A stretch of DNA of 64,000 nt from the NCBI GenBank assembly GCA_025153755.1, contig JAOALD010000001.1, positions 992,001 to 1,056,000 of the forward strand, in the 5' to 3' direction. Positions 1-64,000 of the stretch are shown here, piece after piece; within the stretch, counting starts at the first letter, position 1; the number at the start of each line of letters is the position of its first letter. Source of the stretch: SAR92 clade bacterium H921 (GTDB lineage Bacteria > Pseudomonadota > Gammaproteobacteria > Pseudomonadales > Porticoccaceae). A program made the translations under genes and the position numbers. Below the pieces are notes generated by a model. The model did no database searches and was not told where the DNA came from. It saw only the letters and a list, made by a program, of their open reading frames with translations.

Positions 1-77
1 GCCTTCTCGCATGAACGTTTAAAGCGACGTAGTGCTACGTCAAAGGGCTCGTTTTCTTTAATTCGAACGCTTGGCAT
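1..77 (-). CDS. rpsU: 30S ribosomal protein S21 (partial, N-terminal 25 residues)
   Basis: Read on the minus strand from the ATG at 77, the frame gives [20 protein letters not shown] followed by a RSCEKA stretch, which is the highly conserved start of ribosomal protein S21 of the small subunit. The gene runs off the left edge of the window. An AGGA ribosome binding site lies about ten bases upstream. It is divergent from tsaD, the common gammaproteobacterial arrangement (tsaD next to rpsU-dnaG-rpoD), so the roughly 200 bases between them should hold both promoters. Confidence 0.95.
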
Positions 78-280
78 AAATGCATTATCCTGTAGTGAAA
101 TAAACCGCCGATACAGCCTGTCTGTAGTCGACTTCTCAAGGCCGCGTAGTCTATACATATCATCTGATCGATGCAAAGGTTTTTACTGCTCTTTTAACGG
201 CTTAAAACTACAGGTTCACACTGAGCCTCAGAGGGTTTAAAGTTGCACTCCTAAAATTTAGCAACCAAGGCATGTTTTAG

Positions 281-1324
281 ATGCTTGTACTAGGTATTGA
301 AACCTCATGCGATGAAACTGGACTCGCTATTTTCGATAGCGATCACGGTTTATTGGCACACACGCTGTATTCTCAGGTAAAACTGCACGCCGAGTACGGC
401 GGGGTGGTACCTGAGTTGGCGTCAAGAGATCATGTGCGCAAAATATTACCTATGCTTGGCAAGGTGCTGGCGAAGGCCAACATTGATAAGTCTCAACTCG
501 ATGGTATTGCCTACACCGCGGGACCGGGTTTGATGGGAGCGCTCATGGTGGGAGGAGCTATGGGCACTGCTCTTGGCTTTGCTCTAGGCATTCCAGTTGT
601 TGGTGTCCATCATATGGAAGGCCATCTGTTAGCCCCTATGCTAGAGGAAAAGCCGCCCCAGTTTCCGTTTGTGGCGCTATTGGTCTCAGGTGGTCATACT
701 CAGCTGGTATCAGTCACAGGCATCGGTGAGTATGAGCTAATGGGTGAGTCAATTGATGATGCTGCCGGCGAAGCCTTTGACAAAACCGCTAAATTGCTTG
801 ATTTAGACTATCCAGGCGGACCAGTGCTGGCCGAGATGGCTGATCGGGGTCAGATTGATCGGTTTAGTTTCCCGCGTCCAATGACTGACCGTCCAGGCTT
901 AGATTTTAGCTTTTCTGGATTAAAGACCTTTACCCGAAATTTAATAGAGAAAAACCGAGGTGATGATCTACTGCCCGATGATCAGACCATATTGGATATA
1001 TGCGCGGGCTTTCAAGAGGCAGTAGTCGATACGCTAGTGATCAAATGCACTCGCGCCATGCGTCAAACACAGATTAAAACCCTGGTTATTGCCGGCGGTG
1101 TTTCGGCTAACAGCAGGCTGCGACATAAACTTGAGGTCGCACTTAAGAAAGAGGGTGTCGAGGTGTTTTATGCGCGCCATGAATTTTGTACGGATAATGG
1201 AGCCATGATTGCCTACGCAGGTTGTCAGCGGTTATTAGCTGGACAGGTGAACCCACTTATGATCAGTGCCACGCCCCGCTGGCCTCTAGATCAATTGACG
1301 AGTTTAGACGAGGAAGCAATCTAA
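281..1324 (+). CDS. tsaD: tRNA N6-adenosine threonylcarbamoyltransferase TsaD
   Basis: TsaD transfers the threonylcarbamoyl group from TC-AMP to A37 of ANN-decoding tRNAs, working with TsaB and TsaE in the cytoplasm. The 347-residue protein has the family start [11 protein letters not shown] (residues 4-14), the metal-binding HMEGH motif with His111 and His115, and the ASKHA-fold nucleotide-binding segments ([17 protein letters not shown] near the C terminus). Length matches the family. The stop codon overlaps the folB start by one base (TAATG), so translation is probably coupled. Another threonylcarbamoylation-family gene, yciO, lies elsewhere in the window at 27632. Confidence 0.96.
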
Positions 1325-1680
1325 TGGATATTGTTTATATCAGAGACCTGCGTATTGAGACCATTATTGGAATCTATGACTGGGAACGAGAAGTAAAGCA
1401 AACAGTGAGTCTGGATCTAGAAATGGCTCATGATATTCGCAAGGCTGCGCGAACAGACGATATTCAGTATGCACTGAACTACAAGTCTATCGCCAAGCGG
1501 CTTATTGCGTTTATTGAGCAGGCAGAGTTTTTGCTCGTTGAACGGATGGCTGAAGAAGTGGCCGACATAGTTACCAAAGAGTTTTCAGTGCCCTGGCTGA
1601 AATTGCGCGTTAGTAAACCTGGCGCCCTAAGGGGGTCTTTAGATGTGGGTATTATTATTGAGCGAGGAGAACGACCCTAG
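1324..1680 (+). CDS. folB: Dihydroneopterin aldolase FolB
   Basis: FolB cleaves dihydroneopterin to 6-hydroxymethyl-dihydropterin in folate synthesis. The 118-residue protein starts [20 protein letters not shown], which matches FolB of enterobacteria closely, and retains the LVERMAEEVA and VSKPGA...VGIIIERG segments. A longer frame exists from 1222 but that would lie inside tsaD; the ATG at 1324 overlapping the tsaD stop is the natural start. The next gene, folK, carries out the following pathway step and overlaps the folB stop by one base, so the three genes look like one operon. Confidence 0.95.
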   Translation: MDIVYIRDLRIETIIGIYDWEREVKQTVSLDLEMAHDIRKAARTDDIQYALNYKSIAKRLIAFIEQAEFLLVERMAEEVADIVTKEFSVPWLKLRVSKPGALRGSLDVGIIIERGERP

Positions 1681-2195
1681 TGGCACTTATCTATCTTAGC
1701 CTTGGCAGCAATATTGAGCGTCAAAGACGCATCGGTGCGGCGCTTGATGCTTTGGCAGATTATTTTGGCGAACTAACTATTTCTTCTGTCTATGAAAGTG
1801 AGTCAGTAGGCTTTGAGGGCGATAGTTTCTATAATCTGGTGTTAGGTATAAACACGGCGTCTACGGTCGGTGTTGTGTCGAAAATACTCAAAGACATCGA
1901 AGACCAAAATGGCCGTGATCGCAGTGCACCAAAATTTGGTGCTAGAAGCCTAGATATAGATATTCTGACGTTTGAATCTATGGCTGCTGAAATCGATGGC
2001 ATAAAATTACCTAGGGATGAGATACTCAAAAACGCTTTTGTGTTGCTACCGCTGGCTGAAATTGCACCCCATAGCATACATCCCGTAACTGGCCAGACTT
2101 ACGCTCAACACTGGGCAGCCTATGATAAAACCAAACAGAAACTCTGGCCGATTGCTTTTAAGTGGCGCAATCACAATTTAACCGTAGCCAATTAG
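1680..2195 (+). CDS. folK: 2-amino-4-hydroxy-6-hydroxymethyldihydropteridine pyrophosphokinase FolK
   Basis: FolK transfers pyrophosphate from ATP to the product of FolB. The 171-residue protein has the HPPK landmarks: YLSLGSNI at residues 4-11, SSVYESESVGF, the FYNLV segment, DIEDQNGRDRS, FGARSLDIDIL with the magnesium-binding DID aspartates, and the LPLAEIAP C-terminal motif. The start is a GTG whose G is the last base of the folB stop, so translational coupling is likely. Last gene of the tsaD-folB-folK group. Confidence 0.95.
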   Translation: MALIYLSLGSNIERQRRIGAALDALADYFGELTISSVYESESVGFEGDSFYNLVLGINTASTVGVVSKILKDIEDQNGRDRSAPKFGARSLDIDILTFESMAAEIDGIKLPRDEILKNAFVLLPLAEIAPHSIHPVTGQTYAQHWAAYDKTKQKLWPIAFKWRNHNLTVAN

Positions 2196-2247
2196 CTTTT
2201 TGCCTTTAATCCCCTCTCGATAGTGACTTAAATATCTAATACTGTTG

Positions 2248-2275
2248 TTTGAATGATAGAAAGCTTGTCTATACT
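2248..2275 (+). promoter_or_regulatory. Candidate sigma-70 promoter for the OmpA-like lipoprotein gene
   Basis: TTTGAA at 2248-2253 and TATACT at 2270-2275 are separated by 16 bases, upstream of the gene at 2341. Downstream in the presumed 5' leader, GGGCA (2305-2309) and TGCCC (2314-2318) can form a short hairpin followed by a T-rich run, which could be a weak attenuator or the terminator of the folK transcript. Both are read by eye only. Confidence 0.35.
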
Positions 2276-2340
2276 CTGTTTAGTGTTCTGACAATGTTCA
2301 AGTAGGGCAATGATGCCCATTTTTATTTAATGGAGTAACA

Positions 2341-3018
2341 ATGAAAAGGTCTTTGCTCGCCCCAATTTTTGCGAGTGCTCTGGTGCTGTTGCAAGCATGC
2401 AGCACCTTTGCCCCATCTCCGAGCAAGCAAGAAATTAATGAAGCAGCCATTGGCACACGTTCTGACACCATTTTGGGCGCGGTATTAGCCTACCTGGGTG
2501 ATCAATATAAAAACAGGTATCAACGCAATCAGGTTATTCTCGCTGCCGCGGGAGGCGATAAAGCCATTCTTGGCGGTGTTGACTATTACATGAGCCTTCA
2601 AGAAACTAGGTTATCGAAATTGCTCCGTGGCACGGGCGTTAGGTTGGAGCGTTTGGGTAACGCTATTAGCCTTATTATGCCCAGTCATATTGTCTTTACC
2701 ATCGATAGTAGCGATATTAGCACTCAGTTTTACCCTGTGCTCCATTCTGTTGCCATGGTGATTGCTGAGTATGATAAAACCCTGGTGGTGGTAGCCGGTC
2801 ATACCGATAGAGATTGCGGCGCGGGTTGCAGTTTAGCCTTATCTCTTGAGTGGGCTAGGTCGATTTCTGGTTACCTAATGTCCAAGGATATTTTTGCAGA
2901 CCGGCTAGAGCCCACCGGATTTGGCGAACGCTATCCAATTGCTAGCAATGATAGTGAAGAAGGTAAGCGATTAAACCGCCGGGTTGAAATTACCCTGCTG
3001 CCCATCGATGGAAGCTAA
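2341..3018 (+). CDS. OmpA-family outer-membrane lipoprotein
   Basis: The 225-residue protein begins with a lipoprotein signal peptide: Lys-Arg n-region, hydrophobic stretch, and lipobox LQAC with the lipidated cysteine at residue 20. The C-terminal half is an OmpA-like peptidoglycan-binding domain (IVFTIDSSDI, then VVVAGHTDRD, and the terminal RLNRRVEITLLP), as in YiaD/Pal-type proteins. It probably anchors the outer membrane to peptidoglycan. The domain carries a Cys pair (DCGAGC) just after the GHTD motif where relatives usually have small residues; these could form a periplasmic disulfide. GGAG sits seven bases before the ATG. It has its own promoter candidate and stands alone between folK and a converging minus-strand group. 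Confidence 0.85.
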   Translation: MKRSLLAPIFASALVLLQACSTFAPSPSKQEINEAAIGTRSDTILGAVLAYLGDQYKNRYQRNQVILAAAGGDKAILGGVDYYMSLQETRLSKLLRGTGVRLERLGNAISLIMPSHIVFTIDSSDISTQFYPVLHSVAMVIAEYDKTLVVVAGHTDRDCGAGCSLALSLEWARSISGYLMSKDIFADRLEPTGFGERYPIASNDSEEGKRLNRRVEITLLPIDGS

Positions 3019-3033
3019 TTGAACGGCTACAGA

Positions 3034-3780
3034 CTATAGGCTGTTGGAGCTGCCACCATCAACGGCGATTGTTTGGCCTGTCATATAGGTTGCTTTAACC
3101 GCTAAAAAGTAAACAGTCTGAGCTATATCTTGCTCTGTACCCAATCTTCCCATTGGTACTTTGCTTAAAACAGAGTCCTGTTTTTGTTGGTCATCGGACT
3201 CGTGTTCTGGCCACAGTATTGCGCCTGGAGCAACGCTATTAACACGCACTTCTGGCCCAAGCTCCTTGGCTAGAGACTTGGTCATAGCGATGTTCCCAGC
3301 CTTAGCGATGGTGTAGATAGGATGACTCTGCAATGCCTGACGCGCATGCATATCTGAGATATTGATGATTGAACCCTGTGCCTCTGTTAGAAGCGGCGCT
3401 AATTTTTGAGAGATAAAAAAGGGTCCTTTGAGATTGCTGTTGATCAGGTCGTTCCACTGCTGGTCATCGCAACTATCCAGCGCCGTTGGGTAAAAACTAG
3501 AGGCATTATTAATCAGTACATCCAGTCGACCTAGGTCTCTGACGAGGTCGGCAATTTTTTCCAAACCGGTCATGTCATTAAGGTCGCTTTGTATGAGCAA
3601 GCAACTGTTTTCGCGTTGAGCATTTAAGTCTTCACAAAGTTTGTCAGCGGCCGCGGCAGAATTGTTGTAGTGCACCACTATTTGATAACCGTGGCTGTGA
3701 AAAATACGCGCAATAACTGCACCAATGCGGCGTGCCGCCCCTGTAATCAATACCACAGGACTGTTTTTGTTAGGGTTCAT
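3034..3780 (-). CDS. folM: Pteridine reductase / FolM-type short-chain dehydrogenase
   Basis: A 248-residue SDR. The nucleotide-binding motif is TGAARRIG (residues 14-21), the TGxxxRxG variant typical of pteridine reductases rather than the usual TGxxxGxG of SDRs. NNASSF follows in the centre, and the catalytic Tyr and Lys are in YTIAK. VNSVAPGAILWPE and the C-terminal YMTGQTIAVDGG are also typical of this group. It likely reduces dihydromonapterin/dihydrofolate-type pterins with NADPH. It is encoded three bases downstream of cca and converges on the folate genes tsaD-folB-folK, which fits a pterin role. Substrate is inferred from family and context. Confidence 0.85.
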   Translation of the reverse strand: MNPNKNSPVVLITGAARRIGAVIARIFHSHGYQIVVHYNNSAAAADKLCEDLNAQRENSCLLIQSDLNDMTGLEKIADLVRDLGRLDVLINNASSFYPTALDSCDDQQWNDLINSNLKGPFFISQKLAPLLTEAQGSIINISDMHARQALQSHPIYTIAKAGNIAMTKSLAKELGPEVRVNSVAPGAILWPEHESDDQQKQDSVLSKVPMGRLGTEQDIAQTVYFLAVKATYMTGQTIAVDGGSSNSL

Positions 3781-3783
3781 AAG

Positions 3784-5013
3784 CTATTCCGAATAATGTG
3801 CTTTAAAGTCTGCGAGTGCGGCTGTTTGGCGCGCACTCAATTGTTTGCCTATCTCAGCGCCGCTAATGCCTGCTGCCACTAGATCAGCGACATCAGTTTT
3901 GACTATGCATTCACGTGCCTCACGCAGGTACGCAGAGGAGGGGTAAGCCCGATCTTCGAAACCTGTTCTACCACGGGCATCTGCTTCACAGCAGGTTAAG
4001 AAGTCCTCTAAGCGATTGCTTGATTTTAGTGCGCCAATAGCTTTGAGCAGTTTCAGCAATGTTTCAGGCCTTAGCTCAAAGGCCTTATGGCAGAGCAGAT
4101 GAAATTCGGTGACCACCATGGCCAGTTGGCGATGTTCATTTGGGACTTTGAGTCTATCACATATGTCTTTTACCAGGGGTAAACCCCTCGCTTCATGGCC
4201 CGAGTGGCTCGGCAATATATGGTCTGGAGTAATACCCTTGCCCAAATCATGAACCATGACAGAAAAGCGAATCGGCGAGCTATCAGACAGTCGTACGGCC
4301 TGTTGCAGTGACATCAATGTATGAATGCCAGTATCAATCTCCGGATGGTAATCAGCACGCTGTGCGACTCCAAAGAGCTTCTCAACTTCGGGGAGAAGCA
4401 CTGCCAGAGCGCCACAGTCGCGCAGTGTCTGAAGATAAATATCCGGAGACCGCTCACACAGGGCGCGTTCGGTCTCTTTCCAGACTCTCTCTGCGACCAG
4501 GTGTTGTAATTCACCGCTGGCTGAAATCGTCGACATCAGACTGAGGGTTTCTTCAGCTATGCTAAAACCGAGGTGATGGTAGCGTGCAGCAAAACGCGCG
4601 ACTCTGAGAACACGCAGAGGATCCTCAGTGAAAGCTGGGGAGACATGGCGCAGTATTTTATTAGACAGATCCTGCTGACCGTTATGAGGGTCAATAATAC
4701 TGCCGTCATCATCTTCGGCCATGGCATTAATGGTTAGATCACGACGAATTAAGTCATCCTGGAGGCTAACATCTGGCGCAGTGTGAAAAGCAAACCCCCC
4801 ATAGCCATGCCCAGATTTTCGCTCGGTTCGAGCAAGAGCATATTCCTCGCCTGATAGAGTGTTTATAAAAACCGGAAAATCCTGCCCCACTGGCTGATAG
4901 CCTAATTCAAGCATTTGTTGAGGCGAGCTACCAACCACGACCCAGTCATTTTCATCACTTGGGTAGTTGAGTAATTTGTCACGAACAGCGCCGCCGACTC
5001 GATAGATCTTCAT
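3784..5013 (-). CDS. cca: Multifunctional CCA-adding tRNA nucleotidyltransferase
   Basis: Adds or repairs the 3' CCA of tRNAs. The 409-residue protein has the class II head motif VGGAVRDKLL (residues 6-15), the TERKSGHGYGGF and RRDLTINAMA motifs, and a C-terminal HD phosphohydrolase domain (VMVHDLGKG), as in the multifunctional E. coli enzyme of 412 residues. The start is the ATG at 5013 with GGAAG seven bases upstream; a TTG four codons earlier lacks support. Oddity: the catalytic DxD motif (Asp21/Asp23 in E. coli) reads Glu21-Asn22-Asp23 here, preceded by Asp20. Cotranscribed with the pteridine reductase three bases downstream. Confidence 0.95.
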   Translation of the reverse strand: MKIYRVGGAVRDKLLNYPSDENDWVVVGSSPQQMLELGYQPVGQDFPVFINTLSGEEYALARTERKSGHGYGGFAFHTAPDVSLQDDLIRRDLTINAMAEDDDGSIIDPHNGQQDLSNKILRHVSPAFTEDPLRVLRVARFAARYHHLGFSIAEETLSLMSTISASGELQHLVAERVWKETERALCERSPDIYLQTLRDCGALAVLLPEVEKLFGVAQRADYHPEIDTGIHTLMSLQQAVRLSDSSPIRFSVMVHDLGKGITPDHILPSHSGHEARGLPLVKDICDRLKVPNEHRQLAMVVTEFHLLCHKAFELRPETLLKLLKAIGALKSSNRLEDFLTCCEADARGRTGFEDRAYPSSAYLREARECIVKTDVADLVAAGISGAEIGKQLSARQTAALADFKAHYSE

Positions 5014-5022
5014 GTGCACTTC

Positions 5023-5040
5023 CAATGGTTTTTACCATTG
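5023..5040 (-). promoter_or_regulatory. Perfect hairpin abutting the cca ribosome binding site
   Basis: CAATGGT (5023-5029) and ACCATTG (5034-5040) form a perfect 7-bp stem with a four-base loop. On the minus strand its last stem base is the first G of the GGAAG ribosome binding site of cca. It could affect cca translation or be a protein-binding palindrome. Function is not known. Confidence 0.35.
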
Positions 5041-5072
5041 TAGAGCGGGGCGGTTAGTAGCTCAATATATGA

Positions 5073-5801
5073 TTAGGCTTCTGTGTGTGCTTGCACTAGG
5101 CTACTAAGTCCGGCCAGATTGAGAATTTCGATTTCTTTATTGTCGCATTTTATAAGACCAATCGCCTGAAAGCGGCTAAACACCCGACTTACAGTTTCAA
5201 CAGTGAGACCCAAGTAGTTGCCTATGTCTGCTCGTGACATTGGCAACCTAAATCTTGTTGGACTAAGCCTACGGCGCCCAAGTCGGTCTGACAGACTCAG
5301 AAGCAAACTGGCAATTCGTTCCTTAGCAGAGTTCTTCCCAAGCAGAGTTATAAGCCGTTGATCACTGCTAATCTCGCGCGCCATAAGTTGCATAAAGTGT
5401 TTTTGTAGCGCTGGCATAGTAACACTTAGCTCCTCAAATTTAGTGAAGGGAATTTCACAGATAGATGTTGTCCCCAGAGCCAAAGCAGTATTTTTATGGC
5501 GGTTGTCGGCAATCCCGTCCCAGCCGAATATCTCTCCTGGCAGATAAAATCCGGTGACCTGTTCAGTGCCATCGTCACTGACGCAAAACGATTTTATCGC
5601 GCCGCTACGAATAGCATATATGGAGGTGAAGGTATCTCCACTATGAAATACTGGCTGATTTTTATGCAAAGGAGCAAGTTTTTGGACTACCTCACTGAGT
5701 CGATGTAAGTCATCTGACTCAAGAGTCAAGGGTGAAAACAGGGCGCCCATTTGACAGTCCTCGCTGAAAGCTGTTCTGGCGCTGTGTTTTGTAAATTGCA
5801 T
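5073..5801 (-). CDS. Crp/Fnr-family transcription regulator, Fnr-like with incomplete iron-sulfur ligand set
   Basis: A 242-residue protein closely similar to E. coli FNR along its length: YAIRSGAIKS and ITGF-like VTGFYLPGEIFGWD in the sensor domain, CEIPF, the dimer helix, and a helix-turn-helix with GNYLGLTVETVSRVFSRFQ. The recognition residues Glu-(Thr-Val)-Ser-Arg match FNR, so it should still read TTGAT half-sites. FNR binds [4Fe-4S] with Cys20, 23, 29 and 122. Here the matching N-terminal segment is SEDCQMGALFSP: only the Cys23 and Cys122 equivalents remain, with Ser and Phe at the other two places. It is therefore unlikely to hold an oxygen-labile [4Fe-4S] cluster. The ATG at 5801 is chosen because it gives the family length; a frame 38 codons longer is open but unlike FNR. 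Confidence 0.85.
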   Translation of the reverse strand: MQFTKHSARTAFSEDCQMGALFSPLTLESDDLHRLSEVVQKLAPLHKNQPVFHSGDTFTSIYAIRSGAIKSFCVSDDGTEQVTGFYLPGEIFGWDGIADNRHKNTALALGTTSICEIPFTKFEELSVTMPALQKHFMQLMAREISSDQRLITLLGKNSAKERIASLLLSLSDRLGRRRLSPTRFRLPMSRADIGNYLGLTVETVSRVFSRFQAIGLIKCDNKEIEILNLAGLSSLVQAHTEA

Positions 5802-6138
5802 TATCGTGTTCCCATCGATACAAAGTACATGAACATAAAAAGTACCACGAGGCGCCCTAAAGTCCTTTTGAGCTATCTCAGTGATTAGTATAGACAGAGA
5901 AATGAAGTACACCATTTATAGAGGCGGTAAAAGCAAAGTATTTTCGCCGTGACCTAGGTTGAAATTGCCTTGTGGCTATAGCTAGTTGCCTCGGGGCTTA
6001 TGCTGAGTAATAGCCTGTTACCACGGATTGGTGTGCGTATCTAAAAGATGAGGAGCTCTAGGTCTCCTCAGAGTTTCGGGTGTTTGCGGTACCTAGAGCT
6101 GGGCTTGGGCCCTAGCCCTAAACTTACTGGGATGGGCT
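5802..6138. other. Intergenic stretch between msrA and the Fnr-like gene
   Basis: About 340 bases with no convincing gene. It holds the leader of the Fnr-like gene, including a weak FNR-like dyad (TTGAG, four bases, CTCAG at 5868-5881) that would suit autoregulation but departs from TTGATnnnnATCAA at three positions. It also contains a hairpin TGAGGAG/CTCCTCA (6049-6070) and a GGGCT/AGCCC dyad near 6101-6118, downstream of msrA. Neither has a T-run, so I do not call them terminators. Confidence 0.4.
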
Positions 6139-6753
6139 TTATTCAGAGGTTTCGGTACCCCAGAGTTGTTGGAGGCGTTTATCACGACCGCAGCTCCAGC
6201 GGTAGTAGCGATAGCGTGTGGAATTCTTTTTGTAATAGTCCTGATGATAGGGTTCAGCAGCATAAAAGTTAGTTGCCATAGTAATCTCTGTGGCAACTGA
6301 CATATCGAGTTTACCGCTGTTAACAACTCGATCTAAAGATGCGAGCGAAGCACGTTTTTGAGCCTCATCATGATAAAAAATTTCACTTCGGTACTGCAGT
6401 CCTCGATCACAGAACTGCCCGTTGGCATCCTCTGGGTCAATGTTTGCCCAAAAATGCTCAAGAAGCTTTTCAAAGCTAACCTTGGAGCTATCGAATAATA
6501 TTTGTACGGCCTCCGTGTGTCCGGTATTGCCAGAAGAAACCTGCTTGTAGGTAGGGTTGGCCAGACTGCCTCCCGTATAGCCAGAAATTACCGAGTTCAC
6601 GCCATGGAGTTTCTCAAAATCACTTTCCATACACCAAAAGCACCCGCCGGCAAAGGTTGCCAGCTTTTCTTCTGCTACAGCATTTATGGCGCCAAGGCTT
6701 AGCAGGCAGATGCAGATATTTACTGACCTAATATAAGCACTGTGGTTTGACAC
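6139..6753 (-). CDS. msrA: Peptide-methionine (S)-S-oxide reductase, exported
   Basis: MsrA repairs oxidised methionine. The catalytic motif GCFWC is at residues 37-41 (nucleophile Cys38), followed by the family segments SGYTGG, GHTEAVQI, QYRSEIFYH and EPYHQDYY. The start is the GTG at 6753: it has a strong GGAG seven bases upstream, whereas the longer TTG frame at 6786 has none. From this start a signal peptide is visible (hydrophobic stretch around residues 11-25, then AVA-EE cleavage), so the protein probably works in the periplasm. About 200 residues, normal for the family. It is divergent from the ccm operon, another periplasmic thiol-redox system. Confidence 0.9.
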   Translation of the reverse strand: MSNHSAYIRSVNICICLLSLGAINAVAEEKLATFAGGCFWCMESDFEKLHGVNSVISGYTGGSLANPTYKQVSSGNTGHTEAVQILFDSSKVSFEKLLEHFWANIDPEDANGQFCDRGLQYRSEIFYHDEAQKRASLASLDRVVNSGKLDMSVATEITMATNFYAAEPYHQDYYKKNSTRYRYYRWSCGRDKRLQQLWGTETSE

Positions 6754-7039
6754 GGCGATCTCCAGTAGTTTCTTAGTTTTTCGCAAATCATTAGCGTACG
6801 CTTTTGACTGTCAAATGCCAAATAGTTCCCCATGATTTTGCATTGCGTCAAAACCCCCATCAACTCAGTTTCTTGGTAATAAGCTGCAGGCGCCCTCGTT
6901 TTTGACATCAGCTATTAGGCAGAGAAACTTATCAGACACGAAAGTCTGTGTAAGTGCTGTAACTAATTGATCTAAACTCAACATTTACCGGCTTATTTTT
7001 GGCATAATAACCGAGCAAAAATAGTCTCGGATAAACCTG

Positions 7040-7672
7040 TTGCCAAATACGTCACTTCTCACAGTTGAGCGCCTTTGTTTTGAGCGCGATGATTGCAATG
7101 TCTTCGAGCAGATCGACCTCAGGGTTAATGCTGGTGATATAGTGCAGATCGAGGGTATAAATGGCAGTGGCAAAACTACTCTATTGCGCCTTCTCACCAC
7201 TGCCTTGCAGCCGACATCCGGCACTATTAGCTATAGCGGGCAATCAATAGATCTATGTCGATACCAGTATCTGTCCGATATCTTATATTTGGGGCACCAG
7301 CCAGCAGTTAAGATGACTCTAACCGCCGCTGAAAATTTACGTTGGATGACGGCAGGATCTAGTGCCTGCCCAGAGACTGCGCTAGTTGCGGTGGGACTTG
7401 CTGGTTATGTTGATGTGCCCTGTTACAGCCTGTCTGCGGGCCAGCACCGCCGGGTTGCATTGGCTCGTTTATTAATGACAGATGCCCTTGTTTGGTTTTT
7501 GGATGAACCCTTCACCGCTATTGATAAGCAGGGCGTAGGATTTTTAGAAAACTGCATGCGCGATCATGTAAAACGGGGCGGAGCGATAGTTCTTTCTTCC
7601 CACCAAGATCTGCGGCTTGACGGCGTGCGTAAGTATCAATTAATGCCCCATACCGACCAGAGGGGGCTGTAA
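7040..7672 (+). CDS. ccmA: Heme exporter ATP-binding protein CcmA
   Basis: ATPase of the CcmABCD complex, which releases holo-CcmE for cytochrome c maturation. The 210-residue protein has Walker A GINGSGKTT (residues 39-47), ABC signature LSAGQ, and Walker B WFLDEP. VQIEGINGSGKTTLLRLL aligns with E. coli CcmA. The start is a TTG with only a weak ribosome binding site; no other start near the domain edge is available. The stop overlaps the ccmB ATG (TAATG). First gene of a complete ccmABCDEFGHI operon. Confidence 0.95.
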   Translation: MPNTSLLTVERLCFERDDCNVFEQIDLRVNAGDIVQIEGINGSGKTTLLRLLTTALQPTSGTISYSGQSIDLCRYQYLSDILYLGHQPAVKMTLTAAENLRWMTAGSSACPETALVAVGLAGYVDVPCYSLSAGQHRRVALARLLMTDALVWFLDEPFTAIDKQGVGFLENCMRDHVKRGGAIVLSSHQDLRLDGVRKYQLMPHTDQRGL

Positions 7673-8343
7673 TGCACGGCGGATTCTCAGCATATTTGCG
7701 GCGTGATTTACTGCTGGCTTACCGTCGCCGGGGTGAAGCAGCTAGTCCCCTGATATTTTTTATTATGGTGTCGACATTGATACCTTTGGGTATCACGCCG
7801 GAGTCAGGGCGTTTGGCTGAGATTGCGCCGGGAATCATTTGGGTTATGGCGCTATTAGCCACACTTCTATCGACCGATGGATTATTTGCCAATGATTATC
7901 AAGATGGCTCATTGGAGCAACTTTTGATCAGCCCCCAACTATTGGCAATGCCGGTATTGGGCAAGGTTACCGCCCACTGGATGGTGACAGGTTTGCCTCT
8001 GACCTTGGTGTCTCCCTTGTTGGGGGTGATGCTATCGCTGCCGCAGGAGGGGTACTTGCCATTGCTTGCTAGTTTGGCCCTAGGAACTGCCTGCTTGAGT
8101 CTGATTGGGGCAGTTGGTGCGGCCCTGACCGTTTCTTTGCGCAGAGGAGGTCTATTACTTTCACTGCTGGTGATGCCTCTATACATGCCGGTAATTATTT
8201 TTGGCAGCGCTACGGTGCAAAGCGCCATCGACGGTTTTGTCTGGTTCGGACCGCTGGCAATTTTAGGTGCCATGTTGGCGGCGGCGGTCGCCCTTTGCCC
8301 GCTGGCGAGCGCCGGTGCATTGAGACTGGCTAGTATTAACTAG
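7672..8343 (+). CDS. ccmB: Heme exporter membrane subunit CcmB
   Basis: Polytopic inner-membrane subunit that pairs with CcmA. The 223-residue protein has six hydrophobic segments, and FFIMVSTLIPLGITPE, DYQDGSLEQLLISP and PLYMPVIIFG match the CcmB family. Length is as expected. Translation is probably coupled to ccmA through the one-base overlap. Confidence 0.95.
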   Translation: MHGGFSAYLRRDLLLAYRRRGEAASPLIFFIMVSTLIPLGITPESGRLAEIAPGIIWVMALLATLLSTDGLFANDYQDGSLEQLLISPQLLAMPVLGKVTAHWMVTGLPLTLVSPLLGVMLSLPQEGYLPLLASLALGTACLSLIGAVGAALTVSLRRGGLLLSLLVMPLYMPVIIFGSATVQSAIDGFVWFGPLAILGAMLAAAVALCPLASAGALRLASIN

Positions 8344-8369
8344 ATGTTTTGGATAATGAGACGAACCCT

Positions 8370-9143
8370 ATGAATCGGTTATTGAATTGGTCCCCTAGTT
8401 GGCAGTGGTTTCACCGCCTTGGATCGCCACGCTGGTTTTATCAGGCCTCGGGGCGCTGGCTACCCTGGTTAAGCCTGTTGGCGCTGACTCTTTTATTGAC
8501 TGGTTTAGTCTGGGGTCTTGGTTTTGCACCACAAGATGCCAAGCAGGGTAACAGTTTTCGTATTATCTATTTACATGTGCCGGTTTCGTTTTTAGCCTTG
8601 GCTGGTTACTACATTATGGCCATTGCTGGTGCTATTGGCTTGATATGGAAAATGAAATTGTCCTATATGGTGATGAAGGCTGCCGCCCCAGTCGGAGCAG
8701 CGCTGACTTTTTTGGCTTTGTTTACCGGCGCTGTATGGGGCAAGCCGACCTGGGGTACATACTGGGTGTGGGATGCTCGGGTTACCTCTATGCTGATACT
8801 GCTGTTCCTGTATCTAGGAATCCTGGCATTGCAGTATGCTTTTCACAGCAATGAAGCGGGTAATAAAGCCAGTGCCATACTGGCTCTTGTGGGCACAGCC
8901 AATATTCCTATTATCTACAAGTCAGTCGACTGGTGGTATACCTTGCATCAGCCGGCGACGATTAAATTAACTTCGGCACCTAGCATGCATCCAGACATGT
9001 TCGCTCCATTACTAGTCATGATTGTGGGGTTTTATTGTTTTTACACTGTTGCCTTGCTGCTATTTACCCGTGCAGAAATTTTGCGCCGAGAGCGCAAAAG
9101 TGTCTGGGTTAGGGAGCTTGCGCTAGGGGGTCCGGCACTATGA
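8370..9143 (+). CDS. ccmC: Heme-handling protein CcmC
   Basis: CcmC loads heme onto the chaperone CcmE in the periplasm. The 257-residue membrane protein contains the tryptophan-rich WGTYWVWDARVTS motif of the heme-handling family and conserved flanking histidines (YLHVPVS; APSMHPDMFAPL). The ATG at 8370 is preferred over a TTG seven codons upstream because it gives the usual N terminus shortly before FHRLGSPRWFYQ. The stop overlaps ccmD by four bases. Confidence 0.93.
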   Translation: MNRLLNWSPSWQWFHRLGSPRWFYQASGRWLPWLSLLALTLLLTGLVWGLGFAPQDAKQGNSFRIIYLHVPVSFLALAGYYIMAIAGAIGLIWKMKLSYMVMKAAAPVGAALTFLALFTGAVWGKPTWGTYWVWDARVTSMLILLFLYLGILALQYAFHSNEAGNKASAILALVGTANIPIIYKSVDWWYTLHQPATIKLTSAPSMHPDMFAPLLVMIVGFYCFYTVALLLFTRAEILRRERKSVWVRELALGGPAL

Positions 9144-9334
9144 AATTTCAGTTTGAAAATATAACACAGCTGTTCGTTATGGACGGCCACGGCGTATTTG
9201 TTTGGACTGCCGTGCTGGTCTCATTGGTGGTTATGCTATGGCTTATTGTAAAGCCATTGGCTGACAGTAGGGCTGCATTAAAAGACGTTTCCGGCGATAT
9301 TACCCGAGCAGCTTTAACGCGGGGAGACGCATGA
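9140..9334 (+). CDS. ccmD: Heme exporter small subunit CcmD
   Basis: A 64-residue protein with a single membrane segment (about residues 20-38) preceded by MDGHGVFVWTA, typical of CcmD. It is required for release of holo-CcmE from the CcmABC complex. The ATG overlaps the ccmC stop (ATGA) and its own stop overlaps ccmE by four bases, so it is tightly coupled within the operon. Confidence 0.9.
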   Translation: MKFQFENITQLFVMDGHGVFVWTAVLVSLVVMLWLIVKPLADSRAALKDVSGDITRAALTRGDA

Positions 9335-9798
9335 TGCATCCATTGCGTAAACAGCGACTACAACTGGTTATCTTAATTGTGGTTGCAGCCTCTGTAGTAG
9401 TGGGTCTGGTAGCTTATATGCTAGGTCAGAACGCCAATTATTTTTATACGCCGTCGCAAATTGCCGCCGGAGAAGCTCCTGGTGGAGTGCATATTCGGGC
9501 TGGTGGGATGGTGGTTGCAGGTAGCGTGAAGCGAGCACCTGATTCGCTTGATGTGCAATTCACCGTGACCGATGGCACCTCGCTATTGGTGATCAAGCAC
9601 AGTGGGATTTTGCCCGACTTATTTGATGAGGGCGAGGCCGCTATTGCAGCTGGAACAGTAGATGATAATCTGGTGTTACAGGCCACAGAGGTATTGGCCA
9701 AGCACGATGAAAAATATACTCCTCCAGAAGTCGCCGATGCGATGAACCAGGCCTATGAGCGCAAACAGAAACAGAACCAAGAGCAGTACGCACAATGA
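9331..9798 (+). CDS. ccmE: Cytochrome c maturation heme chaperone CcmE
   Basis: Periplasmic, membrane-anchored chaperone that binds heme covalently. The 155-residue protein has an N-terminal anchor (about residues 10-31), NANYFYTPSQI, and the heme-binding motif LAKHDEKYTPPEV with the ligating His125 and the nearby Tyr. Length and motif match E. coli CcmE. A charged Gln/Lys-rich tail follows, as in other family members. Confidence 0.96.
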   Translation: MMHPLRKQRLQLVILIVVAASVVVGLVAYMLGQNANYFYTPSQIAAGEAPGGVHIRAGGMVVAGSVKRAPDSLDVQFTVTDGTSLLVIKHSGILPDLFDEGEAAIAAGTVDDNLVLQATEVLAKHDEKYTPPEVADAMNQAYERKQKQNQEQYAQ

Positions 9799-11759
9799 CT
9801 CCTGAACTAGGACATGCCGCGCTAATTGTTGCGCTTTGCCTGACTGTGGCTCAGGCGGTAGCACCCATGGTTGGGTCATTTGTCGGTTTCAGGAACTGGA
9901 TGCGTCTGGGACACTCTCTGGCCCTGGGGCAGTTTGCATTTATGGCGCTGTCATTTGCCTGTTTGACTAATGGCTTTGTGCAGGATGATTTCTCCATAGC
10001 CTATGTGGCCAACAATTCAAATACTTTGCTACCACTACAGTTTAAAGTGAGTGCTGTATGGGGTGCCCATGAGGGGTCACTGTTACTTTGGGCCTTAATT
10101 TTGGCTGGATGGTCGGCTGCAGTGGCCCTCTTTAGCCGTGAGTTGCCCCTGGTGCTGTCGTCTAGAGTATTGTCTATTCTGGGTGCTATATCGGTGGGTT
10201 TCGCCCTATTTTTGCTGCTGACATCCAACCCCTTTGAGCGTATTTTGCCTGTAGCACCAATTGAGGGAGGTGACTTAAATCCGCTGCTACAAGACTTTGG
10301 ATTAATTGTGCATCCACCCATGCTCTATATGGGTTATGTTGGGTTTTCTGTGCCTTTCGCCTTTGCTATCGCCGCTTTACTTGGTGGCCAATTCGACAGT
10401 GCCTGGTCGCGCTGGGTACGCCCTTGGGTCAACACGGCTTGGGTGTTTTTAACTATAGGGATCACCCTTGGTAGCTGGTGGGCTTACTATGAGCTTGGCT
10501 GGGGGGGTTGGTGGTTCTGGGATCCAGTAGAAAATGCATCGTTTATGCCATGGCTGGTGGGAACAGCTCTGGTGCATAGTATCGCGGCTACCGAAAAACG
10601 TGGGGTGTTTCGTAGTTGGACGCTGTTACTAGCTATTTTCACCTTTTCGCTAAGTTTGCTGGGTACGTTTTTGGTGCGCTCAGGCATTCTTACGTCAGTG
10701 CATGCTTTTGCGAGTGACCCTGAACGGGGTATTTTTATTCTGGCGTTTTTAGCCATTGTAATTGGTGGCTCATTGTTACTGTTTGCCCTCCGCGGCCCGG
10801 CCATGCAAGCTAATGTTGAATACAGTGGTTGGTCGCGAGAGTCCATGTTACTGATCAACAATATTTTATTGGTTAGCTCAATGGCAATGATCTTGATTGG
10901 TACTTTGTATCCTCTGTTGGCTGATGTTTTGGAGCTGGGCAAGATTTCGGTTGGGCCTCCGTATTTTAATTTCTTCTTTGTGCCTCTCATGACTGGGTTA
11001 ATGATCTGTCTGGGCTTTGCTGGATTCACTCGGTGGAAGAAAACCGACTCTAGCAGCCTACTGCGCAAAGGGCTATGGCCGATCATTATTAGTACGGTGC
11101 TGGCACTGTTGCTGCCCCTGCTGGCCGATGAGTATTCATTGATTGCAGTGTTTACATTGATGCTGGCGCTTTGGGTTATTACCATGAGTCTCGAAGATGT
11201 GCTGCTTAAAACAGGTGGTAAGCTCGCTAAACTGCCCGGGTTGACTGGCAGTTATTGGGGCATGATATGTGCCCATGTAGGTGTTGCAGTCTGTGCCCTG
11301 GGAATAGGACTCAGTACAGCCTACGACGTGCAGCGAGATGTGCGCATGGTGCCAGGTGACAGGGTAGAGGTGTCGGGTTATCTGTTTGAATTTGTTAGTC
11401 TCAAAAAGGTGCAGGGGCCAAACTTTTCAGCTTATCGAGGTGAGATCGAGGTAATGTCTGGGGATAAAATAGTCGCCACAATGTTGCCTGAAAAACGCAA
11501 CTATGGTGCCGGTGGTCAGGTGATGACCGAGGCGGCTATTGATGGTGAATTAGCCAGGGACCTCTATGTTTCTTTGGGCGAGCCTTTGGCCGGCGATGCA
11601 TGGGCAATTAGGCTTTATGTTAAGCCCTTTGTGCGCTGCATATGGCTCGGTGGCTTGCTCATAGCACTGGGGGGACTATTGGCCGCGTTTGATAAACGCT
11701 ATCGGCGCCGTAAGATTGCCGGTGGCAAGGTTCCAGACTCTGTGGCTGCCATGTTATGA
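9795..11759 (+). CDS. ccmF: Heme lyase subunit CcmF
   Basis: Large polytopic subunit of the CcmFGHI system, which attaches heme to apocytochromes c. The 654-residue protein has many membrane segments, the heme-handling motif WGGWWFWDPVENASFMPW, HPPMLYMGYVGFSVPFAFA, and RSGILTSVHAFA. Length matches the family. It overlaps ccmE and ccmG by four bases each. Long open frames on the opposite strand inside it are composition artefacts. Confidence 0.97.
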   Translation: MTPELGHAALIVALCLTVAQAVAPMVGSFVGFRNWMRLGHSLALGQFAFMALSFACLTNGFVQDDFSIAYVANNSNTLLPLQFKVSAVWGAHEGSLLLWALILAGWSAAVALFSRELPLVLSSRVLSILGAISVGFALFLLLTSNPFERILPVAPIEGGDLNPLLQDFGLIVHPPMLYMGYVGFSVPFAFAIAALLGGQFDSAWSRWVRPWVNTAWVFLTIGITLGSWWAYYELGWGGWWFWDPVENASFMPWLVGTALVHSIAATEKRGVFRSWTLLLAIFTFSLSLLGTFLVRSGILTSVHAFASDPERGIFILAFLAIVIGGSLLLFALRGPAMQANVEYSGWSRESMLLINNILLVSSMAMILIGTLYPLLADVLELGKISVGPPYFNFFFVPLMTGLMICLGFAGFTRWKKTDSSSLLRKGLWPIIISTVLALLLPLLADEYSLIAVFTLMLALWVITMSLEDVLLKTGGKLAKLPGLTGSYWGMICAHVGVAVCALGIGLSTAYDVQRDVRMVPGDRVEVSGYLFEFVSLKKVQGPNFSAYRGEIEVMSGDKIVATMLPEKRNYGAGGQVMTEAAIDGELARDLYVSLGEPLAGDAWAIRLYVKPFVRCIWLGGLLIALGGLLAAFDKRYRRRKIAGGKVPDSVAAML

Positions 11760-12292
11760 ATAGACTGGCCTTATTTGTACCTCTGGTTCTTTTTGCCGGC
11801 CTGTCTTTGGTTTTGCTGTTGGGGCTGGACAAGGACCCCAGCGAACTTCCATCTGCGCTGGTCGGTGAACCCTTCCCAGCTTTTAACTTGCCAGCACTTA
11901 GCGATGAGTCAAGACGGCTCACAGAGCAGGATATTAAGGGCGATGTGATGCTAATTAATGTCTGGGCAACCTGGTGTTTTGCTTGCCGAATTGAACATCC
12001 AATGCTCAATAATTTGTCTGCCCAGGGCGTTAAAATTGTCGGTCTAAATTACAAAGACCAAAGGGCTAGTGCTCAAACTTGGTTAGCCGATCGCGGAGAC
12101 CCCTATGTAGTCAATATTTTCGATGCCGAAGGCAGTCTAGGTATTGACCTAGGTGTTTACGGCGCGCCGGAAACATATCTGGTGGATGCTCAGGGTATCA
12201 TTCGTCACAGACGGGTTGGTGTTGTTGATGAGCGGGTCTGGAACGCAGAATTTAGTGAACTCTATGAACGGCTAACTGGTGGTAAGCAATGA
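11756..12292 (+). CDS. ccmG: Periplasmic thioredoxin CcmG/DsbE
   Basis: Membrane-tethered thioredoxin that reduces apocytochrome c cysteines or CcmH. The 178-residue protein has an N-terminal anchor, NVWATWCFACRIEHP with active-site Cys74 and Cys77, and the cis-proline segment GVYGAPETYLVD. The dipeptide between the cysteines is Phe-Ala, where E. coli has Pro-Thr; this should shift the redox potential somewhat, but the acidic EH after the second cysteine is kept. Confidence 0.95.
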   Translation: MNRLALFVPLVLFAGLSLVLLLGLDKDPSELPSALVGEPFPAFNLPALSDESRRLTEQDIKGDVMLINVWATWCFACRIEHPMLNNLSAQGVKIVGLNYKDQRASAQTWLADRGDPYVVNIFDAEGSLGIDLGVYGAPETYLVDAQGIIRHRRVGVVDERVWNAEFSELYERLTGGKQ

Positions 12293-12768
12293 CAGCACTG
12301 GCGCCTATGACTCTGTGTTTGCTGATTCTAAGCTTTTCGCCACTGACCTTTGCCGTGGCAGAGATTGTTGAGTTTTCAGATGAGTCTCTGCGGCCCCGCT
12401 ACCAGCAACTAGTCGAGGAATTACGTTGCCCAAAGTGCCAAAATCAAAATCTAGCTGATTCTAATTCACCTATTTCTCAGGACCTGCGCCGGGAAATTCA
12501 GCGCCTACTCGAACAGCAGATGACCGATCAGCAGATCAAAGACTATTTAAAAACCCGTTACTCTGAGTTTATTCTGTACCGCCCAGAGGTCAATAAAAAT
12601 ACCTGGCTACTGTGGGGTTCACCAATAGCGGTTGTGCTGGTGGGGCTATTAATTGTGGTTCGCCATAATCGTCGCGTTAAGCCCTCATTGACGCGGCACG
12701 TCCCCGTTGATTCTCGCGACCAGCAGCGCTTGGCGGCAATGCTTCGCGATGAGGAAAATCAGCGATGA
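12289..12768 (+). CDS. ccmH: Cytochrome c maturation thiol oxidoreductase CcmH
   Basis: The 159-residue protein has a signal peptide, the LRCPKCQNQNLADSNSPI motif (Cys47, Cys50) that binds apocytochrome CXXCH cysteines, and a C-terminal membrane segment (WLLWGSPIAVVLVGLLIVV). Corresponds to the N-terminal part of E. coli CcmH; the TPR part is the separate gene ccmI next to it, as in Pseudomonas. Overlaps both neighbours by four bases. Confidence 0.95.
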   Translation: MTALAPMTLCLLILSFSPLTFAVAEIVEFSDESLRPRYQQLVEELRCPKCQNQNLADSNSPISQDLRREIQRLLEQQMTDQQIKDYLKTRYSEFILYRPEVNKNTWLLWGSPIAVVLVGLLIVVRHNRRVKPSLTRHVPVDSRDQQRLAAMLRDEENQR

Positions 12769-13991
12769 TGCTAACTGTAGTCTTATTACTTTTAGGAGCT
12801 GCTTTATTTGTTCTATACCCATTTTTTATTCGTCAAGATGACATAATTCAAGATGCTGCCCTAACCCGCCAGCAGGCCAATGTGCAGTTATTTAAAGAGC
12901 AGCAGGCGCAGTTTCAACAACAGTTAGAGAGGCAAGAAATCGACGAGGCTGAATACCAGCGACTTATTGAGGACGGGCAGCAACTGCTTCTGCGCAATAC
13001 TGAGGTAAGGTCTGCCGATACTTCAGCGGCTCCAGTTCAGGGCCTTTGGTTGCCGCCAGTGTTGATACTGGCAATGGCGTCGGCGACTTTTTTCACCTAC
13101 CAGAAATTAGGTGCCGAAGACGATGAGAATATATTGCGCCTAATGGGTCAGGGTAGCGAACAGTCCACACAGCAGCAGACTCTGGCGTGGAACGCCAGCT
13201 TAACCTCGGCACTAAAAGCCCGAGTGCAGCAGCGTCCAGACAATATTTATTACTGGGCTATGCTTGCCCAATCGGCTATCGCCAGGGGCGATATGAGGGA
13301 GGCGAGTCATTATTTTGCCTCAGCTATTGAGGTTGAGCCCGGCGATAGTTTTCTCCTAGGACAATATGCGGAGGCACTTTTCTTAGCTGAAGGCAGTCGT
13401 TTTTCTCCAGAGGTTGTGAGGGCTCTTGATCGAGCCTTTGCTGTCGACTCAAACAATCAAACAGTGCTTGGTTTGAAAGGTATTCAAGCCTTTGAAAACC
13501 GCGAGTTCAAGCTGGCGATTACCTACTGGGAAGCCGCCCGCCGAGGGCTAGATCCAGCCAGCGCCACGTGGCAGGCACTGCAGTCAGGTATTGACCGGGT
13601 CAATCAGGTAATTGGAGCCCTAGAAGAAACACAGCCCCAACTGTTGGCGACTCAAATACAGGTGGCCCTTAGCCTTAGTCCGGCTATTGTTTACATGCCA
13701 GATCAGCTAGTTTTTGTCGCTGTGGTTCGAGAGTCTGGGTCGCCTATGCCATTGGCAGCGCGTAAACTGCGTGCTAAAGACCTGCCCTTAGAGGTTACCC
13801 TGACCGACAAAGATGCCCTAATGGCCGGTCAAAATCTATCCAGTGCCCAGCGCGTTCGCGTTGTAGCACGACTTTCCCAGTCTGGATCAGCCACGCCGGA
13901 GGCCGGTGACTGGGAAGCTGTGTCTGAAGGGTTTGAATTGACCGAGTCTGCACAGCTCATCAGCCTGCATATTGACCGTCAAAGACCTTAG
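12765..13991 (+). CDS. ccmI: Cytochrome c biogenesis TPR protein CcmI
   Basis: The 408-residue protein has two N-terminal membrane segments (residues about 2-20 and 97-113) and tetratricopeptide-like repeats (NIYYWAMLAQSAIARGDMREASHYF and similar) that in the family hold the C terminus of apocytochromes c. The last 120 residues form the periplasmic domain typical of longer CcmI proteins. Last gene of the ccm operon; no clear terminator is seen before smc. Confidence 0.9.
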   Translation: MMLTVVLLLLGAALFVLYPFFIRQDDIIQDAALTRQQANVQLFKEQQAQFQQQLERQEIDEAEYQRLIEDGQQLLLRNTEVRSADTSAAPVQGLWLPPVLILAMASATFFTYQKLGAEDDENILRLMGQGSEQSTQQQTLAWNASLTSALKARVQQRPDNIYYWAMLAQSAIARGDMREASHYFASAIEVEPGDSFLLGQYAEALFLAEGSRFSPEVVRALDRAFAVDSNNQTVLGLKGIQAFENREFKLAITYWEAARRGLDPASATWQALQSGIDRVNQVIGALEETQPQLLATQIQVALSLSPAIVYMPDQLVFVAVVRESGSPMPLAARKLRAKDLPLEVTLTDKDALMAGQNLSSAQRVRVVARLSQSGSATPEAGDWEAVSEGFELTESAQLISLHIDRQRP

Positions 13992-14095
13992 CTGTGTAGT
14001 GACTGACGGCTACAGAGCGTGTAGAATTCAGTCATCAAGGTGAAGCAATCCTGCGGCCAACGAACCTGACCGACTATAAACAGAAATGACTAAAC

Positions 14096-17000
14096 ATGCG
14101 GCTTAAATCGATCAAACTAGCAGGGTTCAAATCCTTCGTTGACCCTACCAACGTAAATTTCCCCAGTAATCTATGTGCGGTTGTCGGGCCCAATGGTTGC
14201 GGCAAGTCAAATATTATCGATGCGGTACGTTGGGTGATGGGCGAAAGCTCCGCCAAGAACCTCCGCGGCGAATCCATGACTGACGTTATCTTTAATGGCT
14301 CCGGAGGGCGGAAGCCTGTTGGCCAGGCGTCTATCGAGTTAATTTTTGATAATACCGACGGCACCATTATTGGTGAGTATGCGGCTTATAGCGAGATTGG
14401 GATCAAGCGCAAAGTGACCAGAGACGGTCAGTCTAATTACTATCTCAACGGCAACAAATGTCGGCGTCGCGATATCACCGATATTTTCCTTGGTACTGGC
14501 TTAGGGCCACGCAGTTACGCCATTATCGAACAGGGTATGATATCGAGACTTATTGAGTCCAAGCCCGATGAGCTGCGCATCTATATTGAAGAGGCCGCAG
14601 GCATTTCAAAGTACAAAGAGCGCCGCCGCGATACTGAAGGCCGCATTCGGCGAACTATGGAGAATCTCGAGCGACTCACCGATATTCGTGATGAACTGAG
14701 CCGTCAGTTGGGTCGCCTGGAACGACAAGCCAAGTCCGCTGAAAAATACGCTGAGTACAAAAAAGATGAGCGTCAGGTGTCAGCCGAGTTGCTGGCGCTT
14801 AAATGGCGTGGTTACAATAAATCTGCCGCCGAGCAAAAGCAGGTCATAGGTGGCTTTGAAGTTGAGTTAGAAAAAATTATCACTCAGCGTAGTGTCTGCG
14901 ATACCAGTATTGAAAAATTGCGCACCCAGTTCACAGATCACAGTGACGCCTTTAATGAGGTGCAGGCGCGGTACTATAAAATTGGTGGTGACGTAGCCCG
15001 TATCGAGCAAGCGATAGAACATGCTCAGCAACGCGCTCAAGAGTTGCATAAGGATTTAGAGCAGACTGAACGCAATTTCACCGAAGCTGAAGAACACCTC
15101 AGAGCCGACCGTCAAAAAGCGGCTGGTTGGGAGGCTGAATTTAATGAGCTAGCCCCAGCGTTAGAGGAGGCCAGCAAAGCAGAAGCCATATCCGCTGAAG
15201 CTTTACAGGCAGCAGAACTGGCCATGCAAACCTGGCAACAAGCTTGGGATGAGTTTAATCAGAAGTCTGCCAGTCCGAGGCAGCAAGCTGAGGTTCAGCA
15301 GTCGCGTATCCAACATTTAGAGCAGTTATTACGGCGTTTAACCGAGCGACAGCAGGCGCTATCTACCGAAGCCAGCAGTTTTCAGGCTAGCCCAGCAGAA
15401 GAGGAAATGGCACTGATTCAGGAGATGCTAGTTGCGGCAGAGACGGCACGTGAATCAATAGATAAACAACGCATTGACAATGCTCAACAGATTGAAAATT
15501 TGCGAGGCCAAGAAAAAGATGCGGCCGCAGAGCATGATCAGGCACGTAGCAGTCAGCAGGCGCTAAAGGGCCGTCAGGCGTCCCTAGAAGCATTGCAGCA
15601 GGCAGCTATGGGTGATGATGCAGAGAAAAAGTGGTTAGCGGCTAAGGGGCTGGGTAATAAACCGCGACTGGCAGACTCAGTCGTGCCGGCTGATGGCTGG
15701 GATGTGGCTGCAGAAACCGTATTGGGTAGCTACCTGCAGGCCATCGCAGTCGATGATATTGCCAGTAACATAGGGCTGCTTGATGATTTCAAAAAGGGTG
15801 AATTACTGCTAATTAATAAGGCCTCTGGTGCGGCATCGTCCGGAGACAAAGGCCGGTTACTTGGTGATCTAGTCAAAGGTGACGGAGCCGAGAGTTTATT
15901 GGCCAATGTTTATGCAGCTGAAAGTCTCGCCGATGCTTTAAAAATGCAGCCTACATTGGCAGCCACAGAGTCTGTGGTTACTCGCGAAGGCATTTGGTTA
16001 GGTAGTAATTGGCTGCGGGTGGCGCGAGATAAAGACGCTACCGCTGGAGTGCTAAAACGTAAGCAAGAGCTGGAATCAATCAGTCTAGAATCGGCCGCGC
16101 TAGGCGAAAAAATTATTGAGCTTGAGGATATTCGTCAGAGCAATGAGCAGCAGCTGCGCAGTCTTGAAGCTAGTCGTCAAGAAATTGCCGGCAGTGTTGC
16201 CCAGCAGCAAAATAATTATGCTGAGCTGCGCTCAAAGCTGAGCGGGTTTGAGGTGCAAATAGAGCAGTATAAGGCACGTAAAGAGCGAGCCGAAACCGAA
16301 CTCACCGAGGTGCAGCAGCAAAGTGAAAGCGAGCAGGAAAATCTGGCTAAGGCACGGGTCATTTTGCAGGAGTCCATTGAGAAGATGGAGGCGGACACAG
16401 TGCGGCGTGAGGAGCTGATGAAGCAACGTGACATAAGCCGATCACAGCTCGACGAAGTGCGCCAAGCAGCGCGCCATGACCGCGATCGCCGACAAGAAAT
16501 GGCGATGCGAGAAGGCTCATTAACCACCCAGCTTAATTCGATTCGAGAGGGTGTTGGCCGCCTAGAGGTTCAGGTTGAGCGATTACAAGAACGACGTCAA
16601 CAGTTGCGCGAAGCCTTCAATATAAAAGAAGACCCCACCGAAGGTCATAGAATAGAACTCGAAACTCAACTTCAGGCGCGTCTGGTGGTAGAAGCCGAGC
16701 TCGGTGAGTCAAGAGCCGCTGTAGAGTCCGCAGAGCACCAGATGCGTGAGCAGGAAAAACTTAGAAGCGCGCTGGAACTAGAGGTGCAAGCGGTGCGGAC
16801 AAAACTTGAACAACAGCGTATTGGTGCTCAAGAAATCAGCACGCTCAGCCGCACGATTGAGGAGCAGATCGTCGACAAAGACAGGGATCTACCGACCCTG
16901 CTTGAGGGCCTTGCCGAAGACGCCGAGCTTGAAGATTGGGAAGAGCAGTTGCAGCTTATTAGTAATCGGATACAGCGACTTGGACCGATTAATTTGGCAG

Positions 17001-17593
17001 CCATAGATGAATATAAAATTGAGTCAGAGCGCAAAGACTACCTAGATCAGCAAAATGCCGAATTAGAAGAAGCTCTGACAACATTGCAAAATGCGATTCA
17101 AAAAATTGACCGTGAAACCCGTACTAGATTTAAAGAAACCTTTGATTTGGTCAATGGCCATTTGCAAGCACTGTTTCCAAAATTGTTTGGTGGTGGTCAC
17201 GCCTATTTAGAGATGACCGGCGATGACCTGCTCGATACAGGCGTAACCCTTATGGCAAGGCCGCCAGGGAAAAAGAACGCCTCTATTCACCTGCTCTCTG
17301 GCGGTGAAAAAGCAATGACCGCCATCGCCATGGTGTTTGCTATCTTTAAGCTTAATCCGGCACCGTTTTGTATGCTGGATGAGGTCGATGCGCCGCTCGA
17401 CGATGCCAATGTGGGTCGCTACGCGGCTATGGTTAAAGAGATGTCATCTGATGTACAGTTTATCTTTATTACACATAACAAAATCTCAATGGAGGCGGCT
17501 AACCAGCTTATGGGAGTCACTATGCATGAGCCGGGCGTTTCTAGATTGGTAACCGTAGACGTTAATCAGGCCGCTGAACTGGCAGATGCCTGA
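14096..17593 (+). CDS. smc: Chromosome segregation ATPase SMC
   Basis: SMC is the core of the condensin that organises and helps segregate the chromosome. The 1165-residue protein has Walker A GPNGCGKS (residues 31-38), a long coiled coil, a hinge region near residues 510-640, a second coiled coil, and the C-terminal head with signature LSGGEKA (about 1067) and Walker B CMLDEVDAPLDD (about 1092). Its kleisin partners ScpA and ScpB are encoded at 28314-29968. The order smc-zipA-ligA is that of Pseudomonas; organisms with MukBEF lack it. Confidence 0.97.
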   Translation: MRLKSIKLAGFKSFVDPTNVNFPSNLCAVVGPNGCGKSNIIDAVRWVMGESSAKNLRGESMTDVIFNGSGGRKPVGQASIELIFDNTDGTIIGEYAAYSEIGIKRKVTRDGQSNYYLNGNKCRRRDITDIFLGTGLGPRSYAIIEQGMISRLIESKPDELRIYIEEAAGISKYKERRRDTEGRIRRTMENLERLTDIRDELSRQLGRLERQAKSAEKYAEYKKDERQVSAELLALKWRGYNKSAAEQKQVIGGFEVELEKIITQRSVCDTSIEKLRTQFTDHSDAFNEVQARYYKIGGDVARIEQAIEHAQQRAQELHKDLEQTERNFTEAEEHLRADRQKAAGWEAEFNELAPALEEASKAEAISAEALQAAELAMQTWQQAWDEFNQKSASPRQQAEVQQSRIQHLEQLLRRLTERQQALSTEASSFQASPAEEEMALIQEMLVAAETARESIDKQRIDNAQQIENLRGQEKDAAAEHDQARSSQQALKGRQASLEALQQAAMGDDAEKKWLAAKGLGNKPRLADSVVPADGWDVAAETVLGSYLQAIAVDDIASNIGLLDDFKKGELLLINKASGAASSGDKGRLLGDLVKGDGAESLLANVYAAESLADALKMQPTLAATESVVTREGIWLGSNWLRVARDKDATAGVLKRKQELESISLESAALGEKIIELEDIRQSNEQQLRSLEASRQEIAGSVAQQQNNYAELRSKLSGFEVQIEQYKARKERAETELTEVQQQSESEQENLAKARVILQESIEKMEADTVRREELMKQRDISRSQLDEVRQAARHDRDRRQEMAMREGSLTTQLNSIREGVGRLEVQVERLQERRQQLREAFNIKEDPTEGHRIELETQLQARLVVEAELGESRAAVESAEHQMREQEKLRSALELEVQAVRTKLEQQRIGAQEISTLSRTIEEQIVDKDRDLPTLLEGLAEDAELEDWEEQLQLISNRIQRLGPINLAAIDEYKIESERKDYLDQQNAELEEALTTLQNAIQKIDRETRTRFKETFDLVNGHLQALFPKLFGGGHAYLEMTGDDLLDTGVTLMARPPGKKNASIHLLSGGEKAMTAIAMVFAIFKLNPAPFCMLDEVDAPLDDANVGRYAAMVKEMSSDVQFIFITHNKISMEAANQLMGVTMHEPGVSRLVTVDVNQAAELADA

Positions 17594-17629
17594 TATAGAT
17601 ACAGTCTAATTATTGAGTAAGCTTTTAAT

Positions 17630-18451
17630 ATGGATTTTTTTGGCCCACGTGAAGTACTTATTATTGTCGGTGTATTGGTCCTAATTGCGATCTTTCTCGA
17701 CGGTGTAAGACGTTTTAAACGTAACCGTTACGAAAATTTGCAGATGTCATCGCGAAAAATGCGTCGGTTATCTTCCGAAGATCTAGACAGTGAAGAGCTG
17801 GATACACTGGAAGCTGGCCAGTTTCCGTCTGGAAGATCTCGGATTGTAGGCATTCGCGAAGACGGCCAAATTACCCGTGCTGAAGATAGCAAACGACGTA
17901 ATGGTGGCTTTGGTTTCGAGCGTCAGCCAGAGCAGGAAACATTTGACCTAGATAATTCGATCTATGAGCGCCCAAGGGTCGAGCCAAGCCATCAGGCCGA
18001 GAAGCTTCCAGAACAAGACAATAATAATGAGGCGCAAGATGTATTGGTCATGCACTTAATGGCCAACAAAGGTGAGACTATCGCTGGCCAACGGTTATTG
18101 GATACTATTCTAGGTGTTGGCATGCGTTATGGCGCAATGAAGATTTTTCACCGTCACCTCAGTGATGATGGTTCGGGACCTGTGCTTTTCAGTCTGGCCA
18201 ACTCGGTCAATCCAGGTACCTTTGATTTAAATACCATGTCTGACCTCGAGGTGGTCGGCGTCACGTTATTTATGGCCCTCGATGAGATCGAAGATCCAGT
18301 CTCGGCATTTAATATTATGATCGATGCGGTAGACAATATAGTGGCTGAATTAGAGCTAAATGTAATGGATGAGTCGCGCAGTTCAATGACGCGACAAACT
18401 ATTGATCACTACCGACAGCGCGCTCAGGATGTGTCATTTCGACGCGACTAA
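17630..18451 (+). CDS. zipA: Cell division protein ZipA
   Basis: ZipA tethers FtsZ to the inner membrane at the septum. The 273-residue protein has an N-terminal membrane anchor (EVLIIVGVLVLIAIFLDGVRR), a charged variable linker (residues about 40-135), and a C-terminal FtsZ-binding domain starting near DVLVMHLMANKGETIAGQRL. Position between smc and ligA supports the call. Confidence 0.93.
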   Translation: MDFFGPREVLIIVGVLVLIAIFLDGVRRFKRNRYENLQMSSRKMRRLSSEDLDSEELDTLEAGQFPSGRSRIVGIREDGQITRAEDSKRRNGGFGFERQPEQETFDLDNSIYERPRVEPSHQAEKLPEQDNNNEAQDVLVMHLMANKGETIAGQRLLDTILGVGMRYGAMKIFHRHLSDDGSGPVLFSLANSVNPGTFDLNTMSDLEVVGVTLFMALDEIEDPVSAFNIMIDAVDNIVAELELNVMDESRSSMTRQTIDHYRQRAQDVSFRRD

Positions 18452-18456
18452 ACTAG

Positions 18457-20520
<2,064 letters not shown>

Positions 20521-20796
20521 CCGAGAATGAGTGTGCGAACTGAATGAAGGGTGCTTCACTATATGAAAGGGCATTGCCGTGAAAAATCAAGTCGAGCATC
20601 CTCAGTGGGAGCCTCATTTGCTGTCCCATGTTCTTAGGTTTAATAATCAATCGCAAACTTTGATAACACAAATCAGTATAAGTGCCCAAAGATAAACTCG
20701 GCATAGGTCCAATCAGTGGTGGCTAATTACTCCCTCAGAGCGGTCCAGATACATTGCCAACAGCGTCAAAGAAGACATTAGCTCAAAGGTTAAAAG

Positions 20797-21015
20797 ATGG
20801 CCAACTTAAAAAAACATATTAAGCAGCGGTTTACATGGGTAGCGGCAATGCTCGCCTGTTTCGCATTTTTGCTAATGGCCGTCAAAGTCTACGATGTCCC
20901 AGTGGCAACCATGACTGGCAATTTATTGTTTCTGCTTGGTGGCCTGATACTGATAATTGCCACAGCGGCAGTGCTGGGCTGGCTGATAGCTTATTTGCGT
21001 AAGCGATTTCGCTAG
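20797..21015 (+). CDS. Small two-segment membrane protein of unknown function
   Basis: A 72-residue protein with two hydrophobic segments (about residues 13-30 and 40-65) and a basic C terminus (RKRFR). I do not recognise the family. Its TAG stop is directly followed by the GTG of the MFS transporter, so the two are probably cotranscribed and translationally coupled. The roughly 275 bases between ligA and this gene hold no other gene I can support. Confidence 0.6.
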   Translation: MANLKKHIKQRFTWVAAMLACFAFLLMAVKVYDVPVATMTGNLLFLLGGLILIIATAAVLGWLIAYLRKRFR

Positions 21016-22245
21016 GTGTCGTCGCAGAATTTTTCATTCCGCTATTTTCTGGCAACCATAGGTACCAGCAATCTGGCTATGGGCCTGCATAAGGTCCTTT
21101 ATCCCTGGTTAGTGGTCGGAGTGCTCATGGAGTCACCCAGTCGCTTGGGCCTAGCTCAGATGGCGGTATTGTTACCTAACCTAATATTTCTTCTACCTGG
21201 CGGTGTAGCCTCTGACCAACGTCATCGTGGCAGTTGGCTCTCATTTCTCTATCTTACCTACTTGCTACCCCTGGGTATTATTTTAGTGGCCCTAGATACT
21301 GGTGATTTGACCTTTACCCTGCTGTTACTGTTCGGTGTTGCCTTCGGCACTATCTCGGCATTTGTTCAGCCGGCTCGCGAAAGTCTGCTCGGCTATGCGG
21401 CACCCGAGATTATGCATCAGGCGGTGGCCAAGGTCATGATAGTACAGTTTATTTTTCAAGGTATTGGTTATTGGTTGGCAGGACAATTAGATATTATTAG
21501 CTTGCCCCAATTGTTGGTTTTTCAAATATTTATTTTTATTATCAGTTCGATACTTATCAAGCGTAGCCATCCTGTTCCAGACGCCGCTGATCGACCTGTT
21601 GAACAGACAAAAACCAGTAAACACAGTTGGCGAGAACTGGGGGAAGGGCTACAGGTATTTCGCCAAGACAAAAGTCTGATGCACCTACTTATGATTATTT
21701 TTGCTACTGGTTTTTTAGCATTTGGCGTCTATCTAGTGGGCATGCCTTTAATTGCGCAAGAACTGTATGGCGGCGGGGTAGGTCTCTATGCGAGCCTACA
21801 GATTGTTTTTTCAGTGGGAATTGTCAGCGCTAATTTCGGCGTGATGAAACGTAGCAAAATGTTTAGCCGCCCTGGACGCTTAATGATCATAAGTTTTTTA
21901 CTTCGTGGTAGCCTGGTGGTGATTATTGCTGCAGTACCCAGCATGTGGGTGTTATTTGTGGTGGTCTATGTTTGGGGCTTTTTCTCCGGTCTATCCATGA
22001 CCCTCGGTCGCACCATTTTACACAATCAGGTGTCGCACCAAGTGCGCTCAAGAGCTGCATCCGTGTATCAGCTTTGTCTGTTCGGAGGTGCGCCGCTGGG
22101 AGCCTGGGTATGCGGTCTTGCAGTTGAGAGTCTGGGCTTGAGTTTAACCTTTATCGCTGTTGCTGCAGGCACCTTTAGTGTGGCGCTGTTGACTGCCTTA
22201 TTCTCGCCGCTATGGCATGTTCGCGGTGGCATCAACAAGGACTAG
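21016..22245 (+). CDS. MFS transporter
   Basis: A 409-residue protein with about twelve hydrophobic segments and a short cytoplasmic loop in the middle (residues about 185-205), the usual major facilitator layout. GVASDQRHRG after the second segment corresponds to the family A-motif. Resembles the MFS_3/enterobactin-exporter-like branch; the substrate cannot be told. The start is a GTG immediately after the small membrane protein. Confidence 0.8.
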   Translation: MSSQNFSFRYFLATIGTSNLAMGLHKVLYPWLVVGVLMESPSRLGLAQMAVLLPNLIFLLPGGVASDQRHRGSWLSFLYLTYLLPLGIILVALDTGDLTFTLLLLFGVAFGTISAFVQPARESLLGYAAPEIMHQAVAKVMIVQFIFQGIGYWLAGQLDIISLPQLLVFQIFIFIISSILIKRSHPVPDAADRPVEQTKTSKHSWRELGEGLQVFRQDKSLMHLLMIIFATGFLAFGVYLVGMPLIAQELYGGGVGLYASLQIVFSVGIVSANFGVMKRSKMFSRPGRLMIISFLLRGSLVVIIAAVPSMWVLFVVVYVWGFFSGLSMTLGRTILHNQVSHQVRSRAASVYQLCLFGGAPLGAWVCGLAVESLGLSLTFIAVAAGTFSVALLTALFSPLWHVRGGINKD

Positions 22246-22252
22246 AGCCTTA

Positions 22253-23038
22253 TTAGAGCCTAAAGGCAATTAGTGCCGCCGTAACTGCAACATTTAAGGA
22301 CTCGACACCATTAGCCATGGGAATACCAATACGGTGATCGCTCAATGCCGCTATTTCTCTACTGACGCCCTCTGTCTCGTTACCCAGCACAAAAATAATG
22401 GGTGCTGTGGGGGCAAAGTCGGTAATCGCGGTAGACTCATGAGAGGACAGGGTGCATACCTCATAGCCCTGCTGTTTAAAGTCTTTGAGGGCGTCTAGTA
22501 ATGAGTCGCAGCGCAAAATATTGCCTTTAAACAATGTTCCTGCACTGGCCTTAATAACCAAGGGTGATATGTCTGCAGTACCCTTGCTGGGGAGCAGTAA
22601 ACCATAGGCGGGACTGGCGGTAACACTGCGGATAATCATGCCTAGATTTTGTGGGTTAGTCACGCCATCGAGGGCAATCAGTGTCGCAGATTGATCGGTT
22701 TGTAGTGCTTGCCTGTAGGGCATGTATCCTGGGCAGTGAATGTCGCAGGCCGCCCCTTGGTCCTGTTTACTGTTGCGAGAGATGCGCGATAGTTCAGTGC
22801 GGCTGTGAAAACAAACTTCAATATTACGCTGGATTGCAAGCTGCTTAATTTGGTCAATAATACCGCCGCCGCGATTTGAGTCAGCAAGGTGCACACGAAA
22901 TATTTTAAGGCTGTAATCCTGAAGTATCTCTAGCACAGGCTTGCGACCATAAACCGTTATCAGCTGGTCGAAAAAGGACTTGCGTTGAAGATACTCTGGA
23001 CTGTCAGCGCGTTGTGTGGGCGGATTAGACTTACTCAT
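22253..23038 (-). CDS. SpoU/TrmH-family RNA 2'-O-methyltransferase
   Basis: A 261-residue SPOUT enzyme. The C-terminal half has the knotted-fold motifs: LDGVTNPQNLGMIIRS (motif 1), FVLGNETEGVS (motif 2) and IPMANGVESLNVAVTAAL (motif 3). The N-terminal part resembles an RNA substrate-binding domain. It is a paralogue of RlmB at 62976; the target RNA is unknown. First gene transcribed away from the DUF2520 group boundary; it starts two bases after that gene ends on the other side, so they may be read together. Confidence 0.85.
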   Translation of the reverse strand: MSKSNPPTQRADSPEYLQRKSFFDQLITVYGRKPVLEILQDYSLKIFRVHLADSNRGGGIIDQIKQLAIQRNIEVCFHSRTELSRISRNSKQDQGAACDIHCPGYMPYRQALQTDQSATLIALDGVTNPQNLGMIIRSVTASPAYGLLLPSKGTADISPLVIKASAGTLFKGNILRCDSLLDALKDFKQQGYEVCTLSSHESTAITDFAPTAPIIFVLGNETEGVSREIAALSDHRIGIPMANGVESLNVAVTAALIAFRL

Positions 23039-23039
23039 A

Positions 23040-23924
23040 TTATTGATTATCTGAATTTAATAAGTTGGAAATAATCGCTAGATTATCTGCGCAGGCCTGC
23101 CCCTGATGTGCTGATAACTCTAAAGTGGCGTTACCCATTGCACGGTAAACTGTTTGCCACAGATCTGGTTGGCCCTGCAGGGCCAGCAAGTGCGCCTCGA
23201 CAGTGCTGTTGTCTCCCCGAGCTATAGGCCCTGTCAGTGCACTTATCGCATCTGTACTTAGATAGTTATCAACGGTTTGACGAATCAAAGGTTCTAGAGG
23301 GTTGCGATCCATCGCTAGCAGGTCAACGCCGGCCGCGTTAAGCATTTGCTCACCCAGTGCCATCAGACTAACCAGATAATTACAGGTCATTACTGTAGCG
23401 GCGTGATACAGAGATTTGTGCTGGGTTTGAATAGCAAAAGGACGTCCACCAATTTTTGCAAATAAACCCTCCAGCACAATACAAGCCTCAGGCTGGCCTT
23501 CAACCGCGCAGGCAGTGCCGGCAAACTGAGCCAGCGAATTGTCTGGATTAGCAAAGCTATGGATAGGATGCACTGAGGCAGTAGAGTAGAGATCCAGCCC
23601 TAAGGCGTCTGCGGTTAGAGAACCACTGCAGTGAAAGACTGTATCCGTATCGCGCAGTACGCCACAATTTTCAAGAGCGGCACTAGCCTTGGCTATGTGG
23701 TTGTCTGGGGTCGCAATTAGCCAGATATCAGCCGGCTGCAGATTAGCGTAATCCGTTTGGGCAGTACCTGCACCAATAAAGTCTAAAGCGAGGTTGGCGG
23801 ATGTCTGACTGGAGTTAACGATCTGGCCAATAGATAGATGCTCGGAAAACAGCCGGCATAGGGTCTTGCCCAAACGACCAGCGCCGATACAAGATAGGGT
23901 TAGGTCTGAAAGTGGGCTAGGCAT
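23040..23924 (-). CDS. Rossmann-fold DUF2520-domain protein
   Basis: A 294-residue protein with an N-terminal NAD(P)-binding motif GAGRLGKTL (residues 14-22) and ATPDNHI, followed by a helical domain with SVHPIHSFA and the HAATVMTCNYLVSL segment typical of DUF2520. The family resembles 6-phosphogluconate dehydrogenase/ProC-like reductases; no reaction is established. Located between pdxJ and a SpoU methyltransferase with short gaps, so likely cotranscribed. Confidence 0.75.
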   Translation of the reverse strand: MPSPLSDLTLSCIGAGRLGKTLCRLFSEHLSIGQIVNSSQTSANLALDFIGAGTAQTDYANLQPADIWLIATPDNHIAKASAALENCGVLRDTDTVFHCSGSLTADALGLDLYSTASVHPIHSFANPDNSLAQFAGTACAVEGQPEACIVLEGLFAKIGGRPFAIQTQHKSLYHAATVMTCNYLVSLMALGEQMLNAAGVDLLAMDRNPLEPLIRQTVDNYLSTDAISALTGPIARGDNSTVEAHLLALQGQPDLWQTVYRAMGNATLELSAHQGQACADNLAIISNLLNSDNQ

Positions 23925-23932
23925 AATTCAGA

Positions 23933-24679
23933 CTATCTGAGTAAGGCTTTGTAAGCACGTACGGTGTGGGCCATACCCATGGCTAAGGAATCTACGGTAA
24001 AAGCATGGCCGATAGAAACCTCAAGCAAGCTGGGGATACTGGCAAATTTGGCTAAATTATCTTGGTTAAGGTCATGACCTGCATTTACACCCATGCCCAG
24101 AGATGTCGCTAATTCAGCCGCGGCCCAATGTTGCTCAAAGATAGTGTCTAGGTTATCGCTGGACCAGGCTGCAGCATAGGGGCCGGTGTACAGTTCAATA
24201 CGATCGGCCCCAATTTTGGCTGCTAATTCAATTTGTGCAAGATCTGGGTCCATAAAAAGACTTACTCTCATACCCTGATCTTTAAGTCGCCTGATAATTG
24301 GCCGCAACTGCTCTCCCAAGGCCCTGAGATCAAAGCCGTGGTCAGAGGTGAGCTGATCATCACCATCTGGAACGAGAGTGCACTGGTCAGGCTGAGTCTG
24401 TTCGACTAACTCAATAAAGCCCGGATAGTCAGCCATGGCTGGGGCAAAAGGATTACCTTCAATATTAAACTCGACATGGTCAACTGGGGTAACCAGCTCG
24501 GCAAGCTGGTGTACATCCCGGGGGCGAATATGACGTTGATCAGGACGCGGATGCACGGTAATACCATCGGCGCCGTTATCAATACACAGCTGCGCATGGC
24601 TCACTACATTAGGGTAGTTGCCCTCACGCGAATTTCTAATCAGGGCAATTTTATTTAAGTTAATACTAAGATCAGTCAT
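23933..24679 (-). CDS. pdxJ: Pyridoxine 5'-phosphate synthase PdxJ
   Basis: Condenses 1-deoxyxylulose 5-phosphate with 3-amino-2-oxopropyl phosphate to pyridoxine phosphate. The 248-residue TIM barrel has LSINLNKIALIRNSR at the start, DGITVHPRPDQRHI, VEFNIEGNP, CTLVPD, and NAGHDLN near the C terminus, all family landmarks. The ATG at 24679 is preferred; a GTG one codon upstream is also possible. Confidence 0.96.
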   Translation of the reverse strand: MTDLSINLNKIALIRNSREGNYPNVVSHAQLCIDNGADGITVHPRPDQRHIRPRDVHQLAELVTPVDHVEFNIEGNPFAPAMADYPGFIELVEQTQPDQCTLVPDGDDQLTSDHGFDLRALGEQLRPIIRRLKDQGMRVSLFMDPDLAQIELAAKIGADRIELYTGPYAAAWSSDNLDTIFEQHWAAAELATSLGMGVNAGHDLNQDNLAKFASIPSLLEVSIGHAFTVDSLAMGMAHTVRAYKALLR

Positions 24680-24691
24680 CACTTAGATACG

Positions 24692-25345
24692 TTATTTAAC
24701 CGGAACTGGTCTTTCGAATGAGAGCACATTGGCCTCGGGCTTAGCCTCGGGAAGAGGCGTCCACACACTTGGATTAACCAACCTAGCACTGAGAATCCGA
24801 ATGGGCTTTATCGGCACATTTTGATAGCCTTTTTTGGTGGTTGTCTCGACTCCGGCAATGCTATCTACCACAGCCATACCAGTGACCACCTTGCCAAACA
24901 CTGCATACCCTGCCTTGTTATCTGAGGCGTCTAAAAATCGATTGGTCTTATGGTTAATGAAAAATTGTGCCATGGCACTATTGGGATCACTGGTACGTGC
25001 CATAGCTAGGGTGCCACGTTTATTCTTAAGTCCGTTGTTACCCTCATTAATTATCGGGTCGCGTTCAGAGGGACGACTGGTGAGGTCGAAGGTAAAGCCG
25101 CCTGTTTGAACCATGAAATTTTTTATAACACGATGAAAAATCAGCCCGTCATAATGGTAGCTGTTAACATTTTTAATAAAGTTATCAACACTTATGGGAG
25201 CAGCTTTGCTGAAGAGCTCAACGAGAATATCGCCCTTTTCAGTTTTAATTGATACCTGAGGATTTGCGGGAGTCGCAGCATCAGCCAGACTCACAGTCAA
25301 CCATGCTGTAATACCCAGAATAAGACTGCACATAGAATTTTTCAA
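24692..25345 (-). CDS. ppiA: Periplasmic peptidyl-prolyl cis-trans isomerase, cyclophilin type
   Basis: The protein has the cyclophilin core: FHRVIKNFMVQTGGF, GTLAMARTSDPNSAMAQFFIN, and GYAVFGKVVTGM, close to E. coli PpiA. The start is taken as the TTG at 25345 because AGGAG lies nine bases upstream and it gives a clean signal peptide (KNSMCSLILGITAWLTVSLADA). An in-frame ATG at 25396 would overlap the upstream gene and bury the signal peptide; an ATG at 25333 is also possible. C terminus extends about 30 residues past the fold. Acts on proline bonds of exported proteins. Confidence 0.9.
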   Translation of the reverse strand: MKNSMCSLILGITAWLTVSLADAATPANPQVSIKTEKGDILVELFSKAAPISVDNFIKNVNSYHYDGLIFHRVIKNFMVQTGGFTFDLTSRPSERDPIINEGNNGLKNKRGTLAMARTSDPNSAMAQFFINHKTNRFLDASDNKAGYAVFGKVVTGMAVVDSIAGVETTTKKGYQNVPIKPIRILSARLVNPSVWTPLPEAKPEANVLSFERPVPVK

Positions 25346-25386
25346 TGGAACGACTCCTGTTCTAGGTTGAGATAGATGGCAGAGTT

Positions 25387-26169
25387 TTAATGCCATTCGG
25401 AGAAACGTTTTCTACCGCGCAGCTTGGGGATCAAGACCACTAGTAACGCGCCGAGAAATACGGTTATTCCACCATATAAAAACGACTCATTACGCCTATC
25501 ATTTTGTAATTTTTCATAGTTTGCCTTGAGTATGTCATTTTCCCGTTGCAACATATGATCCTGTTTTACCAGCGCTTGGTTTTGCTTATTCAGCGCAATG
25601 GCATCAGAAGAAATCTCTTTTATATTGGCGAGCTCCATGGCAAGGTTTTCCTTGCGGCCCTCAGTGGTGTCGAGTTTACCTCGCAATGCTTTGGACTGCT
25701 GACGAAGCTCATTCATCACTTGTTCTAGCTCGTCATTGCGACTTTTAAGTTTTTTCATCAGAGCTTTATCTTGATTCAGTTGCACTCGGGCTATTTGACT
25801 ATCGGTAATAAACTGCTCTTCCATCCAACCTTCAACGCCTTTATCGGTCCTGAGAAGAGCCCAACCGTTTTCAATGGCGATGAGTTTGAGCTTAGTGCCA
25901 GTTTTGAGACCACGATGCACTATTTTGCATCTTGCGCAGGGCGTTTCCCGCAGTGGCACATAGAATTGGTCAGCTACGTAGCGCGTCGGTTTCGCTATGG
26001 GGGCTCGTTCTGTGACAGCCGTTGCCGGCGTAGTGGGCTGAGCCTCATCAGCAGTTACCACCTCTGAAGTAGCCGGAGTGGTCACCTGATCGGTTGGAGT
26101 CTCCTGCGCCATGGTGGTTGAGGAAAAAGAGGCCATCAAAATGGTCAGAGCTAGTGTTCTATAGTTCAT
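25387..26169 (-). CDS. SH3-domain membrane protein (TIGR04211/YgiM-like)
   Basis: A 260-residue protein with a signal peptide (cleavage near TMAQ), a bacterial SH3 domain (YVADQFYVPLRETP ... GWALLRTDKGVEGWMEEQFI, residues about 66-120), a long coiled coil (about 125-225), and a C-terminal membrane segment with a basic tail. This is the domain order of the TIGR04211/YgiM family, which is probably periplasmic with a C-terminal anchor. The SH3 domain carries a CARC motif that looks unusual. Precedes the cyclophilin gene. Confidence 0.8.
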   Translation of the reverse strand: MNYRTLALTILMASFSSTTMAQETPTDQVTTPATSEVVTADEAQPTTPATAVTERAPIAKPTRYVADQFYVPLRETPCARCKIVHRGLKTGTKLKLIAIENGWALLRTDKGVEGWMEEQFITDSQIARVQLNQDKALMKKLKSRNDELEQVMNELRQQSKALRGKLDTTEGRKENLAMELANIKEISSDAIALNKQNQALVKQDHMLQRENDILKANYEKLQNDRRNESFLYGGITVFLGALLVVLIPKLRGRKRFSEWH

Positions 26170-26311
26170 AGTTGGTCATAGATAGTTTTTTGAAAACAGA
26201 TCATACCCTGAACGGCGCTAAATGATAACTGCTCAGGCGACGTGATCTACAATAAAGTTTTGGCCTTGGACAGCTATACATAGGTGCACCGGCATGCAAA
26301 GTGTGTCTATG

Positions 26312-26611
26312 CTAAGGAAGAACCTTCTTAAAGGGCTTAACTTTCACTGTTGCATATACCCCAGCATCTACATAGGGATCCGCATCAGCCCATGCTTGTG
26401 CCGCCGTCAGAGACTCAAATTCCGCAACGACCAGGCTGCCAGTAAACCCAGCTTCCCCTGGCTCATTGTTGTCAATAGCCGGATGCGGGCCAGCAATAAG
26501 CAGTCGACCAGCTTCTTTGAGCCTGTTGAGCCGCTCCAGATGAGCCGGGCGAGCCGTACTGCGTTTTTCCAGACTATTGTCTATGTCTTCACTAATTATC
26601 GCGTACCACAT
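26312..26611 (-). CDS. yciI: YciI family protein
   Basis: A 99-residue protein highly similar to E. coli Yci[51 protein letters not shown] and VKPFKKV. A ferredoxin-like fold with a conserved His/Asp pair (His24; the AWADADPY aspartates). Biochemical role is unknown in this family. Sixteen bases separate it from the VC0807-like membrane gene upstream. Confidence 0.92.
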
Positions 26612-26626
26612 AAATCACTATCCTGA

Positions 26627-27358
26627 TTATTTTTGCTTAACAATGTCTTCGAGAGATATTCCGGTGAGCCTTGTAATACCTCTGAAGAGATAAAAAAGGT
26701 TACCCATCATTACCAGCATTGCGGGCAATGCGATAACTGGAAAACTTAGTGCTGTCATCTTCCCAAGTTGCTCATTAAAGGCAACAGTGCCCGGGTCAGC
26801 AGTTAAAATAATCACAGCGAGCAAGTAATTGAGTAAAGACGACATAAAAAATGACCCTGCTAAAATCCATGAGGCATTTATCAATAATTTATCAAACTCA
26901 GCCTCACGTCCGTTAGCTTGCAATGCAGTATTAATTTTTTTGATTTCTAAAATCGAGTCATTAAGTAAAAGCGTGTGAATCAATGGCTGTGAGGTTTTTA
27001 ATGAAATTAAAGTAGCAGCGCCAAAAATTGCCGGAATAGATGCTTCCTTAATCGCTATATAGATGGCATCTAGTTCAAGAAGGCTTATGCCACCGGTTAG
27101 GGTGACACTAACAACACCAAGAGCAGAAAAAAAGTTAAGTTTTCCGCGGGTAAAAAAATCATGTAGGCCATAAGCAATAGGAAAGGCTAGAGCAACCACA
27201 ATAGCGAGTTTAATACCCAGAAAGTCTTCGCCACTGAGCTTAGTCAATACTAAGGTCGGTACTAGCAGGTTGCAGGCCAGATTTAGTAGCAGGCTTTCCT
27301 GTTTTTCAGGCATATGTTGCTGAGGTTCGCTTTGTGTAAAGTTATCTTGATTTTGCAT
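26627..27358 (-). CDS. VC0807-like / septation-protein-A-like membrane protein
   Basis: A 243-residue protein with a polar N terminus and about six hydrophobic segments (LLLNLACNLLVPTLVLTKLSG; FPIAYGLHDFF; and others). By layout and position next to yciI it resembles the VC0807/intracellular septation protein family. I cannot be more specific. The roughly 270 bases upstream, before yciO, are divergent promoter space with no gene seen. Confidence 0.55.
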   Translation of the reverse strand: MQNQDNFTQSEPQQHMPEKQESLLLNLACNLLVPTLVLTKLSGEDFLGIKLAIVVALAFPIAYGLHDFFTRGKLNFFSALGVVSVTLTGGISLLELDAIYIAIKEASIPAIFGAATLISLKTSQPLIHTLLLNDSILEIKKINTALQANGREAEFDKLLINASWILAGSFFMSSLLNYLLAVIILTADPGTVAFNEQLGKMTALSFPVIALPAMLVMMGNLFYLFRGITRLTGISLEDIVKQK

Positions 27359-27631
27359 GCTTGTTTGAATGGTTGTATCAAAGAGAACCGCATTGTAACC
27401 GCTGCGAAGCCTTTGTCGAGATCGTGGGCCGATCTTTTATCTCAATCACTAAATCAATCAGGTATATATTCCTCCAGTCGAACTAGTCTACGCTCAGCAT
27501 TCGCCTTTGAGGCACTTGTTTTCCATGAAACAGTTGTATCAGATAGCCAATAGTTAACAAAGCTGTGTGATAATAGGTGTCCACAACGACGATCTTTAAG
27601 CGTCCGCGAGCACCTATTTATCGAGGGCAGT

Positions 27632-28252
27632 ATGAGTCAGTATTTTTCTATTCATCCAGACAATCCACAGCAGCGCCTAGTGTCTAAGGTCGCCGACATC
27701 ATTCGTCAGGGTGGGGTAGTGGTCTACCCGACAGATTCAGTCTATGCCATTGGCTGTCATATTGGTGACAAGCAAGCTCTAGATCGTATTCGGAGTATTC
27801 GTGAGTTAGATAAAAACCATAATTTTACCCTGATGTGTCGAAATCTATCGGAACTAGCTAGTTATGCCAAGGTAGACAATAGTGCCTTTAGAATACTTAA
27901 ATCCAGTACACCAGGTGCCTTTACATTTATACTCACGGCTTCATCGGAAGTACCCAAACGGCTGATGCACCCCAAGCGGAAAACCATAGGTATCCGTGTG
28001 CCCGATAGCCCCATTGCTCAGGCGCTACTCGAAGAGCTAGGCGAACCGATGATGAGTGTGACCTTGATTATGCCCAACGACGACTATCCGCTGGCTGAGG
28101 CCTACGACATCCGAGAAGTTGTCGGGTCATTGGTTGACGCTATTGTCGATGGTGGCAACTGCGGACTTGAGCCTACTACGGTTGTCGATATGACCGGCTC
28201 CAACCCAGAAATAAAGCGTCAGGGTATGGGTAATTTTTCTATTCACCAGTGA
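27632..28252 (+). CDS. yciO: YciO-type Sua5/YrdC-family protein (threonylcarbamoyl-AMP synthase like)
   Basis: A 206-residue YrdC-fold protein with GGVVVYPTDSVYAIGC, NHNFTLMCRNLSE, PGAFTFIL, KTIGIRVPD and TTVVDMTG. The sequence is closer to YciO, a paralogue of TsaC, than to TsaC itself; YciO is reported to have weak or different activity. It is upstream of scpA, a common arrangement (yciO-scpA-scpB-rluB). Confidence 0.9.
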   Translation: MSQYFSIHPDNPQQRLVSKVADIIRQGGVVVYPTDSVYAIGCHIGDKQALDRIRSIRELDKNHNFTLMCRNLSELASYAKVDNSAFRILKSSTPGAFTFILTASSEVPKRLMHPKRKTIGIRVPDSPIAQALLEELGEPMMSVTLIMPNDDYPLAEAYDIREVVGSLVDAIVDGGNCGLEPTTVVDMTGSNPEIKRQGMGNFSIHQ

Positions 28253-28313
28253 TTGGTAAATTATGTGGATGTTCACAGGCGGGATTGTGGTTATAATCTG
28301 CGCGTGAATACTG

Positions 28314-29231
28314 ATGGGATATCAAGTGTCGACTGAAACAACTCCAATTGATCCGATTTCGCCCGGGGCTTCAAGTGGTCCAGAGACTGCTGAAGACACC
28401 TCAGTTGAGGCTGTGCCTGCTCTGAAGGCTAGTTCGATTGTGCGCCCACAACAGGAAGAAATGCCCTTTGCAGTGGTTCAGGGGAAAGAGCTCACCATAT
28501 TGCCGAAGGATCTGTATATTCCCCCCGACGCGCTGGAAGTCATACTTGAGGCTTTTGAAGGTCCTCTGGACTTATTGTTGTACCTTATTCGCCGTCAGAA
28601 TCTCGATATTCTAGAAATTAATGTGGCCGAGATAACCCGTCAGTACATGGGTTACATTGAACTTATGGGTGTTATACACCTTGAGCTGGCGGCCGAATAT
28701 CTAGTAATGGCAGCTATGCTGGCGGAAATAAAGTCGCGCATGCTACTGCCCCGGCAGGTGTCCGATGAGGAAGACGAAGAGGATCCTCGCGCTGAACTCA
28801 TTCGGCGTCTGCAGGAATACGAGCGCTTCAAAAAAGCTGCAGAAGATATTGACGAAATGCCACGTATGGGTCGTGATATCCAGCAGGCTAGCGCCCAGGC
28901 TCCTGATCGCGAAAAAGAGCGGCCTCATCCAGATGTTGATATGCGTGAATTATTAACCGCCCTTGGCGATGTGTTGCGCCGCGCTGAAATGTTTGAGAGC
29001 CATCAGGTAGAGCTTGAGAAACTCTCTACTCGTGAGCGAATGTCTCAGGTCCTGGAGAGTCTGCGCGAGCAACAGTTTGTGCCATTTGTCAGTTTGTTTA
29101 AGTTATCCGAAGGAAAACTAGGCGTCGTCGTAACTTTTTTGGCGATCATGGAATTAATTAAAGAGTCATTGGTAGAGATCGTGCAGAGCGACTCCTTTGG
29201 CCCAATACATGTAAAAGCAAGAGCATCATGA
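28314..29231 (+). CDS. scpA: Segregation and condensation protein ScpA
   Basis: Kleisin that bridges SMC heads. The core is recognisable from FEGPLDLLLYLIRRQNLDILEI through ITRQYMGYIELM to the C-terminal winged helix (FVSLFKLSEGKLGVVVTFLAIMELIKESLVEI). It has a roughly 75-residue N-terminal extension. The ATG at 28314 has no clear ribosome binding site; a GTG at 28326 behind GGGA is an alternative. Overlaps scpB by four bases. Confidence 0.93.
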   Translation: MGYQVSTETTPIDPISPGASSGPETAEDTSVEAVPALKASSIVRPQQEEMPFAVVQGKELTILPKDLYIPPDALEVILEAFEGPLDLLLYLIRRQNLDILEINVAEITRQYMGYIELMGVIHLELAAEYLVMAAMLAEIKSRMLLPRQVSDEEDEEDPRAELIRRLQEYERFKKAAEDIDEMPRMGRDIQQASAQAPDREKERPHPDVDMRELLTALGDVLRRAEMFESHQVELEKLSTRERMSQVLESLREQQFVPFVSLFKLSEGKLGVVVTFLAIMELIKESLVEIVQSDSFGPIHVKARAS

Positions 29232-29968
29232 ATTCTGATTTGATTAAAAAAATTATTGAAGGCGCACTGTTAGCCGCTGGCAAGCCCATGGATATAGCGC
29301 GCTTGGAAAGCCTCTTTGAGGACGAAGAGCGTCCACCACGAGACCAGATTAAAGCTGCACTTGAAGAGATTGAGGGCGATTGTCGAGGTCGCGGGTTTCA
29401 GCTCAAGCATATTGCTAGTGGGTATCGTCTTCAGGTTAATCAGGAGCTTGCTCCCTGGGTTAATCGGCTCTGGGATGAAAAGCCCAAGCGCTACTCTCGA
29501 GCCATGCTCGAGACTCTGTCATTGATCGCCTATCGCCAGCCATTGACGCGGGGTGACATTGAACTAGTTCGCGGTGTTGCCGTGAGTTCAGATATTATTA
29601 AAACATTGCAGGAGCGCGATTGGGTTCGTGTGGTGGGGCACCGCGATGTACCTGGTCGTCCGGCGCTGTATGCAACTACCAAACAGTTCCTCGACTACTT
29701 CAACCTTAAAAGTCTTGAGCATCTGCCGGCATTGAGCGAAATAAAAGATTTTGCCGAATTGGATCCAGAATTGGAGTTGGCTCTAGGCGTTGATGCTAAC
29801 ACAGAGGCACTGGCAACCTCAGTTGCGGCTAATGACGAAGTTGTAGCCAATGAAAACGACGTGCTCGACGATAACCAGAGCTTTGCTTTAGACCGACAGA
29901 CCGATGGAACTGAACCAGTAGACAGTGAATTGGAAGTACAGCCCAGCAGCGCCCAAGATTATGAGTGA
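29228..29968 (+). CDS. scpB: Segregation and condensation protein ScpB
   Basis: Partner of ScpA in the SMC complex. The 246-residue protein has two winged-helix domains (SDLIKKIIEGALLAAGKPMDI; YSRAMLETLSLIAYRQPLTRGDIE; VVGHRDVPGRPALYATT) and an acidic, probably disordered tail (about residues 185-246). It overlaps rluB by eight bases. Confidence 0.95.
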   Translation: MNSDLIKKIIEGALLAAGKPMDIARLESLFEDEERPPRDQIKAALEEIEGDCRGRGFQLKHIASGYRLQVNQELAPWVNRLWDEKPKRYSRAMLETLSLIAYRQPLTRGDIELVRGVAVSSDIIKTLQERDWVRVVGHRDVPGRPALYATTKQFLDYFNLKSLEHLPALSEIKDFAELDPELELALGVDANTEALATSVAANDEVVANENDVLDDNQSFALDRQTDGTEPVDSELEVQPSSAQDYE

Positions 29969-30797
29969 AAAACTACAGAAAATATTAGCTACCGCCGGAC
30001 TTGGTTCGCGTCGCGAACTGGAAACCTGGATCTCTGCTGGACGTGTTTCTGTCAATGGCGCCACAGCCAAGCTCGGTGATCGCGCGGATCCGCAAGACCG
30101 CATTATGGTTGATGGCCGAGTCATTAAAATCGTTACTGATGACAACCCCAGAGTGCTCATGTACAGCAAGCCAGAAGGGGAGGTCTGTACCACCCAGGAC
30201 CCCGACGGCAGGCCCACTGTCTTTGATAGTTTGCCGCGCCTTAATCGCGGTCGCTGGATTGCCATTGGACGTCTCGATATTAATACTAGTGGTTTATTGC
30301 TCTTTACCAACCATGGTGAGTTGGCCAATCGACTGATGCACCCCTCCTATGAAGTAAAGCGTGAGTACATGGCGCGTATTCATGGTGAGGTCACCGAGGC
30401 CATGATCAAACGTCTGACGGACGGCGTGGTGCTAGAGGACGGCATTGCCAAATTTCAAACCGTAAAGGCGCAGCATTCGCGTAACGGCGATGAGCGCAGT
30501 AGCAGTAATAATTGGTTCCGTGTGATCCTAGCCGAGGGCCGTACTCGAGAGGTGCGGCGTCTGTGGGAATCTCAGGATGTCGAGGTAAATCGGCTTAAAC
30601 GCATCAGTTACGGCCCCATTGAGTTACCCTCAATTGTGCGGCGCTCAGAATTTATCGAGCTTGACCCCAAGCAGGTGGTATCACTCTTTAACGCGGTTAA
30701 GCTTCGCCCGCCACGTTTTACCGAGAAGACCATGTATCGTGATATTCGTCAGCGTAAAGAGAAAAAACTCAGAGCCCGCGGCGATACCTCTAAGTAA
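29961..30797 (+). CDS. rluB: 23S rRNA pseudouridine synthase RluB
   Basis: Makes pseudouridine 2605 in 23S rRNA. The protein starts MSEKLQKILATAGLGSRREL, an S4 RNA-binding domain, and has the catalytic motif GRLDINTSGLLLFTN with the nucleophilic Asp, plus VILAEGRTREVRRL. The ATG at 29961 inside the scpB end is preferred to a start 12 codons earlier because it begins at the S4 domain. Basic C-terminal tail. About 278 residues, normal for RluB. Confidence 0.94.
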   Translation: MSEKLQKILATAGLGSRRELETWISAGRVSVNGATAKLGDRADPQDRIMVDGRVIKIVTDDNPRVLMYSKPEGEVCTTQDPDGRPTVFDSLPRLNRGRWIAIGRLDINTSGLLLFTNHGELANRLMHPSYEVKREYMARIHGEVTEAMIKRLTDGVVLEDGIAKFQTVKAQHSRNGDERSSSNNWFRVILAEGRTREVRRLWESQDVEVNRLKRISYGPIELPSIVRRSEFIELDPKQVVSLFNAVKLRPPRFTEKTMYRDIRQRKEKKLRARGDTSK

Positions 30798-30799
30798 GC

Positions 30800-31564
30800 T
30801 CAGCGCGCCTGAGCCTTGATAGACTGACCATTAACCTCACTGCTGTGGCCACCGAGTAAGTAGAGATAGGCCGGCGTAATTTGGTCAGGGGTTTTCAAAT
30901 CGCTGGGATTTTCGGCAGGAAAAGCCTGCGCTCGCATACTGGTTGCTGTGGCTCCAGGATTAATCGCATTAACTCGAACCGAACCCAGTCCCTCAAGCTC
31001 GGCAGCCCACACCTGCACCATGCCCTCGACTGCAAACTTAGACACCGCATAGGCGCCCCAAAAGGCACGGCCAACTTGGCCCACGCTAGAGGAAGTAAAT
31101 ACAACTGATCCGTCATTTGACTTTTCCAGTGCCGGCATTAGCGCCTGAGTCATTTGAAACTGGGCCGTTACGTTTACCTGTAAGACCCTGTCCCACACAT
31201 CCTGGCGATAATTATTCAAGGGGGTGCGCTGACCTAGAATACCGGCACTGTGCACCAGCCCGTCAAGATGGCCGAACTGGTCAATAATACTGACACACAG
31301 CTGATCGTAATCATCGGCAGTTGCGCCTTCTAAATCAATTGGATAGATCACTGGTTCTAGTTGGCCAGCAGCTGCAATCAGATCGTATACCTGCTCCAAT
31401 TTGGCCACTGTGCGGCCGGCTAAAATGAGTCTGGCGCCCACTGCAGCACAAGCCAGTGCGACCGCTTTTCCTATACCATCACCGGCACCGGTAACGAGAA
31501 TAATGCGCTCTCTCAGCAGATCGCTGTTGGCTTGATAGGTAATAATTTGATCGGCTAAAAGCAC
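30800..31564 (-). CDS. yciK: YciK family short-chain oxidoreductase
   Basis: A 254-residue SDR with TGAGDGIGKAVA, HSAGILG, the catalytic YAVSK, and VRVNAINPGATAT. The sequence and position (next to mupP and ubiG) match YciK of Pseudomonas and E. coli. The substrate is unknown. The start is a GTG behind AGGA. Converges with rluB, two bases apart. Confidence 0.88.
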   Translation of the reverse strand: MLLADQIITYQANSDLLRERIILVTGAGDGIGKAVALACAAVGARLILAGRTVAKLEQVYDLIAAAGQLEPVIYPIDLEGATADDYDQLCVSIIDQFGHLDGLVHSAGILGQRTPLNNYRQDVWDRVLQVNVTAQFQMTQALMPALEKSNDGSVVFTSSSVGQVGRAFWGAYAVSKFAVEGMVQVWAAELEGLGSVRVNAINPGATATSMRAQAFPAENPSDLKTPDQITPAYLYLLGGHSSEVNGQSIKAQAR

Positions 31565-31567
31565 TGG

Positions 31568-32230
31568 TTAATCCTTAAATAAAAGTCCGTGTAGTTGCGT
31601 AGATTGATCGACAACCCAGTCGGCTTGCCAGTCAAAAATATTTTGAGAAGCTTCAACATAGCCCCAGGCGGCCGCAATATTGCGGGTTCCTGCGGCACGG
31701 CCGGCCTCTATATCGCGCACATGATCACCTACATAGAGGCAGTCCGCAGGAGCAATAGCGATTTCAGAGCAGGCCAATAAAATAGACTCTGGGTCGGGCT
31801 TGGCGGCTGTGACATGATCGGGGCAAATAACTGTAGCGGCTAGGTCCATTAGGCCTAGCTGATCCATCACCGCCTCTGTGTAGCGCCAGGGTTTGTTAGT
31901 AACCACACCCCAGGGAATGCCACCTGCCTTGCAGTCATCAAGTACCTGTTGTAAGCCAGTAAACAACGCCGTCTTATCAGCTAAGTTACAGAAGTACAGT
32001 TCCAGAAATTCGTCCCGTAGTGCTTCAAATTGCGGGTGCTCCGGCGCCATGTCAAAGCCAGCCTGAATAAGCCCAGCTGACCCATCGGTGACAGTGGAGC
32101 GAACGGCATGCTCTGGCAGTGGTGCGCGACCATGTAATTCGAGGAGTCTATTTAGTGCAGTGATAAAATCCGGTGCTGTATCGAGCAAGGTACCATCGAG
32201 GTCAAATAGCAGGGCTTTAAAATTCAACAT
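31568..32230 (-). CDS. mupP: HAD phosphatase, N-acetylmuramic acid 6-phosphate phosphatase MupP
   Basis: A 220-residue HAD hydrolase: motif I DLDGTLLDT (residues 10-18), motif II VVTNKP, motif III Lys in KPDPE, and motif IV YVGDHVRDIEAG. By sequence alone it is a Gph-like phosphatase; gene order ubiG-mupP-yciK is that of Pseudomonas, where MupP dephosphorylates MurNAc-6-P in cell-wall recycling. The specific role rests on that synteny. Three-base gaps on both sides suggest cotranscription with ubiG and yciK. Confidence 0.82.
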   Translation of the reverse strand: MLNFKALLFDLDGTLLDTAPDFITALNRLLELHGRAPLPEHAVRSTVTDGSAGLIQAGFDMAPEHPQFEALRDEFLELYFCNLADKTALFTGLQQVLDDCKAGGIPWGVVTNKPWRYTEAVMDQLGLMDLAATVICPDHVTAAKPDPESILLACSEIAIAPADCLYVGDHVRDIEAGRAAGTRNIAAAWGYVEASQNIFDWQADWVVDQSTQLHGLLFKD

Positions 32231-32233
32231 AGT

Positions 32234-32944
32234 TTATGCGGGTTTCCTGGCACAGATCATATAGTTCACGTCCACATCCCTATCGGTAAGTTTATAAGTC
32301 TTAGTGATCGGGTTGTAAGTAAGGCCTGTCATCGAATCAATTTCTAGGCCTGCTTCTCGGATCCATTGCCCCAACTCTGAGGGACGAATGAATTTGGAAT
32401 ATTCGTGGGTGCCCTTAGGTAGCATACGCAGCACATACTCAACCCCAATAACTGCCAGTAAATAGGCTTTAGGGTTGCGGTTGATGGTTGAGAAAAATAC
32501 CGTGCCACCGGGTTTACACAGAGCGGCACAGGCGCTAACCACCGAGCTTGGATCTGGCACATGCTCGAGCATTTCTAGGCAGGTAACTGTATCAAAACTC
32601 TGTCCGTGGGTTTCGGCGTAGTCCTCAGCAGTTGATTTGACATAGTTGACCTCGACGCCAGATTCTAACTTGTGTAGCTTGCCCACAGCCAGAGGTGCAT
32701 CGCCCATATCAATGCCAGTAACCTTGGCACCACGCTCGGCCAGAGCCTCACATAGAATGCCGCCCCCACAGCCAACATCTAGAACTGTCTGCTCAGCTAC
32801 TGGTGTCAGGCTTTCAATCCAGTCGGCGCGCAAAGGGTTGATGTCATGCAAGGGCTTAAATTCGCTATTGCGATCCCACCAGCGGCTGGCCAGTTCTTCA
32901 AACTTGCGAATTTCATTGGGATCAACATTCATTGATTTGCTCAT
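32234..32944 (-). CDS. ubiG: Ubiquinone biosynthesis O-methyltransferase UbiG
   Basis: SAM-dependent enzyme for both O-methylations in ubiquinone synthesis. The 236-residue protein has the N-terminal [10 protein letters not shown], motif [30 protein letters not shown], and the [21 protein letters not shown] membrane-interacting segment typical of UbiG. It implies aerobic quinone-based respiration, in line with the cytochrome c system. Confidence 0.96.
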
Positions 32945-32956
32945 GAGATAATGCCT

Positions 32957-34288
32957 TTAATCCATGGATCTAGGTTGAATTTTGTTACGCCAGTCTCTGG
33001 CCGACTGGATCAATTCGGACTGGTTGAGCGTAACCAGTACTCTGTTTTCTAGTAGCGGCTTACCGGCAACCCAGCTATGGGTAACCTGGCTGCCAGAATT
33101 GGTGTAAACCAGTTGCGAAGCGGGATTATACAGTGGTTGCTGAGCAATAGAATTAATTTCAATGGCGATAATATCGGCCGACTTACCTGCTTCAAGACTG
33201 CCTATTTGATCATCCCAGCCCAGTGCCTTGGCACCGTTAATCGTTGCCATGCGCAAGGCAGCATGGGCATCGAGTTTAGCGGCATCCTGCGCCACTGCCT
33301 TGGTCAGCAGGGCTGCGGTTTTTAACTCGCCAAACATATCGAGGTCATTGTTGCTAGCGGCACCATCTGTGCCTAGCGCCACATTGATACCGGCGTCAAT
33401 CAATTGACCAACAGGGCAAAAGCCACTGGCTAGTTTCATATTGGACTCAGGGCAGTGCACAACATGACAATTATGATCCTGAATCAATACGATATCTTCG
33501 GCGTCAACTTGAGTCATATGAACTAACTGGGTCTGAGGTAGCAGTAGGCCGAGATTTTTCAGTCGCTGCAGTGGTCTACAGCCATAATTGGTCAATGATT
33601 CAGTGATCTCCTCTGCGGTTTCATGACAGTGAATATGCACCGGCATATCTAACTCATTGGCATAGGTAGAAATCACTTGCATCGCTGGATCAGATACCGA
33701 GTATGGCGCATGGGGTGCGCAGGCAACTTTAATGAGCGACTGACCGCTGTACTTGTCGTGGAGGCTTAGGCCCTTGTGAATATAGTCGTCGGCATCCTTG
33801 CCATAGGGTGTTGGAAAATCGAGGACGGTAAAACCAATTTGGCTGCGCATGCCTGCGCTGCGCACTTCCTCGGCAATCGCCTGGTGGAAAAAGTACATAT
33901 CAGCAAAACAGGTGGTGCCAGATGCAATCATTTCAGCCATGGCGATTTTGCTACCATCACGGACGAATTCTTCGCTGACATGGGCTGATTCTGCTGGCCA
34001 GATATGGTTTTCTAACCAGGGCCGCAGAGGGAGATCATCAGCATAGCCTCGCAGTAGGGTCATGGCCCCGTGACCATGTGCGTTAACTAGCCCTGGCATC
34101 AACACATGGCTGTCAAGATTTTGCACTTCAACGGCGTCAAAGCGCTTAGCGGCCTCGGCCTGAGGAAAAATACCAATGATTTTTTCGGCATCAATTGCCA
34201 GGGCGCAATTGCGCAGTACTCGGTCCTGGGGGACGATTGGGATTATCCATGGGCAATTGATTAATAAGTCTATTTTTGTGGGCTGCAT
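32957..34288 (-). CDS. mtaD: TRZ/ATZ-family amidohydrolase, 5'-methylthioadenosine/S-adenosylhomocysteine deaminase
   Basis: A 443-residue metal-dependent amidohydrolase: LMPGLVNAHGHGAMTLLRG (metal-binding HxH), HIHCHETAEE, and LGTDGAASNNDLDM. Similar to Pseudomonas PA3170, which deaminates 5'-methylthioadenosine; its neighbours here (ubiG, mupP, yciK, gyrA) are the same. The ATG at 34288 has AGGAG seven bases upstream and is preferred to one six codons earlier. Divergent from gyrA. Confidence 0.85.
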   Translation of the reverse strand: MQPTKIDLLINCPWIIPIVPQDRVLRNCALAIDAEKIIGIFPQAEAAKRFDAVEVQNLDSHVLMPGLVNAHGHGAMTLLRGYADDLPLRPWLENHIWPAESAHVSEEFVRDGSKIAMAEMIASGTTCFADMYFFHQAIAEEVRSAGMRSQIGFTVLDFPTPYGKDADDYIHKGLSLHDKYSGQSLIKVACAPHAPYSVSDPAMQVISTYANELDMPVHIHCHETAEEITESLTNYGCRPLQRLKNLGLLLPQTQLVHMTQVDAEDIVLIQDHNCHVVHCPESNMKLASGFCPVGQLIDAGINVALGTDGAASNNDLDMFGELKTAALLTKAVAQDAAKLDAHAALRMATINGAKALGWDDQIGSLEAGKSADIIAIEINSIAQQPLYNPASQLVYTNSGSQVTHSWVAGKPLLENRVLVTLNQSELIQSARDWRNKIQPRSMD

Positions 34289-34383
34289 AGGGTCTCCTGG
34301 GCGCATGGCTGAAGTATACCGATTTATCGCTTATAAAGGGGTGATAAAAGGCCAATAAAAGCGAGATTCTATGGGCTTTTCTG

Positions 34384-34392
34384 TGCTAAAAT
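34384..34392 (+). promoter_or_regulatory. Candidate extended -10 promoter of gyrA
   Basis: TGCTAAAAT at 34384-34392 fits an extended -10 element (TGnTAtAAT-like) about 47 bases before the gyrA ATG. No good -35 is seen, as is usual for extended -10 promoters. Eye-read only. Confidence 0.35.
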
Positions 34393-34438
34393 TTGACCCT
34401 TCAAAAGTGCAGTAAAAATCAGGAAATAATTATAAATT

Positions 34439-37027
34439 ATGGTCGATTTAGCCAAAGAAATTGTCCCAGTCAATATTGAGGATGAGCTCAAGCAGTCCTA
34501 CTTAGATTATGCTATGAGCGTGATCGTTGGTCGCGCCTTGCCAGATGTGCGCGATGGCCTTAAGCCTGTGCATAGGCGAGTTTTATTCGCCATGAGCGAA
34601 CTTAACAATGACTGGAATAAGGCGTACAAGAAGTCAGCCCGTGTAGTAGGTGACGTGATTGGTAAATATCACCCCCATGGTGACTCCGCGGTATATGAAA
34701 CAATTGTTCGCATGGCCCAGCCGTTTTCGTTGCGCTATCTGCTGGTCGATGGTCAGGGTAATTTCGGTTCTGTAGATGGTGACTCTGCGGCGGCTATGAG
34801 ATATACCGAAATTCGCATGACTAAAATTGCTCATGCGCTGCTTGAAGACCTTGAGAAAGATACGGTCGACTTTGCTCCCAACTACGATGAAACCGAACAG
34901 ATTCCAGTGGTTATGCCAACTCGCGTGCCCAATCTGCTAGTCAATGGTTCCTCAGGTATTGCGGTGGGAATGGCTACCAATATTCCGCCACATAACTTAA
35001 CCGAAGTGGTCAACGGCTGCTTGGCGCTTATCGACAACAGCGAGATCACCATTGATGAGCTGATGGAGTATATTCCTGGTCCAGATTTCCCTACTGGGGC
35101 GATTATTAATGGCAGGGCGGGCATTATTCAGGCTTACCGTACCGGCCGTGGCAGAATATACATGCGCGCCCGTGCCGAGGTCGAGATCAATGAAAAAACT
35201 AACCGCGAAACCATTATTGTTACCGAGATTCCCTATCAGCTTAACAAGGCGCGTTTAATTGAGCGGATTGCCGAATTAGTCAAAGAGAAAAAGCTCGAGG
35301 GCATATCAGAGCTGCGCGACGAGTCGGACAAAGATGGTCTGCGCATTGTTATCGAAATCAAGCGTGGTGAAGTTGGTGAGGTGGTGCTCAATAACCTCTA
35401 TGCGCAGACTCAGCTGCAAAATGTATTTGGTATTAATGTGGTGGCTCTGGTCGATGGTCAGCCGCGCATTCTCAACCTCAAGCAGATGCTCGAAGCCTTT
35501 GTGCGTCATCGCCGCGAAGTGGTAACCCGCAGAACTATTTATCTGTTGCGCAAGGCGCGAGAGCGGGCCCATACCCTAGAGGGTTTTGCCATAGCACTGG
35601 CAAATATTGATGAAATTATTGTTCTGATCAAGCAATCTACATCCCCTGCAGATGCTCGCGAAGCCATTGTTGCGCGGGGCTGGGATCCCGGCTCTGTGGT
35701 TGCCATGCTCGAGCGAGCTGGGCCTGAGGCTGCTAGACCGGACTGGCTCGAGGAGCAGTACGGTCTGCACGATGGGCAGTACTTCCTATCACCTGAACAG
35801 GCAAAAGATATTCTTGAGTTGCGTCTGCACCGCCTCACCGGCATGGAACATGACAAAATTATTGAGGAGTTTGCCGTCAAGCTTGAAGAGATTGCCGAAT
35901 ATCAAGATATTCTCGGTGACATAAAGCGTCTGATGAGTGTTATTCGTGAAGAATTAGAGGCGGTAGTCGCCGAGTTTGGTGATGAACGCCGTTCAGAAAT
36001 TATCGAGTCTACCCATGACCTCACCGTTGAAGACCTTATAACAGAAGAAGATCGAGTCGTAACTATCTCTCACGGCGGCTATGCTAAAACTCAACCTTTG
36101 AGTGACTATCAGGCTCAGCGCCGCGGCGGTATGGGCAAGTCAGCGACAGCGGTAAAAGATGAAGATTTTGTTGAGCACCTTCTAGTTGCCAGCACTCACG
36201 CCACTATTCTGTGCTTTACTAATCTGGGCAAGGTTTACTGGCTCAAGGTGTACCAGATTCCAGTTGCTGGGCGCAATTCTCGTGGTCGTCCAGTGGTAAA
36301 CCTACTGCCGCTAGATGAAGGAGAGCGCATTAGCTCAATACTGCCGGTTGAGGAATACAGCGCCGACAAATTTGTGTTGATGGCCACAGCCAACGGCACC
36401 GTCAAGAAAACGAGTCTAGACCAGTACTCGCGGCCCCGAAGTGTCGGTTTGCGTGCCGTAGATTTGGTGGAAGACGACTATCTGGTTGGTACCGCCATTA
36501 TCGATGATGGCAGTGACGTAATGTTATTTAGCTCTGAGGGCAAGGCCGTGCGCTTTGCCAGTACAGATGCTCGCGCCATGGGCCGGGTTTCAAAAGGTGT
36601 GCGCGGAATGCGTCTGCCTGAGGGTCAAAAAGTTATTGCAATGGTGATACCAGAAGACGAGGGTTATCTGCTCACGGTGTGTCAAAACGGTTATGGCAAG
36701 CGTACCAAGGTTGAGGAGTTCCCCACCAAGGGTCGCGGCGGTAAGGGTATGATTGCTATTCAAGCCAGTGAGCGCAACGGGCCTCTAGTGGGTACGACCC
36801 AGCTGTTTGTTGGCGATGAGATTATGCTGATCTCCGACCAGGGCACCATGGTGCGAACTCGCGGTGACGAGGTTTCAGTGGTGGGACGCAACACTCAGGG
36901 TGTGCGTATTATCCGGCTTAAAGAGAACGAGAATCTCGTTAGCTTGGCGCGAATTGCCGAGCCGGAGGATGAGGAGTTTATCGAAAGCGACCAAGATAAA
37001 AACACCGAAGCATCTCCCGAAGATTAA
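34439..37027 (+). CDS. gyrA: DNA gyrase subunit A
   Basis: Gyrase A breaks and rejoins DNA for negative supercoiling. The 862-residue protein has the quinolone-determining segment [17 protein letters not shown] (Ser83 present, Glu87 where E. coli has Asp), the catalytic Tyr122 in AAAMRYTE, and the C-terminal beta-pinwheel with the GyrA-box QRRGGMGKS, which sets it apart from ParC. Acidic tail. No ribosome binding site at the ideal distance (AGGAAA is about 13 bases away). Confidence 0.97.
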
Positions 37028-37038
37028 GGATATTAGGC

Positions 37039-38124
37039 ATGTCAGACAAAAACCCGTTGCTGGGCCTTAGACAGAAAATTGACGCACTGGATCTGGAAAT
37101 TATGCAAAACATCAGCGCCCGCGCGCGCTGTGCTCAGCAAGTTGCTGAGGTCAAAAAAGAGCGCGGCGACGAAGCCTATTACAAACCAGAGCGGGAAGCT
37201 CAGGTGCTGCGTCATATTATGGAGACAAATTCTGGCCCATTAGACAATGAAGAGATGGCGCGTCTATTTCGGCAGATTATGTCTGCCTGTCTGGCCCTAG
37301 AGCAGCCGGTGAAGGTAGCATTTCTAGGTCCTGAAGGAACCTTCACACAGGAAGCTGCGTTAAAACATTTTGGGGACTCTGCAGTCAGCGTACCCCAGTC
37401 GGCGATTGACGAAGTATTCCGCGAAGTATTGGCAGGATCATGCAACTACGGGGTAGTGCCGGTTGAAAACAGCACCGAAGGGGTTGTTAGTCATACCCTT
37501 GATAGCTTTATGGATTCATCCTTAAAAATCTGTGGTGAAGTCGAGTTACGTATTCACCATAATTTTATGATCGGGCCCAACACCAACAAAGACAACATTA
37601 CTCGGGTCTACTCTCATTCTCAGTCTTTAGCCCAATGTCGCCAGTGGCTAAACTCTAATTTCCCCAATATTGAGCGGGTGGCCGTCAGCAGTAATGCCGA
37701 AGCCGCTAAGCGAGTGCAGGGAGAGTGGAATTCCGCAGCAATTGCCGGAGATATGTCCTGCCGACTATATGGTTTAGAAAAACTTCGGGAAAAAATTGAA
37801 GACAGTCCGGATAATGCTACGCGCTTTTTAATCATTGGTCGTGAAGAGGTTCAACCTAGTGGTGATGACCGCACCTCGATTGTGGTCTCTGTGCATAATA
37901 AACCTGGCGCACTGCATGATTTACTGGAGCCATTTCGTCGGCATAATGTCGACATGACGCGTTTGGAGTCACGTCCAGCGCGCAACAGTAAATGGTCCTA
38001 TGTGTTCTTTATCGACTTTGCCGGGCACGTTCAGGATACCTCTGTGGCCGCGGTGATCGAAGAACTAGCTACGAATGTTGCCGACTTAAAAGTGCTCGGA
38101 TCCTATCCCCGAGCTGTACTCTAA
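37039..38124 (+). CDS. pheA: Bifunctional chorismate mutase / prephenate dehydratase (P-protein)
   Basis: Two steps to phenylpyruvate. The 361-residue protein has an AroQ chorismate mutase domain (residues about 5-90: LRQKIDALDLEIMQNISARA, KPEREAQVL), a prephenate dehydratase domain (FLGPEGTFTQEAAL; VPVENSTEGVV; DNATRFLIIG), and an ACT domain with GALHDLLEPF and ESRP for phenylalanine feedback. Follows gyrA directly and precedes tyrA-aroA, as in Pseudomonas except that serC is absent between gyrA and pheA. Confidence 0.96.
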   Translation: MSDKNPLLGLRQKIDALDLEIMQNISARARCAQQVAEVKKERGDEAYYKPEREAQVLRHIMETNSGPLDNEEMARLFRQIMSACLALEQPVKVAFLGPEGTFTQEAALKHFGDSAVSVPQSAIDEVFREVLAGSCNYGVVPVENSTEGVVSHTLDSFMDSSLKICGEVELRIHHNFMIGPNTNKDNITRVYSHSQSLAQCRQWLNSNFPNIERVAVSSNAEAAKRVQGEWNSAAIAGDMSCRLYGLEKLREKIEDSPDNATRFLIIGREEVQPSGDDRTSIVVSVHNKPGALHDLLEPFRRHNVDMTRLESRPARNSKWSYVFFIDFAGHVQDTSVAAVIEELATNVADLKVLGSYPRAVL

Positions 38125-38150
38125 GTCTTGGCCTGCGGTACTGGATACAG

Positions 38151-40394
38151 ATGACTAATAACTCTCAGCAGCCTAAACCAGTCCTCAATCGTCTAGTCGT
38201 GATTGGTTTGGGCCTTATCGGCTCCAGTTTAGCTTTAGCTGCTCGTCAACAGGGCCTAGCTGCACAGGTTGTGGGTATTTCAAGGCGTGACTCGACCCTA
38301 GAACTGGCTCTTGAAGCCGGCATTATTGACCGTGCCGAACAGGATCTAGAGGCTGTAGCAAGTGAACTAAAAGCAGGGGATCTGGTGGTTATTGGTGTCC
38401 CAACCCTAACCTTGCCGGCGGTGCTTGAAGACTGCCGTAGACTGCTAGCTAGCGATGTCACAATAACCGATGTTGCCAGTGTGAAAGGAAGTGTGGTCAA
38501 TGCGGCTGTTGAAATATACGGCAGCATGCCAAGGCAACTGGTGCCCGGGCACCCGATAGCAGGTTCAGAAAAAAGCGGTGTTACCGCTGCTGTAGCCAGT
38601 TTGTTCGTTGACCATCGCGTTATTCTCACTCCCTCTGAGGTCACCGGGTCTGACCACATAAAGTTGGTGACAGACCTATGGTGTGGTGCGGGTGCCATTG
38701 TTACCTCTATGGATGTGAGAGAGCACGATGAAATTCTCGCTGCGACCAGTCATTTGCCACATTTTTTGGCCTATTCACTGGTCGATACATTGGCTGCGAA
38801 GGGGGATAACCATGAAATATTCCGTTATGCCGCCGGAGGATTTCGGGATTTTACCCGCATAGCGGCAAGTGATCCGGTAATGTGGCGTGATATAGCGCTG
38901 GCCAACAAAGATGCGATACTGGTTATTCTCGATCAGGTAATGGGTAACTTTAACCAGATGCGCACTGCCATAGAAGGCGGTGATCAAGATTACCTCATGG
39001 ATGTATTTACTCGCGCCCGAGATGCGCGCAACCATTTTGGCAAAATATTAGATAGTAAGGCGCTCAGCAGTCCTATGACCGAAAAAACAATTAACTATCG
39101 CGTTGCTCCAGGCGGCAATGCACAGGGTGATATTCGTGTCCCCGGCGACAAATCAATGTCACACCGATCGATTATGCTGGGCTCATTAGCTAACGGCCTG
39201 ACCGAAGTAACAGGATTTCTTGAGGGCGAAGACAGTCTCGCGACCTTGCAAGCCTTTCGCGATATGGGGGTTGTAATCGAAGGCCCAGAACAGGGTCGTG
39301 TTGCGATTAATGGTGTTGGACTGCACGGGCTTAAAGCACCCACTAAGCCGTTGTATCTAGGCAATTCTGGTACCTCTATTCGGCTTTTGAGTGGTCTCTT
39401 AGCAGGTCAATCATTTGATACCGAGCTTACTGGCGATAGCTCATTGTCTGGCCGTCCCATGGGGCGCGTAGCCAATCCGTTGGCCGAGATGGGTGCGATT
39501 ATCGAGACCGCCGCAGGTGGTACACCGCCATTAAAAATTAAAGGCGGGCAAACCCTTAAGCCAATTAATTACGCCATGCCCATGGCTAGTGCGCAGGTTA
39601 AATCCTGTGTGCTCTTAGCTGGATTGTACACCGAGGGTCAAACCTCGGTAGTCGAGCCGGCGCCAACCCGCGATCATACCGAGCGCATGCTGCGAGGCTT
39701 TGGTTACTCAGTTACTACTGATGGTAGCACGGCGAGCCTCAGTGGCGGCGGTAGCCTAGCTGCAACGCGTATTGATGTGCCCGCCGATATTTCATCTGCG
39801 GCCTTTTTTATGGTTGCAGCGGCCATAGTGCCCGATTCTGATATTACATTGCGCCATGTAGGGGTAAACCCAACGCGTATTGGTGTGATCAACATATTGC
39901 GTCAAATGGGCACTCGTATCGAATTGACTAACGAAATTGAAGTGGGTGGCGAGCCAGTTGCAGATATTCGCGTACGCTATGCACCGTTAAAAGGAATTAC
40001 TATTCCCGAAGATCAGGTGCCCTTGGCCATAGACGAGTTTCCCGTGCTATTTGTAGCGGCATCCTGTGCGACAGGTGAAACTCTGCTCACCGGCGCTGAA
40101 GAACTGCGAGTCAAAGAGAGCGACCGTATCCAAAGCATGGCTGATGGTCTAGTAACCCTAGGTATTGATGCTCAGCCAACCGCCGATGGTATTCGTATTC
40201 TTGGTGGCCAGCTAGGTAGTGGCACAGTGGCCAGTCATGATGATCATCGAATTGCCATGGCCTTTACCATAGCGGCACTGCGCGCCAGTGGAGAGATACT
40301 GGTTGAACACTGCAATAATGTAGCAACTTCTTTCCCCGATTTTGTTGGCCTAGCCCAGCAAGTGGGTATCAGCATAGATCTAGAGAGCGCATAA
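38151..40394 (+). CDS. tyrA-aroA: Fused prephenate dehydrogenase / 3-phosphoshikimate 1-carboxyvinyltransferase (TyrA-AroA)
   Basis: A 747-residue two-domain enzyme. Residues about 12-300 are TyrA: Rossmann motif VIGLGLIGSSLA, PGHPIAGSEKSG, and ATSHLPHFLAYSL. From about residue 309 (internal ATG at 39075) follows AroA: RVPGDKSMSHRS, GNSGTSIRLLSG, SAQVKS, RDHTERML, NPTRIG and RVKESDRIQ. The set GDKS, SAQxK, RxHxE and NxTR is that of class II EPSP synthases, the glyphosate-tolerant group; E. coli class I has GSK at the first. The fusion is known from Pseudomonas. The ATG at 38151 is chosen; the longer open frame overlaps pheA and is not domain sequence. Confidence 0.95.
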   Translation: MTNNSQQPKPVLNRLVVIGLGLIGSSLALAARQQGLAAQVVGISRRDSTLELALEAGIIDRAEQDLEAVASELKAGDLVVIGVPTLTLPAVLEDCRRLLASDVTITDVASVKGSVVNAAVEIYGSMPRQLVPGHPIAGSEKSGVTAAVASLFVDHRVILTPSEVTGSDHIKLVTDLWCGAGAIVTSMDVREHDEILAATSHLPHFLAYSLVDTLAAKGDNHEIFRYAAGGFRDFTRIAASDPVMWRDIALANKDAILVILDQVMGNFNQMRTAIEGGDQDYLMDVFTRARDARNHFGKILDSKALSSPMTEKTINYRVAPGGNAQGDIRVPGDKSMSHRSIMLGSLANGLTEVTGFLEGEDSLATLQAFRDMGVVIEGPEQGRVAINGVGLHGLKAPTKPLYLGNSGTSIRLLSGLLAGQSFDTELTGDSSLSGRPMGRVANPLAEMGAIIETAAGGTPPLKIKGGQTLKPINYAMPMASAQVKSCVLLAGLYTEGQTSVVEPAPTRDHTERMLRGFGYSVTTDGSTASLSGGGSLAATRIDVPADISSAAFFMVAAAIVPDSDITLRHVGVNPTRIGVINILRQMGTRIELTNEIEVGGEPVADIRVRYAPLKGITIPEDQVPLAIDEFPVLFVAASCATGETLLTGAEELRVKESDRIQSMADGLVTLGIDAQPTADGIRILGGQLGSGTVASHDDHRIAMAFTIAALRASGEILVEHCNNVATSFPDFVGLAQQVGISIDLESA

Positions 40395-41084
40395 GTGGCT
40401 GTTATTATCACCATCGACGGCCCAAGTGGTGCCGGCAAGGGCACTATTAGCCGCATGCTCGCCAAAAAACTGGGTTTTCACTATCTGGATAGTGGCGCGC
40501 TTTACCGTTTACTGGGGCTAGCCGCCGAGCGACGCAAGGTCAGTACAGATAACACCAAGGGGCTTATTACCCTTGCCGAGCACATGGATATTCGCTTTGA
40601 AACCACTGACAACGGCAATTTTAGGGCGTTGCTCGAAGGCGAGGATGTCACCAACATCATGCGTACTGAAAATACAGCATTGTTGGCGTCTGAAGTGGCT
40701 AAGCACATGAACGTGCGGGCGGCCCTTTTAAAGCGTCAGCAACACTTCGCTGTAGAGCCTGGTTTAATTGCCGATGGCAGGGATATGGGCACCGTGGTTT
40801 TCCCCCATGCCGAGCTCAAAATTTACCTCACCGCAAGTACCCAAGAGCGGGCCCAGAGACGCTATAAAGAGTTGCTAGAAAAGGGCGAAGATGTTAGTCT
40901 GCCGGCCCTCATAGAGCAGGTGCGCTCTAGGGATGAACGCGATATGGGCCGAGATGCCTCGCCACTAAAGCCCGCCGAGGGTGCAGTGCAGTTAGATACC
41001 TCGGAACTAAGCGTTCAAGATGTGATGGATACGGTATTAAATTTAACCGTTGTTAAAGGCTTATTTAAAAGTATTCATCGTTAA
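40395..41084 (+). CDS. cmk: Cytidylate kinase
   Basis: Phosphorylates CMP and dCMP. The 229-residue protein has the P-loop DGPSGAGKGT (residues 8-17), YLDSGALYRLL, and GRDMGTVVFPHAELKIYLTAS. The start is a GTG directly after the aroA stop, so it is part of the same operon. The order aroA-cmk-rpsA is widely conserved. Confidence 0.97.
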   Translation: MAVIITIDGPSGAGKGTISRMLAKKLGFHYLDSGALYRLLGLAAERRKVSTDNTKGLITLAEHMDIRFETTDNGNFRALLEGEDVTNIMRTENTALLASEVAKHMNVRAALLKRQQHFAVEPGLIADGRDMGTVVFPHAELKIYLTASTQERAQRRYKELLEKGEDVSLPALIEQVRSRDERDMGRDASPLKPAEGAVQLDTSELSVQDVMDTVLNLTVVKGLFKSIHR

Positions 41085-41140
41085 CCGGGCAACGCAGCAA
41101 TCGCCAGCTTTTATTGCTGTAGGCCTTTATTTTAACTGAC

Positions 41141-41191
41141 CCGCGAAAACTGGCCTCGCGGAAAAAAGAGATCAGCGCAGATCCTCTGCTG
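41141..41191 (+). promoter_or_regulatory. Structured leader of rpsA
   Basis: The 135 bases between cmk and rpsA contain a CCGCG/CGCGG stem (41141-41145 with 41157-41161) and a second hairpin CAGCGCAGA/TCTGCTG (41173-41191). Folded rpsA leaders are the site of autogenous control by S1 in other gammaproteobacteria; that role is inferred here. Confidence 0.4.
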
Positions 41192-41219
41192 TTTCTCTGT
41201 CATATTTTAGGTATTCCCC

Positions 41220-42899
41220 ATGAGCGAAAATTTCGCAGATCTATTTGAAGAAAGTCTCAAAAGTGTTGAGATGAATCCTGGTGCCATCATTACTGGCGTA
41301 ATTATCGATATCGATAAAGACTGGGTAACCGTACATGCCGGATTGAAGTCAGAAGGCGTCATATCCGCAGACCAATTTTATAACGAGAAAGGTGAGATCG
41401 AAGTTGCCATCGGCGACGAAGTTCAGGTAGCTCTAGAAGCCGTAGAAGATGGTTTCGGCGCCACCAAGCTTTCCCGTGAAAAAGCCCGCCGCGCAGAATC
41501 CTGGATCGAACTTGAAGCAGCCCATGTTGCTGACGAAGTCGTTATCGGTGTTATCAGCGGTAAGGTTAAAGGTGGATTCACTGTTGATGTGCGCGGTTTG
41601 CGCGCGTTCCTGCCAGGCTCACTGGTAGATGTTCGCCCACTGCGTGAAATTACTCACCTAGAAAATATTGAGCTGGAATTTAAAGTTATCAAACTTGATC
41701 CCAAGCGCAACAACGTTGTTGTCAGCCGCCGTGCCGTAATGGAGAGTGCTAACTCTGTAGAGCGAGACGAGTTGCTAGCCAACCTTGAAGAGGGCGCTTC
41801 ACTGAAAGGTGTTGTCAAGAACCTTACCGATTACGGTGCGTTCGTTGACCTGGGGGGCATTGATGGTCTGCTACATATCACGGACATGTCTTGGAAGCGT
41901 ATCAAGCATCCATCAGAGATGATCAATGTTGGCGACGAAATTGACGTTAAAGTACTCAAGTTTGATCGCGAGCGTAATCGCGTATCACTGGGTATGAAGC
42001 AGATGGGCGAAGATCCTTGGGGCGACATCAAAGGCCGTTACCCAGAGGGAGCACGTTGTAAAGCTAAGATCACTAACCTTACGGACTACGGTTGTTTTGC
42101 CGAGTTGGAAGATGGCGTTGAAGGTCTGGTGCACGTCTCTGAAATGGATTGGACCAACAAAAACGTTCACCCATCCAAGATCGTCGATCTCGGCCAAGAA
42201 GTTGAAGTTATGGTACTGGATATTGACGAAGAGCGTCGCCGTATCTCACTGGGTATCAAGCAGTGCTTCACCAACCCATGGGATGACTTTGCTACGACCA
42301 TGACTAAAGGCGACAAGATCTCAGGCAAAATTAAATCTATCACTGACTTCGGTATCTTTATTGGTCTGGACGGTGGTATCGATGGTCTGGTGCACCTTTC
42401 AGATATCTCTTGGAACGAAACTGGCGAAGAAGCGGTTCGCAACTTTAAGAAAGGCGAAGAAGTTGAGACTGTGGTACTTAGCATTGATGCAGAACGTGAG
42501 CGTATTTCACTGGGCATCAAACAGCTTTCAGACGATCCATTTAACAACTACGTAGCCGAGAATGATAAGGGCGCAATTGTTAAAGGTACAGTTAAAGAAG
42601 TAGACGCTAAGGGTGCGGTTATCGACCTAGGTAACGACATTGAAGCTATCCTTAAGGGCTCAGAGCTTTCTCGTGAGAAAGTAGAAGATGCCCGAAATGA
42701 GCTACAAGTTGGCGCAGAAGTTGAAGCAAAGATTATTAATGTGGACCGAAAGAACCGTGTTATTAATCTGTCGATCAAAGCCAAAGATGTTTCTGAAGAA
42801 AAGGATGCGGTTAAAGCACATCGCAGCTCTGAAGCAGAATCAGCAGCAGCTACACCTACTACCATTGGTGATTTGATCAAGGCGCAAATGGACAAGTAA
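41220..42899 (+). CDS. rpsA: 30S ribosomal protein S1
   Basis: Binds mRNA on the small subunit. The 559-residue protein contains six S1 RNA-binding domains; repeats such as [49 protein letters not shown] and [25 protein letters not shown] are obvious. Starts [13 protein letters not shown], the typical S1 N terminus that docks on S2. Strong terminator follows at 42931. Confidence 0.97.
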
Positions 42900-42930
42900 A
42901 GTCTGGCTTCTTGCTACAAAAAAAGAAAAA

Positions 42931-42955
42931 GGGTGGCTATGCCACCCTTTTTTTT
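42931..42955 (+). terminator. Rho-independent terminator of rpsA
   Basis: GGGTGGC (42931-42937), loop TAT, GCCACCC (42941-42947), then eight T residues. An A-run precedes the stem so it could work in both directions. A near copy occurs at 49949, on the far side of the accessory region. Confidence 0.9.
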
Positions 42956-43565
42956 GCCCTGAAATTGATGATTTTGCATTGCCGGCCAGTACCAGCTTAG
43001 GCTAAAGAATGTAGAACTTGCCGTGTAACTAACAGGGAAGTATGTACCTTACTTCTAGCTTGGAAAAAATTTACGTAATCGCGTCAACCAGAGTATCTAA
43101 ATTACCCAGGCCAGATAAATAATCCCGCCGCCTCGTGTTAACTATTTGTTTTACTATCCCTGCCCAACGACCCATACAAGTCTCACAGACTGCAGCTATC
43201 TGTCGCCAAATGTTTAGCGCATATCGATAGCACAGACTCAGATACAGAATATAAAAGGCTCTTTCAGCACACCTTGATAAAATATAGTCTACACTTTGGC
43301 ATAGATTATCCTATCTCGTTTCCTTAAAGGTCTCCAATGGACTAGTTGAGACTTCAGCGCTGATAGGTTACGGCAAAGGAGATGCCCGTATGTTAAGTGG
43401 TTTGATAGGCCTTTATTTGGCACGGAAAAACTGGTGTTGCACTGGCACAGAGTCCTCAGTCGATGCTTTTAAAAACCCCGTTTCTGGGTTACAACGTCCG
43501 TTAATCAAACCTCCTGTCGAGTATTTAAGATACCTGTCCTTTGCTAGAGCAAGGCCAGTAAATAG
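42956..43565. other. Gene-poor stretch at the left of the accessory region
   Basis: About 600 bases after the rpsA terminator with no gene I can support. A 64-codon open frame at 43390-43584 has no recognisable domain and an odd composition; I treat it as chance. The segment may be decayed sequence from the insertion between rpsA and ihfB. Confidence 0.5.
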
Positions 43566-43826
43566 GTGCCTCTGTCAACCATAATTAGTTTTGAGGCAGA
43601 TCAGCCCGTGGTAGCAAGCTACACAATTACTGCGGGTGATCGTACATGGCAAGCTCATACGCGTTCCAGTGCAGCAACTGATCAGGCGTCGTTATTCAAA
43701 CCCAATCATCAGGAAGTATTGCTCAGATTTCTTCCAGATACCGAACATCGGATTATTGTTCAAATCACTAATGCGCAGGGGCAGGAGATCAATGGGGTCA
43801 GGATCAATGGGGTCAGAGTCATTTGA
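43566..43826 (+). pseudogene. Fragment of a secreted beta-sandwich protein, ended by the repeat
   Basis: An 86-codon frame from a GTG. Residues about 5-70 (ISFEADQPVVASYTITAGD, LPDTEHRIIVQITNAQGQE) look like one fibronectin/Ig-type strand-rich domain, somewhat like the N-terminal domain of arylsulfotransferases. The final residues EINGVRINGVRVI are translated from two copies of the CAATGGGGTCA repeat, so the natural C terminus has been lost. A TAG stop lies just upstream in frame, and no leader is present. Likely a remnant. Confidence 0.4.
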
Positions 43827-43875
43827 TTCATTTTCTGAGAGAAGAAAAATCAAATGACTCTGACCCCATTGATCC
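43801..43875. repeat. Complete palindromic repeat pair (BIME-like)
   Basis: A 28-bp arm at 43801-43828 is perfectly complementary to 43848-43875, with a 19-base spacer. This is the most intact form of the repeat family in the window and could fold into a long hairpin as single-stranded DNA, the substrate form used by RAYT-type enzymes. A shorter forward copy, GATCAATGGGGTCA, precedes it at 43787-43800. Confidence 0.9.
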
Positions 43876-43890
43876 CGTAAGAAATTCAGA

Positions 43891-44097
43891 ATGTTTGGCC
43901 GAAACTATGGTCGAGAAATACATCTATTCTCAGGTAATGCAGGCTACACGTCCGAGACTACAGTGCATGAGTTAGGGCATTTCTTAGGGTTAGCTCATCA
44001 AGCAAATTCGACGAACAGCTTTATGAGCTATTCTAGAACAAGAAATGCTGTTCCTGTCTCATCTGATTTCAACAGATTAGTAGAAGGATACAGATAG
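43891..44097 (+). pseudogene. Metzincin-type zinc protease, C-terminal fragment
   Basis: A 68-codon frame with a full metzincin zinc site HELGHFLGLAH (His26, His30, His36, Glu27) and a Met-turn SFMSYS (Met45). A functional metzincin domain is at least 130 residues, so the N-terminal half is missing: upstream the frame closes at a TGA inside the repeat that ends at 43875. It could be a remnant of a secreted protease broken by repeat insertion. The next gene starts immediately after its stop codon. Confidence 0.6.
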
Positions 44098-44826
44098 ATG
44101 AAAACGAGTAGAGCAGTATTAACTTTTCTTTTGTTGAGTAGTGCTATGTGTTTAGGTAAAGATGATGCGATTACTTCTAGCTGTCAGTTTTATTATGAAC
44201 CTGACCAGTTAAAGGAATTTGCTGAAGCCAAAAATCTTTTAGCTAAGATAGGTTCACCAAATGCAATTAAGATTTGTGAGGCTAATGAAGATAAAGTTTT
44301 TTATGTGGCTTCAGAAATAAAAGAAGAGCAAGGAGTGTCATTCTTTAATCTTGATCGCGTTTTTCCTGTTAGTTTAGAAAGTGAAATAAGGTGGGATTAT
44401 TTACCTCCAGCAGACAAATTGCATCTATCTGAAAGCTCAATTTATATGTTGCTGTCGGGTTCAAAAGATCTGGTTCATTCGGATGATAGGTTTGTACAAG
44501 TTAAGGATATGTCGATAGGTGTTTTTAAGCTGTTGATGATAAATTGGCATTCCTATGTTTCTTCTGAAGGTGAGTTGGATAATTTTTTTAGCGGATTATC
44601 ATTTTTTGAAAAACGCAGTGGTAGTGTGGCGAGCTTTAAAAAAGCATTAAGTGGCAAGGATAAGCCATCGATTATCACTGCAGGTATGAAAGTAGGAAAG
44701 AATAAATATCCGCATTACACTTTTTCTGCTGCAAATGAAAATAGTATGTGGATATTTGACGTTGATATAACAGAAAAGAAAGAGTTAAAGTTAATAGGTC
44801 TTCAGGTAGTTGGCGAGGATCAATGA
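44098..44826 (+). CDS. Secreted protein of unknown function
   Basis: A 242-residue protein with a clear signal peptide (KTSRAVLTFLLLSSAMCLG) and an otherwise hydrophilic, AT-rich-encoded body. I recognise no domain. It starts right after the stop of the metzincin fragment without a gap, so the two genes once formed an operon; the protein might be a partner or inhibitor of the protease, but that is a guess. Ends at GATCAATGA, and the first repeat of the next cluster begins two bases later. Confidence 0.55.
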   Translation: MKTSRAVLTFLLLSSAMCLGKDDAITSSCQFYYEPDQLKEFAEAKNLLAKIGSPNAIKICEANEDKVFYVASEIKEEQGVSFFNLDRVFPVSLESEIRWDYLPPADKLHLSESSIYMLLSGSKDLVHSDDRFVQVKDMSIGVFKLLMINWHSYVSSEGELDNFFSGLSFFEKRSGSVASFKKALSGKDKPSIITAGMKVGKNKYPHYTFSAANENSMWIFDVDITEKKELKLIGLQVVGEDQ

Positions 44827-44827
44827 A

Positions 44828-44893
44828 GGATCAATGGGGTCAGAGTCGATTGATTTTTAAGGATCAATGGGGTCAGAGTCGATTGATTTTTAA
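44828..44893 (+). repeat. Two tandem 33-bp forward repeats
   Basis: 44828-44860 and 44861-44893 are identical 33-bp units, each containing CAATGGGGTCAGAGTC followed by GATTGATTTTTAA. They abut with no spacer, immediately after the secreted-protein gene. Confidence 0.95.
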
Positions 44894-44950
44894 AAGGATC
44901 ACGGATCGTAGTGCCTATAAATAGAGGCGGAGATAGAAAATCAGCGGCAT

Positions 44951-45050
44951 TTTATGAGATAAGAAAAATCAAATGACTCTGACCCTATTGATTACTATTG
45001 ATTTTTTTTTATGAGAGAAGAAAAATCAAATGACTCTGACCCTATTGATT
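44951..45050 (-). repeat. Two reverse-orientation repeats
   Basis: 44951-44993 and 45008-45050 both read TTTATGAGA(T/G)AAGAAAAATC and then AAATGACTCTGACCCTATTGATT. They face the forward pair at 44828-44893, so the cluster forms an imperfect large palindrome with a spacer of about 57 bases that contains no gene. Confidence 0.9.
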
Positions 45051-45184
45051 TTATTTTAAAGGCAACCATTCGAATTTATCGAGACGAGCATACTTTTGAT
45101 GAGCAAGAGATTGAAATATTGCTGGAACCGGATTTTAAAAAATCAAGACGTAGTGATACATTCGATTCCATTATGAGCGTATGA
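45011..45184 (+). CDS. 57-residue frame starting inside a repeat
   Basis: ATG at 45011 lies in the repeat head; residues 1-13 (MREEKSNDSDPID) are translated repeat, the rest is FILKATIRIYRDEHTFDEQE then an acidic-basic stretch ending DSIMSV. The C-terminal part reads like real coding sequence, so this is probably the tail of an older gene whose front was replaced by the repeat. No ribosome binding site is evident. Expression is uncertain. Confidence 0.35.
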   Translation: MREEKSNDSDPIDFILKATIRIYRDEHTFDEQEIEILLEPDFKKSRRSDTFDSIMSV

Positions 45185-45272
45185 GTAGCAGCTCAGGCAG
45201 GCAAAGCGTATAGCTTTTTCATGCAGGGCGAGTCTAGAGTAAAAACTTGTTTATAAATAAGGACGAGTATTG

Positions 45273-46199
45273 ATGAAAACAGCAGACCCCACATCTGGTC
45301 AGAAATCCGCATTCAGCCGATTATTAAATGAATGTAAGGAGGAGTTTTCTGATTTCATGCAAGATCTTAACAATAAAAAAAATGATATTGAAAATGCTAG
45401 AAAAACTATTCTTGTTGACGATGATGACACATCTTTGCAAACTCAAATTAATAAAGCTTGCGATAGTGCTGACGAGAATTGCGAAGAAATTTCGAGATTA
45501 CTAACGGATATCAAACAGAAACATACATGTATAACAGAAGCTGAATCTGGTTACTTTCCTAAAATTGAGTCGACATACAATCAAACTGAAGAACTAATGA
45601 GCAAGTTTCAAACTTCATCTCAACTGATTTACGGAGATGAAAACAACGGAATTCAGAATGAATTGGAGCAAATGCTATCAAAGTCTGAAGAATTGCTCAG
45701 GCAAGTTGAAAATACCTTCGCCGGTGCAACAAATACCGAATTAGCCAAAGCATTTCACGATCAAAAGAAATCGTATCGCAAAGCAAAGTGGTTTTGGAGT
45801 GGCGCATTTATATGCAGCGTTGCAGGCATGGCTTATTTAGGATTCCTCGCTATGGGTATTAAATCAACCGATAATTACTTTTATGATCTGGGCAAGCATT
45901 TAGTGCCTTTAGGGCCACTAATCTGGTTCGGTCTTTTTGCTAGCAGGCAACAATCACAAGACAAAAGATTGCAAGAAGAATACGCTCATAAAGAAGCTGT
46001 AACCAAGACTTATGTAGGACACCAACGTCAACTCGGAAACTTAGATGATAATAACAACTTGTTAGCTGAGTTAGCGGATGCAACTATTAAAACCATTACA
46101 TCTAACCCCAGTTCAACACTTGGAAAGATTAACCCCAAACAAGATTTACCCTCATCCGCAGTAGCTGATAAAATAAAGGACTCAGTGACCCAAAAATAG
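45273..46199 (+). CDS. Coiled-coil protein with two membrane segments, unknown function
   Basis: A 308-residue protein. Residues about 10-150 are hydrophilic and heptad-like (coiled coil); two hydrophobic segments follow at about 173-195 and 206-224, then a charged coiled stretch and a Ser/Pro-rich tail. I recognise no catalytic motif. The ATG at 45273 has AAGGA nine bases upstream; a TTG one codon earlier is ignored. It is the only full-size, apparently intact gene of the island besides the transposase and metY. Membrane-plus-coiled-coil layouts occur among phage-defence effectors, but nothing here proves that. Confidence 0.6.
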   Translation: MKTADPTSGQKSAFSRLLNECKEEFSDFMQDLNNKKNDIENARKTILVDDDDTSLQTQINKACDSADENCEEISRLLTDIKQKHTCITEAESGYFPKIESTYNQTEELMSKFQTSSQLIYGDENNGIQNELEQMLSKSEELLRQVENTFAGATNTELAKAFHDQKKSYRKAKWFWSGAFICSVAGMAYLGFLAMGIKSTDNYFYDLGKHLVPLGPLIWFGLFASRQQSQDKRLQEEYAHKEAVTKTYVGHQRQLGNLDDNNNLLAELADATIKTITSNPSSTLGKINPKQDLPSSAVADKIKDSVTQK

Positions 46200-46241
46200 A
46201 TTCTTGGACAGCCACAAATTAGGGTGAGATAAAGCATCTGC

Positions 46242-46388
46242 CTACTCAGCAGTCAGCACCAAACAGCCGTGCATAATCCTGACCTTGACTGGCGAATCAA
46301 TCGTAAATCCGGCCTGAATTAGCCAGTGGCCTTTTAAGTGAATCTCCCCAATGGCTGTGCGTTGCTTGTAGTCCTGGCTTAGCTGGCA
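46242..46388 (-). pseudogene. SymE-like toxin remnant
   Basis: On the minus strand the frame reads QLSQDYKQRTAIGEIHLKGH followed by WLIQAGFTIDSPVKVRIMHG and CLVLTAE-stop. This aligns with the C-terminal AbrB-like domain of SymE (E. coli: ITLKGQWLEAAGF ... VKVMEGCIVLTA). The frame stays open upstream but enters the CAATGGGG repeat (translated as DSDPIAC) with no ATG, so the normal N terminus has been lost. SymE proteins are SOS-induced toxins controlled by antisense RNA. The domain itself looks intact. Too short for standard gene callers. Confidence 0.7.
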
Positions 46389-46390
46389 AG

Positions 46391-46511
46391 CAATGGGGTC
46401 AGAGTCCAAGCAATGGGGTCAGAGCCGATTGATTCCTTTTCTAAGAGAACAAAAATCAAATGACTTTGACCCTATTGATCCTATTGATCCTATTGATCAA
46501 CCCTATTGATC
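46391..46511. repeat. Degenerate palindromic repeat with 9-bp iterations
   Basis: Two forward cores (46391-46406 and 46411-46434, the second with AGAGCC) face one reverse core (46453-46480, with CTTTGACCC). The end carries CTATTGATC repeated at 46472, 46481, 46490 and again at 46503, a slippage-like run of the repeat terminus. Confidence 0.85.
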
Positions 46512-46529
46512 ACTATCAAGGAGGAATAT

Positions 46530-46652
46530 ATGAAATTGTATCGTAATTTTTTTGTCTTGATTGTTGCTATGATTTTGACCAGTTGTGCGTCAGTTAATCA
46601 ATGGGGTCAGAGTCGATTGATTTTTAATAAAAGAAAAGGGATTTTTTTTTAG
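46530..46652 (+). pseudogene. Lipoprotein leader fused to repeat sequence
   Basis: ATG at 46530 with an excellent AGGAGG seven bases upstream. The frame encodes KLYRNFFVLIVAMILTSCAS, a lipoprotein signal with lipobox LTSC, then three native residues and NQWGQSRLIFN from the repeat, ending after 40 codons. The mature protein has been cut off by the repeat at 46597. If expressed it would give a tiny lipopeptide. Confidence 0.6.
46597..46627 (+). repeat. Forward repeat, single copy
   Basis: ATCAATGGGGTCAGAGTC followed by GATTGATTTTTAA, the same form as the tandem pair at 44828. It lies 52 bases upstream of the RAYT start, in the position expected for a repeat in the leader of its own transposase gene. 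Confidence 0.95.
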
Positions 46653-46678
46653 TTCTTTAAAAAACAGGGATAAGTTAA

Positions 46679-47392
46679 ATGCCACGTCACGGTCGCTTTG
46701 TAGTTGTTGGTCATCCACAACATATCATCTCTCGAGGAAACAATCGCCAGGCTATCTTTTGTTGCAACAAGGACTACAGTTTTTATCTTGAGAAACTGAA
46801 AGCTGGTTGCGAAAAGTATGGTGTAGAGCTGCATAGTTATGTATTGATGACTAATCATGTTCATTTGATGATGACACCGTTAAATGAGGATAGCATCAGT
46901 AAATTGATGCAAATGCAGGGACGTTATTATGTTCAGTATTTTAATTATACCTACAAGCGTACGGGCACATTATTTGAGGGTCGCTATAAGGCAACCTTAA
47001 TAGATACAGAGCGCTATTTTCTGACTTGCATGAGATATATAGAACTCAATCCTGTTAGAGCAAGTATGGTTAAAGGTCCGACCGATTATCCGTGGAGTAG
47101 CTATCACTTCAATGCGGCAGGTGATCGAAATGACCTTTTAACACCTCATAGAGCATATTTATCATTGGGTCCTACGAAGGAAGAGAGATTATCTGTATAC
47201 AGAGATTTGTTTCGTGAGCATCTTTGTGAAAGGGAAGTAGCGGAAATAAGGGAGTCTACAAACAAGGGTTGGGTTCTTGGGAGTGAGCGTTTTAAGGATA
47301 TGATTGAAGAGCAGCTATCTAGAAAATTGGCACCATTAGATAGGGGTGGCGATAGGAGATCTAAAGCCTTTGTTGAGAATAGAATCAAGTGA
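46679..47392 (+). CDS. REP-associated tyrosine transposase (RAYT, Y1 family)
   Basis: A 237-residue IS200/IS605-like single-strand nuclease. The HUH motif is NHVHL with His60 and His62; GRYYVQYFNYTY (81-92) supplies the candidate catalytic tyrosines, and GTLFEGRYK (96-104) and RYIELNPVRA (119-128) are RAYT signatures. RAYTs cleave and join single-stranded DNA at the palindromic repeats that flank them. The C terminus (GGDRRSKAFVENRIK) ends with a stop codon inside the reverse repeat core. The same 3' end is repeated three more times downstream. ATG at 46679; GGGA lies eight bases before. Confidence 0.93.
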   Translation: MPRHGRFVVVGHPQHIISRGNNRQAIFCCNKDYSFYLEKLKAGCEKYGVELHSYVLMTNHVHLMMTPLNEDSISKLMQMQGRYYVQYFNYTYKRTGTLFEGRYKATLIDTERYFLTCMRYIELNPVRASMVKGPTDYPWSSYHFNAAGDRNDLLTPHRAYLSLGPTKEERLSVYRDLFREHLCEREVAEIRESTNKGWVLGSERFKDMIEEQLSRKLAPLDRGGDRRSKAFVENRIK

Positions 47393-47734
47393 CTCTGACC
47401 CTATTGATCCCCCATTAGATAGGGGTGGCGATAGGAGATCTAAAGCCTTTGTTGAGAATAGAATCAAGTGACTCTGACCCTATTGATCCACCATTAGATA
47501 GGGGTGGCGATAGGAGATCTAAAGCCTTTGTTGAGAATAGAATCAAGTGACTCTGACCCTATTGATCCCCCATTAGATAGGGGTGGCGATAGGAGATCTA
47601 AAGCCTTTGTTGAGAATAGAATCAAGTGACTCTGACCCTATTGATCCTTTGTTGAGAATAGAATCAAGTGACTCTGACCCTATTGATCCTATTGATCCTA
47701 TTGATCGAATCAAGTGACTCTGACCCTATTGATC
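47333..47734 (+). repeat. 79-bp tandem array made from the RAYT 3' end plus its repeat
   Basis: Units start with CCATTAGATAGGGGTGGCGA at 47333, 47412, 47491 and 47570; the first three are 79 bp, the fourth 78. Each carries the last 57 bases of RAYT coding sequence and the reverse core GACTCTGACCCTATTGATC. Then come a 42-bp partial unit (47648-47689), three CTATTGATC iterations (47680-47706), and a 28-bp partial unit (47707-47734). Units are nearly identical, so the amplification is recent. Only the first unit is in the transposase frame. Confidence 0.95.
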
Positions 47735-47759
47735 ATTAAAAATTGTGGAGTATAAATTT

Positions 47760-48248
47760 ATGAAACCAAGACTTATATGCTTGATGCCCATATTTAATTT
47801 AGCTCTTCTTAGCGGCTACATACAAGCAGAGCGGGGGCATATTTGTGAGGAAGAGAAAGGGTATGTGGAACGAAAATCTTTGATAACGTCTAATTTGGAT
47901 TGTAGCAACAATGATCTAGATGGGCTATGTAGCGTAATTATTAGCTCCCCTAAAAAAGTTGAAAATAGACAATTTATGGTTTTTACTTTTTTAAGGAATG
48001 TTGATGGTAAGGTCGAAACATATTTGAATATGCAGTCGCGATTTTATGACGACTTGGTTCGGACTGGCTTTGAGTTTGCAGAATCCAGCGCTGGTTCTGT
48101 TACCGTATATGCCGTTTACGAAAATATTAATGGATGTACATTGAAGTCATTCGTTAATTTAGGAGACTTGTTGTCAGAACAACGTGATCAAAAGATCAAT
48201 GGGGTCAGAGTCACTGCTGTCCCACTTAACGGAGAAAAAAAGGCTTAA
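47760..48248 (+). CDS. Secreted protein of unknown function with a repeat-encoded tail
   Basis: A 162-residue protein with a signal peptide (KPRLICLMPIFNLALLSGYIQA), four to five cysteines in the mature part (ICEE, LDCSNN, LCSV, GCTL), and no domain I recognise. GGAG sits nine bases before the ATG at 47760; an in-frame GTG at 47745 is less likely. Near the C terminus, INGVRV is translated from a forward repeat at 48194, after which a dozen more residues follow. The original C terminus has probably been changed by the repeat. Confidence 0.5.
   Translation: MKPRLICLMPIFNLALLSGYIQAERGHICEEEKGYVERKSLITSNLDCSNNDLDGLCSVIISSPKKVENRQFMVFTFLRNVDGKVETYLNMQSRFYDDLVRTGFEFAESSAGSVTVYAVYENINGCTLKSFVNLGDLLSEQRDQKINGVRVTAVPLNGEKKA
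48194..48213 (+). repeat. Forward repeat core inside coding sequence
   Basis: GATCAATGGGGTCAGAGTCA lies in frame near the 3' end of the secreted-protein gene, where it is read as INGVRV. The GATTGATT tail of other copies is missing. Confidence 0.9.
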
Positions 48249-48280
48249 ATCTCAACAAGTTGCTACAATGAATGTGCGAC

Positions 48281-48439
48281 GGATCAATGGCGGATCAATG
48301 GGGTCACGGATCAATGGGGTCAGAGTCGATTGATTTTTAATGCCAGACCTTCGACCATTTGAGGCGACCCTTCGGATCAATGGGGTCAGAGTCGATTGAT
48401 TTTTAATGCCAGACCTTCGACCATTTGAGGCGACCCTTC
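48281..48439 (+). repeat. Stepwise-truncated repeats and a 66-bp tandem duplication
   Basis: GGATCAATGG (48281), GGATCAATGGGGTCAC (48292) and then two identical 66-bp units (48308-48373, 48374-48439). Each unit is a full forward repeat plus 33 bases of unrelated sequence ending GGCGACCCTTC. As in the RAYT array, flanking sequence has been copied along with the repeat. Confidence 0.9.
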
Positions 48440-48538
48440 CAGTGCTTTGATACCAGCAGTGATCAGCCGAATAACTGGGTGCGGAGTACCCAAACCCAGT
48501 ACAGCGCCTATGGCTACGCAATAGGGAACGTAGCACAA
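48386..48538 (-). pseudogene. Possible coding fragment ending in the repeat
   Basis: A 50-codon minus-strand frame includes GAVLGLGTPHPVIRLITAGI and KALEGSPQMVEGLALKINRL, which reads like a natural protein segment, before a stop codon inside the repeat. No proper start: the frame opens from a TTG just after a TAA. I do not recognise the family. A chance frame is possible; the rest of 48440-48636 holds only the metY leader. Confidence 0.25.
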
Positions 48539-48636
48539 TTAATCCCCCTATCGTTTGTAAATTACGTTGATTAAGTGAAATTTTGATTCCTATCAGGCAA
48601 AATACTCAGCCAAAGTACAACTTCCATGGAAAAAAA

Positions 48637-49908
48637 ATGAAACTCGAATCTCTAGCACTCCATCATGGCTACGAATCTGAAGCCACCACAAAAGCTGCCG
48701 CTGTCCCTATCTACCAGACAACATCTTATACCTTTGATGATACGCAACATGGTGCGGATCTCTTTGATCTTAAAGTGCCGGGTAATATTTACACGCGCAT
48801 TATGAATCCAACAACTGATGTGCTGGAGCAGCGTTTAGCGGAAATGGAAGGCGGTATTGGTGGTCTCTGCTTAGCTTCAGGTATGGCGGCTATTACCTAT
48901 GCCATTCAATGTATAACAGATGTCGGCTCAAATATTGTCAGCACCTCGCAACTCTATGGTGGCACTTATAATCTATTTGCCCACACGCTTCCACGGCAGG
49001 GCGTTGAAGTGCGTATGGCGTCTCATGACGACTTTGCAGGCCTGGAGGCGTTAATTGATGAGAATACCAAAGCGGTTTTCTGTGAATCCATAGGCAATCC
49101 AGCAGGCAATATAGTCGACCTTGAAGTTCTTGCCGATATAGCGCATCGCCATGGTGTCCCACTGATGGTCGATAGCACCGTTGCTAGCCCTTATCTGTGC
49201 CGACCCATTGATCTGGGTGCCGATATTGTTATCCATTCGCTGACTAAATATATTGGCGGCCATGGCACCACTGTCGGTGGCATTATTATTGATTCCGGCA
49301 AGTTCGACTGGGCGGCGAATAAAGAACGCTTCCCGATGTTGAATACACCAGACCCGTCTTATCATGGTGTGGTTTACACTGAGGCGCTTGGCCCCGCCGC
49401 ATATATTGGTCGTTGCCGAGTTGTGCCTCTGAGGAATACCGGTGCTGCGCTAGCACCTCACAGTGCCTTTTTGATTCTGCAAGGGTTGGAGACTCTTGGT
49501 TTACGTATGGATCGACATTGCGATAATGCGTTGGCTGTAGCTCAGTTTTTACAAGCGCATCCCAAGGTTGAATGGGTCAATTATGCGGGTTTGGAGGATA
49601 GTCCTTACAAGGCAACCTGCGATAAGATCACCGGCGGTAAGGCGTCAGGGATTTTGAGCTTTGGTATTAGCGGCGGCAAGGACGCGGGGGGACGATTTAT
49701 TGATGGGCTACAAATGATATTGCGTTTGGTTAATATCGGTGATGCTAAATCATTGGCCTGTCACCCAGCCTCAACAACTCACCGACAGTTAAATTCGGAA
49801 GAGCTGGCAAAGGCTGGAGTATCTGAAGATCTAGTGCGTATCTCTGTTGGCATTGAACATGTAGATGACATTGTTGCGGATATTAGCCAGGCTCTTGATA
49901 AGGTTTGA
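48637..49908 (+). CDS. metY: O-acetylhomoserine aminocarboxypropyltransferase (sulfhydrylase)
   Basis: PLP enzyme making homocysteine from O-acetylhomoserine and sulfide (methionine synthesis). The 423-residue protein has the Cys/Met-metabolism fold: YTRIMNPTTDVLEQRLAEME, SGMAAI, NPAGNI, SLTKYIGGHG with the PLP lysine, GLETLGLRMDRH and the SLACHPASTTH segment. The ATG at 48637 follows GGAA; a start 18 codons earlier adds only non-family residues. Its codon use looks like the core genes rather than the island, so it may predate the repeats. Methionine gamma-lyase is an alternative, but length and termini favour MetY. Confidence 0.88.
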   Translation: MKLESLALHHGYESEATTKAAAVPIYQTTSYTFDDTQHGADLFDLKVPGNIYTRIMNPTTDVLEQRLAEMEGGIGGLCLASGMAAITYAIQCITDVGSNIVSTSQLYGGTYNLFAHTLPRQGVEVRMASHDDFAGLEALIDENTKAVFCESIGNPAGNIVDLEVLADIAHRHGVPLMVDSTVASPYLCRPIDLGADIVIHSLTKYIGGHGTTVGGIIIDSGKFDWAANKERFPMLNTPDPSYHGVVYTEALGPAAYIGRCRVVPLRNTGAALAPHSAFLILQGLETLGLRMDRHCDNALAVAQFLQAHPKVEWVNYAGLEDSPYKATCDKITGGKASGILSFGISGGKDAGGRFIDGLQMILRLVNIGDAKSLACHPASTTHRQLNSEELAKAGVSEDLVRISVGIEHVDDIVADISQALDKV

Positions 49909-49948
49909 CTGTTGGTACCAAAAACTTAGATGTTAAGATGGCAAATAA

Positions 49949-49972
49949 GGGTGGCTGTGCCACCTTTTTTTT
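49949..49972 (+). terminator. Rho-independent terminator after metY, near copy of the rpsA terminator
   Basis: GGTGGC (49950-49955), loop TGT, GCCACC (49959-49964), eight T residues. The sequence AGGGTGGCTrTGCCACC plus T-run plus GCC is the same as at rpsA except for one loop base and one C. Confidence 0.88.
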
Positions 49973-50072
49973 GCCTAGAATTTAATAATAGGGCATTTAA
50001 TGCTTGTATAAATTTAAAAGTTCAATAAAATCAACAAGTAACGAAATCTAATCTCAGAACCGAAGCCCAAGA

Positions 50073-50357
50073 ATGACCAAGTCAGAACTCATCGAAAAAA
50101 TCTCTGCCAACCAGGATCAACTTCCGCCCAAGGATGTAGAGCTTGCGGTGCGTATGATACTTGAGCGCATGACATCGGCATTGGTGGGCAACCAGCGCAT
50201 TGAGATACGTGGGTTTGGCAGCTTCTCTTTGCACTACCGGGCTCCGCGTGTAGGACGCAATCCAAAAACTGGCGACGCCGTGAATCTCTCCGGTAAGTAC
50301 GTACCTTATTTTAAACCGGGTAAAGAACTGCGCACGCGCGTAAATGATAGCCTTTAA
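50073..50357 (+). CDS. ihfB: Integration host factor subunit beta
   Basis: DNA-bending heterodimer subunit. The 94-residue protein starts [11 protein letters not shown] and has [14 protein letters not shown] and the minor-groove-intercalating arm [16 protein letters not shown], with the IHF-beta ending [15 protein letters not shown]. In most gammaproteobacteria it directly follows rpsA; here about 7 kb of accessory DNA separates them. Confidence 0.97.
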
Positions 50358-50574
50358 AGCACACTAGCCTGTCCACTACCTAACCCAATGTTTTTCTTAG
50401 CACCTCAACTACCGAAGAGTCTGGGCTAGTCGCAAACATAGCTGTGACGTTCTTCTAAAGGCGTTGAAAAGTATTGCCTATTAATTAGGTGCCAAAGGGT
50501 CCACAGGTTAGTGGCACTGCACTACCTACGTATCGCTAGACCTACAGGAAAAAACGGCGGGGAGAGGCGAGGCA

Positions 50575-50598
50575 CACGCTCTCAGAAGAGAGAGCGTG
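50575..50598 (-). terminator. Strong hairpin downstream of the small membrane protein gene
   Basis: CACGCTCTC (50575-50583) pairs perfectly with GAGAGCGTG (50590-50598) around a six-base loop. It lies 16 bases beyond the stop of the gene at 50614. No adjacent T-run (one lies about 25 bases further), so it may be a processing or stability hairpin rather than an intrinsic terminator. Confidence 0.35.
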
Positions 50599-50613
50599 CA
50601 CCAACACGTGTTA

Positions 50614-50928
50614 TTACTGTTGCTGCTGTTGCTGCTGTATAACTCTGAGTTCTAGTAACCAACTGTCTTGACGTCGCTCGGCGTCGTAAAACACAGCCGC
50701 GGTAAAGCAGGCCATAAAGATCAGTATGAAGTGAGACGCGATACTGATGCCCATGTAGATGACACTACCTACATAGATGCCAAAGACCACCGACCACATC
50801 CATGCTAGGACCGTCATTATCCACAGCCTTGAGACTGGATCAGCAATATGGCGCAGAGGATTTTTATTGTGGTCCATTACGGCGTTATAGCAGTCATAGA
50901 ACCAGAGAAAAGCTAGTTTGAGTTTCAT
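50614..50928 (-). CDS. Small membrane protein with poly-Gln C terminus, unknown function
   Basis: A 104-residue protein with two hydrophobic segments (about residues 36-60 and 63-82) and a charged tail ending in seven glutamines encoded by a CAG/CAA run. I do not recognise the family. GGAA ribosome binding site six bases upstream. Lone gene between ihfB and rep; 50929-51199 holds no other gene. Confidence 0.5.
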   Translation of the reverse strand: MKLKLAFLWFYDCYNAVMDHNKNPLRHIADPVSRLWIMTVLAWMWSVVFGIYVGSVIYMGISIASHFILIFMACFTAAVFYDAERRQDSWLLELRVIQQQQQQQ

Positions 50929-51199
50929 AAGAATTTCCCTTCTTTGTCTTGAATGCGAACATTCTGATTATAATTATGGATCATTCATAAAGGATTACGC
51001 GGGGTATAAATAATTGGATCAGATAAAGGCTTTGACTATGTTTTGAGGCGAATATCCACTGACGCCCCAAGGGCTGGCCTCCTTAGGCCTCTAATTGCTG
51101 ATATGTGGACAGCGCAGTGATTATAGGGGCTAGAGTATTATGCAGTGGAGCGAAGCATAGTTTTTATAAATTGTAATGGTTGCATAGATAGTTTAAATG

Positions 51200-53230
51200 C
51201 TAGCCGAATAACGATTTTAGCGCGGCCAGTGATTCTTCGCCCTTGGCTTTATTTTCTGCTTCGCTAATTGGTTCGCCGCCACCGATTTTAATTAAATCGT
51301 CCTCTGGCAGTTCATCCACAAAGCGACTGGGTGTGGTTGCTGTAGTTTCGCCAAACTGGGTGCGCTGTCGAGCGCTAGTCATGGTTAATGTGCGCTGGGC
51401 TCTGGTAATACCTACATAGGCTAGCCGCCGCTCTTCTTCTATTTGGCCACCTTCTACGCTGTTTTTATGAGGAAGTATGTCCTCTTCCATGCCGATCATA
51501 AATACATGCAAAAACTCTAGCCCTTTGGCTGCATGCAAGGTCATTAGCTGTACTTTGTCGTCAGCAGATTCTTCCTGTTCGCGGTCCAGAAGATCTCTGA
51601 GTATTAGTTTGGCGATGGCATTCTCTATTCTGCTATCGCCATTTTCACTTTCATTTTCTTCTTCGTCACGTTTTAAAACTTGGGCTAGTTGAGACAGCAG
51701 AAACTGCACATTCTCCCAGCGCTTTTGGGCGACGTGATCGTTACTGGCATTTTGCTGCAGCCAGCCATGATAGTCAGCATCATCGAGCATTTCATTGATA
51801 GCAGCCATTGGGTTGCCATCATAAATGTTTCTGTTAACCCCCTGAATCCAGTGCTTGAAGCGCTTTAGCCGCTCTAGGTTATTGGCGGGCATACTGGCGT
51901 TAAGGCCGGCTTCGTCTATGGCGGCATACAGAGACTGATTGCGCTGGTTGGCATACTCACCAAGTTTTTCTAGGGTGGTGGGTCCTATCTGGCGCCTGGG
52001 GGTATTAATAATGCGCAGCAGTGCATTGTCGTCTGTAGGATTAATAATTAACCGAAGGTAGGCCATTACATCTTTGATTTCTGTTTTGGCATAAAAGGAT
52101 TGGCCGCCGGTTATTTCGTAGGGAATATTCTGGGTTTGAAGTTTTATTTCTACGAGCTTAGCCTGGTAGTTACCTCGGTAGAGCACGGCGAAATCGCTGT
52201 ATTTACAGCGGCGTTTGAGGCGCATGTCGATGATTTCATTAACTACCCGTTCACACTCCATTTCCTCATTCTCACTGCTGATAAAGCGCAGTGGATCGCC
52301 TGGGCCCAGTTCACTCCAAAGGGCTTTGCTTATGAGGTGAGGGTTATTGTCAATCAATCTGTTGGCGGCTTTTAGAATGCGTCCCGTCGAGCGATAGTTT
52401 TGCTCGAGTTTAATAATATTGAGTGCCGGAAAGTCTTCTTGCAGCTGCATCAGGTTTTCTGGGCGGGCACCGCGCCAAGCGTAAATCGACTGGTCGTCAT
52501 CTCCTACTACAGTAAGTGCCTGCTTTTCGTTAACTAGAGTTTTTACTAGCTCATATTGGGCTAGGTTGGTGTCCTGATATTCGTCCACCAGTAAATAGCG
52601 TATTCGCCTCTGCCATTTGGCGAGTATTTCCGGTTGCTGTTTAAACAGCATCACTGGAGTCATTATGAGATCGTCGAAATCAACGGCATTGTAGGCTTTT
52701 AGTGCCCGCTGATAGCGCTCGTAAAGCATAGCTATCCCTTGTTCGCCGGTGCTGTTGGCGGCGCTGACAGCCTGTCCTGGTTCGAGCAATGAGTTCTTCC
52801 AGTTAGAGATGGTGTGCTGCGCTGTATCTATGAGTTTTTCATCGAGTTCGGTATGTCGAACTAGTAATTCTTTGATGAGTTTGCGGCAGTCTTCTTGATC
52901 CAATATGGAGAAGCCAGGGCGAAAGCCCAGGGCTTTTATCTCGGTGCGAATAATGGTCAGACCAAGGTTGTGAAAAGTCGAGACAGTTAGCCCAGCGCCT
53001 TCGGCCTTGCCCAACAGGCTGGCCACTCGGGCTTTCATTTCGCGGGCGGCTTTATTGGTAAAGGTGACTGCGGCGATGTTGCGCGCCGCGATACCACAGT
53101 CTTCCACTAAATAGGCAATTTTGCGAGTGATCACACTGGTTTTACCGCTGCCGGCACCAGCTAATACTAGCAAGGGGCCATCGATATATTTAAGTGCAGC
53201 CTGCTGTTGCGAATTAAGGTTTTGGGTCAT
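51200..53230 (-). CDS. rep: ATP-dependent DNA helicase Rep
   Basis: Superfamily 1A 3'-5' helicase that helps replication forks pass obstacles. The 676-residue protein has motif I LAGAGSGKTSVIT, Ia TFTNKAAREMK, II LLVDEYQDTN, III VVGDDDQSIYAWRGA, IV KLEQNYRS, V QLMTLHAAKGLEF, and VI RRLAYVGITRAQ. Length (E. coli Rep 673) and the N terminus LNSQQQAALKYI favour Rep over UvrD. Eleven bases downstream of valS, likely cotranscribed. Confidence 0.95.
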   Translation of the reverse strand: MTQNLNSQQQAALKYIDGPLLVLAGAGSGKTSVITRKIAYLVEDCGIAARNIAAVTFTNKAAREMKARVASLLGKAEGAGLTVSTFHNLGLTIIRTEIKALGFRPGFSILDQEDCRKLIKELLVRHTELDEKLIDTAQHTISNWKNSLLEPGQAVSAANSTGEQGIAMLYERYQRALKAYNAVDFDDLIMTPVMLFKQQPEILAKWQRRIRYLLVDEYQDTNLAQYELVKTLVNEKQALTVVGDDDQSIYAWRGARPENLMQLQEDFPALNIIKLEQNYRSTGRILKAANRLIDNNPHLISKALWSELGPGDPLRFISSENEEMECERVVNEIIDMRLKRRCKYSDFAVLYRGNYQAKLVEIKLQTQNIPYEITGGQSFYAKTEIKDVMAYLRLIINPTDDNALLRIINTPRRQIGPTTLEKLGEYANQRNQSLYAAIDEAGLNASMPANNLERLKRFKHWIQGVNRNIYDGNPMAAINEMLDDADYHGWLQQNASNDHVAQKRWENVQFLLSQLAQVLKRDEEENESENGDSRIENAIAKLILRDLLDREQEESADDKVQLMTLHAAKGLEFLHVFMIGMEEDILPHKNSVEGGQIEEERRLAYVGITRAQRTLTMTSARQRTQFGETTATTPSRFVDELPEDDLIKIGGGEPISEAENKAKGEESLAALKSLFG

Positions 53231-53241
53231 TAGTAAAGCAC

Positions 53242-56130
53242 TTAAGCCATCGCTGCTATGGCGCTGCGTTTCTCTTGTAGCTGCGATAGTGAGCCTTCAA
53301 AATCCTCGAGTTTCTGACGCTCTTTGGCCACCACTTCGGCGGGGGCGTTGTCGGCAAATTTCGGGTTACTTAGTTTGCCGGAGAGCTTTGTGGCTTCTGT
53401 GCCTAACTTATCTATTTCACGATCTAGACGTGCCAGCTCTGCTTCCACATCAATTAGGCCAGCCATGGGTACCAGTATTTCTAGGTCGCCAGCCAGTGCT
53501 GTGGCACACAGTGGTGCTTGGGCGGGGTCATCTAACCAGGTAATAGTTTCTAGGTTGGCTAGCTTACTCAAGAACTGGCGATTTTCTTCTAAACGACGTT
53601 TGGCCGTAGCATCGCCACGGGCCATATAAATAGGTAGATCTTTAGCAGGGGATATATTCATTTCTCCACGCACATTGCGCACACCAATGATGACCTTTTT
53701 AACCCATTCAATATCGGCATCAGCATCGTTATCGATCATAGTCTGATCGGCCTTAGGAAAGGGCTGTAGCATTATGGTGTCGCCGTTAGGGTTTAATGTT
53801 ATGCCTGCCAGTGGGGCGATATTTTGCCAAATTTCTTCGGTGATAAACGGTAGCATGGGGTGAGCCAGACGCAATACCGCCTCTAGAACTCGAACGAGGG
53901 TGCGCCTGGTACCTTTTTTAATGGCGGGGTCGCCATTTTCGTCCCACAGCACTGGTTTTGATAGCTCCAGATACCAGTCGCAGTATTCATTCCACACAAA
54001 GTCGTAGAGCGCCTGTGCCGCTAGATCAAATCTGTAGCTATCGATGGCGTTGGTGACTTCGGTTTCGGCCTGCTGCAAGCGCGAGACAATCCAGCGATCG
54101 GCCAGGGTGAGTCTGTAGTCATCGGAATTATCCTGCCCGCAGTCTTCGTCTCCGTTCTCTCCTTGGGCATTCATCAACACATAGCGTGAGGCATTCCATA
54201 TCTTATTGCAGAAGTTGCGGTAGCCTTCAAGGCGCTTCATATCCCAGTTAATATCGCGGCCAGTTGAGGCCAGTGCGCAAAGGGTGAAGCGCAAAGCATC
54301 TGAGCCATGGGGCTCTATGCCATCGGGAAATTGTTTTCTAGTGCGGCTGGCAATCTTGGCGGCTTGCTGGGGTTGCATCATATTACCGGTGCGTTTTTCC
54401 AGCAGGCTTTCAATGTCGATGCCGTCAATCATATCTAATGGATCGAGCACATTACCTTTTGACTTGGACATTTTCTGACCCTGCTCATCACGAATCAAGC
54501 CAGTGACATACACGGTTTTAAACGGTACTTCGGGTTTGCCATTTTCATCTTTGATCAGGTGCATGCTCATCATCACCATACGCGCTACCCAAAAGAAAAT
54601 AATATCAAAGCCAGTGACCAGCACATCGGTGGGGTGGAAAGCTTTTAGGCGCTCGGTTTGCTCGGGCCAGCCCTGGGTGCCAAAGGTCCAGAGTGCGGAA
54701 CTAAACCAGGTATCGAGTACATCTTCGTCTTGGGTCAGGGGTATATCGCCAAGATTGTACTGTTCACGCACGGCGGCTTCGCTCTGGCCTACATAGGCTT
54801 TGCCGGCTTCGTCGTACCAGGCGGGTATTTGATGGCCCCACCAAAGCTGGCGCGAGATGCACCAGTCTTGAATATTGCGCATCCATGAGAAGTACATATT
54901 TTCGTACTGCTGGGGAACAAATTTAATACGGCCATCTTCCACGGCTTCAATAGCAGGGCCGGCCAGTTTTTTGGCGTCTACATACCATTGGTTAGTGAGC
55001 ATGGGCTCGATCACCACTCCACCACGGTCGCCGTAGGGGATGGTCATATCGTTTTCTTCGATGTTTTCTAAAAAGCCGAGGGCATCCATATCCGCTACTA
55101 CTTCACGGCGCGCGGCAAAGCGTTCCATGCCGCGATACTTTTCGGGCAAAGTAGCGTCCATGGTATCGTTGTCACTACCGTCGCTATTAACGCACTCGGC
55201 GGTCTGGCGAATATCGGCGTTCATGGTGAGTATATTGACCATAGGCAGCTTGTGGCGCTGGCCTACTTCATAGTCATTAAAGTCATGAGCTGGGGTAATT
55301 TTTACGCAGCCTGTGCCTTTTTCCATATTGGCATGATCATCGGCAACAATGGGAATCAGCCTGCCTACCAGTGGCAAAAGTACATGCTGACCAATCAGGT
55401 TGCTGTATCTTGGATCTTCCGCATTGACAGCAACGCCGGTATCACCCAATAAGGTTTCTGGTCTGGTGGTGGCGACAACAATATAGTCTTTGCCATCTAG
55501 TGTTTTCACACCATCGGCCAGTGGGTAGCGCAGGTTCCACATTTTACCTTTAACTTCGCGATTCTCGACTTCGAGGTCGGAGATGGCGGTATGCAGTTTG
55601 GGATCCCAATTAACTAGGCGCTTGCCGCGATAGATCAGGCCATCTTTATGCAGGCGAATAAAGGTTTCTTGAACGGCGCTGGAAAAGCCTTCGTCCATGG
55701 TGAAACGCTCTGTATCCCAGTCAACAGAGTTGCCAAGACGACGCATCTGTTGGGTAATAGTGCCACCAGATTCTTCTTTCCACTCCCATATTTTCTCAAT
55801 AAATTTTTCGCGGCCCATCTCTTCGCGGCTGGGGAGTCCTTCGCTGGCTAACTTGCGCTCAACCACCATTTGGGTGGCGATTCCTGCATGGTCGGTACCT
55901 ACTTGCCACAGAGCATTTTTGCCTTGCATGCGATTATAGCGAGTGAGTGCATCCATGATGCCATGCTGCAAAGCATGACCTATATGCAGACTGCCCGTGA
56001 CATTGGGCGGCGGAATCACAATGCTGTAGGGGTCACTTTTGCTGGCCATGTCGGGGGCAAAATAACCGCGTTGTTCCCAGATTTCATACCATTTGGTTTC
56101 TATATCCTGGGGGGCAAATGTTTTTTCCAT
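53242..56130 (-). CDS. valS: Valyl-tRNA synthetase
   Basis: Class I synthetase of 962 residues. HIGH motif in [15 protein letters not shown] (residues about 39-53), KMSKS in [14 protein letters not shown] (about 558), the editing domain with [11 protein letters not shown], and a C-terminal coiled coil ([19 protein letters not shown]) typical of ValRS. Located between holC-hyp and rep. Confidence 0.97.
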
Positions 56131-56203
56131 TGTTGGGCTCGGTAGTTAATTTTGAGTAATTTTTTGAGAGGGGAATTATAGGTGCTGGGGCTGATGGTTG
56201 CGA

Positions 56204-56605
56204 TTAGTTTTCGCGGTTAAAACGCGCAATGACTTTGGCGCGAATTTTTTCCTCCAGCAATTGTTCGATTTGAGGCCGCATACGGACCACAAGTTTACTG
56301 ACTATGGCGTTGACCCTGTCTTCGCTGAAGGCAGATTCGGCGTCGGCTTTACCGAATAGTTGGTGCTGGGCTTCGTCAAATGCTCTGCGAGCCTGATGCT
56401 CGCTGTCTATCTCCTGTTCGAGTACGTCCGTGAATTTGGGTATTTTAAGGCTATCTATTTCAACGGCAGAGGATTCTTGAGGCATGTCTGCGGGTTCAAT
56501 CATGCGGTTTGCCGGCAACAGATCTTTTTGCAGTTTATCGAGATCATCCAGAATTTGGTTGTAATCTGGGTGCAGGCCGTCGGGTTGATTTTTATTGTCT
56601 GTCAC
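56204..56605 (-). CDS. Conserved hypothetical protein linked to holC
   Basis: A 133-residue, acidic, mostly helical protein without membrane segments. Similar small genes sit between holC and valS in Pseudomonas-type genomes; no function is established. The start is a GTG overlapping the holC stop (GTGA), so it is translated together with holC. The C-terminal half (DRVNAIVSKLVVRMRPQIEQ) is the most conserved-looking part. Confidence 0.7.
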   Translation of the reverse strand: MTDNKNQPDGLHPDYNQILDDLDKLQKDLLPANRMIEPADMPQESSAVEIDSLKIPKFTDVLEQEIDSEHQARRAFDEAQHQLFGKADAESAFSEDRVNAIVSKLVVRMRPQIEQLLEEKIRAKVIARFNREN

Positions 56606-57030
56606 TGGCTAAATTTGTCTGATAAGTCATGGAAGCTAAGAGCATAGCCCCGCTCTTTATAAAACTTAAAATTATCGCGCTTGGCTTGCTCGTATTCTGG
56701 CTGGGGATAAATGATCTCTACTACCCGATCGAAACGGCTAAACCAGGTAGGGATTTTTGCCTGCAGGTTGATCAGGATCTGGTGATGGTCGCCAGGCTCA
56801 GACTCGGTAGTAATGGCTACTGGGGCGTTATCTGCACCCAGAGCATGAGGTACAAAGGCGGTAGCTTGAAAGCCCCAAAGTTTTTCATCTAGTTGTTGGG
56901 CAACGGCACTGTCTGGCACCAGGCATAAAACCTGCTGATTCATTTTTAAGGATTTTTGAATTAACTGACAGGCGAGGGCGAGGGCAACCTCTTGGTCGCC
57001 GGCCAGTTTATAAAAAGAAATACTAGTCAC
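56602..57030 (-). CDS. holC: DNA polymerase III subunit chi
   Basis: Clamp-loader accessory subunit that contacts SSB. The 142-residue protein has FYKLAG at the start, KMNQQVLCLVPD, LDEKLWGFQATAFVPH and the C-terminal YKERGYALSFHDL typical of HolC. The start is a GTG, four bases after pepA. The order pepA-holC-hyp-valS is conserved. Confidence 0.92.
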   Translation of the reverse strand: MTSISFYKLAGDQEVALALACQLIQKSLKMNQQVLCLVPDSAVAQQLDEKLWGFQATAFVPHALGADNAPVAITTESEPGDHHQILINLQAKIPTWFSRFDRVVEIIYPQPEYEQAKRDNFKFYKERGYALSFHDLSDKFSQ

Positions 57031-57034
57031 TGAG

Positions 57035-58507
57035 TTATTTCGCCTTGCTGCGCAGGTAGTCCATCAATATGGGAACTGGACGGCCAGTAGAACCTTTTTG
57101 CGCACCTGAGATCCATGCGGTTCCAGCTACATCTAGGTGGGCCCATTTGTATTTCTTGGTAAAGCGCGCCAGAAAACAAGCTGCCGTAATAGTGCCTGCT
57201 TGAGCCCCTCCTATATTAGCTATGTCGGCGAAGTTGCTTTTTAACAGAGCGTCGTACTCTTCATACAGTGGCAGACGCCAGGCGCGATCGCCGCTACGCA
57301 GGCCACTGCTAAGTATGTCTTCAGCCAGCTCATCATTGTTGGATAGCAAACCGGCGGTCTCTTTGCCCAGTGCACCGATTACCGCGCCGGTTAATGTGGC
57401 TATGTCGATAACTGTAGCTGGCTTAAAGCGCTCAGCGTAGGTAAGGGCATCGCATAGAATTAAGCGACCTTCGGCATCAGTATTGAGTACTTCAATGGTC
57501 TGGCCAGACATACTGGTGACCACATCACCGGGTTTGGTGGCATTGCCGTTAGGCATATTTTCTACAGCGGGAACAATCGCTACTACATTGACAGGCATCT
57601 GGGTTTCGATAAGGGCGTTGATAACACCAATAACCGATGCACCTCCACACATATCGTATTTCATTTCGTCCATGCCTCCACCCGGTTTGAGGCTGATACC
57701 GCCGGTATCAAAGGTAACGGCCTTACCTACCAGCACTACAGGCTTAACACCCTGCTTGCCACCTTGATACTTAATGACAATTAATTTACCCGGCTGATCG
57801 GAACCTGCGCTTACCGATAGCAGTGAGCCCATTTTAAGTTTGGCCATCTGAGCTTCACTCAAGACGCTAGTAGTTACCTTTGCCTCGCCTTTAGCAAGCG
57901 CCTTAGCCTGGTCTGCCAGATAAGTTGGTGTGCAAATGTTGGCAGGTAGATTGCCCAGTTGGCGGGCTGTATTCATACCATTGCCCACCGCGGCGCCGTA
58001 CTTTAAACCGGCGGTAGCTGCCTTAGTGTCGGTCTTGCTCGCGACCCAATAGATGAGGTTCTTCAATTTTTGAGGCGCTGGCTTCTTAGCTACTCGTTTG
58101 GGCACAGCAGCGTATTTGTAACTGGCAGCCTGAATGCTGCGCGTTACTATGCCGGCCTGCCATTCGCTGTCAGCGGCCAGACCTTCTCCCACCCAAACCG
58201 CTTTTGCAGACGGGCTTCTGAGCAATGCTGCAGCACCCGCTTTGATTACTTTGATTTGTTGCTGACGGGTTTGTGCGCCGTCCGTACCAATCAATACTAT
58301 GCGCTTTACAGTTGCGCCAGGAATATACAGAACTGTGCTACTACTGGCTTTTCCTGAAAAGTCACCGGTCTTAACAAGCGACGAGATGGCACCATCAAGA
58401 GACTCGTCTAGAGCTTTTGCACTGTTTTGCAGTTGTGAGCCGGTCATGAGAATGAGAGAATCCGCTTTAATGTTTAACAGGTTTGCGGAAGATGCAGTAA
58501 AATCCAT
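57035..58507 (-). CDS. pepA: Leucyl aminopeptidase PepA
   Basis: Dimetal M17 aminopeptidase; in E. coli also a DNA-binding protein for Xer recombination. The 490-residue protein has VGKAVTFDTGGISLKPGGGM, DMCGGA, and the signature NTDAEGRLIL. N-terminal domain with a lower conservation. Divergent from lptF; 58508-58613 holds both promoters. Genes holC, a hypothetical gene and valS follow. Confidence 0.96.
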   Translation of the reverse strand: MDFTASSANLLNIKADSLILMTGSQLQNSAKALDESLDGAISSLVKTGDFSGKASSSTVLYIPGATVKRIVLIGTDGAQTRQQQIKVIKAGAAALLRSPSAKAVWVGEGLAADSEWQAGIVTRSIQAASYKYAAVPKRVAKKPAPQKLKNLIYWVASKTDTKAATAGLKYGAAVGNGMNTARQLGNLPANICTPTYLADQAKALAKGEAKVTTSVLSEAQMAKLKMGSLLSVSAGSDQPGKLIVIKYQGGKQGVKPVVLVGKAVTFDTGGISLKPGGGMDEMKYDMCGGASVIGVINALIETQMPVNVVAIVPAVENMPNGNATKPGDVVTSMSGQTIEVLNTDAEGRLILCDALTYAERFKPATVIDIATLTGAVIGALGKETAGLLSNNDELAEDILSSGLRSGDRAWRLPLYEEYDALLKSNFADIANIGGAQAGTITAACFLARFTKKYKWAHLDVAGTAWISGAQKGSTGRPVPILMDYLRSKAK

Positions 58508-58613
58508 ATTAGCTCCAAAAATGTGAACCGATGATTAGCAGTAATTTAAGTGAAATAACTCGTCAAGGATACCATTCTGTGCCACCACGCCCAATAGCTA
58601 GAAGCCCAAGTCG

Positions 58614-59699
58614 TTGATTATTTTCCGCTATCTATGCCGTGAGATTTTGTCTGCAACCTTTGCTGTGTGCGCGGTGTTGCTGCTAATTCTTGTCAGCGGC
58701 CGATTTGTAAAATATCTGGCCAATGCAGTGGCGGGTAATTTAGAGCCTGGCGTTATCTTTGCGGTCATAGGCTATCGTATTCCCGGTTTTCTTGAGTTGA
58801 CCCTGCCTCTGGCGTTTTTTCTAGCTATTTTACTGTCGTTTGGCCGTTTGTATGTGGAAAATGAAATGAGTGTGCTCAAGGCCTGCGGCATTTCTGAAAC
58901 CCAGTTGCTCGGTTATACCGCTGTATTAGCGTTAGTACTGGCTCTGGTAGTCGGTTGGCTTAGTCTCTCGGTGTCGCCCTCTGGCGTAGCCAAGGCTGAA
59001 ACTATTTTTGCCGCGCAAAAGGAAAAGACTGAGCTGGATAAGTTGACGCCAAAAAAATTCTATGGGCTCAGCGGGGGCAAGGGCATCACCTATGCTGAAA
59101 ATGTTTCCGAAGAGCAGGAGCTGGAAGATGTGTTTTTGGCGGTGACCGCTGGTTCTGCAGAAAACTATAACAGCCGTTTGGTGCTGGTGCTGGCAGATCG
59201 CGGTAGGCAGCAAAAGACCGAGGATGGCAATGAGAGCTTTTTGGTTCTGGATAAGGGCTACCGGGTTGAAGGCGTGCCGGGCACCCACGATTACCAGATT
59301 ACTTATTTTGAGGAATACGGTGCTCGACTAGCCGCGCGAAAGGCGATTGAAGCAGACCTCGAGACCAATGCTCTAGCAACCTCTGAGTTGTTAGCGTCCG
59401 ATGACCCCGAACTGCAAGCGGCACTGCAGTGGCGACTGTCGACACCGTTTATGGTGTTGGTGGTAACTCTGCTCGCTATTCCCTTGAGCCGAACTAATCC
59501 GCGGCAGGGAAAATTCGCTAAGTTACTACCAGCTATCATGCTGTACTTTGGCTATCTGGTCTCGCTCAATGCTATGCGCGGAGCCCTTGAGTCAGGCTCT
59601 GTTCCCATTGAGGTAACACTGCTGCCGGTTCATTTACTGTTTTTAGGTATAGCTTTGCTGCTGTTTCGTTCCGGGCGGCGCAGGGGGGTGGCCTTATGA
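58614..59699 (+). CDS. lptF: LPS export permease LptF
   Basis: Inner-membrane subunit of LptB2FGC, which extracts lipopolysaccharide. The 361-residue protein has six hydrophobic segments with a periplasmic beta-jellyroll domain between segments 3 and 4. The N terminus IIFRYLCREILSATFAV and ENEMSVLKACGIS are family motifs. TTG start. Divergent from pepA as in E. coli; overlaps lptG by four bases. Confidence 0.95.
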   Translation: MIIFRYLCREILSATFAVCAVLLLILVSGRFVKYLANAVAGNLEPGVIFAVIGYRIPGFLELTLPLAFFLAILLSFGRLYVENEMSVLKACGISETQLLGYTAVLALVLALVVGWLSLSVSPSGVAKAETIFAAQKEKTELDKLTPKKFYGLSGGKGITYAENVSEEQELEDVFLAVTAGSAENYNSRLVLVLADRGRQQKTEDGNESFLVLDKGYRVEGVPGTHDYQITYFEEYGARLAARKAIEADLETNALATSELLASDDPELQAALQWRLSTPFMVLVVTLLAIPLSRTNPRQGKFAKLLPAIMLYFGYLVSLNAMRGALESGSVPIEVTLLPVHLLFLGIALLLFRSGRRRGVAL

Positions 59700-60763
59700 G
59701 GCGCCTCTCACGCCATGTTGGCGTTACTGTTTTTTCGGCCATCGCTCTAGCTCTAGTAGTGGTTGTGGGTCTAGATGCTTTAGCTGCAATTATTGACGAG
59801 GCTGGTGCGGTAAAGCGAAATTACCATTTTTCTGATGCGTTGATTTATGTGGCGACTAAACTGCCTTCAACTGTGTACGAATATATTCCCTTCTCTTCAC
59901 TAATTGGCTGCCTGCTTGGTCTAGGACTGTTGGCGAACAATAGTGAGGTCATCGTCATGCGTGCCTCAGGTGTTTCTCTACTGCGAATTGTCTATTTTGT
60001 TGTCAAACCAGTACTCCTGTTTGTGTTAATTAGTACTGCAGTTGGGGAATACTTTTCGCCCTATTTAGATCAACTGGCAGAAGGGCGGCGTGAGTATCTG
60101 CGCAACGGTGAGGCTTCTGAGGGTTCCGCCTCAGGACTTTGGAATCGCGAAGGCAATGAGTTTATGCACTTTAATGCGGTATTCCCAGGGGGTGTACTAT
60201 TTGGTGTTACCCGCTACCAGTTTGATGAACGCAAGGCTCTGCGTGAAGCCAGTTTTTCTTCTCGAGCTACCTTCAACGCTACTGAAAATCTGTGGGTTGA
60301 AGAAAATGTTTCCATTACCCGCTTTAGTGAAAATCGTACCGAAACTGAAAAACAGATAACCAGGCGCTGGACCTCAGAGTTAACGCCGGAGGTGTTAACC
60401 GTCAATGTATTACCGCCAAGTGCTCTGTCGATTTCTAGTCTGCACAAATATATTAATTTTCTGGAATTACAAAATGCAGACACAGCTATTTATGAATTAG
60501 CTTTCTGGCGCAAGTTATTGCAGCCCTTGGTAATTATTGGCCTGGTATTGATTGGTATTTCGTTTGTGTTCGGTCCCCTGCGAGACTCGACTATGGGGCT
60601 GCGTATTTTTGTCGGTGTAGTAATTGGTGTCAGCTTTAAGATTATTCAGGATATGCTGGGTCCTTTCAGTATTGTATTTGGCTTTCCGGCACTGTTAGCT
60701 GTGATGGTGCCTGTGTTGCTGTGTATGGGGATTGGATTGTATTTGCTGCGACGCAGTGGCTGA
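59696..60763 (+). CDS. lptG: LPS export permease LptG
   Basis: Partner of LptF. The 355-residue protein has the same six-segment plus periplasmic-domain layout; YIPFSSLIGCLLGLGLLANNSEVIVMRASGVS is a clear LptG motif, and FGPLRDSTMGLRI occurs in the second membrane half. ATGA overlap with lptF. It converges with glpK; the 146 bases between hold no gene. Confidence 0.95.
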   Translation: MRRLSRHVGVTVFSAIALALVVVVGLDALAAIIDEAGAVKRNYHFSDALIYVATKLPSTVYEYIPFSSLIGCLLGLGLLANNSEVIVMRASGVSLLRIVYFVVKPVLLFVLISTAVGEYFSPYLDQLAEGRREYLRNGEASEGSASGLWNREGNEFMHFNAVFPGGVLFGVTRYQFDERKALREASFSSRATFNATENLWVEENVSITRFSENRTETEKQITRRWTSELTPEVLTVNVLPPSALSISSLHKYINFLELQNADTAIYELAFWRKLLQPLVIIGLVLIGISFVFGPLRDSTMGLRIFVGVVIGVSFKIIQDMLGPFSIVFGFPALLAVMVPVLLCMGIGLYLLRRSG

Positions 60764-60909
60764 GGATTGTGCCCCAGGGCTCATGTCTGTGCTGCTGAGG
60801 AAAGTCACGCAGCCGCCAGCGATGTGGTGGCTTTTGGCCAGCGCGTAAAGCGCCCCGAACCCCTGCACTCGACGCAGGATTATGGGGGCTTTAATTAGAA
60901 TGAGAATCG

Positions 60910-62397
60910 TTAAGTCAGTACTCGTCTGACTGCCTTGTTCCATCCGGCGACCTTTAAATCTCTTTGTTCAGCAGGCATCTGTGGTGCAAAGTTGCTATCT
61001 AGTTGCCAGCTTGCCGCAAAGCCAGCTTGATCAGGCCATACATCGGCTCTAGAGCCTGCTAGCCATGCGGCACCCAGAGCAGTGGTTTCGGCAATCACTG
61101 GCCGATCTACGGGGGCTTGCAGGATGTCCGCTAGACATTGCATGGTCCAATTGCTGGCAACCATACCACCGTCTACTCTCAACACCGTGTCCGTCTGTTG
61201 CGATGCTCCCTGAGCCCAGTCGGCGCGCATAGCATTTAATAGATCCAATGTTTGATAACACACCGACTCCAACGCCGCCTTGGCAATTTCTGCCGGACCT
61301 GTGCCGCGAGTGAGTCCGAGTAGAGCTCCGCGGGCATCGGCATCCCACCAAGGAGCGCCAAGGCCAGTAAAAGCGGGCACCATATATACAGCCTGACTGG
61401 GGTCTGCATCACCGGCAAGCTGACCAGATTGGCTGGCGGATTCAATAATCCCCAAACCATCGCGCAGCCATTGTACAGCGGCCCCGGCAATAAAAATTGA
61501 CCCCTCCAGAGCATAGGTCGGCTTGCCATCGAGCTGGTAAGCGATGGTGGTCAACAATCTATTTGTTGAGGTAACCGCTGTATCTCCCGTATTGAGAAGT
61601 GCAAAACAGCCAGTGCCATAGGTTGATTTCATCATGCCTACGTCAAAACAGGCTTGGCCCAGAGTGGCGGCTTGCTGATCCCCGGCAACACCGTAAATAT
61701 TAATAGCTTCGCCCAGTAGGCTGGTGGTGCCAAAGTCTGCGGCACTATCTTTAACCGCGGGGAGCAGAGATCGCGGTACATTAAACAGGGCTAGTAGATC
61801 GTCGTCCCAGTCACCGCTGTGAATATTGAAGAGCATAGTGCGGGAGGCATTGGTGGCGTCTGTTGCATGCTGCCCACCAGTGAGATTCCACAGAAGCCAG
61901 CTGTCTACCGTGCCAAACGCAAGTTCTCCGCGGTCTGCTCTGGCTCGAGCTCCGTCGACATTGTCGAGAATCCATGCCACCTTGGTCGCAGAGAAATAGG
62001 GGTCTAGCAACAGGCCAGTTTTTTCGCTGACTATGGCTTCAAGGTTCTGATCTTTTAGCTGGTTGCAAAGGGCCGCAGTGCGCCTGTCCTGCCAAACTAT
62101 GGCGTTATATATGGGTTGGCCAGTTTGACGATCCCAGATAACGGTTGTTTCCCGCTGATTGGTGATGCCTATGGCGGCAATATCTCTGGCGCTGACACCG
62201 GCATTTATCAGAGCCTGTTTAGCAGTGGCTAATGTCGTATTCCATATATCCATTGGATCATGCTCGACCCAGCCGTCTGCTGGGAAATGCTGAGCGAACT
62301 CTTGCTGCGTCTGCTCGACGATCTGATAATTCTGGTCGAACAGAATAGTTCGCGAAGAGGTCGTACCCTGATCTAGGGCCATAATTAAATTGTTCAT
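60910..62397 (-). CDS. glpK: Glycerol kinase
   Basis: FGGY-family kinase making glycerol 3-phosphate. The 495-residue protein has [61 protein letters not shown] and [10 protein letters not shown]. No glpF or glpD neighbour. The gene sits thirteen bases downstream of the RDD gene, possibly cotranscribed. The FBP/EIIA sites of E. coli cannot be judged. Confidence 0.96.
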
Positions 62398-62409
62398 AAC
62401 TGTTTTCCT

Positions 62410-62871
62410 TTACTTTTTATCTTTGGCAAGCAACACCACCTGCGTTGCGCTATAGCGATCATGGAGACATTCTTTGGCGGGTGGTACTAGGCACCACAGA
62501 TATCCGATACCAGCGAAGGCGAAGGAAAGAGTCGCCAGCAGACTGCGGCGAATACATTGTTGTGGCGTTGCCAAGGAGCCGTCGGCCTGCTGCAATCGCA
62601 AACGCCAGGCTTTCATGCCCAACGTCTGGCCCTGCTTGCGCCAACAGATAAAGTAGTAGCCACCCAGTGACCCCAGCCAGCCAATCAAACTGAGCCACTG
62701 AACAAAGGCATTGGGCTGAATGTCTTCGAGATTATCGACGCCGTTAAACAGAATTTTAATGATTAGCAATGCAGCACCGTAGGCTAGGGTGATAGAAAAC
62801 AATAAAAAAGCATCGTAAATAAGCGCGGCGGTACGACGCAGTAAATTGGCGGAGGGCAGCTGTTGTGTCAT
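62410..62871 (-). CDS. RDD family membrane protein
   Basis: A 153-residue protein with three to four hydrophobic segments. The RDD signature is present: LLRRTAALIYDAFLLFS at residues 9-25 (R-x-x-A-x-x-x-D), and GQTLGMKAWRLRL and CIRR in the second half. The family is associated with transport of small solutes or ions, but the substrate is unknown. Confidence 0.85.
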   Translation of the reverse strand: MTQQLPSANLLRRTAALIYDAFLLFSITLAYGAALLIIKILFNGVDNLEDIQPNAFVQWLSLIGWLGSLGGYYFICWRKQGQTLGMKAWRLRLQQADGSLATPQQCIRRSLLATLSFAFAGIGYLWCLVPPAKECLHDRYSATQVVLLAKDKK

Positions 62872-62975
62872 GGGTCTGTAATCCAGATAATTTATGTTCG
62901 AAGTTTGCCCAAAGCCAGTACAATGCGCAATCAGCGATTGTCGCTTATGGTTTTTAATATTGGCAGGAGAGTTTT

Positions 62976-63713
62976 GTGGATTGGATTTATGGCATTCATG
63001 CGGTGCATACCATGCTTAAGTCGTCACCCCATCGGGTGCAGGAGTTGCATGTGCAGCGCGGGCGAACTGATGATCGGTTGCAAAAAATCCAAAAACTAGC
63101 AGAGCAACACGGCGTAACCCTTCAATGGGCAACGGGTAAGCGCTTAGATGAAAAAGCTCAGGGCCGTCATCAGGGCGTTATGGCGCTGTGCAGTCCCGGC
63201 AAAACCTATGATGAAAAATTTTTATTAGATCTGGCCGAGGACAAAGGTGGTGAAGCGTTCTTTTTGATGCTTGATGGGGTTACTGACCCCCATAATTTGG
63301 GTGCATGTTTGCGTTCTGCAGATGGTGCTGGCGTCGATGCGGTAATCGTGCCCAAGGATAATTCTGTGGGCCTAACCCCTGTTGTAGCTAAGGTCGCCTG
63401 CGGCGCTGCCGAAACCATGCCGTTGGTCATGGTGACTAATTTAACTCGCACCTTGGAAAGGCTTCAGCAGCAGGGTGCTTGGGTAGTGGGAACCGCCGGC
63501 GAGGCAGAGCAGTTTATATATGACCTAGATTTAAAGGGTCCCATGGTCCTAGTTATGGGAGCTGAGGGCACTGGGATGCGTCAGTTGACACGCAAGCAAT
63601 GTGATTTTCTTGGCAAGTTACCGATGGCGGGTGAGGTGAGTAGCCTCAATGTGTCCGTAGCTGCGGGTATCTGTCTGTTTGAAATTGTGCGCCAACGCCG
63701 CTCGGCGAGTTAA
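62976..63713 (+). CDS. rlmB: 23S rRNA (guanosine-2'-O-)-methyltransferase RlmB
   Basis: Methylates G2251 of 23S rRNA. The 245-residue SPOUT protein starts with [12 protein letters not shown], has the substrate-binding L30-like domain, and the knot motifs [33 protein letters not shown] and [20 protein letters not shown] start behind AGGAG. The neighbouring phosphatidyltransferase gene follows after 131 bases. Confidence 0.95.
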
Positions 63714-63844
63714 AATCTATGGGTTTTATTATCAATTTATCGCTGCTGTCTGTTTTGATGGTGCAGACGGTTGGATTTTGATGCCGTAAAATACTAACCT
63801 AATTATCATATATGGATCTATTGGTTATCTAACTAGGGATTTTA

Positions 63845-64000
63845 ATGAAAACCTCGGAGCTATCTATCTATTCGATTCCCAATTTGTTGAGTCTACTGCG
63901 ATTAACACTTGTTCCGATGCTGATCGTCTCGGCGTATATGGGGTGTGTCACAACATTTTTAGTGGTGCTAGCTATTTCCCTGCTCAGTGATGTGCTTGAC
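63845..64000 (+). CDS. CDP-alcohol phosphatidyltransferase (PgsA-like), partial
   Basis: The first 52 codons before the window ends. IPNLLSLLRLTLVPMLIVSA is the typical N terminus of this membrane family, and the last residues SDVLD begin the catalytic D-x-x-D-G-x2-A-R motif. AGGGA ribosome binding site seven bases upstream of the ATG. Likely phosphatidylglycerophosphate synthase or a relative; the exact reaction cannot be told from the fragment. Confidence 0.8.
   Translation, partial: MKTSELSIYSIPNLLSLLRLTLVPMLIVSAYMGCVTTFLVVLAISLLSDVLD

Follow-up and report, generated by a model that had tools for sequence, protein, structure and literature searches.

A tandem array behind a TIRYT-type transposase gene as a possible footprint of the enzyme on its own terminal repeat

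The tandem array that follows a transposase gene in the window (the whole stretch of 64,000 nucleotides analysed here) represents a pattern that recurs within a known family of elements; the raw event is known, and a description of the rule given here for its edges was not found in the literature searched. The terminal repeat gains partial copies on its outer side, and most of them end near the 3' foot of a weak stem-loop. We give a probability of roughly 55% to the reading that the transposase left this array as a footprint when it acted on its own terminal repeat.

By its sequence the enzyme is a TIRYT-type Y1 transposase. Pfam Y1_Tnp matches it with E 5.8e-12, its profile matches PDB 4er8 (TnpArep) with E 1.8e-4, and in an alignment of 18 sequences the residues H60, H62, Y120 and N124 are invariant; RYIELNP presents the Y---NP signature of Y1/HUH transposases. 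According to the sections considered of Di Nocera et al. 2013 (PMC3733652), TIRYT genes have terminal inverted repeats, many with GGGGWSAS. At the window gene the upstream repeat carries GGGGTCAG at 46603-46610, which fits this consensus, and the downstream repeat carries AGGGTCAG, which is one letter off. The first-pass annotation had named the gene a RAYT. This holds at the superfamily level (Y1 domain), but the flanking repeat is a GGGGTCAG-type TIR and no GTAG REP. Assignment to a REPtron (RAYT/REP) was rejected because the flanking repeats (AATCAANNGACTCTGACCCNATTGATN) contain no GTAG, dispersal is absent and the score for NCBIfam REP_Tyr_transpos is 67.5 bits, under the cut-off of 80. 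The genome (2.57 Mb in 13 contigs, 98% complete) holds a single Y1_Tnp match, the window gene itself, and not the several near-identical transposase copies per genome that mark IS200/IS605. The gene, its left repeat and the array are composed as follows:

46679..47392, + strand: TIRYT/RAYT-type Y1 transposase gene, 237 aa, NHVH and YIELNP motifs (Pfam Y1_Tnp, NCBIfam REP_Tyr_transpos, 18-row alignment)
46596..46622, - strand: left terminal repeat AATCAATGGGGTCAGAGTCGATTGATT (homology with the sister genome G361 starts at 46598)
47333..47734, + strand: tandem array after the transposase gene (TRF and cutting after each ATTGATC)
47333..47409, + strand: array unit 1, with the last 57 coding nt, the stop codon and the right terminal repeat (47383-47409)
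47410..47488, + strand: array unit 2, 79 nt
47489..47567, + strand: array unit 3, 79 nt
47568..47646, + strand: array unit 4, 79 nt
47647..47688, + strand: partial array unit, 42 nt
47689..47706, + strand: two 9-nt partial array units, CTATTGATC
47707..47734, + strand: partial array unit, 28 nt, adjoining the unique flank

TRF reported a unit of 79 bp with 4.0 copies and 99% matches at 47333-47647, and a second period of 42 bp at 47604-47734. The 79-bp unit consists of 57 coding nt, the stop codon and the end repeat, and thus takes in the final 60 nt of the 237-aa ORF 46679-47392. When the array is split after each ATTGATC, the lengths are 77, 79, 79, 79, 42, 9, 9 and 28, followed by the flank ATTAAAAA, with the number of units as assembled in the 13-contig genome; the first piece of 77 nt, counted from 47333, is the gene's own tail plus the repeat. 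Every unit, full or partial, terminates at ATTGATC. Since the stop codon is kept in the first unit, the 237-aa frame is intact. The units differ by marker bases, with either CCCCC or CCACC at the joints. Positions 47331-47488 and 47489-47646 are identical over 158 bp, and therefore the latest doubling was that of a dimer, so that the 79-bp unit was doubled first and the dimer afterwards. Much of what the first-pass annotation had described was confirmed: four 79-bp units that combine the last 57 coding nt with the repeat, inclusion of the gene tail in the copied unit, copying in place (the units follow head to tail directly after the gene) and anchoring of the copying at the repeat. Its partial units of 42 and 28 nt are present as well; the two units of 9 nt were missing from its list.

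The array lies within a local swarm of related repeats:

43787..43873, no strand assigned: inverted terminal-repeat pair, the left one with a 15-bp edge duplication
44826..44893, - strand: terminal repeat duplicated as a 33-bp unit
44918..45050, + strand: diverged transposase tail plus terminal repeat (75% to the 79-bp unit), followed by another repeat
46387..46515, no strand assigned: inverted terminal-repeat pair with 20-bp and 9-bp edge duplications
48194..48439, - strand: terminal repeats bearing edge duplications of 11, 16 and 66 bp

Allowing up to 3 mismatches, the repeat core matched the window 17 times compared to a mean of 0.10 in 100 shuffles. All nine exact tandem duplications with a period of at least 9 in the 64-kb window are located within 43500-48600, in the swarm. 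The excess over the shuffles and this concentration show that the array is real and not due to chance. The nine duplications have units that measure 9-158 bp; one strand carries four of them and the opposite strand five. For each there is a placement that puts the outer edge 14-18 nt beyond the C of CTGACC, so that all fit the edge rule. With up to 1 mismatch, all 19 places of the core in the whole genome fall within 4.6 kb (window 43805-48393, C1:1035805-1040393). This single cluster speaks against a dispersed REP family, and in this the repeat differs from the picture in the first-pass annotation. Places with two mismatches are located outside 43805-48393 in 13 of 14 cases, where a reversed control pattern gives 5 in total. 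In the same-genus genome G361 all ten repeat places are found at C36:16621-19166 and C16:32-123, both of them contig ends. An exact search with one repeat version in seven other genomes gave 10 copies on three contigs in G230 and 0 to 3 copies in the rest; the three contigs of G230 mean that the locality of the repeat is not general.

The swarm and variable small genes together occupy about 7 kb (42900-50072) between two genes that we take, from their translations, to be rpsA-like (41220-42899) and ihfB-like (50073-50357). rpsA and ihfB are neighbours in Gammaproteobacteria. Within this region, 45270-46199 encodes a 309-aa protein with a weak match to DUF6161 (E 0.00085, under the cut-off).

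We surveyed loci of related transposase genes, comprising the best 80 of 585 from a profile search of named genomes and 30 from 274 genomes of the class, the latter being the loci of the best matches only. Removal of loci sharing an exact 100-mer of the gene reduced these 110 to 107, and a further set of the same branch from 20 to 19. In the 107 loci the density of exact tandem duplications (period at least 9) is 2.97 per kb at 0-100 bp from the gene ends, 1.15 per kb at 100-200 bp and 0.08-0.30 per kb farther out, compared to 0.04 per kb inside the gene; 52 of the 107 carry a duplication within 200 bp of a gene end. From the 92 near-end duplications we removed 10 in which a TGWCC core was missing within 45 nt and 2 with an ambiguity of more than 4 nt, leaving 80, of which 52 were unambiguous. 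Together with 3 from the 19 further loci this yields 55 events of zero ambiguity in 36 loci in all; they are identical whether counted with 109 and 20 loci or with 107 and 19.

The outer edge is located 15-18 nt beyond the C of CTGACC in 41 of the 55 unambiguous events, independent of how long the unit is (22/27 on the right side, 19/28 on the left), and in 49 it lies at 15-21. The outer offset has a slope of -0.05 (s.e. 0.10) on unit length and the inner offset one of -1.05, the two slopes being interdependent as they differ by the unit length. The same polarity is observed at both gene ends, on opposite strands, which indicates that it is set by the repeat and not by the direction of the fork. 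Several observations count against the footprint reading. The range 15-18 misses fourteen of the 55 events and the range 15-21 six, and near-end duplications were found in just 5 of the 19 further loci of the same branch. The E. coli enzyme cuts at C|T, whereas here the last base of the outer edge is variable (T 17, G 15, A 15, C 8). The picture is also less clear on single locus sides: of the 11 that carry more than one unit length, 5 have an outer edge less variable than the inner one and the other 6 do not (L044, L064, L077, L086, L114, L190); we count these six against an action of the enzyme, and in four of them the difference is 1-2 nt with the inner edge on a hot spot. A distant Y1 branch, chosen as negative control, failed as such: 11 of its 20 loci carry near-end duplications (17 events). 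Of these, 8 were measurable from a TGWCC core, with an outer offset of 15-18 in 1 of 5 unambiguous cases. Seven Paraburkholderia homologues from few lineages, in whose flanks no TCTGACCC repeat was seen, had 0 tandem duplications with a period of at least 9.

The inner edge is variable, and the base before it is a C in 33 of the 49 events with an outer edge at 15-21 (expected 12.8), or in 31 of 43 within a tighter zone (expected 16.8). C|T is found there 13 times compared to 5.7 expected (P 0.0024). Hot spots are +1 (C|TGACC, 15/49) and +6 (13/49); as duplications were sought only at a period of at least 9 nt, inner edges beyond about +9 cannot appear. For the six long units the C preference is not significant (2/6, P 0.20), which we count against the enzyme. 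The joints show no excess of microhomology: slack of 0/1/2/3 nt was found in 52/15/9/4 of the 80 duplications, where our own calculation gives 45/22/8/3 by chance.

To describe the stem-loop we used 174 repeats found on 258 sides. The arms on either side of the core pair better when both come from one locus than when they are combined across loci, with a mean longest stem of 4.95 compared to 3.86 (s.d. 0.08; the largest of 200 across-locus shuffles reached 4.09). Stems of at least 5 bp number 92, against a mean of 41.5 across loci, and a loop of 13 nt is the commonest. Relative to the 3' foot, the outer edge falls between -2 and +7 nt, and 24 of 30 events place it at 0 to +4 nt. Six examples folded as DNA have energies of 0 to -6.2 kcal/mol; for four of them at least 11 of 200 shuffles fold at least equally well, and two clearly beat the shuffles. 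For the window's right-hand repeat the fold is not superior to that of shuffles, another point counted against the enzyme.

From the geometry, which is read directly in the sequences, we infer the following cutting and joining. The HUH/Y1 enzyme would nick single-stranded DNA at the outer foot, leaving a 3'-OH on the repeat side and a 5'-phosphotyrosine outside. The 3'-OH would then be joined to a second cut after a C, in the repeat or in the gene tail, on the sister strand or a neighbouring copy. One such unequal strand transfer would add a unit spanning the inner to the outer cut, with a deletion as the reciprocal product. In the window the inner cut would lie 57 coding nt inside the gene, so that the tail would be carried along and the gene's own frame left intact, and the later doublings (79 to 158) could have occurred by the same step or by homologous recombination. 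As no homology is needed, one edge is favoured and the other tends to follow a C, the Y1 enzyme would be the simplest agent. In the sections considered of PMC8266576, the related TnpAREP is described as cutting in vitro at C|T on either the 5' or the 3' side of the REP, with Tyr-5'P and a 3'-OH as products, and as transferring strands. A mapped cut site for an enzyme of the window gene's branch was not found in the portion of the open-access literature covered. More tentatively, and with odds somewhat below even, the arrays may record how TIRYT-type enzymes multiply their repeats, namely by homology-free, one-ended strand transfer in which a favoured outer cut is joined to inner cuts of varying position after a C; such transfer would build ladders of partial repeats carrying gene or flank and might give rise to MITE- or REPIN-like pieces with a transposase tail.

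The transposase may also nick at the repeat while DNA synthesis makes the unit, either by inward re-annealing and extension of the 3'-OH or by rolling-circle copying. Priming by the 3'-OH and rolling-circle growth of BIMEs were proposed by Nunvar et al. (PMC2817692), both priming and strand transfer are considered possible in PMC8266576, and nicking followed by synthesis explains the favoured outer edge as well. We nevertheless regard it as unlikely: re-annealing should leave microhomology at the joints, where the slack is about that of chance, rolling circles should yield equal units with both ends fixed, where the observed lengths are unequal, often below one repeat length and down to 9 nt, and the C preference suggests cutting at the inner edge.

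Somewhat less probable still is plain replication slippage, in which a stem-loop of the nascent strand would free a 3' end at the foot of the stem and copying would restart inward, independent of the transposase. Hairpins promote slippage, and the position of the outer edge relative to the 3' foot fits. A palindromic stem, however, should act on both strands and also give arrays at the inner foot, while the anchoring is one-sided at both gene ends. The stems are furthermore weak, as the six folded examples show, and the lack of excess microhomology likewise argues against slippage. The first-pass interpretation thus stands in part: the tail within the unit, the copying in place and the anchoring at the repeat are retained; the slippage or rolling copying it suggested is not favoured.

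Unequal homologous recombination or slippage between existing copies predicts the doubling of the 158-bp dimer for later steps, but can create neither the first partial units with new starts nor the one-edge bias across loci, and is very improbable as the explanation. An assembly artefact is conceivable for a repetitive array in a genome of 13 contigs, but hardly credible given the distinguishing bases CCCCC/CCACC at the joints and like arrays in plasmids recorded as complete.

Compared with known systems, the locus resembles the TIRYT/TIRtron elements of PMC3733652 in having a RAYT-like Y1 gene between TIRs with GGGGWSAS instead of GTAG REPs, and those repeats may dimerise or cluster; the sections considered describe neither partial copies with a favoured outer and a variable inner edge nor gene-tail arrays. 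Subclass 2.1 of TnpAY1 (Quentin et al. 2018, PMC6006769) shares the NHVH, YIELNP and SS motifs and a median length of 238 aa, and is said to correspond probably to TIRYT. That work found no REP-like sequences near its genes, whereas the flanking repeats of the loci surveyed here have arms with better pairing inside a locus than between loci. The RAYT/REP and BIME systems (Nunvar et al. 2010, PMC2817692) are alike in that new repeats arise beside the gene and enzyme-driven growth was proposed. Their repeats are GTAG-type, abundant, dispersed and alternating, while those of the window are GGGGTCAG-type, head to tail and, in this genome, local. As excerpted from that paper, 3' termini of rayt genes are captured between REPs in four RAYT-adjacent BIMEs; gene-tail capture is therefore a known kind of event. 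Clusters of REPINs and REPs in P. fluorescens SBW25 (Bertels and Rainey 2011, PMC3116915) are likewise tandem, with flanking sequence, beside RAYT genes, but their units are whole REPINs or evenly spaced REPs, and the sections considered describe no one-edge rule. A description of the edge rule was not found in the part of the open-access literature covered.

If the edge rule holds, it would provide a map of cut sites that is readable from genomes, would predict the cleavage sites of this branch and would thereby make the question testable in vitro. Polarity, the lack of excess microhomology and the base preference together separate enzyme action from ordinary slippage. The edge pattern may also show how such terminal repeats spread; for REP-type repeats this is stated to be unresolved in PMC8266576, as far as the part considered goes.

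An identical array of the same size in relatives had been named beforehand as evidence against the first-pass interpretation; in the one same-genus genome compared (G361) the array is different. The transposase genes are identical in 700 of 714 nt (98%), whereas the G361 array has units of 29, 42 and 11 nt and that of the window 79 (three times), 42, 9, 9 and 28; in both, all units end at ATTGATC. The DNA diverges just outside both repeats, and the same Cys/Met PLP gene is found downstream of both copies. Both genomes share the inner starts TTTGTTG, GAATCAAG and TATTGATC, which may reflect either preferred inner cuts or common ancestry. Between the two transposase genes (46679-47392 and L153) 10 codon differences change the amino acid and 4 are silent, suggesting little sign of purifying selection. 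In L153 a reading frame beginning MRNIKQ, on the reverse strand upstream of the transposase (~224-500), enters the left repeat, which would fit an insertion of the element into this frame.

Copies of the gene tail were detected by blastn in 13 of 146 usable loci (149 minus 3 repeats of others). The gene end is repeated within about 280 bp downstream only in the window (L028), L052, L087 (88 bp), L108 (204 bp) and L125 (150 bp); the remaining copies are distant or internal pieces, two of them of 17-18 nt. In Skermanella mucosa and S. rosea the transposase gene lies between a MazEF-like pair and a sulfotransferase, on plasmids recorded as complete, and the extra units on its left side are 28 and 17 nt in the former and 15 nt in the latter. 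An older, diverged unit on the left side in S. mucosa (L203) seems to hold the 5' head of the transposase gene plus the left repeat, and thus seems to be the mirror image of tail capture. Finally, at L047, L093 and L113 fold-back copies of the terminal repeat (inverted and closely spaced) are located beside the gene.
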